This document shows, in pieces, positions 1 through 36,683 of a stretch of 36,683 bases of DNA (position 1 is its first letter; the number at the start of each line of letters is the position of its first letter). The notes under the pieces were generated by a model that saw nothing but the letters and a program-made list of their open reading frames with translations, was not told where the DNA came from and made no database searches. The stretch spans positions 1 to 36,683 of the forward strand of contig CAJOFU010000022.1 of assembly GCA_905233935.1 (NCBI GenBank), given 5' to 3'. The DNA comes from Paludibacteraceae bacterium. GTDB lineage: Bacteria > Bacteroidota > Bacteroidia > Bacteroidales > Paludibacteraceae. A program made the position numbers and the translations under genes.

Positions 1-3000
1 GCGAATATGCACATATCGTCGATGACGAAGTCGTTGCCATCGAAGTTAGCCGCCACGTTGAAAATCCGCACGCGGAAGTGCTTGTATGTCGTCTTCTTGT
101 TGTGATTGATAGGGAAGAATATCTGATACCAGTTATCCGACGGCTTGATATCGCCGGTCATATACGAACTGATGTCTTCCCATGTTGAGCCGTCAGCCGA
201 GCCTTGCACGGTGAACGTGAAGTTCGGATCGGATTTTCCCGCTTGGCTACTGGGGTTGCCTACGTAGCCGGAGAAGTACATCTTCTGTCCCTCGCACAGT
301 TGGGTGTTCAGCGAGAGGGCTGCCACCTGACCGGCGGAAGCCATACCGTCGCAGTAGATCATATAGCCGTTGGCAGCACCACCGTGTTGCTCCATCAGAC
401 GCCAGTATTGGCTGTACGGAATACGGTTGATCAGACCATACTCACCGTGGTTCGGGAAGTCCGACTGATCGTGGTAACGGTTATGCGGCAGGTCAGATGT
501 CTCGGGGTAGGTATAGCCGTACGACGCATCAGCCCATGGAAGCGGGTGAGGATAGATGGTATAACTGCTACCCGGCTTATTGTAGTCGAAGTTCAACCGC
601 TCCAACACCTCGTAGTTCTGCTCTATCGAATCGTTGGTGATGATGGCTTTGGCTACACCCTTGGTGGTCACCTCCTCTTTTGGACCATATACGCCTTTTT
701 CATGATAAATAATCATGTACCGGCAGATATTGAACCAGTATGCGCCATCTACAGTCTCATCATCCGAGTAATCTTTTGACTCCGTGCCTGTTGTAGCCTT
801 ACTGCGTGCGCGCAGGAAGTAATATATGGTATCGAACTTTTGACCTGACGATATACTTGTTCGAGCCGGCACTTCAAGGAAGTCCTCTTCGGATGTAATG
901 TTGTGCGTACATTCAGCATATACTCTTGTCATGGTGTTGTAACTGAACCACTGGCAATCGGCATCATAACCGCCACACCAAATCATCGTATCCTTGCGTG
1001 CTGCAGTCCAACTCGGGTCACTCCAGTTGTCGTCGCGCATATAGTAACCCAACAGCGACTCCGAGTGACTGTGATTCTGGAGGTTCTCGTAATTGTAGCG
1101 CTGCTCAGTGCGTAGTAGCAGACGGTTGCCGATAGGAGCCATCACCTCATGATCCTCCATGTAGGGTTTGCTGTACGTGCCACTGCCATTAGCCGTCCCG
1201 TCAGCATATTTGTAGCCATCCAATTTCTCTGCCATTTCCGTCCAAGGATGCAATTCGAACACCTCACGTATGGATAGCGTCGGCTCGACGATACGCGTCA
1301 TCGTATCCATCAATGCGATATCCACATTGTTCTTGTCCTTCAGGGACATTGGCAGGTGGTCGTAGTAGTTACTCAGATCGACGGCATACGTAACAGTCGG
1401 TTTAGATGCTTCTGCTACGCCGAACGTCGTGATAGGCGGAGCCACACGAGCTGACTTCGACGGAGGATCGTTCTTGTTGTTATAATCTTTCGATGGGTAG
1501 TGGAACACGGTATAACGTCCCATCGTCACGAGTTTCTTACCACCTTTTCCGTCATCTACCGAATCACCGATGATGCGGAACGGGAAGTTATATTTGCCGG
1601 TATTACGTGGCGCTACACGCCATACTGAATCCGGTATATCCGAGTCACCTATTCCGGCAGCGCTCTCGCGATACCAACGCCACCAACCATAGAACGCACG
1701 TTCGCGAACAGGTAACTCCACATCCTGCTCGGGGTAATAGTACAGGGTGCGTTTGTTCTCATGCACCTGTTGCATACCATCATCCCGTAGCGGATCGCCG
1801 GACGCGCCGGTGGTGTGGGCGAGGTGCTGGTTGTTTTTGTAAACGAACATACTCGGTTGTGTAATCGTAATACGGTAGTTGACGAACTTAGTCTGACCAC
1901 CCACTGTCACAATATATGCGAAATACAGATAGGCGGTTCGTGGCGAACGAATACCGTCAGCCGTACACTTGACCGTCACGGTGTTATCTGTTGTGTCACT
2001 CAGTTCGCACCACACAGGCGTATTACCGTATTCGTCTATCAGACGGATTTCGGCCTGTGTTTTATCTTTCAAACGCATCTGGTCGGTTAAGTCATCTACA
2101 GCCGTGCTTCGGGTTGCGGCTACCTCACCATATACATTCACCACTTGTTTACCCGTACGATTCTCGGTGTGCAGGACAAACTCATGTGTCTGATCTTTTC
2201 CGTCGGCAGGGAACATATAGACATCCTTATCGTCTTTTGCAAAGCAGACCAGAGCGTTATAGTCCTCCTCATGATAGGTTCGTCTGATGAGAGGAATCTT
2301 CAGAGTCGCATCGCTGATCTTGGTGAATTTACTCCAGTCTCCTTTGAAGTGATACGTAGGTGCACCATCTTGCAACGAGAGGGTGAAACGCAGCGTATCC
2401 ACAATATTCACATACTTGCCCTCATACATTACATTCATCGGACTGGTACCCGTAGGTGTAATGGTGGTGGTCAGCGTGGTGTTATTGATAGTTGTGTCCA
2501 AAGCACTCGAGGTTGCCACGCGGCAATCGCGAATTGTATCTATTACATATTGCGTCTTCCACTCCCTTGAGGCGGAAGTCAGACTATCAATACGCTCCTG
2601 CTCTCGCAGGCAGAGATATTTAATCTTGTTATCCACCAGCATCGAGTACTCGTGCTGGGCTTTGTACAGAGTCTGCACAGATGCCGGGGCAACACGGTTA
2701 TAGCCGAACTCTACACTCTCCGTGCTGGGGTAATCGCTGTTATTGAGCAGACTATATTCGTCATGCAGGTATCCCCACGAGAAGACTGTGCCGGCTGCCG
2801 AGTCGGTTGTTAATTCTATTGTCGGCGCGCCTTCTGCAGATGCACTCGTCAGTTTCAACCATCCGTCGGCGCCATACCGGAGGCGCACCTGCTCTTCGTA
2901 ATTCGCGTTTTCGTTCGTATAGACATTGACATACTTATATATCAAGAGGGAGGGGGATTCGCCTAATACTCCTCTTGCACTTTCTCCTTCTCCTGTGATG

Positions 3001-6000
3001 CAGAAGTATTTGGTCGTACCGCCCGGCAGTTTGGTTTTCAGCGTTAGTGTATCTGACAGCTCCTCCGCAATAGGATGATAATCCAACTTCCAGGGAGTGA
3101 TATACTGCTTGTCGCTATTCGCGTCATCCTTCATGCCTTTGATCAGGTGCGTCGTTGTATTGTCCTTGTAGAGCGTATTGTTCTGATCTTTGTATTTGCG
3201 GGCAATCAGACCGCCTGAACCTGCCATCAAGTAGTACCGCTGATTGTTATACACCGCTGACCAGATTAGTTCGTTGCCTGTCAATGCCGCTTGCACCAAC
3301 GGTACGCGTGCCGGAAACGTCAAAATGCTATCCTTGTCGCCCACACGGATCTTGTTGATAACCAGTGTGTCGTGATTAACGCCGGTGGTGTTGTCATTTC
3401 GTACACTTATGTTGACTTTGTCCACCTCTGCGCTGTTCACTTCGAAATATGAACTACCCTTGATAAGATTACACTCGCTCTTTACCAAGTTCCAGCCGGA
3501 CTCTATTGTATCAGCGGACAGAATCTCTTCTCCCTGTTCTGCATCATCTTTATCCAGCAACTTGCAATAACTCTCGCGGATGAGGAAGAACTTGAGTTGT
3601 TGGGTCTGTCCTTTCAGCGGACCTAAACTGTAACTCTCTTTCTCAGCTCTAAGTGCTGTGCGTGTCAAAGTGTCTCCGTAGTGATAAGACTTCGTGTGAA
3701 CAATCACATCACGGTAACGCGAGCCGTCCTTGTTAACTTTCAGCCCCGCTGCACCTTTCTTCCAACGACCGCGGTACTCCTTGATCTTACTGATATCGCC
3801 CTGACTGAGGGTGATGCGGAACGTATCGACAACATCGATATATCGGCCACGGGCGTCCGTCACGTTGATCGGGCTGTTAAGACCACTGACGATGTTGTAG
3901 TGCCAGTAGTGACCGGTCGCTTCCATCTTGGCGCTGTCACCTTCGTTCAACGCCGCACTCACACGGCTGTCGCGAATATAATCGAACATCTGCGTCACGC
4001 GGAAATCCGACGACAGATATAAGTTATTCGGATCATTGATGATCTTATTGCGGTTAGGATGGAAATATACAGTATCGCCATCCACGAACATCACCGCCAT
4101 CAGTTGCTTACCGATCAACGCTGACCATACATCCTCGCTCGTCTGTTCACCGTTATGATAATTGAAAGTAATCGAGTCGCGCCATTCATGCGTCGTATCC
4201 GGCAGCACAATATAGTGCTCGTCCGCTACAATCACCGCCGAGATTTGAAAATCCGTTCCGTCTTCCATGGCGGTCACACCGTTGAACTGATCAGTCTCAT
4301 GATCGTATTGCACGTATGCCGGCAACGAACCTGAACCGTCTTTTCTTTCCTTCAGAATAAGCGAGTCTTTCTTATTCGTCGGATCGTACTCCTCTACATA
4401 CCGTTCGGATTTGATTTTGGTACTTTCGATATATGGCACTTTATAATTCGGCCAACTGATATCGGTCGCATCACTCGTCGTCGTAAACAAACCTGCCCAA
4501 GTCTTGTTTGCCAGAATGGTATTCATCTCTCGTAAATAATACAAACCGAGATACTCATCGTGGTTCGGAGCGAAATACTCATAGAACGTCAACGAGTCTG
4601 TATATCCCTTCATCGTGTAGCGGCGAGGATCCAACACATGCTCCTTAATGCTCAAATCAGGTGTACCTGCTTCTTTCCTCTTGATCTCATTTACCGGATA
4701 GCGCAATTCGAAAGTACTAAGGTAGTTTGGATCCTTGTTCTCCGCATTTTCCATACCTTGCCAGGTATTTTCCCAATGTTCGAAATGACGGGCATGGGCA
4801 TAACGCGGAACAGAGGTGTTCGGGTGCGTCAGGAAATAACGCTTGCCGTCCGTAGGGTGAATGAACGAAATAGCCATCTGTAAGGAACCGTCATACCGCG
4901 CTTGCGCATAGAGTTTTACTTCGCCGGCTTCCGTAAACGTAAACTCATCTCCCACCTTTAACGTATCTCCCGATCCATCTGCATTCTTCGTCCAGCCAAG
5001 GAAGGTATATTCGGGTTTGATACGCGGTGCCATGATTGTCACCTTATTTTCACCGGATAAGGGATACTGCAACGGCATCTCCAAGCCCATGAACCCGTTG
5101 TTGTGGTATCGAATCCACTTGGAGTTATCCGCTAATATGAACACCATGTGACCGTTCGAATCGGTATTGTTGACGGTGATCTGCGCATAACCGGAATTAC
5201 CAACGATACTTTCGCCGTCACTCGTCGGTACGCTATCACCACGCACCCACTTACTCCAGCCTTCAACTGGTGCACCCTCGTCGTCCTCACGGAACTCCGA
5301 ACCGGTCATCAGCATCGTTCGAATATGCAAACTGGCATAATAACCGCTGATCGTCCACATCTCCTCGCACGTCCATGTGTTGTCGCCTGTCTTGTGCAGA
5401 CGGATGTTCTTGCCCGTCTCTTTGATTTTCAGGAAGTATCCCACCGGCTCAAAACTTACACCTAAGTTATCCGCCGCCGATGTCGTATCCACCACCATCT
5501 GTCCGTATGCACCTGCAGGAGCTTTGAACCCCGACAGGTCTTTCATTGGCAGTTCGCGTATCTTGGTGAAACGGGATTTAGCACCGCTCGTACCCATCGA
5601 CTCTCCGTCATTGTCTTTATACTGGTCGTTATAACCTACATAGTAATACGTGCTGTCCGAATCCGGCACACGCATCAGATCCGTCTGGTAATACTTCGTG
5701 CTGCCCTTGTGGGTCATACACGTCAGACGGTCCATCGTGTAGATCTTCTTCGCTGCCGTACTATCTATCCAATCCAACTTCGGATTGTTTCCGGGACCTT
5801 TACGGTACTTTTTTACATCCTGTTCGTCGGTTGCAAAGAAATAGCTGCTGCAACTGTTGATCGGATCATCCAGGAGATAGAGACGGAAGATAGTACGAGG
5901 GGTATTATCGTGCTTGCTATCCGCATACGCATAAGCTGCTTTACCTTTTGCTATATCGCCTGCACCAGAACTTAATTTCCAGGTCGACAACGTTGTATTA

Positions 6001-6689
6001 AAGGTCACCAAGCCTGCATTGGTATAGGATTGCGGACTGTTGGCTTTCGGGATTTGTAACATATAGACCTCCAAGAAACCCGTTCCCAGCCTTCCGTTAA
6101 AAGGAGCCTTGCCTCGCCCCAACGTACCCTTCGGGTCAAAAGAAGAGAGACCGGGACGACCATCTACCGCAGGCACACCGCGTTCGGTAGGAATGACGAA
6201 CACAACATCACAGGCTTTTGCATCGTTGTAATTGTCCGTCAGGTCGCCCAAGAACTTAAAACTATCACTCGTTTTCAGTGTCTTACCGTCGTTCCAAATC
6301 GTATAAACGATACCGCCCAGCGAATAATCCTTGCCACCAATGTTACTACGATCCAACGGCGCTCCCACCGACCATTCGTTCATCTCTGTTATTTCCGTAG
6401 CAGGGAGAAGTTTCATAAACGAACCCGCCGAATAGCCGAAATATCCACCCGTATAGCGGTTGTAGTTACTAACGAAGAACTCCTCGCCGTCTTCTTCTGT
6501 GCCGTTACCGTTCTTATCAACCCATACCGACAACAGGAACCGTTCACCTTGTTCCATGTTCACCACCAAACCGGCATCCGTCGGCGTCCAACCGGCACCG
6601 AACATACGCGTCGGCATTAGCAATGCCAACAACAGTAACAACTGCACACCACGCGTGCAAAAACGATTTTTAAGTATATAATTTCTCAT
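1..6689 (-). CDS. Giant secreted multidomain protein, N-terminal 2229 codons (3' end outside window)
   Basis: The frame is open from the ATG at 6689 to the left edge; I met no stop and the frame agreed at four checked places. The first 31 residues form a signal peptide (MRNYILKNRF, then a Leu-rich core ending near MFGA). Residues about 545-597 look like a Listeria/Bacteroides B-repeat (YTFLGWTKNADGSGDT ... VKLYAQ). Two related segments lie at 3740-4004 and 2317-2565. The last visible part (SGYVGNPSSQAGKSDPNF ... GNDFVIDDMCIF) resembles the beta-sandwich modules that end in F-x-IDD-x-x-I in Bacteroidota surface proteins. Composition is rich in Tyr, Asp, Thr and Gly, as in exported proteins. 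I do not recognise the whole family and assign no function. The C-terminus, which would show a sorting signal such as that of type IX secretion, is not in the window. Start choice: the ATG directly precedes the signal peptide and lies about 130 bases after a good promoter. Confidence 0.9.
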   Translation of the reverse strand, partial: MRNYILKNRFCTRGVQLLLLLALLMPTRMFGAGWTPTDAGLVVNMEQGERFLLSVWVDKNGNGTEEDGEEFFVSNYNRYTGGYFGYSAGSFMKLLPATEITEMNEWSVGAPLDRSNIGGKDYSLGGIVYTIWNDGKTLKTSDSFKFLGDLTDNYNDAKACDVVFVIPTERGVPAVDGRPGLSSFDPKGTLGRGKAPFNGRLGTGFLEVYMLQIPKANSPQSYTNAGLVTFNTTLSTWKLSSGAGDIAKGKAAYAYADSKHDNTPRTIFRLYLLDDPINSCSSYFFATDEQDVKKYRKGPGNNPKLDWIDSTAAKKIYTMDRLTCMTHKGSTKYYQTDLMRVPDSDSTYYYVGYNDQYKDNDGESMGTSGAKSRFTKIRELPMKDLSGFKAPAGAYGQMVVDTTSAADNLGVSFEPVGYFLKIKETGKNIRLHKTGDNTWTCEEMWTISGYYASLHIRTMLMTGSEFREDDEGAPVEGWSKWVRGDSVPTSDGESIVGNSGYAQITVNNTDSNGHMVFILADNSKWIRYHNNGFMGLEMPLQYPLSGENKVTIMAPRIKPEYTFLGWTKNADGSGDTLKVGDEFTFTEAGEVKLYAQARYDGSLQMAISFIHPTDGKRYFLTHPNTSVPRYAHARHFEHWENTWQGMENAENKDPNYLSTFELRYPVNEIKRKEAGTPDLSIKEHVLDPRRYTMKGYTDSLTFYEYFAPNHDEYLGLYYLREMNTILANKTWAGLFTTTSDATDISWPNYKVPYIESTKIKSERYVEEYDPTNKKDSLILKERKDGSGSLPAYVQYDHETDQFNGVTAMEDGTDFQISAVIVADEHYIVLPDTTHEWRDSITFNYHNGEQTSEDVWSALIGKQLMAVMFVDGDTVYFHPNRNKIINDPNNLYLSSDFRVTQMFDYIRDSRVSAALNEGDSAKMEATGHYWHYNIVSGLNSPINVTDARGRYIDVVDTFRITLSQGDISKIKEYRGRWKKGAAGLKVNKDGSRYRDVIVHTKSYHYGDTLTRTALRAEKESYSLGPLKGQTQQLKFFLIRESYCKLLDKDDAEQGEEILSADTIESGWNLVKSECNLIKGSSYFEVNSAEVDKVNISVRNDNTTGVNHDTLVINKIRVGDKDSILTFPARVPLVQAALTGNELIWSAVYNNQRYYLMAGSGGLIARKYKDQNNTLYKDNTTTHLIKGMKDDANSDKQYITPWKLDYHPIAEELSDTLTLKTKLPGGTTKYFCITGEGESARGVLGESPSLLIYKYVNVYTNENANYEEQVRLRYGADGWLKLTSASAEGAPTIELTTDSAAGTVFSWGYLHDEYSLLNNSDYPSTESVEFGYNRVAPASVQTLYKAQHEYSMLVDNKIKYLCLREQERIDSLTSASREWKTQYVIDTIRDCRVATSSALDTTINNTTLTTTITPTGTSPMNVMYEGKYVNIVDTLRFTLSLQDGAPTYHFKGDWSKFTKISDATLKIPLIRRTYHEEDYNALVCFAKDDKDVYMFPADGKDQTHEFVLHTENRTGKQVVNVYGEVAATRSTAVDDLTDQMRLKDKTQAEIRLIDEYGNTPVWCELSDTTDNTVTVKCTADGIRSPRTAYLYFAYIVTVGGQTKFVNYRITITQPSMFVYKNNQHLAHTTGASGDPLRDDGMQQVHENKRTLYYYPEQDVELPVRERAFYGWWRWYRESAAGIGDSDIPDSVWRVAPRNTGKYNFPFRIIGDSVDDGKGGKKLVTMGRYTVFHYPSKDYNNKNDPPSKSARVAPPITTFGVAEASKPTVTYAVDLSNYYDHLPMSLKDKNNVDIALMDTMTRIVEPTLSIREVFELHPWTEMAEKLDGYKYADGTANGSGTYSKPYMEDHEVMAPIGNRLLLRTEQRYNYENLQNHSHSESLLGYYMRDDNWSDPSWTAARKDTMIWCGGYDADCQWFSYNTMTRVYAECTHNITSEEDFLEVPARTSISSGQKFDTIYYFLRARSKATTGTESKDYSDDETVDGAYWFNICRYMIIYHEKGVYGPKEEVTTKGVAKAIITNDSIEQNYEVLERLNFDYNKPGSSYTIYPHPLPWADASYGYTYPETSDLPHNRYHDQSDFPNHGEYGLINRIPYSQYWRLMEQHGGAANGYMIYCDGMASAGQVAALSLNTQLCEGQKMYFSGYVGNPSSQAGKSDPNFTFTVQGSADGSTWEDISSYMTGDIKPSDNWYQIFFPINHNKKTTYKHFRVRIFNVAANFDGNDFVIDDMCIF
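2317..2565 (-). repeat. Internal protein repeat, copy B of the giant protein
   Basis: The encoded segment runs from TQYVIDTIRDCRVATSS through SPMNV, GKYVNIVDTLRFTLS and KGDWSK. It lies about 1440 bases (480 residues) downstream of copy A in the gene. The divergence suggests an old domain duplication. Confidence 0.75.
3740..4004 (-). repeat. Internal protein repeat, copy A of the giant protein
   Basis: The encoded segment runs from TQMFDYIRDSRVSAAL through SPINV, GRYIDVVDTFRITLS and RGRWKK. The order IRD-x-RV, SP-x-NV, Y-[DN]-[VI]-VDT-x-R-x-TLS, G-x-W-x-K is the same in copy B. Confidence 0.75.
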
Positions 6690-6744
6690 ACTCAATAACA
6701 AAAATTTCTTTTAATTCTAATACCATTATTGCTTAATATTGTTT

Positions 6745-6799
6745 AATACTAATAGCAATTAGTATTTATACCAACAGTAATTAGCATTTCGTGCTAATT
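6745..6799 (-). promoter_or_regulatory. Two hairpins in the leader of the giant gene
   Basis: Hairpin 1 is AATACTAAT (6745-6753), loop AGCA, ATTAGTATT (6758-6766), a perfect 9-bp stem. Hairpin 2 is AATTAGCA (6779-6786), loop TTTCG, TGCTAATT (6792-6799), a perfect 8-bp stem. Both share the core TTAG/CTAA and lie between the likely transcription start and the ATG. No U-tract follows, so a translational or RNA-stability role is as possible as attenuation. The role is inferred. Confidence 0.5.
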
Positions 6800-6826
6800 C
6801 ATGTTAAGGTGGGCTTATAATCGTTA

Positions 6827-6858
6827 CAAAATTACTAAAAATATAGCAAATATCCAAA
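6827..6858 (-). promoter_or_regulatory. Candidate promoter P1 for the giant gene
   Basis: On the minus strand TTTG (6858-6855), 20 bases, then TAATTTTG (6834-6827) match the Bacteroidota -33/-7 consensus with the same 20-base spacer as nine other promoters in this window. The predicted start near 6821 gives a leader of about 130 bases that contains the two hairpins. Confidence 0.6.
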
Positions 6859-7052
6859 TTTTTACCCGTTTTTATATAAAAAACCGCATGCAAATCATAA
6901 AATTGCTACATCCACGTGCCTACTTTCGCTCTACCTATCCGACAATATACCATTATTTGTAATCTCTACATTACATTTCGAGTAGCCTTGTTTTGCAATG
7001 TTCATTTTACATCTGGAAGGCTCGTGTTGGCTCGGGTTTATGTTATAATCTG

Positions 7053-7083
7053 CAAAGTTACGAAATTTTTTTCACATACGCAA
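7053..7083 (-). promoter_or_regulatory. Candidate upstream promoter P2 for the giant gene
   Basis: Minus strand TTG (7083-7081), 20 bases, TAACTTTG (7060-7053). It would give a leader of about 355 bases. A 15-bp direct repeat lies immediately upstream (7098-7143). It could be a second promoter of the giant gene or drive an unseen small RNA. Confidence 0.4.
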
Positions 7084-7097
7084 TACCCGCATGCGAA

Positions 7098-7143
7098 TTT
7101 TTACGCAGAATTCTCTTTTTATATAATTTTTTTACGCAGAATT
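7098..7143. repeat. 15-bp direct repeat with 31-bp period
   Basis: TTTTTACGCAGAATT occurs at 7098-7112 and again, identically, at 7129-7143. The 31-bp spacing is about three helical turns, so both copies face the same side of the DNA. They sit about 15-60 bp upstream of the -33 box of P2. This layout suits a regulator site but is not proof of one. Confidence 0.6.
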
Positions 7144-7365
7144 ACATAACGTTGACGAAATTGCAAATATAGGGACGAAATTTCCGAAATATTTCCTACA
7201 ATTTTATGCTTTCTGAACTTACTGTTTTCTAATACTGATGCGATAATATTAAAGAAAAATACATTGCTGTCCATTTAACTTTTTGCATATACCTATGAAT
7301 CTGCTGTACTATAAGCCTTTACATAAGCAATGCATTGAAACGAACATGTTTTTGTCTGTTTTTGG

Positions 7366-7486
7366 CTTTTGAATGCTTTTAGTCGTTAGACTGTGGAAAT
7401 TAGTAGTAAAAAATGTCTAAAAGTTCACTTTTAAGGAGTTTTTGGTACTAATTACACACAGAGCGGAGCTCAAAAGCATTCAAAAG
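7366..7486. repeat. Nested inverted repeat (121 bp)
   Basis: The outer arms are perfect: CTTTTGAATGCTTTT at 7366-7380 and its complement at 7472-7486. Inside are imperfect arms, ATTAGTAGTAAAAA (7399-7412) against TTTTTGGTACTAAT (7439-7452), and a central TAAAAGT/ACTTTTA (7418-7424/7427-7433). The three levels are roughly concentric. It could be a MITE-like element, a structured RNA or a cruciform. I see no coding potential. Confidence 0.65.
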
Positions 7487-7599
7487 GGTTTATTTGGGTT
7501 TTTGTTTTATTTTAGTGGACACTAATGACAAAAATACCAAAAATACATTCGCGTTCAAATCGAAAAGTCAAAACATGCTCGTAATGCACAGAACTATAG

Positions 7600-7776
7600 C
7601 CACATGCGGAGAAAGCGGCAAAAGTTAATGATGCTCTCTGCACCTGCCTCTACTGCCATCCCGAACAGGAGTGGTCGTTGACATCGGCGCAGAAGTGCAA
7701 TCCGGTGGAACGACAGTTGGCAGGAAAACGGACTTGTGCTAAAATTAAATCACTTTTTTTTGAATTATGCAAGTAA
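7600..7776 (+). other. GC-richer patch with an open frame lacking a start codon
   Basis: This patch is clearly richer in G and C than the AT-rich DNA on both sides. One frame is open for 58 codons between a TAG (7597-7599) and a TAA (7774-7776), has no ATG, and contains CTCLYCHPEQEW followed by two more cysteines. It may be the remnant of a gene or only chance; I recognise no family. Confidence 0.2.
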
Positions 7777-7989
7777 AATTGTAAAAATACGTACAGAAAA
7801 TGCATTTTTTCTGCATTAAGTGTTCCTAATTTGATATTTTTATGTTATGGGTATACTACCGATGCGTTAATTCTTATGATAGGTTTTTTTCTTGCACGTT
7901 ATGTGCAACTTACGAGCATATTTTTAATTTTTGATTTGATGGCGATTTTATTTAGGTTTATTGCTGATTAGTGATTTTATCTCGTAGAG

Positions 7990-8058
7990 ATGGGAGATTT
8001 GTAGGGCTGACTTATGTCAAATTTATTTGAAAATAAGGCAGTTCTACAAAGATCCCAT
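7990..8058. repeat. Long imperfect hairpin
   Basis: The left arm starts ATGGGAGATTTGTAGGGCTG and the right arm ends CTACAAAGATCCCAT. About 24 of 31 positions pair, with a loop around TTTAT (8022-8026) and only short mismatches. It ends about 85 bases before the tRNA terminator. There is no U-tract, so it is not a typical terminator. Candidates are a palindromic mobile element or a small structured RNA. Confidence 0.6.
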
Positions 8059-8142
8059 GGTGCGTCGCACATAAAATCAATAATCAGTGTTTATATCTTG
8101 GTTTATTTTCTTAAAGTTAGCGCATCAGGACTATTATGGGTA

Positions 8143-8177
8143 TAAAAAGAGACGCCTTCCGAAGAAGACGTCTCTTT
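8143..8177 (-). terminator. Rho-independent terminator of the tRNA transcript, TTCG loop
   Basis: On the minus strand AAAGAGACG, T, CTTC, loop TTCG, GAAG, G, CGTCTCTTT, then TTTAT. A 13-bp stem with one mismatch, a stable C(UUCG)G tetraloop and a U-tract follow the 3' end of tRNA-Leu(GAG) by a few bases. The A-rich other side could also stop plus-strand transcripts. Confidence 0.9.
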
Positions 8178-8180
8178 GTG

Positions 8181-8264
8181 TGCGCAGGATGAGACTCGAA
8201 CTCACACGATCTTGCGACCACTACCCCCTCAAAGTAGCGTGTATACCAATTTCACCACCTGCGC
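8181..8264 (-). tRNA. tRNA-Leu (anticodon GAG)
   Basis: The acceptor arms GCGCAGG (8264-8258) and CCTGCGC (8188-8182) pair, with discriminator A at 8181. The D arm reads GGTGGTGAAATTGGTATACA and the T arm contains GTTCGAGTC. The anticodon stem CTACT/GGTAG encloses the loop TTGAGGG, giving GAG. The long variable arm is that of a class II tRNA. No CCA is encoded. Confidence 0.96.
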
Positions 8265-8266
8265 TC

Positions 8267-8284
8267 GCGTTCGGTATCGAACGC
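8267..8284. other. Hairpin between the two tRNA-Leu genes
   Basis: GCGTTCG, loop GTAT, CGAACGC is a perfect 7-bp stem filling most of the 26-bp spacer. It may guide processing of the tRNA precursor (inference). Confidence 0.6.
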
Positions 8285-8290
8285 TTGCTG

Positions 8291-8372
8291 TGCCCAGAAC
8301 AGGACTCGAACCTGCACGCCTCGCGACATACGCACCTGAAACGTACGCGTCTACCAATTCCGCCACCTGGGC
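8291..8372 (-). tRNA. tRNA-Leu (anticodon CAG)
   Basis: The acceptor arms GCCCAGG and TTCTGGGC pair with discriminator A at 8291. The D arm reads GGTGGCGGAATTGGTAGACG. The anticodon stem TACGT/GCGTA encloses TTCAGGT, giving CAG. A long variable arm and the T loop GTTCGAGTC are present. It is in one transcript with the neighbouring tRNAs; CCA is not encoded. Confidence 0.96.
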
Positions 8373-8380
8373 TCGCGTTC

Positions 8381-8525
8381 GGCAAATCGTGCTATCGTAT
8401 GTTGCTGCGCAACATATAGCGCACGATTGCCTCCGCTCTTCGAAAAACAACTTTGCAAGTTCTTTTTCGAGTGTTACAGAGAACACTTTCCTTTTAGAAA
8501 AATTAAGCAGAACAACTGTTCTGCT
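8381..8525. other. Three successive hairpins between tRNA-Leu(CAG) and tRNA-Gly
   Basis: (1) 8381-8431: AATCGTGC pairs with GCACGATT and TATGTTG with CAACATA around the loop CTGCG. (2) 8441-8469: CGAAAAA/TTTTTCG and AACTT/AAGTT with one C-C mismatch. (3) 8506-8525: AGCAGAAC, loop AACT, GTTCTGCT, perfect. No coding potential is seen. They lie within the tRNA precursor, so RNA folding or processing roles are plausible. Confidence 0.65.
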
Positions 8526-8539
8526 CATTTCTTTAGGAG

Positions 8540-8612
<73 letters not shown>

Positions 8613-8667
8613 ATTCTACAAAACCATGTTTTAGACCTTTGCTCGGGCGAAAGCCCAAAAGCGGATG

Positions 8668-8699
8668 CAAAAGTACAACAAATTTTTGAACTTTGCAAA
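8668..8699 (-). promoter_or_regulatory. Promoter of the tRNA-Gly/Leu/Leu transcript
   Basis: Minus strand TTTG (8699-8696), 20 bases, TACTTTTG (8675-8668), followed by CATCCGC. The stretch TGTAC-[TC]-TTTGCATCCGCTTTT is repeated at the tRNA-Glu promoter (11445-11476). The GC-rich stretch after the -7 box is the kind of discriminator expected at stable-RNA promoters. A small hairpin GGGC-GAAA-GCCC lies at 8645-8656. Confidence 0.8.
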
Positions 8700-8764
8700 T
8701 TTTCGCCCCTCAAACAGCGAAAAACATCCATAAATACGAATCCTTTGCTATTTGCGCTTTGCAA

Positions 8765-10066
8765 TTAGCCCGCTAAACGGTTGGCGTCAATCTTCGCAAG
8801 CTTCTCTTCCGCCAGCGCGCGTGTCACCTCGAAGTTGCCGCTTGGGATGTCGAACATCGTATCCATCATGATTGTTTCCGTCAGGCTTCTGAGTCCGCGT
8901 GCGCCGAGCTTGAACTCGATGGCTTTATCGACAATATAATCGAGCGCGTCGTCATCGAAGGTGAGTTCTACGCCGTCCATCTGCATGAGTTTGTTGTACT
9001 GCTTGGTGATGGCGTTCTTCGGTTCGGTGAGGATTCGCTTGAGGGCAGGTCGATCCAGCGGCTCGAGGTAGGTGATGATCGGCAAGCGTCCGATGATCTC
9101 GGGTATAAGTCCGAACGCCTTCAAGTCTTGCGGAGCGATATACTGGAGCATATTGTCTTTGTCGATGCGTTTGGTCTTGTGCTGCGACTCAAAGCCTACT
9201 ACCTGCGTGTTCAAGCGCTGGGCGATCTTCTTCTCTATGCCGTCAAACGCGCCTCCACAGATGAACAGGATATTCTGCGTATTGACGTGGATGAACTCCT
9301 GCTCCGGGTGCTTGCGTCCGCCCTTGGGGGGTACGTTCACTATAGCACCTTCGAGGAGTTTCAATAGGGCTTGCTGCACCCCCTCGCCTGACACGTCGCG
9401 TGTGATAGAGGGATTGTCGCTCTTGCGGGCAATCTTGTCTATCTCGTCAATGAACACGATTCCGCGTTCGGTCTGCTCGAGGTCGTAATCCGCTTCTTGC
9501 AGCAGCCTGACAAGCAGCGACTCAACATCCTCGCCCACATAACCTGCCTCGGTGAGCACCGTGGCATCGACGATGGTGAACGGTACAGCCAGCATCTTCG
9601 CTATCGTGCGTGCCATGAGGGTCTTGCCTGTACCCGTTGAGCCGACGAGGATGATGTTCGACTTCTCGATCTCCACGCCATCGTTGGTGTCCTGTTGCAG
9701 CAGACGTTTGTAGTGGTTATACACTGCCACAGCGAGGTGTTTCTTCGCCTCATCCTGACCGATGACGTACTGATCGAGGAACGCCTTGATCTGTGTCGGG
9801 CGCGGCAGGGTTTTCATATCCAGCTTGCCGTTGTTGATGATGCCGCTCTGCGCTGCCTCGGCACGATCCTTAGCCTGACGCTGCTTGCGCTTTTCTGCGC
9901 TGCCATCGTCCACGTCCTCTATATATTCGTATTGCTGTTCGAGGATAGCGTGCGCGTTCTCGATGCACTCAAAGCAGATGAACTTGCCATCTGTTCCCTG
10001 AAACAACTGCTCGTACGGAACATCCTTTCCGCAGAACGCACAATGTCCCATGTTCTTTTTACTCAT
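8765..10066 (-). CDS. clpX: ATP-dependent protease ATPase subunit ClpX
   Basis: ClpX is the AAA+ unfoldase that recognises tagged proteins, unfolds them and feeds them into the ClpP chamber in the cytoplasm. The 433 residues are a normal length. The N-terminal zinc-binding domain has Cys9, Cys12, Cys31 and Cys34. The Walker A motif GSTGTGKT is at 142-149, Walker [10 protein letters not shown] at 203-211, the pore-loop motif GYVG at 176-179, and the sensor-2 region GARGLR at 388-393. The ClpP-docking loop appears as VGF at 290-292, a variant of the usual IGF. The gene starts three bases after the clpP stop, so the two are surely co-transcribed. I see no clear terminator before the tRNA promoter at 8668. 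Confidence 0.99.
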
Positions 10067-10069
10067 AAA

Positions 10070-10753
10070 CTATCTCTCTGCTTTGGTGTAAACGCGGTCG
10101 ATCATTCCATACTCCAGTGCTTTGGCGGCGGTCATCCAGTAGTCGCGGTCGCCATCCTGACGGATCTTCTCAACGGCTTGGTGGGAGTGGTCGGCGATGA
10201 TCTGATAGAGTTCGTCCTTTAACTTAAGGATTTCTCGCGCGGTAATCTCTATATCACTGGCTTGCCCTTGTATGCCTCCCATCGGCTGGTGGATCATCAC
10301 GCGGGAGTGGGGCAGTGCGCTACGCATACCGGCTTCACCGGCCACCAAAAGCACGGCGCCCATTGATGCCGCCATACCCGTGCACATCGTGCTTACCTTC
10401 GATGACACGAACTGCATCGTGTCATATATACCCAGACCGGCATAAACCGACCCGCCCGGAGTGTTCAGATACAGGTGGATATCACGATCGGGATCGCTGG
10501 AGTTCAAGTACAGCAGTTGCGCCTGAATGACATTGGCGGTATAGTCGTTGATCTCTGTGCCGAGGAAGATGATGCGGTCCATCATCAATCGCGAGAACAC
10601 ATCCATCTGCGTCACGTTGAGCTGACGCTCCTCAAGGATCGACGGGCTGATATAGTTCGCTGTCGGTTGTGCAGCCATTGCTGCCTGCATCGTTTTCTCC
10701 ACATGCATGCTGCTCATGCCTTGCGCTGTGGCGTATTTCAAGAAATCGTTCAT
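10070..10753 (-). CDS. clpP: ATP-dependent Clp protease proteolytic subunit ClpP
   Basis: ClpP is the serine peptidase that forms the two-ring degradation chamber and works with ClpX. The catalytic triad is visible: Ser130 in GMAASMGA, His155 in PHSRVMIHQP and Asp204 in DGDRDYWM. The 227 residues include an N-terminal stretch of about 35 residues before the mature core, longer than in E. coli ClpP, as expected for a processed propeptide. clpX follows after three bases. No TAnnTTTG promoter is visible in the 79-bp gap after rpsT, so transcription may partly read through from rpsT or use a weaker site. The usual tig neighbour is not present here. Confidence 0.99.
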   Translation of the reverse strand: MNDFLKYATAQGMSSMHVEKTMQAAMAAQPTANYISPSILEERQLNVTQMDVFSRLMMDRIIFLGTEINDYTANVIQAQLLYLNSSDPDRDIHLYLNTPGGSVYAGLGIYDTMQFVSSKVSTMCTGMAASMGAVLLVAGEAGMRSALPHSRVMIHQPMGGIQGQASDIEITAREILKLKDELYQIIADHSHQAVEKIRQDGDRDYWMTAAKALEYGMIDRVYTKAER

Positions 10754-10781
10754 AATACTTTCGACTTTTAGATTTTACGAC

Positions 10782-10808
10782 AAAAGAGGCCACCAAACCT
10801 TGGTAGCC
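10782..10808 (-). terminator. Terminator-like hairpin after rpsT
   Basis: On the minus strand GGCTACCAA, GGT, TTGGTGGCC (one mismatch), then TCTTTTG. The stem and short U-rich tail lie between rpsT and clpP. It may act as a partial terminator that lets some transcripts reach clpPX. Confidence 0.65.
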
Positions 10809-10832
10809 CCTAATCCTTCAAGGCATCATCGT

Positions 10833-11087
10833 TTAAGCAAGCTTGTTGATGTAGATAGCCAACTTCGATTTGAGGTTAGCTGCCTTGTTATCGTGGATGA
10901 TATTGCGCTTTGCCAGTTTGTCAAGCATCGAGCTTACCTTCGGCAGCAATGCTGTAGCAGCTGCTTTGTCGGTGGTAGCACGCAGGTCGCGAACGGCGTT
11001 GCGGGCTGTTTTTGCATAATAGTGGTTGCGAGCCTTGCGGGCTGCTGTTTGGCGGATGCGCTTCAAAGATGATTTGTGATTTGCCAT
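10833..11087 (-). CDS. rpsT: 30S ribosomal protein S20
   Basis: S20 binds 16S rRNA early in assembly of the small ribosomal subunit. The 84-residue protein starts [20 protein letters not shown] and is very basic in its N-terminal half, with the helical pattern and the RNxxxK-type residues typical of S20. The length is normal. The gene lies 64 bases after tRNA-Glu on the same strand. No own promoter is visible between them, so a tRNA-Glu-rpsT transcript is likely. A hairpin (11099-11115) sits just before the start codon. Confidence 0.98.
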
Positions 11088-11098
11088 CTGTTTTCAAT

Positions 11099-11115
11099 GA
11101 GGGTATCCAACCCTC
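11099..11115 (-). promoter_or_regulatory. Hairpin just upstream of the rpsT start
   Basis: GAGGGT, loop TGGAT, ACCCTC (minus strand) ends 12 bases before the rpsT ATG. It has no U-tract on the minus strand, so it could be a translational control or a processing site. On the plus strand a T-tract follows, but no plus-strand gene ends here. Confidence 0.45.
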
Positions 11116-11151
11116 TTAGTTTTTTTATGGTTAAACGTATAAAATTTTTTG

Positions 11152-11223
11152 TAGTCCATAGCAGAGTCGAACTGCTCTTTAGAGAATGAAAATCTCTCGT
11201 CCTAACCGATAGACGAATGGACC
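11152..11223 (-). tRNA. tRNA-Glu (anticodon UUC)
   Basis: The acceptor arms GGTCCAT (11223-11217) and ATGGACT pair with a terminal G-U, discriminator A at 11152. The D arm reads TCGTCTATCGGTTAGGACGA, the anticodon stem AGAGA/TCTCT encloses TTTTCAT, giving TTC, and the T loop is GTTCGACTC. CCA is not encoded. It is preceded by a long hairpin-rich leader and its promoter is at 11445-11476. Confidence 0.96.
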
Positions 11224-11226
11224 CAA

Positions 11227-11425
11227 GCGTTCGGCAACGCTGTCGCATCAGATGCCGCTCTGCGGCATAAAGGCGACGCGTGCCTCCGCTTTTCAATCGA
11301 CCTGTTGTTGCCAACAGTTCGATTGAGTTTCGTCGAATACCGATTAAAACGCGCGCGTTTTAATCGGAGAGGAGGAAATGCGAGCCGTTCAAAATTTGTC
11401 GCACAAATTCCGTGAGGCGAGCCTC
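11227..11425. other. Chain of six hairpins in the tRNA-Glu leader, with a perfect 28-nt palindrome
   Basis: This stretch fills most of the 220 bases between promoter and tRNA. Hairpins: GCGTT/AACGC (11227-11240); ATGCCGC/GCGGCAT (11252-11268) inside GTCGC/GCGAC (11242-11277); TCAATCGA+CTGTTG against CAACAG+TCGATTGA (11293-11326, one mismatch); a perfect palindrome starting CCGATTAAAACGCG (11340-11367); AATTTGT/ACAAATT (11393-11409); GAGGC/GCCTC (11414-11425). I see no gene in it. Confidence 0.7.
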
Positions 11426-11444
11426 TTCCGACGAAAAGCGGATG

Positions 11445-11476
11445 CAAAGGTACAACTTTATTTTGAAATATGCAAA
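11445..11476 (-). promoter_or_regulatory. Promoter of tRNA-Glu (and probably rpsT)
   Basis: Minus strand TTTG (11476-11473), 20 bases, TACCTTTG (11452-11445), then CATCCGCTTTT. It matches the promoter of the tRNA-Gly transcript in the boxes, the spacer length and the following bases. Confidence 0.8.
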
Positions 11477-11511
11477 TTTTCTCAAAAAAAAATCACTTTT
11501 TTGCCCAATTA

Positions 11512-11543
11512 TTTGCACTTTTCATTTGTTTTTAGTATCTTTG
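11512..11543 (+). promoter_or_regulatory. Promoter of the 11571 gene
   Basis: TTTG (11512-11515), 20 bases, TATCTTTG (11536-11543). The predicted start near 11549 leaves a leader of about 22 bases before the ATG at 11571. Confidence 0.8.
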
Positions 11544-11570
11544 CATGTCAAAATAAAGTATAAAATCGGA

Positions 11571-12353
11571 ATGAAACGCAAAATTCTCGTTCTCAACATA
11601 CTGCTCGTATGCCTGTTCGGATTTGTTGAAAATACACTTGCGGAAGATAAACCTATCAAAAGTGTAGGTCTTGAGCAACATGATTTCTTTGACCCTACTC
11701 GTAAGGAGAAGGTGGAAGAAAAGTATTCGTTTGGTATAGCCTATCACCTTGAAGCCGGTTATGCGCAGGATCACCAACGTATGACCAGCGACACTATCAG
11801 CGCCCTGTATCTGCATGGCGCGCGCGTCGGTGCGCAGTTTGAGATGTTCCTGCCGATGCACTTCTCCGTCAATGTTGGTGTGCTTTATACCGTTCTGTAT
11901 GGCATCAGCCGCCAGCATTACCATTCGGTTGATCCCGATTATGTGCAAACGGAGATTGTCAACAACCACATTGTTGAGCACGCGCTCACTATACCCGTGC
12001 GCGTACAATATACTATACCGCTGTGGAAGCAACTCTCCATGCACTTCTACACCGGCCCGCAACTCATGATCGGTTTGGCGCAGACCGATTACGTCAAAGC
12101 CGACATCAGTGACGCTACCCGTGCATGGCTCATCGCTCAAGGCAAGAACATCGACACCCACGACATGTACCTGTCAAAAGAGCGTTGGCGCACCAACATC
12201 ATGTACGGTCTCGGTGGCGGCTTTACGTGGGATCGTTACCGTCTGGAGGCGGGTTATGACTTCGGTCTGAACAACCTCATCCGCACCTCAGCCTACTCCA
12301 AAGACCGTATGTCCGAGTGGCAGTGGCACGTCAGCTTCGTCTATACCCTGTGA
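11571..12353 (+). CDS. Small outer-membrane beta-barrel protein (OmpW/PorT-like fold)
   Basis: The 260-residue protein has a signal peptide (MKRKILVLNILLVCLFGFVENTLA). The rest alternates short aromatic and polar strands typical of an 8-10 stranded barrel (for example FGIAYHLEAGY, FYTGPQLMIGLA, YGLGGGFTWDRYRLEAGYDFG) and ends WHVSFVYTL, with an aromatic-rich last strand as in outer-membrane proteins. The frame is open further upstream, but the ATG at 11571 fits the promoter and the signal peptide. The ligand or role is unknown. The GldL-like gene follows after 43 bases and is probably in the same transcript. Confidence 0.85.
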   Translation: MKRKILVLNILLVCLFGFVENTLAEDKPIKSVGLEQHDFFDPTRKEKVEEKYSFGIAYHLEAGYAQDHQRMTSDTISALYLHGARVGAQFEMFLPMHFSVNVGVLYTVLYGISRQHYHSVDPDYVQTEIVNNHIVEHALTIPVRVQYTIPLWKQLSMHFYTGPQLMIGLAQTDYVKADISDATRAWLIAQGKNIDTHDMYLSKERWRTNIMYGLGGGFTWDRYRLEAGYDFGLNNLIRTSAYSKDRMSEWQWHVSFVYTL

Positions 12354-12396
12354 TCAGTAGTTAAACATCATTAACCTATAAAATAATCAAATCATT

Positions 12397-12855
12397 ATGT
12401 CAAGCAAATCTTATGTTGAATCGAACAGTTTTCGTTCTGTTATGGCTATCATGACCGGCGTTGGGCTGAGTGTTGCCGTTGTCGGAGGATTGTTTGTTGC
12501 CTTACATTGGCCAGGAGGTCATGTTATGTTACTGAACGCATCATTATCAGTAATCGTCATATGTTTCGCATGGCTGATATTCCTGCCCAAAGTTAGTCCG
12601 CTTACTCCCAAACTGAATGAACTGAGAGGCACAGAAGCCGGGAAGTATCTGTATCACCTGCGTGCTTGCGTGTATATGCTTTTGATAGGCGGAATTGTGC
12701 TTTCCGTTGGCGCATTATTCAAATTAATGGACTGGGCTAATGCCGGATCGATTTTGTTTGCTGGTGGTATGACCGTAGCAATGCTGTTTATAATAATGCC
12801 ATTTTGGTATAGCAAATATTTAAAAGCAGACGAAAAGGAAAAGCTGAAAAAATAA
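12397..12855 (+). CDS. GldL-like four-helix inner-membrane protein
   Basis: The 152 residues hold four membrane helices, at about 17-37, 42-62, 88-108 and 113-133, and end in a charged tail (KADEKEKLKK). The first and third helices end in motifs like those of the gliding/type IX secretion motor protein GldL: GGLFVALHWPGGHVML and GALFKLMDWANAGSIL (compare the G-A-L-F-K-x-M-H-W-P-G pattern in GldL). It looks like a duplicated two-helix unit. It lacks the long cytoplasmic part of GldL and has no gldK, gldM or gldN beside it, so I call it only a relative. The function is unknown. Confidence 0.65.
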   Translation: MSSKSYVESNSFRSVMAIMTGVGLSVAVVGGLFVALHWPGGHVMLLNASLSVIVICFAWLIFLPKVSPLTPKLNELRGTEAGKYLYHLRACVYMLLIGGIVLSVGALFKLMDWANAGSILFAGGMTVAMLFIIMPFWYSKYLKADEKEKLKK

Positions 12856-12957
12856 TTAGTTCAACTACAAAGGCGACGGAGAAAAATGAAGAATCATCTG
12901 ATTCTCATACTCACATTCCTTAAGAAAGTATCCGCACGTACAGTGATGCAGAGCAAT

Positions 12958-12982
12958 GGCGGGATTTTCAGTCCATCCTGCC
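12958..12982. terminator. Hairpin between convergent genes, possible weak terminator
   Basis: GGCGGGAT and ATCCTGCC pair over 8 bp (one G-U) around a 9-base loop. There is no U-tract. It lies in the 151-bp gap between the convergent genes at 12855 and 13007, which otherwise shows nothing I can name. Confidence 0.3.
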
Positions 12983-13006
12983 ACTCACATCGCTACCTGA
13001 CAGTGA

Positions 13007-14140
13007 TTAAACACTCTTCCATTCTACTAAGTCTCGGGGAAGAGTGATGCCTTTGGGTTCGCCTCGTTTGCCGGTGACGAAGTAGTTGCGTGCAAGGCGC
13101 TCGTCAAAGCGGCTGACGAAGGCTTCGCGGATGCGGGCACATTTCTCGTTGATGGCGTTCTGCGTGGGGTCACACACTGCATCCAGACTCTTGTCGATCA
13201 CGTTGGCAGATACCCTGTCGCTCACCTGTGTATATATTTGCTGCAGTTCATCGCGATAATCCACCAGACATTTGAATACGATGCCTTCCTCATGACGCAG
13301 GAACAACAGAAAGACCGCTTTGGGCAGAGGCGACATCACGATCTCCATATTATCATAATCGGGCAGCAGAATGCGATAATCTGCCGTCACCACAAGTTTG
13401 CTGAGGCGAACATCCTGCCGGATCAGACTTAACAGGATATCCTCTTTGATACCTTCGAGCCGCAGTCGTTCCACCCGCTCGCGTATCTCTTGTATCATTT
13501 GCTCTTGCTCCCACGAGAAGTTCCGGTCAGCCGTATCGCGGTCGATGCGTTTGAGATAGTCAGCGGCTACAGAGAAGCGCGGAAGGATGCTCCCGGCTTC
13601 ACACGCTCGAGGTGTAGAGCACTCAACATCGTCATCGCAGCATGCAGATTCCCCAACATACATATCTTCGTATAGAGACGGCGGCATTGCTCTCTCCGGC
13701 TCGTCATCGGATAGATATTCGAGATATTCGAGGTAACTCAGGAATTGCTCTATTATGTCCTCATCCGGCTCTAAAAGCCACGCCTTCACCTGATCGTGCT
13801 GATGGTTGAAGCGGAAAATAGCTGGCTGCACCAGGGGTTTGTCTGCCTCGGTCACAAAACGGCTCATGTAGTCCGCTCCGGTGATATAGCAGTCCAGACC
13901 TTCCGTTGACGGAAAATAGTAGCGCCTCTGTTCATCGGTCATATCATCAGCAATCTGACGGACGTAGTCCCCGAAGAAAACAAACGAAAAACCATACGAA
14001 CGGCATAGAGTCTTGATTTCCGAAATATGCTCCGATATATACTCCGAGCATTTCGAAAACGGCTTGTTGTCGATATACAGGATGTCTTTTCGCGAAAAAT
14101 CAAACGGTCGCGTGAAGTGAATGATCATGTCTTGCTGCAT
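13007..14140 (-). CDS. Conserved Bacteroidota protein of unknown function
   Basis: I do not recognise a named family. From the ATG at 14140 the protein has 377 residues and is soluble, without signal peptide or membrane helices. The N-terminal part has an acidic central linker (about residues 125-190, rich in Asp and Glu). The C-terminal half contains LPDYDNMEIVMSPLPKAVFL, then a segment with LVDYRDELQQIYTQ, and INEKCARIREAFVSRFDE, then a basic end with FVTGKRGEPKGITLPRDL. I recall such a C-terminal block in uncharacterised Bacteroidota proteins, possibly DNA-binding or signalling, but cannot confirm it. An upstream in-frame ATG (14257) overlaps the divergent promoter and adds a Cys-rich, unlikely N-terminus, so I reject it. 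The gene is divergent from the VWA gene. Confidence 0.75.
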   Translation of the reverse strand: MQQDMIIHFTRPFDFSRKDILYIDNKPFSKCSEYISEHISEIKTLCRSYGFSFVFFGDYVRQIADDMTDEQRRYYFPSTEGLDCYITGADYMSRFVTEADKPLVQPAIFRFNHQHDQVKAWLLEPDEDIIEQFLSYLEYLEYLSDDEPERAMPPSLYEDMYVGESACCDDDVECSTPRACEAGSILPRFSVAADYLKRIDRDTADRNFSWEQEQMIQEIRERVERLRLEGIKEDILLSLIRQDVRLSKLVVTADYRILLPDYDNMEIVMSPLPKAVFLLFLRHEEGIVFKCLVDYRDELQQIYTQVSDRVSANVIDKSLDAVCDPTQNAINEKCARIREAFVSRFDERLARNYFVTGKRGEPKGITLPRDLVEWKSV

Positions 14141-14223
14141 GGTGAACGGGCTGTTGGTGTCAGTTAAATGACTGCAAAAATTGTGCCTTACGGAATTGCA
14201 AGCCTTGCAATAGCCGCAAATCC

Positions 14224-14254
14224 TTGCATTTTTCAAATAATTGTTGTATCTTTG
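14224..14254 (+). promoter_or_regulatory. Promoter of the VWA gene
   Basis: TTG (14224-14226), 20 bases, TATCTTTG (14247-14254). The predicted start near 14260 gives a 40-base leader. Confidence 0.75.
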
Positions 14255-14256
14255 CA

Positions 14257-14268
14257 TCGAAATTTCGA
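14257..14268. promoter_or_regulatory. 12-bp palindrome at the predicted transcription start
   Basis: TCGAAATTTCGA is perfectly self-complementary and covers the predicted start of the VWA transcript. It could be an operator, perhaps for the adjacent divergent unknown protein. This is inference from position only. Confidence 0.35.
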
Positions 14269-14299
14269 ATCAACATCAACCTTTTAAATTCTGTATTGT

Positions 14300-14986
14300 A
14301 TGAAAACGACTGACATTACCGCAAAGACACAGGTGTACAACCTTGTTATTTTAGACAAATCCGGCTCTATGGAGTCTATCCGCAAGCAAGCGGTGGATGG
14401 TTACAACGAGACGCTCGGCACGATCCGTGCCGCCCAAGCCAAGCACGCCGATACGCAGGAACATTACGTTTCGCTTGCAGCGTTTTGTAGCTGTGGTGTG
14501 GAGATGATCTACGACAAGACGCCTATCCGGGATGCCGGCAAACTCTTGCCGGAGCAGTACGAACCTTGTTGCTGCACGCCGCTATATGATGCCATCGGTT
14601 CGTGCATCAAGAATCTGAAAAAAGACATCCGGGACGTAGCAGACGCAGCCGTACTGGTAACGATCATCACCGACGGTTACGAGAATGCTTCTAAAGAGTG
14701 GACGGGCGCAGCCGTCAAGGCTCTGATTGACGAGTGCAAGCACGACGGCTGGATGTTTGCCTTTATCGGAGCAGGTGAGGATATCATCCGCGTGGCGGCT
14801 ACAATCTCGATCACCAACACGCTGAATTGGAACAAGACATCCGAAGGCACCGATGTGATGTTCGCTGTGACCAATGCCGCCAGTTCGCGTTTCTACGACA
14901 AGATGGCTGACTCCTGTTGTGCCGAAGCCGACCTCGACGAACGCATCCACATGCGCCGCAAGTTCGCTGATGAGTACTACGATTAG
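14300..14986 (+). CDS. VWA-domain (von Willebrand factor A-like) protein
   Basis: The 228 residues form almost only a VWA domain. The metal-binding MIDAS motif is complete: Asp19-x-Ser21-x-Ser23 (LVILDKSGSM), Thr93 in CCTPLYDAIG and Thr124-Asp125-Gly126 in IITDGYEN. There is no signal peptide, so it is cytoplasmic. Such proteins usually bind a partner protein through a divalent metal ion. The cluster CCCT before the MIDAS Thr and further cysteines (CSCG, CCAE) are a little unusual. The partner is unknown; the divergent neighbour is a candidate. A strong terminator follows. Confidence 0.88.
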   Translation: MKTTDITAKTQVYNLVILDKSGSMESIRKQAVDGYNETLGTIRAAQAKHADTQEHYVSLAAFCSCGVEMIYDKTPIRDAGKLLPEQYEPCCCTPLYDAIGSCIKNLKKDIRDVADAAVLVTIITDGYENASKEWTGAAVKALIDECKHDGWMFAFIGAGEDIIRVAATISITNTLNWNKTSEGTDVMFAVTNAASSRFYDKMADSCCAEADLDERIHMRRKFADEYYD

Positions 14987-15026
14987 GGAAACGAGATCGT
15001 TCCTTATCAATCCGACGAAAGCGTCC

Positions 15027-15061
15027 TCTGCCTATCCCAAAGCAGAGGACGTTTTTCTGTT
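15027..15061 (+). terminator. Rho-independent terminator between convergent genes
   Basis: CGTCCTCTGC (15027-15036), loop of 10 bases, GCAGAGGACG (15047-15056), then TTTTT. The perfect 10-bp stem with U-tract ends the VWA transcript. It may also serve the convergent minus-strand gene that ends at 15079. Confidence 0.92.
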
Positions 15062-15078
15062 CAGGTTCATCGTCATAG

Positions 15079-16287
15079 TCAGAACGTCACGCCGGTGCGG
15101 AGGACAGCCTGCCATGTGTGGCGGGCTGTGTTGGTATAGTAGAGGTAGTCGGCGAGGGGCTCGACGAACCACGACAGGCGTTTGGTGATAGGGAACTCGT
15201 AACGGATCACTGCGCCGGTGGTGAGTACATCCTCGGTGAGCAGGTCATAGAGTGCTTGCCATCGCGGTTCGGGTTCGGGGCAAGAGGTGTTGGAGGCATT
15301 GTAATCCATTAAGGCGCCGACCGTCAGTTCGCCGAACGGAAGTGCCCATGTGTAACTACCTTCGGCACCTATATGCCAGCCGTTCTCAGAGTAGTTCTGC
15401 GCAGTAGTGAGCAGGGTGTAGGTGTTGTTGACCGCCTCGCCGTAGATGTATTGCTGCCCTCGGCGCAGATGTGCACCGCCTTGCAGCATTGCCTGCCACG
15501 CTTCGGCAGTATAGCCTACCATGGCGTCAATGGTGTGGGTGCGGATGCGACCTATAGGGATGTAGGTGTTGTCGTGGAGCTCTTTGGTGACCGAGAGGTG
15601 GCGGTAGGTAGCCATAGCCATCCAGCCGCCGTGTAGAGGCAGCATAGCGACGCCAGCACCGGCGGTAAAACCGTGGTAGTAACTCTCTTTCTTACTGCCC
15701 GAGAACCGTGTGTAGGCAGAGCCCGGAGCGATGAGGTGGTAGATCTGGCTCTCGCCGAGCTCGCTGTAGAACTTGATCTCGTTGTTCTGCTTGTATCGTC
15801 CGCCTTCGGCGAACGCCATCCACGTGAACCGGTTACCTACATACCCTATGCCGGCATCGACGCGCAGGTCAGCGACTTTGTTCTTAGGTCGCGGGTCAAC
15901 GGCGCGGTAACTCTGCAAGGCGCGGAACTGGAGCGCTGCGTACCAAGCGATGTGGTTCTTGCGCATGCGGTAACCGCCGCGGAAGAAGTACGTCTCGCTG
16001 CGCAGACCTCCGCCCACGGTATCCACGGTGAGGTAAGGACAGAGCAGGTCGTAGTCGGCGTTCTCGACAAAGCGGTTGCCGTGGCTCTGCTTCCACGAGT
16101 ACGACGCCACGCCGAACACACGGCTGACCGAATCGATGTCGTGCACCGATGCCGCCTGCACACTGAATCCTCCGGCACGATCACCCTCGATGGCATAGGT
16201 CGATTCGCCGTAATGACCGAGCACACCGACCTCCGTCTTGGAGGAGTCGGCGAACAGCGTGGAGATTATGAGCAGAAGGGCGAACAT
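15079..16287 (-). CDS. Outer-membrane beta-barrel protein, DUF6850-type
   Basis: The 402-residue protein starts with a short signal-like segment (MFALLLIISTLFADSS) that lacks the usual positive residues; a TAA directly precedes the ATG, so no longer start exists in this frame. The rest is rich in alternating aromatic and polar strands (for example HIAWYAALQFRALQSYRA, GWMAMATYRHLSVTKEL, WHIGAEGSYTWALPFGEL) and ends in WQAVLRTGVTF, an outer-membrane barrel end. I assign the DUF6850-type family from memory of its place beside DUF4876 lipoproteins and TonB receptors, not from a search. It is the third gene of the minus-strand operon, 31 bases after the lipoprotein gene. Confidence 0.75.
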   Translation of the reverse strand: MFALLLIISTLFADSSKTEVGVLGHYGESTYAIEGDRAGGFSVQAASVHDIDSVSRVFGVASYSWKQSHGNRFVENADYDLLCPYLTVDTVGGGLRSETYFFRGGYRMRKNHIAWYAALQFRALQSYRAVDPRPKNKVADLRVDAGIGYVGNRFTWMAFAEGGRYKQNNEIKFYSELGESQIYHLIAPGSAYTRFSGSKKESYYHGFTAGAGVAMLPLHGGWMAMATYRHLSVTKELHDNTYIPIGRIRTHTIDAMVGYTAEAWQAMLQGGAHLRRGQQYIYGEAVNNTYTLLTTAQNYSENGWHIGAEGSYTWALPFGELTVGALMDYNASNTSCPEPEPRWQALYDLLTEDVLTTGAVIRYEFPITKRLSWFVEPLADYLYYTNTARHTWQAVLRTGVTF

Positions 16288-16322
16288 TTATGATTTATGA
16301 TTTCAAATTTATGATTTGTTAT
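16284..16322. repeat. Word repeat (TTTATGATT) at a gene boundary
   Basis: TTTATGATTTATGATTTCAA and then TTTATGATTTG fill the gap between the lipoprotein and barrel genes and include the start codon of the barrel gene. Confidence 0.6.
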
Positions 16323-17536
16323 TTGTGCCAGAAGTGGGGATCGGCGGTTTGGGACATGAGGAAGTCATCGGAGGAGTTGTTGGTGTCGATGAGTTTGCCG
16401 TCATCGCCCTGCTTGCGGCGCACGGATTTGCCGAAGCGCGTTTTGTCGCTGCCGGTCTCTCCGACGTAGGCAAAACCTGCATCCAGACTCTCGTGCACGC
16501 TCAACCATTGGTAGTCACTATGCGGGCACATGTTCACGGCGTCGATGATCCACGCATTGGGGAAACGGTACGCGCTTGCGCTCATCTCGAACGTGCCGGC
16601 TTGAGTGACGTTGATGTAATCGTAGTCGTAGCGGTAGTCTTGCAAGTACTGCTCATCGGTCAGGTCTTTTGGCATACGCCCGATGGCAAAGGTGGTGTTG
16701 CCTTGGTTGTTAGGTACCCAGATCGTCAGGGTGTAGCAGTAGATCTTTTCCATGTTCGGCACGTCGGGATTGTCGATGTCGGTGACGGTGGCGTTGGTGC
16801 TCACGTCGTACCACTCGACACTGGCGTCGCTCAGGTCGAAGGAGTTCTCATTGACCGTACGGTGATCCATGGCGTTGTCGGCAATGAGGAACGTTCCGCC
16901 CGGCTTGACGGGAAAATCGGTGCCGTCGCCCGGTACGCGGTAGATAGCATCTACTGCCATGGCTGAAGACATGATATCCGGCGTGACGGTGAACTTCTTG
17001 GTGTTCTTGAACTTCGACTCGACGAGCACGATGCCGTCAGCAAACAGCAGGCTGTCGGAGTTGTTGACCAGCACGAAATACTTGTCACCGATATAGTTCT
17101 TGCCCTGCGGCGTTTGCGTGCCGGCAAAGAACACCTCGGCAATCACAAAATCGTTGCTCTTGGGCAGCACGAATGCCTGCATGGTGAGGTAGGTGGTGTC
17201 TTTGACGGTTACATTCTGATTGTACGCACGCAGCGCGTAACTGTAGTCCTCGCTGACTTGCACGGTGGCATTGAACGTCATGTCATAGAATCCTACGGGT
17301 AGCGAGGAGTAATACGCCAGACAGGTGTCGCCCACACTCACTCCGCCGCTGATGCGGTAGGTCGTACCCATGTTACGATCCTCGATCGTGATGCTTTCGT
17401 AACTCAACTTGCAGGAGTCCGGCAGGTTGACCAGCACATGCAACACACAGGTGTTTTCCCGTGGCTCGTTGGTTTTGCAACTTGCCAACAACAATGGCAA
17501 CACGCAGAATGCCAAAAATAATCTTTTAATTTTCAT
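16319..17536 (-). CDS. Surface or periplasmic lipoprotein, DUF4876-type
   Basis: The 405-residue protein has a lipoprotein signal peptide: MKIKRLFLAFCVLPLLLASC with Cys20 as the lipidated residue. Next comes a beta-rich domain (residues about 28-125) like an immunoglobulin/carboxypeptidase-regulatory fold. A second part starts FVIAEVFFAGTQTPQGKNY and contains YFVLVNNSDSLLFADGIVL and NAWIIDAVNMCPH, which I recall as DUF4876 hallmarks. It lies between a TonB-dependent receptor and a barrel, so it could be a surface ligand-binding partner of the receptor, comparable in position, not in sequence, to SusD-type lipoproteins. The ligand is unknown. Confidence 0.8.
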   Translation of the reverse strand: MKIKRLFLAFCVLPLLLASCKTNEPRENTCVLHVLVNLPDSCKLSYESITIEDRNMGTTYRISGGVSVGDTCLAYYSSLPVGFYDMTFNATVQVSEDYSYALRAYNQNVTVKDTTYLTMQAFVLPKSNDFVIAEVFFAGTQTPQGKNYIGDKYFVLVNNSDSLLFADGIVLVESKFKNTKKFTVTPDIMSSAMAVDAIYRVPGDGTDFPVKPGGTFLIADNAMDHRTVNENSFDLSDASVEWYDVSTNATVTDIDNPDVPNMEKIYCYTLTIWVPNNQGNTTFAIGRMPKDLTDEQYLQDYRYDYDYINVTQAGTFEMSASAYRFPNAWIIDAVNMCPHSDYQWLSVHESLDAGFAYVGETGSDKTRFGKSVRRKQGDDGKLIDTNNSSDDFLMSQTADPHFWHK

Positions 17537-17540
17537 TGTA

Positions 17541-17571
17541 TTCTTTAAACTTTAAACTTTCAACATTCAAC
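17541..17571. repeat. Word repeat (CTTTAAA, TTCAAC) at a gene boundary
   Basis: CTTTAAACTTTAAACTTTCA and then ACATTCAACTT fill the 35-bp gap between the receptor and lipoprotein genes. Confidence 0.5.
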
Positions 17572-20130
17572 TTATATTGTTACATTAATTTCCATGCCGA
17601 AATACGGGCTGGCACTACGGTGAATAAGGATGCCGTCCACCTCGTAGTCGGGCAAATAATCCAATAACTTGTTGACATACAACGCTACCGTGGCGAACTT
17701 GGTTACGGTCTTCTGCACGCGCAGATTGAGGTATCCCGCGAAGGGTACAACCTTGCGTCGGAACACATCCTCGTTGTACTTGAACGTCAGCCACTGCAGT
17801 ATAGGATCGCTCTTGGCGGCATCGTCGTAGGGATGCAGCAAGCCGTCGTCGGCACTCATGTACGCTGTCGGCACGCCGTTCTTATATAGCGTCTGCGTAG
17901 CCGTGAACCAACTCAGCTCGAAGGTAGCGCTGACGGTCAGACCGATCTTCTTGAGATAGACATCGGCGATGATGTTCGTATTCATATTCTCGCGGATCGT
18001 GCCGTCGTTCCATTCGTACAGACCGATATATTTGTCCTTGACCGCCAGATCGCCGATGGTTTGCGTGAGTTTGTCGGTGGAGTACATGGCAAGACTATTG
18101 CTGTATTCGGTGCGCAGCCATGCGCCGTTGACGGTGAAGCGGGTGCAGATAGCCTTGATTCGCGGACTCTGATACTGCCACTCCACGCCCTGTTTCTTGA
18201 TACTGCTGCCGTTGGTGGTGACGGGGTAAAGCAGGAGTTTGGTATATTCGCTCGTTGTGCCGTCCGCACTGTAAATAGGATAGGTGTATGCCACACACTC
18301 CCGCCATGTGCGGAATCCGTCACGCATGCGCTCTTCGAAGTACGTCACGCTGAACTTATGCTTGCTGATGTCGCCTCCGAAACGCACTTCCCACTTGTGG
18401 TTGCGTGCGGGACTGAGAGCTGTGTTCGTCGGGTCGATGAGGTGCGTGTGGATATTGATGCTCGTGGCTCCGACAACCAGGGCTTGGTCAGGGGCTTTGA
18501 GATCCTCGTAGAGCATGTTCGGATAGAGTTGCAGCAGGGTAGGCATCTTTGTGTGGATACCGTACGCGCCGGTGAGGCTGAGTTCGCCGCCTTTGACGGG
18601 CAACTTAAAGCACAGGTTCACACGCGGGTCGAGGTAACACTTGCCGTGCATCGTATAGCTCTTATCCAACCCGAGCAGCGATGTGCCGCGCAGACCGACG
18701 CCGAGGTCGAAAGAAGGGGCTTTCTGCTTTCCGCCCAACGGAATATGGATGTCATCCTGGATGTACCACGCTAACTGGTTGGTGGCAGGTATATCGTAGT
18801 AGGCACGGGGACGCAGGTTCGTGCTGTAGTTCAGCGGGCGCTTGAGGTCATAGACCTGCCCGCGACCGAAGTTCTTGTCGTACTTCCACTCGATACCGGC
18901 ATCCGCCTTGTGGCTGATCATCCATGTGTTGAAGGTGAACGACGCTTTCGGTCGGATATAGACGTTGAGCGGACGGCCTTCGACGCGGTGGTTGGCAACG
19001 TACTGTGGCGGCAGGAGTTCGGCATCGGTGTTGCCTTCGGTCATGTTGTCGAGTATAGGCTGCACGGGCGTGGTGAGTTGGATGAACCGCGTCTGACTGA
19101 TCGTGCTGATCTCGCCGGAGATGTTCGCCAGCAGCGATGCCGCCCACCACTCCTGATGTTTGTTGCTCCATTTCAGGGTGTTGTTCAGACCTATGCGGTG
19201 CAGTTCGCTGCGGTAGGAGTCTTCCTTGTTGAGGTGGATATCGGGATCGTTCTTATCGGTATCGATATTGCCCGAGTAGTCGGCGTTGGATTGCAGACGG
19301 ATATTATGCTCGCCTACCGACCAGCGTTGTTGCAATCGCAGCGAGGCATTGATGCGGCGGTAGTTCTCCAGCGTGTTCGTCGGGTCGTTCTTGGCGCTGA
19401 GGTAGTCGATGCCGGCGTAGAGCACGGTGGTGTTGTCGTTCCAGCCTACGCCCTTGCCTACGTATGCGAGTTTGCTGAACCCGTCGGCTTTGAATCGGGC
19501 TTTCCACGGCGTGGGTTTGATACTGCGCTCGATCTTCACCACGCCCGATGTGACGTCGCCGTACTCGGCATTGGCAATGCCTCGGATGATCTCGACTTTC
19601 TCGATATCATCGGTGGAGATGGTACGCATATCTACACCTTTGTTTACCGTCTGACGGGCTGCATCCTGCGTGCTTCCGCCTTGTACGTACTGCATGTTGG
19701 CATCGGTGGAAACAGGCGCGCCGTCGATGACGAAGCTTGTGCCGAGTGAGCCGGTAGCGTAGTTGTCGTCGCTACTGCCGTCGCCGGCTTCACGCAGGTG
19801 GATGGTGTTGCTGTTGGTGAGTTTGGGGTCTTTGATAGACGCGCCCGGGAGCAGGTTCGTCAGGTCGGTGAACGTCGAGGGCTGCAAGTGCTGCATCGCC
19901 TCTTTGTTGATGATACTGGCGCTACTGCGGGCTGTGGCTTCCTCGGCTGTAACCACCACCTCTTGGATGGTGAACATCCGGTCGATGCTGTCGAGCAGGG
20001 CTTGCTGGGCACTATCCAACACCAACGAATCAGGCCGCACGGCGTGCGCCTGAATACTGATCGCTGACAGCAAAATACTGAATACTGACAACTGAATACT
20101 GAATACTATACCCTCTGGTAATCGTTTCAC
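17572..20130 (-). CDS. TonB-dependent outer-membrane receptor
   Basis: The receptor imports an unknown ligand across the outer membrane using TonB energy. The 852 residues comprise a signal peptide, a short N-terminus with a TonB-box-like stretch (FTIQEVVVTAEE, residues about 53-64), a plug (NLLPGASIKDP, SFVIDGAPV, IEKVEIIRGIANAEYGDVTSG, about 70-205) and a 22-strand-type barrel ending ASPYFGMEINVTI. It lacks the N-terminal carboxypeptidase-like extension of SusC proteins, so it resembles metal or vitamin receptors more. The start is GTG at 20130; the promoter's -7 box ends only 4 bases upstream, so the mRNA may be leaderless. The signal peptide is encoded by repeated CAGTATT words. DUF4876- and DUF6850-type genes follow. 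Confidence 0.92.
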   Translation of the reverse strand: MKRLPEGIVFSIQLSVFSILLSAISIQAHAVRPDSLVLDSAQQALLDSIDRMFTIQEVVVTAEEATARSSASIINKEAMQHLQPSTFTDLTNLLPGASIKDPKLTNSNTIHLREAGDGSSDDNYATGSLGTSFVIDGAPVSTDANMQYVQGGSTQDAARQTVNKGVDMRTISTDDIEKVEIIRGIANAEYGDVTSGVVKIERSIKPTPWKARFKADGFSKLAYVGKGVGWNDNTTVLYAGIDYLSAKNDPTNTLENYRRINASLRLQQRWSVGEHNIRLQSNADYSGNIDTDKNDPDIHLNKEDSYRSELHRIGLNNTLKWSNKHQEWWAASLLANISGEISTISQTRFIQLTTPVQPILDNMTEGNTDAELLPPQYVANHRVEGRPLNVYIRPKASFTFNTWMISHKADAGIEWKYDKNFGRGQVYDLKRPLNYSTNLRPRAYYDIPATNQLAWYIQDDIHIPLGGKQKAPSFDLGVGLRGTSLLGLDKSYTMHGKCYLDPRVNLCFKLPVKGGELSLTGAYGIHTKMPTLLQLYPNMLYEDLKAPDQALVVGATSINIHTHLIDPTNTALSPARNHKWEVRFGGDISKHKFSVTYFEERMRDGFRTWRECVAYTYPIYSADGTTSEYTKLLLYPVTTNGSSIKKQGVEWQYQSPRIKAICTRFTVNGAWLRTEYSNSLAMYSTDKLTQTIGDLAVKDKYIGLYEWNDGTIRENMNTNIIADVYLKKIGLTVSATFELSWFTATQTLYKNGVPTAYMSADDGLLHPYDDAAKSDPILQWLTFKYNEDVFRRKVVPFAGYLNLRVQKTVTKFATVALYVNKLLDYLPDYEVDGILIHRSASPYFGMEINVTI
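20052..20107. repeat. Word repeat (AATACTGA) inside the receptor signal peptide
   Basis: AATACTGA and close variants occur five times within about 55 bases. Read in frame they encode VFSIQLSVFSILLSAISIQ, the hydrophobic core of the signal peptide. A tandem DNA word thus supplies a functional protein segment. Confidence 0.65.
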
Positions 20131-20134
20131 GCTG

Positions 20135-20165
20135 CAAAGTTACTGCTTTTTTTTGACATTTGCAA
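20135..20165 (-). promoter_or_regulatory. Promoter of the TonB receptor operon
   Basis: Minus strand TTG (20165-20163), 20 bases, TAACTTTG (20142-20135). The predicted start falls on or beside the GTG at 20130, implying little or no leader. Confidence 0.75.
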
Positions 20166-20196
20166 TACCTATTTGTAGTTATTTTGCATTTTTCTC

Positions 20197-20227
20197 TTGC
20201 AAATATGCTTTTTTTTTTGTAATTTTG
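20197..20227 (+). promoter_or_regulatory. Promoter of the ABC/DUF4857 operon
   Basis: TTG (20197-20199), 20 bases, TAATTTTG (20220-20227). It is back to back with the receptor promoter, about 55 bp apart, so one regulator could control both operons. Confidence 0.75.
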
Positions 20228-20260
20228 CAGTCAGTTTGCTAAATTTGCAAAAAATAGCAA

Positions 20261-20319
20261 ATGAGAAAATGACTAAATGTGAAAATGAGAAAATGAATAC
20301 ATGTGAAAATGACGTGATG
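20261..20319. repeat. Word repeat (AATGAGAAAATGA type) at the ABC gene start
   Basis: ATGAGAAAATGACTAAATGT and ATGAGAAAATGAATACATGT are two copies of the same imperfect unit, followed by GAAAATGACGTGATG. The AATGAGAAAATGA word recurs at 25231-25260 before an unrelated gene. Confidence 0.65.
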
Positions 20320-21018
20320 ATTGAGTACGATCATGTGACGCACTATTACGGCAAGCGGCTGATATACGAAGACTTGTCGTTCACGGTGCCACGCGGTCGG
20401 ATCTTAGGTTTGCTGGGCAAGAACGGCACGGGCAAAACGACAACCATCAATATCCTCTCCGGCTTCATCCAGCCGCACGCTGGCAGTTGCCGGTTGCTCG
20501 GCTATGACACCCGCACTATGCCGGCTCGTGAACGGGCTCGCATAGGTCTGCTGTTAGAGGGGCACGTACAATATCCGTTTATGACCATCGCGCAGATCGA
20601 GCGGTTCTATGCGCCGTTCTTCCCGAAGTGGAACAAAGACGTCTATTACGAATTGATGCGTCTGCTGAAGGTCAAGGACTACCAACTGCTCAGCCAGATG
20701 TCTAATGGTCAGCGCAGTCAGGTGGCATTAGGTCTGCTGATGGCGCAAGATCCTGAACTGCTCATCTTGGATGATTTCTCTTTGGGACTTGATCCGGGTT
20801 ACAGGCGGCTGTTTGTGGAGTACCTGCGTGACTTCTGCAAGCAGGGCGAAAAGACCGTGTTCCTTACTTCGCATATCATCCAAGACCTCGAGCGGCTCGT
20901 GGATGACTGCATCATTATGGATTACGGCAAGATCCTCAAGCAATGTCCCGTAGGCGAACTTATCACGCCGGAGAAGACATTGGAAGACACATTTATTGAC
21001 TTAACCGGAAAGTATTAA
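20269..21018 (+). CDS. ABC transporter ATP-binding protein
   Basis: This is the cytoplasmic ATPase of an ABC transporter. With the ATG at 20269 it has 249 residues. The Walker A motif GKNGTGKT is at 50-57, the signature MSNGQRSQ near 144-151 and Walker B LLILDDFS near 164-171; the glutamate that normally follows the Walker B Asp is Asp here (LDD instead of LDE). The segment FYAPFFPKWN and the D-loop LGLDP resemble YtrB/EcsA-like subunits. The earlier in-frame Met (20197) lies in the -33 box and cannot be used. ATGs at 20269, 20293 and 20317 are possible; I prefer 20269 for leader length, although the domain proper begins at 20317 (MIEYDHVTHYYG) and the first residues are encoded by AAATG-type word repeats. 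The permease follows one base after the stop. Confidence 0.93.
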   Translation: MTKCENEKMNTCENDVMIEYDHVTHYYGKRLIYEDLSFTVPRGRILGLLGKNGTGKTTTINILSGFIQPHAGSCRLLGYDTRTMPARERARIGLLLEGHVQYPFMTIAQIERFYAPFFPKWNKDVYYELMRLLKVKDYQLLSQMSNGQRSQVALGLLMAQDPELLILDDFSLGLDPGYRRLFVEYLRDFCKQGEKTVFLTSHIIQDLERLVDDCIIMDYGKILKQCPVGELITPEKTLEDTFIDLTGKY

Positions 21019-21019
21019 T

Positions 21020-21688
21020 ATGATTAAATCAATCTTTTATAAAGAATGGCTCAAGCTGCGGCTGTTTTGGTGCTTGGCAGTGGTTGTGCATATAGGACTG
21101 ATTGCGTATCTGCTCCTCTCGCTTCGTTCCACGCTGTTGGCATCGGGCGTAGTGGAAACATGGGCAACGATGATCGGCCGTGATGTGCTGATGGTCAATC
21201 AATTGATGTACCTGCCACTGGTTACGGGCGTGGTGTTGGCGCTCTGCCAATGGCTGCCGGAGATGCAGATCAAACGTATTCGTCTGACGCTGCACCTGCC
21301 GATAGATTATACAGCAAGTATAGGTACGATGCTGTTGTGCAGTATATGCGGACTGTGTCTGCTGTTTGCCGTGGATGCCGCTGTGCTCGCCATCGTTGAA
21401 CAAATGTGGCTACCCCGCGAACTCGTTTGGCGGACATTCTTGACCTGTCTGCCTTGGTTTATCGGGGGTGTAGTAGGGTTTACTTGCACCAGTTGGTGTC
21501 TGCTTGAGCCGCAATGGAAGATTCGTTGCGTGGATATATTGATCGGTGCACCGATGGTGGCATTGTGTTTTCTCACTGCTCAGCCGGCTTGTTATATCGC
21601 GATGTTCCCGTGGTTGCTGCTCGTGCTTGTAGCCACCGCCTGCCTGCCATTCTATTCAGTCTATCGCTTTAAACTCGGAAAACAATGA
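21020..21688 (+). CDS. ABC transporter permease, six membrane helices
   Basis: The 222-residue protein starts MIKSIFYKEWLKLRLFW, the amphipathic Lys/Trp-rich beginning seen in ABC-2-type permeases. Six hydrophobic segments follow, at about 17-37, 60-80, 98-125, 140-162, 170-190 and 192-212. It starts one base after the ATPase stop and overlaps the next gene by four bases, so the three are translationally coupled. There is no substrate-binding protein, which suggests an exporter-like or signalling ABC system rather than an importer. The substrate is unknown. Confidence 0.8.
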   Translation: MIKSIFYKEWLKLRLFWCLAVVVHIGLIAYLLLSLRSTLLASGVVETWATMIGRDVLMVNQLMYLPLVTGVVLALCQWLPEMQIKRIRLTLHLPIDYTASIGTMLLCSICGLCLLFAVDAAVLAIVEQMWLPRELVWRTFLTCLPWFIGGVVGFTCTSWCLLEPQWKIRCVDILIGAPMVALCFLTAQPACYIAMFPWLLLVLVATACLPFYSVYRFKLGKQ

Positions 21689-22800
21689 CAAATAATAAAT
21701 TTGAAATCAAAAATTTGAAATATATAATTATCCTGTTAGGGATAATTGTGGCGGCCTGGCTGCTGCCGGCGTTGTACGATCTCGTGTTCCCGCGTACCGA
21801 CCGAATGCCGTTTGTGGTCTATTCGTGTTTGGACAGCACGTTCATCCGTTTCGAGACTACAGGCAAGCAGGTTCGTTATGTGGATTTCCGCGGACAGGAG
21901 TTCACCAAGGCGGAAGCCGACAGTTTGCTGCCCTTGTTTGCGTTCCGGCAGTTGGTAGCCGAAGGCAGGTTGCCGGACAGCCTGTTCGGCGTCGAACTCA
22001 CCCCGAAGAAGATTCAGCAGAATGCCTTCCACTTCAAAACCTCACCCAAGCAATTGAACAAACCCGCCGTGGGCTTATATACCATGCTGGAGTCGGCATC
22101 CGGAAGAGTCGATCTGCAACTGCCACCTGACGTGTTCCGATTGACGAAAGACGGGTTGGAGTTCATTGACTGCGAGACGAACACAGTGAACAAAGCCAAG
22201 TCGCTGAGTTTCTCGCGCGAACTCGCCAAGCATGGCTTTGCCTTCCCCGTACAGCTCATCTGGGGCAACGGCTCGACGCGCAAGGACTACGACAACGGAT
22301 TCTTGCTCACCGATTCGGGTAACCGGCTCTTCCAACTCAAGATGGTGAAAGGTGCACCGTGGGTGAGAGAGATAAGAAGTCAGAATTCAGAAGTCAGAGA
22401 TCAGCACGGCTCTGCCGATCGACAGAAGTTTATTCAGTTGTTTACGATTGAGCCGGCGAACCGTGCACTGGTGGGGTTGGTGGTGGATGACGCGCATCAA
22501 CTGTATGCCGTATGTTCCAATGGCAAACTCGCCCATATAGGGATTGATGAATATGATCCGCAAACCATGCAAATCACGATAGTCGGCGACCTGATGCATT
22601 GGACAATAACCCTCTACACAGAAAACGACTCGCGTTATTATGCGGTCGACGCACAGACCTTTGAGCAGGTAGCCTGTGAGATTGTACCCGATCCGGAACT
22701 ACCTACAAGTCAGCGTGTTCGCAAGTGGCTGCTGCCTGTACGATTGCACTTTACTTCATGGCAGACGCAACTCATCCGTCCGAACATCAACAACGACTAA
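21685..22800 (+). CDS. DUF4857-type membrane-anchored protein
   Basis: The 371 residues have one N-terminal membrane helix (YIIILLGIIVAAWLLPALYD, about 13-33) and a large soluble part that should lie in the periplasm. Segments such as FVVYSCLDSTFIRFETTGKQ, YTMLESASGRVDLQLPPDVF and DGLEFIDCETNTVNKAKSLS suggest repeated beta blades. I recall DUF4857 beside ABC genes in Bacteroidales; this was not searched. It overlaps the permease by ATGA and is probably an accessory subunit. Oddity: residues about 230-240 (EIRSQNSEVRDQ) are encoded by two copies of AGAAGTCAGA, a tandem word inside the gene. The N-terminus (MTNNKFEIKNLK) is also word-like at DNA level. Confidence 0.75.
   Translation: MTNNKFEIKNLKYIIILLGIIVAAWLLPALYDLVFPRTDRMPFVVYSCLDSTFIRFETTGKQVRYVDFRGQEFTKAEADSLLPLFAFRQLVAEGRLPDSLFGVELTPKKIQQNAFHFKTSPKQLNKPAVGLYTMLESASGRVDLQLPPDVFRLTKDGLEFIDCETNTVNKAKSLSFSRELAKHGFAFPVQLIWGNGSTRKDYDNGFLLTDSGNRLFQLKMVKGAPWVREIRSQNSEVRDQHGSADRQKFIQLFTIEPANRALVGLVVDDAHQLYAVCSNGKLAHIGIDEYDPQTMQITIVGDLMHWTITLYTENDSRYYAVDAQTFEQVACEIVPDPELPTSQRVRKWLLPVRLHFTSWQTQLIRPNINND
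22374..22404 (+). repeat. Word repeat (AGAAGTCAGA) inside the DUF4857-type gene
   Basis: AGAAGTCAGA occurs at 22375-22384 and 22389-22398, followed by GATCAG. It is in frame and adds a hydrophilic stretch to the protein. Confidence 0.6.
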
Positions 22801-22866
22801 AATAGTGCAATCGGGTTGCCAAAATCAGTACATTGATAAGAGGTGTGGAAATTTTTTATCAAAAAA

Positions 22867-22898
22867 TTTGTTTATTATAAAAATTTTTTGTAACTTTG
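22867..22898 (+). promoter_or_regulatory. Promoter of the acyltransferase gene
   Basis: TTTG (22867-22870), 20 bases, TAACTTTG (22891-22898). The leader would be about 17 bases. Confidence 0.8.
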
Positions 22899-22920
22899 CG
22901 CCCGAGTTGATTGATACGTA

Positions 22921-23970
22921 ATGGCAAAGATTCAAGAAAGAAACAAATTATACGCTTTTCTCCGCCCCTACGTGGACTGGATGTTTCGTCGTTCGTACCG
23001 TGAAATACATTACATAGGTCGCGAGAACATCCCTACGGATGGAGCTGTTATTTTTGCGCCAAATCATACAAACGCTTTGTGTGATGCGATGGCGATATTG
23101 GGCATTGACCGCAGGCAAAAGGTGTTTGTTGCCCGTGCGGATATCTTCCGTAACCCCAAGCAAGCCCGGCTGCTGCGGTGGTTGAAGATTATGCCCATGC
23201 GTCGTATGCGTGACGGTGCAAGCGAAGTGCTGCATAACGACGATACGGAGAACAAAGCAATCGATACCCTGCATGACGGCGTACCGTTCTGCATCCTGCC
23301 CGAGGGAAGACACCGACCTATGCACTCGCTCTTACCATTGGGCAAAGGAATCTTCCGTATAGCATTGCGTGCGAATGACGAATTCGGTAAAGAGAAACCT
23401 ATCTATATCGTTCCTGTCGGGCTGGAGTATGGTGATTACTACCACCTGTGGAACAGTCTGACCGTGAACATCGGTAAGCCGATCAATGTGACGGAGTTCG
23501 TCAAACAGTACACAGAGCAGCATACAAAAGACGGCGAAGAGGTTAACCGTCCGCAACTCATACTTGCCCTGCGCGAAGAGTTGACGCAGCGAATGCGTGA
23601 ACAGATTATGTGGGTGCCGGACGACGAACACTACGAAGAGAACTTCGCCAAACTGCAGGCTAATCCTCCCGCACCGTTCAACCGGTTCCCGCAACACAGG
23701 ATTCCCCACTGGCTGCTGTTTATCATCCTTGTACTGCTCTCGCCGCTATTCCTCGTCAGTGCAATTGTTACGATCCCGCTGTGGGCTATGTGGCTGCTCA
23801 TCCGCTGGAAAGTGAAAGATCCCGCTTTCCACAACTCTGTGCAGTATGTATGGCAGGTGCTGATCATGCCGCTGAACCTGTTCATTACGATGCCGTTCTG
23901 GATATTCTTACAAGAATACGTTTATCAGGTGCGGCAGTTGAGGAAGAGTGACAATCCTAACGTCGCGTAG
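22921..23970 (+). CDS. PlsC-type glycerolphosphate acyltransferase family protein
   Basis: Members transfer acyl groups to (lyso)phosphatidic-acid-like acceptors at the inner face of the cytoplasmic membrane. The 349-residue protein has the active-site block APNHTNALCDAM with His49 and Asp55 (one residue more between His and Asp than the usual HX4D, as I recall in Bacteroidota members), motif II-like FVARADIFRNPKQARLL, and motif III PEGRHRPMHSLLPLGKGIFR (near 123-143). Two or three membrane helices follow near the C-terminus (WLLFIILVLLSPLFLVSAIV, then WAMWLLI and the end). The true acceptor is unknown. The TAG stop lies in the loop region of a hairpin (23962-23974). Confidence 0.88.
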   Translation: MAKIQERNKLYAFLRPYVDWMFRRSYREIHYIGRENIPTDGAVIFAPNHTNALCDAMAILGIDRRQKVFVARADIFRNPKQARLLRWLKIMPMRRMRDGASEVLHNDDTENKAIDTLHDGVPFCILPEGRHRPMHSLLPLGKGIFRIALRANDEFGKEKPIYIVPVGLEYGDYYHLWNSLTVNIGKPINVTEFVKQYTEQHTKDGEEVNRPQLILALREELTQRMREQIMWVPDDEHYEENFAKLQANPPAPFNRFPQHRIPHWLLFIILVLLSPLFLVSAIVTIPLWAMWLLIRWKVKDPAFHNSVQYVWQVLIMPLNLFITMPFWIFLQEYVYQVRQLRKSDNPNVA

Positions 23971-24011
23971 CGACCATTTTAACTATTTAACGTTCGAAGA
24001 ACCATTTTAAC
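23962..24011 (+). repeat. Two hairpins with constant flanks (TTTAAC / CATTTTAAC) and different stems
   Basis: Unit 1 is GTCGC-GTA-GCGAC (23962-23974) followed by CATTTTAAC. Unit 2 is TATTTAAC, GTTC-GAA-GAAC (23992-24002), CATTTTAAC. Three more units of this design lie at 34326-34417. Stems start with GT and end with AC but are otherwise unrelated. Confidence 0.75.
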
Positions 24012-24017
24012 AATAGT

Positions 24018-25190
24018 ATGATACGTGTTTATCTGATTATCGCACTGTACGTGCTGGTGCCGATAGTGATTATCGAGTGCTTCAAACGCTGGACATGGAT
24101 GCAGAAGATCGGTACCGTGGTGGCAGCCTATGCAGTAGGTATCATCTTTGCCATGACGGGTTTTGTACATTTTGAGCCGGAGACTGCTGCTGCGCTGAGT
24201 TTCAGCAAACTGCAATCCACGATTATGTCGGTGACGGTACCCTTGGCAATCCCGCTTATGCTGTTCAACTGCGACTTCAAGCTTTGGACAAAAGCGCTGC
24301 CGAAAACGATCTGGTCGCTGGTAGGCGGAATATGCGCCGTGCTGGTGGCTGTGGTCAGCGGTTACTTTATCTTCCACACACCCGACGTGCCGGAGTTTAA
24401 CAAGGTGGCTGCAATGATGACCGGAATCTACACAGGTGGTACGATGAACTTCAACGCATTGGGTGCCTCGCTCGGTGTAGATAAGACGATCATGGCTATT
24501 GTGCTGGCGTTTGAGATGGTGCTGACCACACCATATATTTTCTTCATCATCGGTGGCGGCTACAAGGTGTTCCGCAAGATTCTTCCCTACGACGACGTAA
24601 CGCGCAAAGGGCGCACCGACGATAATGTAGAAACGAAAGATGTTGAGAACTACCGCGGGATGTTCGACCGCAAGAACGTCGGCGGGATGTTTGCCGGTCT
24701 GGGACTGAGTGTGCTCTTCCTTGCCATCGGCGCAGGGTTGGCGCTCTTGCTCACTGGTACGCTCAACGAACTGGTGGTAATCCTGACGATCACCACGCTT
24801 TCGATTATCGCATCGTTCTTCAAGAAAGTACGCGAGTTGCCCAAGACCTTTGAGTTGGGAATGTTCTTCATCCTGATCTTCTCCGTCATTGTCGCATCGC
24901 TGTTTGACATCCACAGCGTGAACGGCGGTTCGCTGATGATCGGTCTGTTCGTAGCTTGGGTGATGATTGTAGCTGCGGGACTGCACTTGCTGCTATGCCG
25001 GATCATGAAGGTCAGTGGCGACCTGTTCTGCGTCAGCCAGATAGCACTGCTCTGCTCGCCTCCGTTCGTGCCGCCGGTAGTAGGCGCAATGAAGAACAAG
25101 AAAGTGCTCATATCGGGTATCGTCATCGGTCTTGTAGGCTACGCCATCGGCACCTACCTTGGCGTAGCAATATCGTTCCTGTTGCCGTAA
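24018..25190 (+). CDS. DUF819 family membrane protein
   Basis: The 390-residue integral membrane protein has about ten or eleven hydrophobic helices. The motif GIYTGGTMNFNALGASLG (near 136-153), in which a Gly-Gly-Thr turn precedes NFNA, is the signature I associate with DUF819/YjcL-like proteins. The middle has a charged cytoplasmic loop (YDDVTRKGRTDDNVETKDVE). A second half with LCSPPFVPPVVGAMKNKK repeats the layout, in line with an inverted-repeat transporter fold. Members are thought to be transporters; the substrate is unknown. No promoter of the usual type is visible in the gap, so it may be read with the acyltransferase. Confidence 0.85.
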   Translation: MIRVYLIIALYVLVPIVIIECFKRWTWMQKIGTVVAAYAVGIIFAMTGFVHFEPETAAALSFSKLQSTIMSVTVPLAIPLMLFNCDFKLWTKALPKTIWSLVGGICAVLVAVVSGYFIFHTPDVPEFNKVAAMMTGIYTGGTMNFNALGASLGVDKTIMAIVLAFEMVLTTPYIFFIIGGGYKVFRKILPYDDVTRKGRTDDNVETKDVENYRGMFDRKNVGGMFAGLGLSVLFLAIGAGLALLLTGTLNELVVILTITTLSIIASFFKKVRELPKTFELGMFFILIFSVIVASLFDIHSVNGGSLMIGLFVAWVMIVAAGLHLLLCRIMKVSGDLFCVSQIALLCSPPFVPPVVGAMKNKKVLISGIVIGLVGYAIGTYLGVAISFLLP

Positions 25191-25195
25191 TCTTT

Positions 25196-25263
25196 GAAAC
25201 TTCGAAATATCGATTTATCGAAATATCGAAAAATGAGAAAATGAAAAAAATGAGAAAATGAAA
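25196..25263. repeat. Word repeats (ATCGA, then AATGAGAAAATGA) at a gene boundary
   Basis: CGAAATATCGATTTATCGAA is followed by ATATCGAAA, then AATGAGAAAATGA, AAAA and ATGAGAAAATGAAAA. The second word is the one found at the ABC gene start (20261). The array runs into the start codon at 25258. Confidence 0.65.
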
Positions 25264-26748
25264 AAATATCTACTCCTTTGTTTAGTGGCATTGATGCCGC
25301 TTACGCTGCTCGCCAAGCGTCAACCTAAACCCCAAGAAGTTGACTCCCTCGGTCGAAAGATCAAGACCGGCTGGAACTTCGGTATCCTGCCGTCTGTTGC
25401 TTACGACGCTGACTACGGTTTTCAAGGCGGTTTGCTGTCGAACATCTACTATTACGGCGACGGCTCGCAGTATCCCGAGTACATCCACTCGCTGTATATA
25501 GAAGCGGCTTATACGACCAAGCACCACGGTATCTTCCGCTTCAACTACGACTCGAAGTACCTCATCCCGGGGTATCGTCTGACGCTTGATGCCACCTACC
25601 TGCCTGACGCCATGTGCGACTTCTATGGCTTCAACGGCTATCAGTCCAAGTATAACAGTACCTGGCACTCGTGGAATAAGAACAAGGGTAAAATGGATAC
25701 CTTGGACTACCGTACGCGTGTGTTCTACAAGTACAAACGCGATTTGATTCGTGTGGCAGGTGACATCGAGGGTACGATATACAAAGACCTCAAGTGGAAC
25801 GCCGGTCTGGGTGTGTTGGGTTACTTGATTGACGACTGCGACATCAAGATGCTCAATGGCAAAAACGAATACGATCCCGCCAAGCAAAACTGGGAACAGA
25901 AAGCCCTCAATCCTAACGAAGAACTGCTGTACGACAAGTATAAGACCTGGGGACTGATCAGTGCTGATGAGATGAAAGGCGGCTGGCATCCTTATCTGCG
26001 TGGAGGTATAACTTTCGACACCCGCGACAAACGTCAAGGTCCGAACAAAGGTATCTACACCGACCTGTTCTTCACCTATTCGGCAGCCTTCAATGCCGCC
26101 TATGGCAATCAAGCCACAGCAGGCTACAACCACCTGCAGCTGAACTTCACCTTCCGTCACTACGTGCCCTGCTTCAAGGACAAGAACGGCATTGACCGCA
26201 TCACGTTCGCGTACCGCCTTGGCATTCAGAACCTCATCGCCGGTCGCTCGCCGTTCTACATGAACAACTATATGAACACCCTGTTCATCCAGCGCGTGTA
26301 TTACGAGGGATTAGGTGGCGGTAATTCCGTGCGCGGAATGATGGCTAACCGTATTCTTGCCAACGGCTTTGCGTTCGCCAATATCGAGTTCCGTTTCCGT
26401 ATCGTGAACTTCGACATCGGTCGCCAGCACTTCTTCGTGGGGCTTAACCCGTTCTTCGACCTCGGTATCATCACCCAGCCGTACAACCTCGACGACCTCG
26501 TGGCACGTCACACCAACGGCACCTACACCACGCTGCAAGAGAGTGTGGCAGCCAGTGGCGACAACTACTCCGACTACTTCACTACCGACCCGAAGGATGT
26601 CTATCGTCCGCACATGACTGCCGGTATAGGACTGAAGATCGGTATGAACGAGAACTTCGTACTCTCGGCTGACTATGGAGTGCCTATCGACAGACAGGAT
26701 AACAACAGTTACGCAAACTTTTACGTGAAGATGGGGTACCTCTTCTAA
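25258..26748 (+). CDS. BamA/TamA-like (Omp85-type) outer-membrane barrel protein without POTRA domains
   Basis: The 496-residue protein has a signal peptide (MKKYLLLCLVALMPLTLLA). Almost all the rest is a beta-barrel with strands such as NFGILPSVAYDADYGFQGGL, HPYLRGGITFDTRDKRQGPN and FVLSADYGVPIDRQDNN, ending in ANFYVKMGYLF with a C-terminal Phe. The segment YYEGLGGGNSVRGMM matches the conserved loop-6 VRG motif of Omp85 proteins, and the spacing (GG-x-SVRG, later FFVGLNPFFDLG) fits the C-terminal half of that barrel. No POTRA domains precede it, so it belongs to the short surface-antigen group. Its role is unknown; protein or lipid insertion is only possible. The previous gene ends 67 bases upstream. 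Confidence 0.82.
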   Translation: MKKYLLLCLVALMPLTLLAKRQPKPQEVDSLGRKIKTGWNFGILPSVAYDADYGFQGGLLSNIYYYGDGSQYPEYIHSLYIEAAYTTKHHGIFRFNYDSKYLIPGYRLTLDATYLPDAMCDFYGFNGYQSKYNSTWHSWNKNKGKMDTLDYRTRVFYKYKRDLIRVAGDIEGTIYKDLKWNAGLGVLGYLIDDCDIKMLNGKNEYDPAKQNWEQKALNPNEELLYDKYKTWGLISADEMKGGWHPYLRGGITFDTRDKRQGPNKGIYTDLFFTYSAAFNAAYGNQATAGYNHLQLNFTFRHYVPCFKDKNGIDRITFAYRLGIQNLIAGRSPFYMNNYMNTLFIQRVYYEGLGGGNSVRGMMANRILANGFAFANIEFRFRIVNFDIGRQHFFVGLNPFFDLGIITQPYNLDDLVARHTNGTYTTLQESVAASGDNYSDYFTTDPKDVYRPHMTAGIGLKIGMNENFVLSADYGVPIDRQDNNSYANFYVKMGYLF

Positions 26749-26783
26749 CCACTAACCCACTAATCCGCTAAGCCCCTAACCCG
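26749..26783. repeat. Word repeat (CACTAACC / CGCTAAGCC) at a gene boundary
   Basis: CCACTAACCCACTAATCCGC and TAAGCCCCTAACCCG make up the whole gap. The same words occur at 26961-26992 inside a gene and at 28681-28719. Confidence 0.7.
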
Positions 26784-27665
26784 ATGAACACCATCTTCAT
26801 CGTACTGCCTATATTGACGCTGCTGATGTTCGACTTGGGTCTGACCCTCAAGCCGCAGGACTTTCGTCTGATAGCCGAACGCCCGAAGCCTGTGCTTGCC
26901 GGGTTGGCTGGGCAGATCATTCTGTTGCCGCTCATTGCGTGGGGCATCATACAACTGCTTTCACTAACCGCTAATCCCCTAACAGCTAACCCGTTTTTCG
27001 TTATCGGCATCATGCTGGTAGCATGCAGTCCCGGTGGCAGTTCGAGTAATGTGTTCTCGATGCTTGCCAAGGGCGATGTGGCATTATCCGTCACGCTGAC
27101 GGCTTTCAGCAGCCTGATTACCTTGTTCACTCTGCCGTTGATCATGGCGTGGGTGATGTCAAGCGTTGAGTTCTCGGATGTCGATATACATTTGCCTGTG
27201 GGTAAGTTGCTGATGCAGAATATCGTGCTGATGGTTGTGCCGATCTCTATAGGATTTGTGCTGAACCTTTTCCGCGAATCCGCAGCCGCAAAGATTCACA
27301 ATGTACTCAAGCGCATTGCTATGCCGGCGCTGGTGCTGTTGGTCACCGTGTTCTTCTTCCAGCACAAACAGACGATAGTAGCGGAGTTTGCGTCGCTTGG
27401 TTTGATGATGAGCGTACTCATCCTCGCTTGTACGGGTTGCGGCGCACTGCTCGCATGGCTGCTGCGTTTGAGCGGCAAAGAGCGGCGTACGCTGGTCATC
27501 GAGATTGGCATGCAGAACGCCGCACAGGCTATCACCATCGCGTGCAGTCCGCTCATATTCAACAACGAGATCATCGCTATCCCCGCTATCATCTATGCGC
27601 TGATGATGAACTTGATCCTGCTCGCGTATGTGGGGTTGACAAAGATAAGAACCGAAAAACATTGA
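26784..27665 (+). CDS. Bile acid:sodium symporter (BASS) family protein
   Basis: The 293-residue membrane protein has nine or ten helices. Hallmarks are ACSPGGSSSNVFSMLAKGD (near 80-98) and VIEIGMQNAAQAI (near 237-249), the two regions that bind sodium and substrate in this fold. Many bacterial members move small organic acids or precursors of vitamins rather than bile acids, so the substrate is open. Residues 60-71 (LTANPLTANP) come from a CTAACC-type word repeat inserted in frame between helices. It lies between an outer-membrane barrel and an unknown membrane protein on one strand. Confidence 0.88.
   Translation: MNTIFIVLPILTLLMFDLGLTLKPQDFRLIAERPKPVLAGLAGQIILLPLIAWGIIQLLSLTANPLTANPFFVIGIMLVACSPGGSSSNVFSMLAKGDVALSVTLTAFSSLITLFTLPLIMAWVMSSVEFSDVDIHLPVGKLLMQNIVLMVVPISIGFVLNLFRESAAAKIHNVLKRIAMPALVLLVTVFFFQHKQTIVAEFASLGLMMSVLILACTGCGALLAWLLRLSGKERRTLVIEIGMQNAAQAITIACSPLIFNNEIIAIPAIIYALMMNLILLAYVGLTKIRTEKH
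26961..26992 (+). repeat. In-frame CTAACC-type word repeat inside the BASS gene
   Basis: CACTAACCGCTAATCCCCTA and ACAGCTAACCC encode LTANPLTANP, an exact five-residue tandem duplication. It uses the same words as the untranslated boundaries at 26749 and 28681. Confidence 0.75.
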
Positions 27666-27742
27666 TGTAAACAATAGGAAACTTTTACTTGGCAGAACCC
27701 GAAAAGCCTTAACAGAGTAGGGGAATAATAAATCTATTATGT

Positions 27743-28657
27743 ATGAAAAAACTATTTATCGCAGTATCGTGTATGATGGGGTTGGCTCAGACGGCTCTCG
27801 CACAAACTGATTCCATCGCTGCTGAAGCTGTTCAGACTGCCGAGGAACAATCTACCAACTGGGGAGAATTGGCTATCTCTATCCTTATTCTCATAGTTGC
27901 GATAGGTATTATCGCGCACATGATCTATGAGTATTTCATCAAGAAACCTCATGCAGCAATCACCGTAGAGGATGGAGCAGCTGCACGCAAGAATCTCGGT
28001 CTCAAACCGATGAGCGATGACGAAGCGTCAGCACTTATTCAGAAGATGGACGACATCCTTGACGAGTGGACTCCTTACAAAGACGAGAACAACGAGGACA
28101 AATTCGTTATGACCAAGTTCGCCCAGACAAAGAAGACACTTGCTCTGCTTGACGAGGTAGCAGCCGCTCATCCCGACAGAGAAGATGTGGTTAACCGTTG
28201 CAACGAACTGAATGAGTGCTACAACGACGCCATGAAGCGTCAGTATAACGGTAGCACCAAGTACATCGTCCTCTGTGCGGTCATTGCCGCGCTCATGGCT
28301 TGGGGAGCAGGTGGCAATTGGGTAAGTGTTGTCGTATTCTTCGGATTACAGATCGCCATCTATTGGCTCGCAAGCATGACACCTACGTATCTGCTCAACA
28401 AGAAAGCTCTGAAAGGCGACGGCTGGAGACCGAAATTCATGTCAGGAATGATTGCCGGCATCCTTGGTATCGCTGCAACTGCACCGACCTATGTCACAAT
28501 CACCAAGTGGAGTGACGGCACCGAAACCAAAGAGACGGACGACAGCCCGTTCTGGATTTCGCTCATAATTACCATCATCCTCTTGGTTGTTCTGGCATAC
28601 TTCATGTTTGTTGTTGCGTTGCTTAACTATCTGCGCAACTACGTTCTGCACTTCTAA
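27743..28657 (+). CDS. Unknown membrane protein with signal peptide
   Basis: I do not recognise this family. The 304 residues begin with a signal peptide (MKKLFIAVSCMMGLAQTALA) and a membrane helix at about 43-66. A soluble, mainly helical and acidic segment follows (67-165, with SDDEASALIQKMDDILDEWT and KKTLALLDEVAAAHPDREDV). Four further hydrophobic segments lie at about 170-188, 192-215, 230-250 and 268-297. The soluble part would be cytoplasmic if the first helix is a normal N-out helix. A small AT hairpin (ATAATA/TATTAT) precedes the start. There is a 77-base gap after the BASS gene without an evident promoter. Confidence 0.75.
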   Translation: MKKLFIAVSCMMGLAQTALAQTDSIAAEAVQTAEEQSTNWGELAISILILIVAIGIIAHMIYEYFIKKPHAAITVEDGAAARKNLGLKPMSDDEASALIQKMDDILDEWTPYKDENNEDKFVMTKFAQTKKTLALLDEVAAAHPDREDVVNRCNELNECYNDAMKRQYNGSTKYIVLCAVIAALMAWGAGGNWVSVVVFFGLQIAIYWLASMTPTYLLNKKALKGDGWRPKFMSGMIAGILGIAATAPTYVTITKWSDGTETKETDDSPFWISLIITIILLVVLAYFMFVVALLNYLRNYVLHF

Positions 28658-28680
28658 TGAACTTCTCTCCACCGGTCAAA

Positions 28681-28719
28681 TACCCCACTAATCCGCTAAC
28701 CCCCTAATCCACTAACCAA
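28681..28719. repeat. Word repeat (CCACTAATCC / CGCTAACC) before queD
   Basis: CCCCACTAATCCGCTAACCC and CCTAATCCACTAACC share CACTAATCCGCTAA with 26754-26768. It fills the leader of queD; no preQ1 riboswitch-like structure is seen. Confidence 0.7.
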
Positions 28720-28720
28720 T

Positions 28721-29062
28721 ATGTACTACATCCAAAAGACACTGACCATCTCCGCAGCGCACAACCTCAATCTCAGTTACGAGAGCAAGTGCGAGCAACT
28801 GCACGGACATAACTGGGTCATCACCGTTTATTGCAAAGCCAAAGAGCTCAACAGCGACGGAATGGTGACGGACTTCACGCACATCAAGCGTGTGGTGAAG
28901 GACACCTTCGACCACAAGTACATCAACGACGTACTCGATGTCAATCCCTCGGCGGAGAACATTGCCCGCTGGATCTGTGACCACGTGGATAACTGCTACA
29001 AGGTCAGCGCGCAGGAGAGCGAAGGGAATATTGCCATCTATGAGCGCGATGAGTTGGAATAG
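28721..29062 (+). CDS. queD: 6-carboxy-tetrahydropterin synthase QueD
   Basis: QueD converts 7,8-dihydroneopterin triphosphate to 6-carboxy-5,6,7,8-tetrahydropterin, the second step to preQ0 and queuosine. The 113-residue protein has the zinc ligands His14 (AAHNL), His28 and His30 (LHGHNW). The catalytic residues are Cys24 (KCEQLHGH), His65 (FDHKYIND) and Glu108 (IYERDE). The length is normal for a short QueD. queE, the next enzyme of the pathway, follows after 162 bases, separated by two tandem arrays. queC and queF are not in the window. Confidence 0.96.
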   Translation: MYYIQKTLTISAAHNLNLSYESKCEQLHGHNWVITVYCKAKELNSDGMVTDFTHIKRVVKDTFDHKYINDVLDVNPSAENIARWICDHVDNCYKVSAQESEGNIAIYERDELE

Positions 29063-29141
29063 TTTGAAATAGTTTGAGGTGGTTTGAGGTAGTTTGAGGT
29101 GGTTTGAATTAGTTTGAGGTGGTTTGAATTAGTTTGAAATG
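29062..29141 (+). repeat. Eight tandem 10-bp units GTTTGANNTR after queD
   Basis: Units are GTTTGA followed by AATA, GGTG, GGTA, GGTG, ATTA, GGTG, ATTA and AATG, with an exact 10-bp period. The first base is the last base of the queD stop. The core is the reverse complement of TCAAAC in the next array. Confidence 0.95.
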
Positions 29142-29155
29142 GTTCAAACGCGCAG

Positions 29156-29215
29156 CATCAAACAACATCAAACAACATCAAACAACATCAAACAACATCA
29201 AACAACATCAAACAA
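29156..29215 (+). repeat. Six identical 10-bp units CATCAAACAA before queE
   Basis: Six exact copies end nine bases before the queE ATG. The TCAAAC cores can pair with the GTTTGA cores of the preceding array in the same 10-base phase. A perfect apex stem GTTTGAA-ATGG-TTCAAAC lies at 29132-29149. Confidence 0.95.
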
Positions 29216-29224
29216 AAAATAACC

Positions 29225-29791
29225 ATGTATCGCATCAACGAAATATTCTTCTCCCTTCAAGGCGAGGGGTTCAACACAGGTCGGGCTGCAGTGTTCGTCC
29301 GTTTTGCCGGATGTAACTTGCGTTGCCCGTTCTGTGACACGGATTTTGCCCACGGCGAGCAGATGACTGCGGAGCAGATAGCCCAGCGGGTGTTTGCCTA
29401 TAGCACGCATCCCGATATACTGATTGTTCTCACCGGCGGCGAGCCCTCGCTGCAAGCGGACGATGCCCTCATCCGTCTGCTGCAAAGTCACCATCAGACC
29501 GTTGCCATCGAAACCAACGGCACACACCCTCTTCCCGCTTCTATCAATTGGGTAACCGTCTCGCCCAAAGCCGGCAGCACCGTTGTGCTGACCCATGCTG
29601 ACGAGGTGAAAGTCGTTCTTACGCCAGATACGCAGAACCTGTTGGATACATGGCGGCAGACAATCCAAGCCCAGCACTACTACCTGCAACCCTGCTCGTG
29701 CGCGAATACCGATGAGGTCGTAGCGTACATCCTCAAGCACCCCGAATGGCGATTGTCGCTCCAGACCCACAAATACCTCCACATCCAATAA
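29225..29791 (+). CDS. queE: 7-carboxy-7-deazaguanine synthase QueE
   Basis: QueE is a radical-SAM enzyme that converts 6-carboxy-tetrahydropterin to 7-carboxy-7-deazaguanine. The 188-residue protein has the iron-sulfur motif Cys30-x3-Cys34-x2-Cys37 (CNLRCPFCDT), the SAM-binding glycine motif LTGGEPSLQ (near 69-77) and IETNGTHPLP. The length is that of the compact QueE type. It works directly after QueD, the gene upstream. The tandem array ending nine bases before its ATG may influence translation. Confidence 0.96.
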   Translation: MYRINEIFFSLQGEGFNTGRAAVFVRFAGCNLRCPFCDTDFAHGEQMTAEQIAQRVFAYSTHPDILIVLTGGEPSLQADDALIRLLQSHHQTVAIETNGTHPLPASINWVTVSPKAGSTVVLTHADEVKVVLTPDTQNLLDTWRQTIQAQHYYLQPCSCANTDEVVAYILKHPEWRLSLQTHKYLHIQ

Positions 29792-29794
29792 ACA

Positions 29795-29820
29795 GATAGC
29801 AGCCAACCTTGGCTGCTATC
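29795..29820. terminator. Perfect 12-bp hairpin after queE (copy 1)
   Basis: GATAGCAGCCAA, CC, TTGGCTGCTATC. It lies just after the queE stop and is nearly identical to the next hairpin. Confidence 0.75.
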
Positions 29821-29832
29821 ATTCTCCCTGTG

Positions 29833-29854
29833 TAGCAGCCATTCATGGCTGCTA
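29833..29854. terminator. Perfect 10-bp hairpin, duplicate of the previous (copy 2)
   Basis: TAGCAGCCAT, TC, ATGGCTGCTA, then TTCTT. Together the two likely end transcripts from queE and from the convergent TolC-type gene. The core TAGCAGCCA/TGGCTGCTA is shared, so one is a copy of the other. Confidence 0.75.
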
Positions 29855-29860
29855 TTCTTA

Positions 29861-31231
29861 TCACTTGTTGTACTCCGCAAACTTCCGTTGCGCCGAAAGG
29901 TAGGTGATGCGTGCATCGGTGTATGCGTTCTCGGCTTGCAGCAGCAACGCCTCGGATTCCATCAGCTCGGTCATCGTACCCACACCTGCCTCATAGTTCA
30001 TCAGCGATATGCGGTGATTATCCTGCGCCAACACGCAACTGGAGCGGTGTTGCTCCATCAGTTTGATCGATTCGATGAGCTGGTCGTAAATCTGGCGGTT
30101 CTGCAACGCCATCTTCTCACCCAGATCCTGTTGCATCAGTTCAGCCTGCTGTATCCGCAAGTCATGTTGCTTGAGCTTGTGTGCCGTTTCGCCCCAGCCG
30201 GTGAGAGGTACAGACACGCTCAAGAAGGCTATCGCATTCCATTTATCCCGGTTGAAGAAGTTACTGTAACCGCCTGTGATACCTACACCGACATGCGGTA
30301 ACGACTCGCCGAGCGTGAGGCGTCGGTTGAGTTGGTTGTACTTGATGTTCATATCGAGCAGCTGTATCTCCGGTCGCTGGCTGACACGTATCTCATCGGG
30401 TTGTTCTGCCAGAGCGGTTATCGCCTCTTCAGGCAGCGGCTCGAGCACCAGTTCGTGATCGTACGGTTGCCCAATGATATGACAAAGTAGCCGTGAGGCG
30501 AGTTGTATGCCATTCTCGAGTTGCAGCGACTTGGTCTGCATCTCATTCTGCTTGAGTTGGACACGGAGCAGGTCGTTGCTAGTCACCAGACCGTTGTTGT
30601 ATGCTACCTCGGCTACGCTCTGGATGGTGTCGAGCAGACTAACCACTTTCTCTACTGTCTGCCGCTTGGTCATCAGTCCTGCAATCAGCCAGTAGGTGTC
30701 AGCCACCTCTTGCAATATATCGCGTTCGCTGACCTCCTGTTTGAGGCGCGAGGCATCGATGCCGAGTTTGGCGAGTTTGTTCGCCGTAACGATCTGGCCG
30801 CCCCAAAATACGGGCTGGACAGCCTGCGCTTGGGCACTCACTCCCCAACGAACCAGTTTGATGTCCGTGTCAATGGAGTCACCCAAACCGGTGGTGATGG
30901 CGTTAACCACGTCCGACAAGAACGTACCTAATCCGCCGCCCATGGAGGTTTGCGATGCGTCAATATCTATAATGGGTTGGGCTGCTCCGAAAGCAAAACC
31001 TTGCAGCGATACCTGCGGGAAATACTTCCATAGCATCTGTTTCTTCAACTCTTGCGAAACAGCTACCTCCAATGCCGCAGAGCGGATCGTGCAGTTATGC
31101 TGACGTGCACTGCTCAGGCAGGAGTCGAGCGTCAGAACTTGCGCCTGTAGAGGCAGTATAACTATTGTGCAGAGAGCAAGGATTAACCATTGCTTTCGAC
31201 TTTCGACTTTCGACTTTCGACTATTTTTCAT
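29861..31231 (-). CDS. TolC-type outer-membrane efflux channel
   Basis: This is the outer-membrane channel of a tripartite RND pump. From the ATG at 31231 it has 456 residues, with a signal peptide (QWLILALCTIVILPLQAQ) after a hydrophilic lead MKNSRKSKVESRK that is encoded by tandem CGAAAGT words. The body shows the TolC-family pattern: LTLDSCLSSARQHN near the start, long helices such as EVADTYWLIAGLMTKRQTVE and a repeated second half (NRRLTLGESLPHVGVGITGG, VSVPLTGWGETAHKLKQHDL) ending in ALLLQAENAYTDARITYLSA. The ATG overlaps the end of the RND gene by 11 bases, so the two are coupled. A TTG further upstream is open but unlikely. Confidence 0.93.
   Translation of the reverse strand: MKNSRKSKVESRKQWLILALCTIVILPLQAQVLTLDSCLSSARQHNCTIRSAALEVAVSQELKKQMLWKYFPQVSLQGFAFGAAQPIIDIDASQTSMGGGLGTFLSDVVNAITTGLGDSIDTDIKLVRWGVSAQAQAVQPVFWGGQIVTANKLAKLGIDASRLKQEVSERDILQEVADTYWLIAGLMTKRQTVEKVVSLLDTIQSVAEVAYNNGLVTSNDLLRVQLKQNEMQTKSLQLENGIQLASRLLCHIIGQPYDHELVLEPLPEEAITALAEQPDEIRVSQRPEIQLLDMNIKYNQLNRRLTLGESLPHVGVGITGGYSNFFNRDKWNAIAFLSVSVPLTGWGETAHKLKQHDLRIQQAELMQQDLGEKMALQNRQIYDQLIESIKLMEQHRSSCVLAQDNHRISLMNYEAGVGTMTELMESEALLLQAENAYTDARITYLSAQRKFAEYNK
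31196..31220. repeat. Tandem word TTTCGAC at the RND/TolC boundary
   Basis: TTTCGACTTTCGACTTTCGA is part of four successive copies of a 7-base word. In the TolC-type protein it encodes SRKSKVESRK ahead of the signal peptide core. Confidence 0.75.
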
Positions 31232-34200
31232 ATTTGCGGGTAGATTTTTCAAACAGTTTCCAATAAGCCACCGGCAGTATCGTTACTACCATCGGCATCG
31301 TGATGATTGCTCCGAAGCAGATCACTACACCCATCGGCATCCACAGGTCGGTAGCCGCAAGGATCATCGGCACAACGCCAAGTGCAGTGGTGGCTGTGGT
31401 AAGGAAGATCGGACGCATCCTTCGCTGACCGGCGAGATAAGCCGCCTCGCGTGCTGTGATATGCTCGGTCGTTACGAGGAAGTCGGCGTACTCGTACATG
31501 ATAATCGCGTTACGCACGATGATACCGATCAGCGATATAACACCGAGGATAGCGGTGATCGAGAAGTCTTGGTCAAACATCCATAGTCCGAATGCCGCAC
31601 CGAACAAACACAGCAGACTCGAGCTCAACGACAGGAACGCGATATTCAGCTTCTTGAAGTGATATACGAGCAGCACGAGCAGCACGAGCAGTGCAGCCAG
31701 CACGGACATCACTAATCCCGGCACGGTTTCCATCGTATGCTCCATCGCTCCGCCGTAGGTGATACGCACACCTTCCGGCAGGTTCTTCTCCAACTCGCGT
31801 ATATAGCGGATCACCGGTTTCATCGCACCGATAGCGGCAATCTTTCCGCGCGTATCAGCCGCCACGGTGATCGTGCGGATACTGTTACGGCGCTTGATCT
31901 GTGCGTGGTGGAAGTCCGGCTCAATCTCCGCCACTTGACGAAGTGGAACCCACAGACCCGGTATCAATGTGGGGATCATCGTATTACCTATATCCGAATA
32001 GTTGAGCGAGTCTGCCCCCTCCGTATAGAGCACCACAGGCACCTTGTAGCCGTCTTGCCAGATAGCCGTCATCCTTCGTCCGCGCAGTACACCGTTCAGG
32101 TATAACGATAGCGAGGCTTGGGTTACACCCAGACGGCTGGCTTCGTCGTCTTTCAGACGCAGGCGGATGGTCTGCACGGACTCATCGTAGTTAGTGTGCA
32201 CCCACGTGAGTTCGGGAAGCGAAGACATGAAGGTTTTTATGGAGTCTGCCATGCCGAAATCAGAGCCTTGCACGTTAATCTCAATAGCGTTCGGCACCGA
32301 CTGATAATCCAACCGCTTGAATCGGCAGAATGCATTCGGGAACGCATCCTCGTACAGCGGCTGGTACTCCTCAACAAGTTCTACGGTGGCATCGGATGAT
32401 ACCGTGTTCACGATGAACTGTGCATAGTTCTCACCACCGATCTGCGGAGCGTAGGTGGCGTGGAAGCGCGGGCTGGATGAGCCCACAAAGGCCGTTACAC
32501 TTTCTACACGTTTGTCAGCAGTGAACACCTTGCCCAGGCTATCCACAACAGCCTGTGTCTGATCCAGTGACGCACCTTCCGTCAAGTGAATCTCTACGGC
32601 AAAACTGTCACGGTTAGCCTTCGGCATCAGCTGGATGTTCAGGTTGATGACTATAAATCCGCCTACTATCACCGAAGCCAACCCGACAACGATGGTTGCC
32701 CACGGGTGGCGGAAGCATAGGTCGAGCAGTTTCTGGTAGCCGTTCTGCAAGGCGGCAAAGAACTTGTTCTGTACGCGCTCGATCACGGTCGGCTTGGCAC
32801 CCGCCGGCTTCGGACGAATGAAGCTTGCCGCCATGTACGGGATAATCCATACGGCATACAATATACTGCACGACAGGGCGATGAAGATTGCCCACGGGAA
32901 TAGTTTGATGAAGTCCGCCAGCGTGCCGGTCATCAGTCCGAGCATCGGGAAGAACATGCCCGAGATTGATGTCGTGGCTATCAGCATCGGCACGAACAGA
33001 TCACGTGTCGATACCGCCGCCGAGTACCAGCGTGAATGACCTTTCTCCAGCAGTTCGCTGTAGCCGTCGATCACAATCACCGAGTCATCCACCACCATGC
33101 CTAACACCACAATCAACGCCGCCAGCGTCACCGTATTCAGTTCGATACCGGCAAGGTACATGATGCCTAACGTAATGGCGATACATATAGGCAGACCCGT
33201 CGAACTGACCAGAGCGGTACGAATAGGAAAGAGCACCAGCATCACGGCGATCACTATCAGCACCGAGATTACCAGATCCTTCAAGAACGACTTGACGCTC
33301 TCATCTACCACGCGGGGCTGGTCGGTCACCTTGTGAAGCTTCACATCCGGCGGCAGAGTGGCTATCATCTCTTGCAGTGCCTCATCCACCTTTTCGCCGA
33401 AGGCGACGATGTTGTTGTCAGGCTGCATCGTGATGTTCAGCATCACGCAGCGCCCCTTACCCTTCTCGTCGTAACGCTCGATGTATTGCTTCGGCTCCTC
33501 AAACCGGCGCTCTATCGTTGCTATATCCTTCAGCCGGATAGTCTGGTTCGTGAGCGGGTCGGACAGAATGATCTGCTCGCCTACCTCATACTCCGTCTGA
33601 TACGGCACATCCACATGGATCAGTGCTGCGCCGGCATCGTTGGCAATCTCGCCGGTCATCGTGCGGAAGCCTTGCGTAGCAAGGCGGGCGAGGATGATGT
33701 TCTGGTCGATGCCGTATTTGGATATACGCTCTACATCCAGCGTCACGGCTATCTCCTCATGCTGCATGCCCAGCAGTTTGATACTGCCCATCTCACCTAT
33801 CTCACGCAACCGGTCAGCCACCATCTTGGCATAATCCTCCATCTCGTGCGGCGAACGCTCATCGCTCTCCAGCGCCAGCAGGATACTGCTCGTGTTGCCG
33901 AAATCGTCAATCACCACTACCGCCAACAGTCCCGTAGGCAGTTGCACCTGCTTCATGATACTCATCCCGCCGCGGATCTTCGACCACGCTTCGTTGGCGT
34001 TCATCACCTTCGGCGTCAGGGCGGCAAACACATAGCACATGCCGTCCTTACTCAGGCTGTACGTCTTGCGTTTGTCTATCTCGGGGAAAGTAAACAGATA
34101 CTGCTCAATAGGTTTAGCCACCTGTTCTTCCACCTCTTGCGCCGTGGCTCCCGGATAGACTCCCACAACCAAACCCAGACGGATGGTCACCTGCGGGAAC

Positions 34201-34316
34201 TCATCCTTGTTCATCTTGCCCAAGGCAAAGATGCCAAACACCACCAGCACCGCTACCACCGCATAGATGATACGGCTGCTCCGCATGGCGGATTCTATAT
34301 GATTTCGTTCTCTCAT
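31221..34316 (-). CDS. RND-family efflux permease
   Basis: This inner-membrane proton-driven pump is the engine of the tripartite efflux system. The 1031 residues are a full RND length. The N-terminal helix (RIIYAVVAVLVVFGIFALG) is followed by DEFPQVTI. The proton-relay pair Asp410-Asp411 lies in VVLGMVVDDSVIVIDGYSE. The second half has the matching bundle (LISLIGIIVRNAIIMYEYAD and RRMRPIFLTTATTALGVVPM). The many differences from AcrB and the absence of metal-binding Met clusters give no clear substrate. The gene overlaps the TolC-type gene and is 100 bases downstream of the MFP gene, a gap filled with three hairpins. Confidence 0.95.
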   Translation of the reverse strand: MRERNHIESAMRSSRIIYAVVAVLVVFGIFALGKMNKDEFPQVTIRLGLVVGVYPGATAQEVEEQVAKPIEQYLFTFPEIDKRKTYSLSKDGMCYVFAALTPKVMNANEAWSKIRGGMSIMKQVQLPTGLLAVVVIDDFGNTSSILLALESDERSPHEMEDYAKMVADRLREIGEMGSIKLLGMQHEEIAVTLDVERISKYGIDQNIILARLATQGFRTMTGEIANDAGAALIHVDVPYQTEYEVGEQIILSDPLTNQTIRLKDIATIERRFEEPKQYIERYDEKGKGRCVMLNITMQPDNNIVAFGEKVDEALQEMIATLPPDVKLHKVTDQPRVVDESVKSFLKDLVISVLIVIAVMLVLFPIRTALVSSTGLPICIAITLGIMYLAGIELNTVTLAALIVVLGMVVDDSVIVIDGYSELLEKGHSRWYSAAVSTRDLFVPMLIATTSISGMFFPMLGLMTGTLADFIKLFPWAIFIALSCSILYAVWIIPYMAASFIRPKPAGAKPTVIERVQNKFFAALQNGYQKLLDLCFRHPWATIVVGLASVIVGGFIVINLNIQLMPKANRDSFAVEIHLTEGASLDQTQAVVDSLGKVFTADKRVESVTAFVGSSSPRFHATYAPQIGGENYAQFIVNTVSSDATVELVEEYQPLYEDAFPNAFCRFKRLDYQSVPNAIEINVQGSDFGMADSIKTFMSSLPELTWVHTNYDESVQTIRLRLKDDEASRLGVTQASLSLYLNGVLRGRRMTAIWQDGYKVPVVLYTEGADSLNYSDIGNTMIPTLIPGLWVPLRQVAEIEPDFHHAQIKRRNSIRTITVAADTRGKIAAIGAMKPVIRYIRELEKNLPEGVRITYGGAMEHTMETVPGLVMSVLAALLVLLVLLVYHFKKLNIAFLSLSSSLLCLFGAAFGLWMFDQDFSITAILGVISLIGIIVRNAIIMYEYADFLVTTEHITAREAAYLAGQRRMRPIFLTTATTALGVVPMILAATDLWMPMGVVICFGAIITMPMVVTILPVAYWKLFEKSTRKYEK

Positions 34317-34325
34317 AATATCTAC

Positions 34326-34417
34326 TTAACGTTTTCTCGGCAGAGAAAACCATTTTAACCGTTTAACGTTTTTCGCAGAAAAACCTCATTAACGTTCACG
34401 TAGTGAACCATATTAAC
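34326..34417 (+). repeat. Three hairpins with constant flanks (TTAAC / CATTTTAAC) and different stems
   Basis: Unit 1: TTAAC, GTTTTCTC-GGCA-GAGAAAAC (34331-34350), CATTTTAAC. Unit 2: CGTTTAAC, GTTTTTC-GCA-GAAAAAC (34368-34384), CTCATTAAC. Unit 3: GTTCAC-GTA-GTGAAC (34394-34408), CATATTAAC. They are read here on the plus strand, opposite to the flanking genes, and match the two units at 23962-24011. Confidence 0.8.
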
Positions 34418-35445
34418 TACTTATCGAAGATTACCGTCGCCCCCTTGTACATCTTCTGGTAGCCTTTGCTGATAACCGTATCGCCCAAGTGGATGCCCTC
34501 GGTGATGAGTACACCGTTCTCGACGAAGGCCTCGATCTTTACCATCTGACGCTCAGCATGTCCCTCACGCAGCACCCAAACGCTGTGTCCGCGTTGCTGC
34601 GTCTGAATACATCCCGCACTGATGATGAATCCGTTATGCTCACGCTCGGTAACAATAGCGCGGCACACCATGCCGGGCAACAGATCCTGTGCGGCTTTAG
34701 GCGATGTGATCTCCGCTTTGACGCGATACGTATGTGCCAAGTGAGTGGAACTCAGCGCCTTTTCGGAGATCTTCGCGTCATATTGACTGCCCAGTGAGGG
34801 CATACTTACCGTTATCGGCTGACCGACTTTCAGTGCGCCGATCTCGCTCTCGGGTACGGTAAACTCCACGCTGTATGCCGACAGATCCATCAGTTTGCCT
34901 ATCGGTTGAGCTACGGCGACCTGCTGACCGATATTCACGTCGTTCATGGTCACTATGCCATCTTGCGTAGCACATATCGAGCAATCCTCAAAGCGCCTGC
35001 GCGATGAGATCAACAGGGAGTGAGCTTTCTCCAGATTCGTTTCCATCTCAATCCATTTGACATCACTGATGCCGCCCTTCTCATGAAGAGGTTTGAGTCG
35101 CTTGTATCCGTCTTGTGCCTGAGCGTACATCGCTTCGGCAGTCTCTAACAATGCTTTGGCTTGTGTGCTGTCCACCGAGGCTATGAGTTGACCGGCTTTC
35201 ACGCGGTCACCGCTCTTGACATATACACCCGTGATCTGACCTCCCCACGGGAACACCAGCGAGATGTCCGTCAATGGACTGATCACGCCTACGTAGGTGT
35301 CTTCCACCATGCGGCTGCTCTCGCCAACTACCTCAATCTCAACGGGCAGAGGTTTGTCGGTCAGATAACTGTACTTGGATTGTTTCTTGCAGGCTGACAT
35401 GACTACCATGCATGCCATCAGCATCAAAAAGATAGATCGTTTCAT
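34417..35445 (-). CDS. RND efflux membrane-fusion lipoprotein (periplasmic adaptor)
   Basis: The adaptor joins the RND pump to the TolC-type channel. From the ATG at 35445 it has 342 residues with a lipoprotein signal peptide MKRSIFLMLMACMVVMSAC (Cys19 lipidated). The lipoyl-like half-motifs GGQITGVYVKSGDRVKAGQL (about 68-87) and CATQDGIVTMNDVNIGQQVA (about 157-176) flank a helical hairpin (ALLETAEAMYAQAQDGYKRL to AHSLLISSRRRF). Beta-barrel and membrane-proximal parts follow. An upstream GTG at 35457 is open but gives no better start. It is the first gene of the operon MFP-RND-TolC. Confidence 0.94.
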   Translation of the reverse strand: MKRSIFLMLMACMVVMSACKKQSKYSYLTDKPLPVEIEVVGESSRMVEDTYVGVISPLTDISLVFPWGGQITGVYVKSGDRVKAGQLIASVDSTQAKALLETAEAMYAQAQDGYKRLKPLHEKGGISDVKWIEMETNLEKAHSLLISSRRRFEDCSICATQDGIVTMNDVNIGQQVAVAQPIGKLMDLSAYSVEFTVPESEIGALKVGQPITVSMPSLGSQYDAKISEKALSSTHLAHTYRVKAEITSPKAAQDLLPGMVCRAIVTEREHNGFIISAGCIQTQQRGHSVWVLREGHAERQMVKIEAFVENGVLITEGIHLGDTVISKGYQKMYKGATVIFDK

Positions 35446-35481
35446 TATATCGAACACTAATTATATTTACAAAATCGCCTG

Positions 35482-35513
35482 CAAATATACATTTTTTTTT
35501 GTAATAATCCAAA
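35482..35513 (-). promoter_or_regulatory. Promoter of the RND efflux operon
   Basis: Minus strand TTTG (35513-35510), 20 bases, TATATTTG (35489-35482), with a leader of about 30 bases. It is divergent from the helicase promoter. Confidence 0.8.
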
Positions 35514-35558
35514 TAATCCTAAAAAAATACGACTTTTTTTCAACAATTTGCTTTATTT

Positions 35559-35590
35559 TTTGCAAATATGGATTATTTTTTGTACCTTTG
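35559..35590 (+). promoter_or_regulatory. Promoter of the helicase gene
   Basis: TTTG (35559-35562), 20 bases, TACCTTTG (35583-35590), with a leader of about 20 bases before the ATG at 35616. Confidence 0.8.
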
Positions 35591-35615
35591 TATGCTTACA
35601 TTGTTTTATCCGCAC

Positions 35616-36683
35616 ATGATAGACCCGCAACATCATCATCCGCTTACTGTCTGCCGTGCGTCAGCCGGTACCGGCAAGACGTTCACGCTGGCTGCGTACT
35701 ACATCGCGCTGCTGCTCAGCGGCGAGAGTTACCGCAATATCCTTGCCGTAACGTTCACCAACGCTGCCACGGCGGAGATGAAGGAGCGCATACTCACCTA
35801 CCTGCTCGGTATAGCTGGAGGCGGTGAGCGCGAGTTCCTCGCCAAGGTGCGCGAGTTCATGCTGCGGGACGCTGACAAACCCGACGAGATCCTGCAATCG
35901 CGTGCCGATGACTACCTGCATGCTATCCTCCAGGACTACGACAACTTCTCCGTCACCACCATCGACTCCTTCCTCCAGCAACTCATCCGCGGCTTGGCAC
36001 AAGCCATCAACCGCACGGCGGATTTTGCGATCAGTCTGGATGCCGAGCAGGTCATCACCACTGCGGTCGATACCATGCTCACCACCGAACTCGATGACGA
36101 CAGCAAGCGTACCGTCTATGAGTATGTCGAGGAGTGCATCGGCGACGGCAAGAATTGGGACATCCGTCAGAACCTCATCCGCATCGGTCTGCAACTCTAC
36201 AAGGAGAGCGTTCAAGCCAACAACACCTCTCTTAACCTCGATGAGCGCCGTATAGCCGCCTACCGCAGTGCGCTGATAGCCAAGCGCCAAGCCGCCATGA
36301 GCCGTTTCCGTCCGATAGCTATGCAAGCCAAGAGCGATCTCGATGCCGGAGCAGCCTATACCAAAGGGAAGAATGCCAAGACGGCTATCGACAACATCTA
36401 CAAGTCTGTCCTTGATCCCGATGCGATGGAGAACAAAGACCTGCTGCGCGGTGCTACGCCCAAAGGTTTGGATGAGGTGCTATCCGTACCCGAACTGCGT
36501 ATGTTGCAGCAGGAGTGCGACCGGATGCGCCATACGTGGTGGCAGGTCAAGTGCTCACTCACGTACCTGAACGACATGCGGCTCATGCAGGCGCTCTCCG
36601 ACAGCATCCAGCGCTCGCTGCTGCGAACGAACACTGCCCTGCTTGCCGAGACGGCGATCACACTCGCCGAAGCACTACGACCC
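35616..36683 (+). CDS. UvrD/RecB/AddA-type helicase-nuclease subunit, N-terminal 356 codons (runs off the right edge)
   Basis: Such enzymes unwind and trim broken DNA ends for recombinational repair. The open frame of exactly 356 codons starts MIDPQHHHPLTVCRASAGTG. The Walker A motif GTGKT is at residues 18-22 within ASAGTGKTFTLA, in the RecB/AddA style rather than GPGSGKT of UvrD. Motif Ia is ILAVTFTNAATAEMKERI (about 43-60) and VTTIDSFLQQLIRGLAQ (about 116-132) fits the next conserved block. The rest visible is a helical insertion domain. Motifs III-VI and any C-terminal nuclease domain lie outside the window, so AddA-like is the likeliest class but is not shown. Confidence 0.9.
   Translation, partial: MIDPQHHHPLTVCRASAGTGKTFTLAAYYIALLLSGESYRNILAVTFTNAATAEMKERILTYLLGIAGGGEREFLAKVREFMLRDADKPDEILQSRADDYLHAILQDYDNFSVTTIDSFLQQLIRGLAQAINRTADFAISLDAEQVITTAVDTMLTTELDDDSKRTVYEYVEECIGDGKNWDIRQNLIRIGLQLYKESVQANNTSLNLDERRIAAYRSALIAKRQAAMSRFRPIAMQAKSDLDAGAAYTKGKNAKTAIDNIYKSVLDPDAMENKDLLRGATPKGLDEVLSVPELRMLQQECDRMRHTWWQVKCSLTYLNDMRLMQALSDSIQRSLLRTNTALLAETAITLAEALRP

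What the first reader, a model, noticed from the sequence alone, without database searches (positions are those of the whole stretch)
23962..24011. Hairpins with constant flanks but unrelated stems (locus A)
Two units read TTTAAC-[stem-loop]-CATTTTAAC, with stems GTCGC/GCGAC and GTTC/GAAC. Together with three units at 34326-34417 there are five stems of 4-8 bp in non-homologous gene boundaries. The stems differ completely apart from a 5' GT and 3' AC, while the flanks are kept. Ordinary sequence drift would break the stems, so pairing itself seems selected or produced by a copying mechanism that generates new palindromes. Unit 1 even includes the stop codon of the acyltransferase gene.
Basis: partly seen in the sequence, partly recalled or inferred. 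Interest (0 to 1): 0.72.

Follow-up and report, generated by a model that had tools for sequence, protein, structure and literature searches.

The report
Hairpin arms of S23 gene elements
Short hairpins that fill gaps between genes in this rumen bacterium match the inverted end-pieces that flank a small gene of unknown function (S23) in related species; they are likely gene-less leftovers of that element, and between species their stems are altered or replaced whole while the ability to pair is kept.

Summary
The five units are real, and the own genome has 28 exact constant-flank matches against 0 for the backward pattern. The family is confined to one genus: 48 of 120 genomes, against 2 of 180 of other genera with one hit each. 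Stems are diverse (47) yet paired and of similar stability: long stems are A/T-rich, short ones G/C-rich. Between sister genomes stems hardly change while loops do. At greater distance linkers stay and the stem is altered pair by pair or replaced whole. The key step lay outside the window: the same units flank an S23 gene (PF05635) as inverted arms in eight genomes. At nqrE-nqrF this insert is present or absent, with a 12-19 nt gap when empty. Its homology ends at the arms when it sits elsewhere, and S23 proteins with these arms form one tight group. Gene-less pairs of arms always have the same order (22 of 22). I read the window's units as gene-less remnants of an IVS-like element living in operon gaps. 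How it moves, and whether the arms act in RNA or single-stranded DNA, is inferred.

The parts
23958..23983 (+). Unit 1: TAAC-GTCGC-GTA-GCGAC-CATTTTAAC; holds the stop codon of the acyltransferase gene (23968-23970)
23986..24011 (+). Unit 2: TTTAAC-GTTC-GAA-GAAC-CATTTTAAC
34326..34359 (+). Unit 3: TTAAC-GTTTTCTC-GGCA-GAGAAAAC-CATTTTAAC
34362..34393 (+). Unit 4: TTTAAC-GTTTTTC-GCA-GAAAAAC-CTCATTAAC
34388..34417 (+). Unit 5: ATTAAC-GTTCAC-GTA-GTGAAC-CATATTAAC (shares its 5' flank with unit 4)
22921..23970 (+). Acyltransferase gene (PF01553) upstream of locus A
24018..25190 (+). DUF819 gene (PF05684) downstream of locus A
31221..34316 (-). RND efflux gene (PF00873); locus B lies between it and the next gene
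34417..35457 (-). Membrane-fusion gene (HlyD type) whose stop codon touches locus B
   Evidence: for the stop codon
29062..29215 (+). Related repeat pair of another arm type in the queD-queE gap: (GTTTGA...)n arm, TTCAAAC-GCGCAGC-ATCAAAC hairpin, then the (CATCAAACAA)n inverted arm; similar repeats lie on both sides of an S23 gene of the own genome (L398)

Best explanation
The hairpin units match the inverted terminal arms that flank an S23-type gene (PF05635) inserted between operon genes of related species, and the gene-less copies in this window are likely remnants of such elements. Shown: in eight genomes the S23 gene lies between a reverse-oriented array upstream and a forward-oriented array downstream. 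The whole block is present or absent at one junction, and the block keeps its identity between two different junctions while the neighbours do not. Gene-less pairs of arms have the same fixed order. Inferred: solo arrays such as loci A and B are single arms left behind or spread without the gene. The arms would fold as rows of small hairpins, and the two arms of one element would pair with each other in the transcript, so that the insert is tolerated or cut out as IVS elements are from 23S rRNA. S23 protein would act in trans on the arms it is found with. The hairpin head needs only to pair with the right stability, so it drifts by paired changes and is exchanged whole between copies that share the linkers.
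For: Eight S23 loci have TTAAC-hairpin arms, minus upstream and plus downstream in 8 of 8: L288, L394-L397, L406, L407 and L419; L407 has one extra plus unit on its upstream side. Empty and filled site: of the 30 best-scoring nqrF loci (73 genomes had a match) 26 have a 12-19 nt gap, 2 have [minus arm]-S23-[plus arm] and 2 another insert; two further genomes seen outside these 30 (L394, L395) have the same S23 insert. S23 block in nqrE-nqrF of G041 against nqrD-nqrE of G063: homology runs from arm to arm and stops at the flanks, S23 DNA 90.6% against 82.9% for asnS2 of the same genomes. Seven TTAAC-armed S23 proteins (three at the same junction) are 63-98% alike, and at most 52% like the others of 46 compared. 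Inverted flanks in 32 of 51 S23 entries (two loci entered twice; some chosen for nearness to units), in 17 of the 30 chosen by score alone, against 13 of 221 control genes. Mixed gene-less arrays are minus-then-plus in 22 of 22. 27 of 102 co-directional gaps of the own genome share at least three 11-mers with S23 arms of other genomes (50 shuffles: mean 4.5, max 9); 7 of the 27 are TTAAC arrays themselves. Pairing is kept.
Against: No TTAAC-armed S23 gene was found in the window's own genome; one of its two S23 matches was inspected (other arms), and the assembly is 77% complete. By eye the inner border of gene-less pairs resembles the S23 leader on one side only. S23 has no known function (PMC4990558), and no target-site duplication was noticed. 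Against G001 the TTAAC-armed S23 genes are not closer than asnS2 (78.6 and 81.0% against 82.3 and 83.0%), so only the G041-G063 pair suggests a recent move. Arm-to-arm pairing energy is only moderately above control in the genus (16 of 47 beyond the 5% level, reversed control 3) and weak in the phylum sample (7 of 29, reversed control 4). G015 and G044 have 21 and 19 exact units, but the S23 loci that I looked at (four of six matches in G015, three of six in G044) have other arms. Some S23 flanks share direct rather than inverted repeats (10 of 46).
Confidence: 0.66

Rival explanations
1. The hairpins are intercistronic RNA elements kept at each junction to set mRNA processing, stability or translation of the flanking genes; the link with S23 is historical.
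For: 144 of 154 arrays lie between co-directional genes (own-genome background 147 of 186) and 2 between divergent genes. Strong conservation at matching sites: stem 2 of 254, linker 4 of 450, third codon positions 917 of 4791. Stabilities are evener than for shuffled stems, more so with RNA than with DNA parameters.
Against: Arrays run in both directions relative to transcription (76 against 46 unmixed). GNA loops follow the unit strand, not the mRNA (47 of 66 and 59 of 78). Mismatches show no bias to wobble pairs in the mRNA strand (8 against 7, counted by hand). Most other species lack an array at the same junction.
Confidence: 0.45
2. A REP-like family of non-autonomous repeats moved by an unknown transposase that acts on single-stranded hairpins; S23 genes are passengers caught between two copies.
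For: GNA and GNNA loops on a defined strand are the kind that gives unusually stable DNA hairpins (passages of PMC4686876). Units are solo, tandem or in inverted pairs, as REPs can be (PMC3733652).
Against: The Y1 transposase family of RAYTs gave no match in G000 and G001 and by eye does not follow copy number. S23 protein groups follow arm types, which passengers need not do. S23 genes elsewhere in Bacteroidota also tend to have inverted flanks, of other sequences (12 of 29 of the best-scoring loci).
Confidence: 0.2
3. Neutral repeats: octamer slippage makes TTTAAC arrays and template switching keeps imperfect palindromes perfect, with no function.
For: Many gaps hold other 7-10 nt tandem repeats. 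Template-switch correction of quasi-palindromes is known in general (recalled).
Against: Matching arrays are far more conserved than third codon positions. Length and G+C of stems compensate. Block insertion with S23 at nqr.
Confidence: 0.1
4. nut-like antitermination sites: TTTAAC as boxA and the hairpin as boxB.
For: CTCTTTAAC recalls boxA, and a hairpin of free stem sequence recalls boxB (resemblance recalled, not tested).
Against: Such sites act in the sense strand only (recalled), but 76 of 122 unmixed co-directional arrays are antisense.
Confidence: 0.03

Closest known systems
Intervening sequences (IVS) of bacterial 23S rRNA with an S23 ORF (Coxiella, Leptospira; PMC4990558, abstract and introduction read)
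   Same: Short element with an S23 (PF05635) gene bordered by sequences that can pair
   Different: Lies between protein genes of operons, not in rRNA; arms are tandem arrays of variable-stem hairpins; gene-less copies are common; removal by RNase III not shown here
REP / BIME repeats and RAYTs (PMC3733652, outline and passages; PMC2817692, search listing only)
   Same: Extragenic palindromes of 20-40 bp, solo, tandem or inverted, between unidirectional genes, associated with a gene
   Different: Flanks, not stem, are constant; no GTAG or CGTC tag; Y1 transposase does not follow copy number; the associated gene is S23
TAACTGA heptamer arrays of Beggiatoaceae, Cyanobacteria and some Bacteroidetes (PMC4679880, outline, section 10 and passages)
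   Same: Short direct repeats, many just upstream of start codons, differing between related genomes; two sets reported in Paludibacter propionicigenes
   Different: No constant-flank hairpins or S23 gene reported in the parts read
Avd / S23 family of diversity-generating retroelements (PMC10053308, passages)
   Same: PF05635 resembles Avd, which is essential to retrohoming
   Different: Reverse transcriptases and variable repeats were not looked for here

Membership tests
23S rRNA intervening sequence (IVS) | Inserted in a 23S (or 16S) rRNA gene | tested here: not met
   The window copies and the S23 loci viewed lie between protein-coding frames
23S rRNA intervening sequence (IVS) | Carries an S23 ORF | tested here: met
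   Met by the armed copies; not by the gene-less window copies
23S rRNA intervening sequence (IVS) | Bordered by complementary sequences | tested here: met
   8 of 8 TTAAC-armed loci; 32 of 51 S23 entries against 13 of 221 controls; weaker by pairing energy
23S rRNA intervening sequence (IVS) | Excised from the transcript by RNase III | not testable with these tools
   Needs RNA work
REP / BIME | Extragenic palindromes of 20-40 bp in many copies | tested here: met
REP / BIME | Unpaired GTAG or CGTC tag at one end and stem kept within a family | tested here: not met
   Constant flanks are TTAAC and CATTTTAAC; 47 stems
REP / BIME | RAYT (Y1 transposase, PF01797) associated | tested here: not met
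   29 of 101 genus genomes have a match, but not G000 or G001 (both incomplete); no link with copy number by eye
Integron attC | Inverted R boxes around a variable hairpin | tested here: not met
   The flanks TTAAC and TTTTAAC are direct, not inverted, repeats; integrase not searched
Rfam families | Match to a curated RNA family | tested here: not met
   No match at the five units up to E=1 (window); in nine further loci only a tRNA reaches its gathering score

The most novel reading that the evidence does not exclude
S23 genes across Bacteroidota mark an unrecognised class of small mobile element that replaces the gap between operon genes, carries its own inverted arms of exchangeable, equally stable hairpins, and leaves the short tandem repeats that fill many gene gaps. 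Each S23 protein recognises its own arm type, and a PD-(D/E)XK gene can take the place of S23.
Probability: 0.45. Interest if true: 0.9.

Novelty: new variant of a known kind. Interest (0 to 1): 0.8.

Why it matters
S23 proteins are known from rRNA intervening sequences and have no known function (PMC4990558, introduction); in Bacteroidota they are common and often multi-copy (157 of 198 genomes of the phylum sample). An arm type that goes with an S23 group, an empty site, and gene-less copies give a handle on what the protein may act on. It would also explain part of the short repeats between genes, and it offers a natural set of hairpins kept for stability rather than sequence.

Tried and rejected
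RAYT/REP: no Y1 transposase match in G000 and G001, and by eye no link with copy number. Rfam: no match at the units. mRNA-strand wobble test: no bias. boxA/boxB idea: orientation against it. Gene content of the units: a reading frame from the ATG in the reverse orientation is in frame for some stem lengths only (worked out by hand, no call). Replication-strand idea: unit orientation within contigs, read by eye from the lists, was mostly the same at short range but mixed beyond some tens of kb; left untested. Four-way-junction fold of gene-less pairs: the outer helix is in the predicted fold of 26 of 34 overlapping pairs, but the side hairpins often give way to arm-to-arm pairing. Locus A in 27 other species with a readable upstream region: no TTAAC unit by eye, often other short repeats. 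Literature searches for an S23-repeat link (listings, some capped): nothing found in that library.

Full report
1. Observation. The five hairpins are at the stated places: stems GTCGC, GTTC, GTTTTCTC, GTTTTTC and GTTCAC, each followed by its exact complement after 3-4 bases. Unit 1 is preceded by CCTAAC rather than TTTAAC, and units 4 and 5 have CTCATTAAC and CATATTAAC. Locus A fills the 47 nt between an acyltransferase gene and a DUF819 gene and reaches into the end of the first; locus B lies in the 100 nt between a membrane-fusion gene and an RND gene. The own genome (2.23 Mb in 92 contigs, 77% complete) has 28 exact matches to TTAACGTN{3,25}ACCATTTTAAC, the backward pattern none, and 46 to the shorter TTAACGTN{3,25}ACCAT, of which 41 form perfect or near-perfect stems by eye (backward control 7). 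In a 341,609-base sample perfect stems of 5 bp or more after TTAAC are 16 against 2.2 in shuffles.

2. Distribution. 42 of 101 genomes of the genus; 48 of 120 same-genus and 2 of 180 other-genus genomes (one hit each) in a family sample. Of 197 distinct contexts 166 have a perfect stem of 4 bp or more. Of the 31 others, 11 are in records titled as other organisms (Flavobacterium, Secundilactobacillus and so on; titles after L138 were not shown) and act as a built-in control; some are overlapping matches or imperfect units of the genus.

3. Anatomy. Units are linked by octamers NNTTTAAC. Among 235 contexts there are 47 stems and 142 hairpins; 125 of 164 triloops are GNA. Longer stems are A/T-rich and shorter ones G/C-rich (Spearman -0.62 over 47 stems). 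The spread of folding energy is smaller than in each of 500 shuffles, with RNA (2.02 against 3.25) and DNA parameters (1.50 against 1.92). The 47 stems share ancestry, so the p-value (3e-6) is optimistic; 4-bp stems are weaker than the rest.

4. Evolution. In seven arrays shared by G000 and its sister G001, stems differ at 2 of 254 positions, loops at 6 of 65, linkers at 4 of 450; first and second codon positions at 422 of 9596, third at 917 of 4791, other intergenic at 382 of 2461. Gap by gap over ten pairs, array gaps differ little except where a unit was swapped (L021) or a composite is missing (L015); one (L199) was too short to judge; other gaps vary widely, some being as conserved as arrays. 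At larger distance, 42 matching unit pairs, some from the same junction in several species, give 20 identical hairpins, 5 with loop changes only, 3 with paired changes, 1 with a one-sided change and 13 with a hairpin of another length; 35 junction pairs differ in unit number or order. The clearest case keeps 13 of 13 and 16 of 17 flanking bases while GTTTTTAT-GCA-ATAAAAAC stands in place of GTCGC-GTA-GCGAC (L040, L087). Part of those flank letters are fixed by the search pattern.

5. Gene context. Of 154 arrays that could be placed, 144 lie between co-directional genes, 7 between convergent, 2 between divergent genes and 1 in a gene; of 186 background gaps of the own genome 147, 20 and 19 (simple codon-usage gene caller; arrays near a locus end or without two called neighbours were dropped, their number not printed). 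Unmixed arrays run antisense (76) or sense (46). Mixed arrays are always minus then plus (22 of 22).

6. The S23 link. In G001 an S23 gene (PF05635, E 1.2e-27) sits between a minus and a plus array. PF05635 is in 79 of 101 genomes of the genus and 157 of 198 of the phylum sample, often in several copies. Eight TTAAC-armed S23 loci were seen, all minus-S23-plus, one of them (L407) with an extra plus unit before the gene. Of the 30 best-scoring nqrF loci (73 of 101 genomes had a match, G000 and G001 none), 26 have an nqrE-nqrF gap of 12-19 nt, 25 of these with GGAGG; two have the armed S23 insert, as have two more seen otherwise (L394, L395), all four without GGAGG just before nqrF; the remaining two of the 30 have a PD-(D/E)XK gene (PF13366). 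The G041 block in nqrE-nqrF and the G063 block in nqrD-nqrE are alike from arm to arm and unrelated outside; the linkers of the left arm agree while its hairpins differ. Their S23 genes are 90.6% alike in DNA against 82.9% for asnS2; but for G041 and G063 against G001 the S23 genes (78.6, 81.0%) are no closer than asnS2 (82.3, 83.0%). The seven TTAAC-armed S23 proteins compared are 63-98% alike and at most 52% like the others; over 46 S23 loci protein and arm similarity go together (rho 0.36, 0 of 300 permutations; some pairs are the same site in two species).

7. Wider picture. S23 flanks of other sequence are often inverted repeats too: 18 of 46 genus and 12 of 29 phylum loci at p 0.05 or less (direct repeats 10 and 4), control genes 11 of 224; by shared 8-mers 32 of 51 genus entries, 17 of the 30 chosen by score alone (two of these, L388 and L393, with a doubtful gene call), 11 of 29 in the phylum, control genes 13 of 221. 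By pairing energy the phylum signal is weak. One other arm family, AGACC-[stem]-TNA, also has constant flanks and variable stems: 36 units, 11 stems of 2-6 bp, 11 loci. S23 runs with both neighbours in 42 of 43 genus entries and 21 of 22 phylum loci where both could be called. Of 102 co-directional gaps of the own genome 27 share at least three 11-mers with S23 arms of other genomes (shuffled mean 4.5, max 9; other gaps 1 of 18; coding 7 of 646 pieces); seven of the 27 are TTAAC arrays and a few look like chance. The window holds a second such repeat pair of another arm type at 29062-29215.

8. Reading. Shown: constant-flank, variable-stem hairpins form the arms of S23 elements that are present or absent as blocks; pairing is kept while stem sequence is not. 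Inferred: window copies are gene-less remnants; arms pair in the transcript or fold as single-stranded DNA; S23 recognises its arms; heads are exchanged through shared linkers. The GNA loops lie on the unit strand whatever the direction of transcription, which leans to DNA; the evener RNA energies and the operon position lean to RNA. The data do not settle this.

9. Known kinds. Closest are IVS elements of 23S rRNA (same gene, complementary borders, different place) and REP/RAYT systems (similar logic, different gene and conserved part). I therefore file it as a new variant. No report of the S23-repeat link was found (listings, some capped); preprints and most subscription papers are not held.

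Noticed in passing
window 29062-29215: (GTTTGA...)n and (CATCAAACAA)n inverted arms with a GCGCAGC hairpin between queD (PTPS) and queE (radical SAM); similar repeats lie on both sides of an S23 gene of the own genome (L398).
   Followed up: partly
window 27689-27723: DUF805b RNA motif (RF02914, 42.1 bits against a gathering score of 35.6) upstream of the gene at 27743-28657.
   Followed up: no
L415 2153-2668 (-) and L417 687-1130 (-): In the nqrE-nqrF gap of two genomes a PD-(D/E)XK gene (PF13366) stands where others have S23; in L415 its flanks look like inverted repeats of another sequence (by eye).
   Followed up: partly
L185:608, L185:3618, L186:14591, L189:10255, L193:10611, L194:13980 (0-based starts of gaps): A second hairpin family in gene gaps, about ATCNGCCA-NNNN-TGGCNGAT, with paired changes in the stem (by eye).
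   Followed up: no
L226-L255, L304-L363 (gaps upstream of DUF819, asnS2 and tkt genes): The same gene gap holds different 7-10 nt tandem repeats in different species of the genus; several resemble S23 arms.
   Followed up: partly
L085, near 2166-2276, 5016 and 7066: Three gene-less composites within about 5 kb share the left hairpin stem and the spacer, but their right-hand stems differ.
   Followed up: no
L004/L280: A tandem repeat of about 37 nt next to an array has two more copies in G001 than in G000.
   Followed up: no
window 8181-8612 and 11152-11223: Four tRNA genes on the minus strand (Rfam).
   Followed up: no
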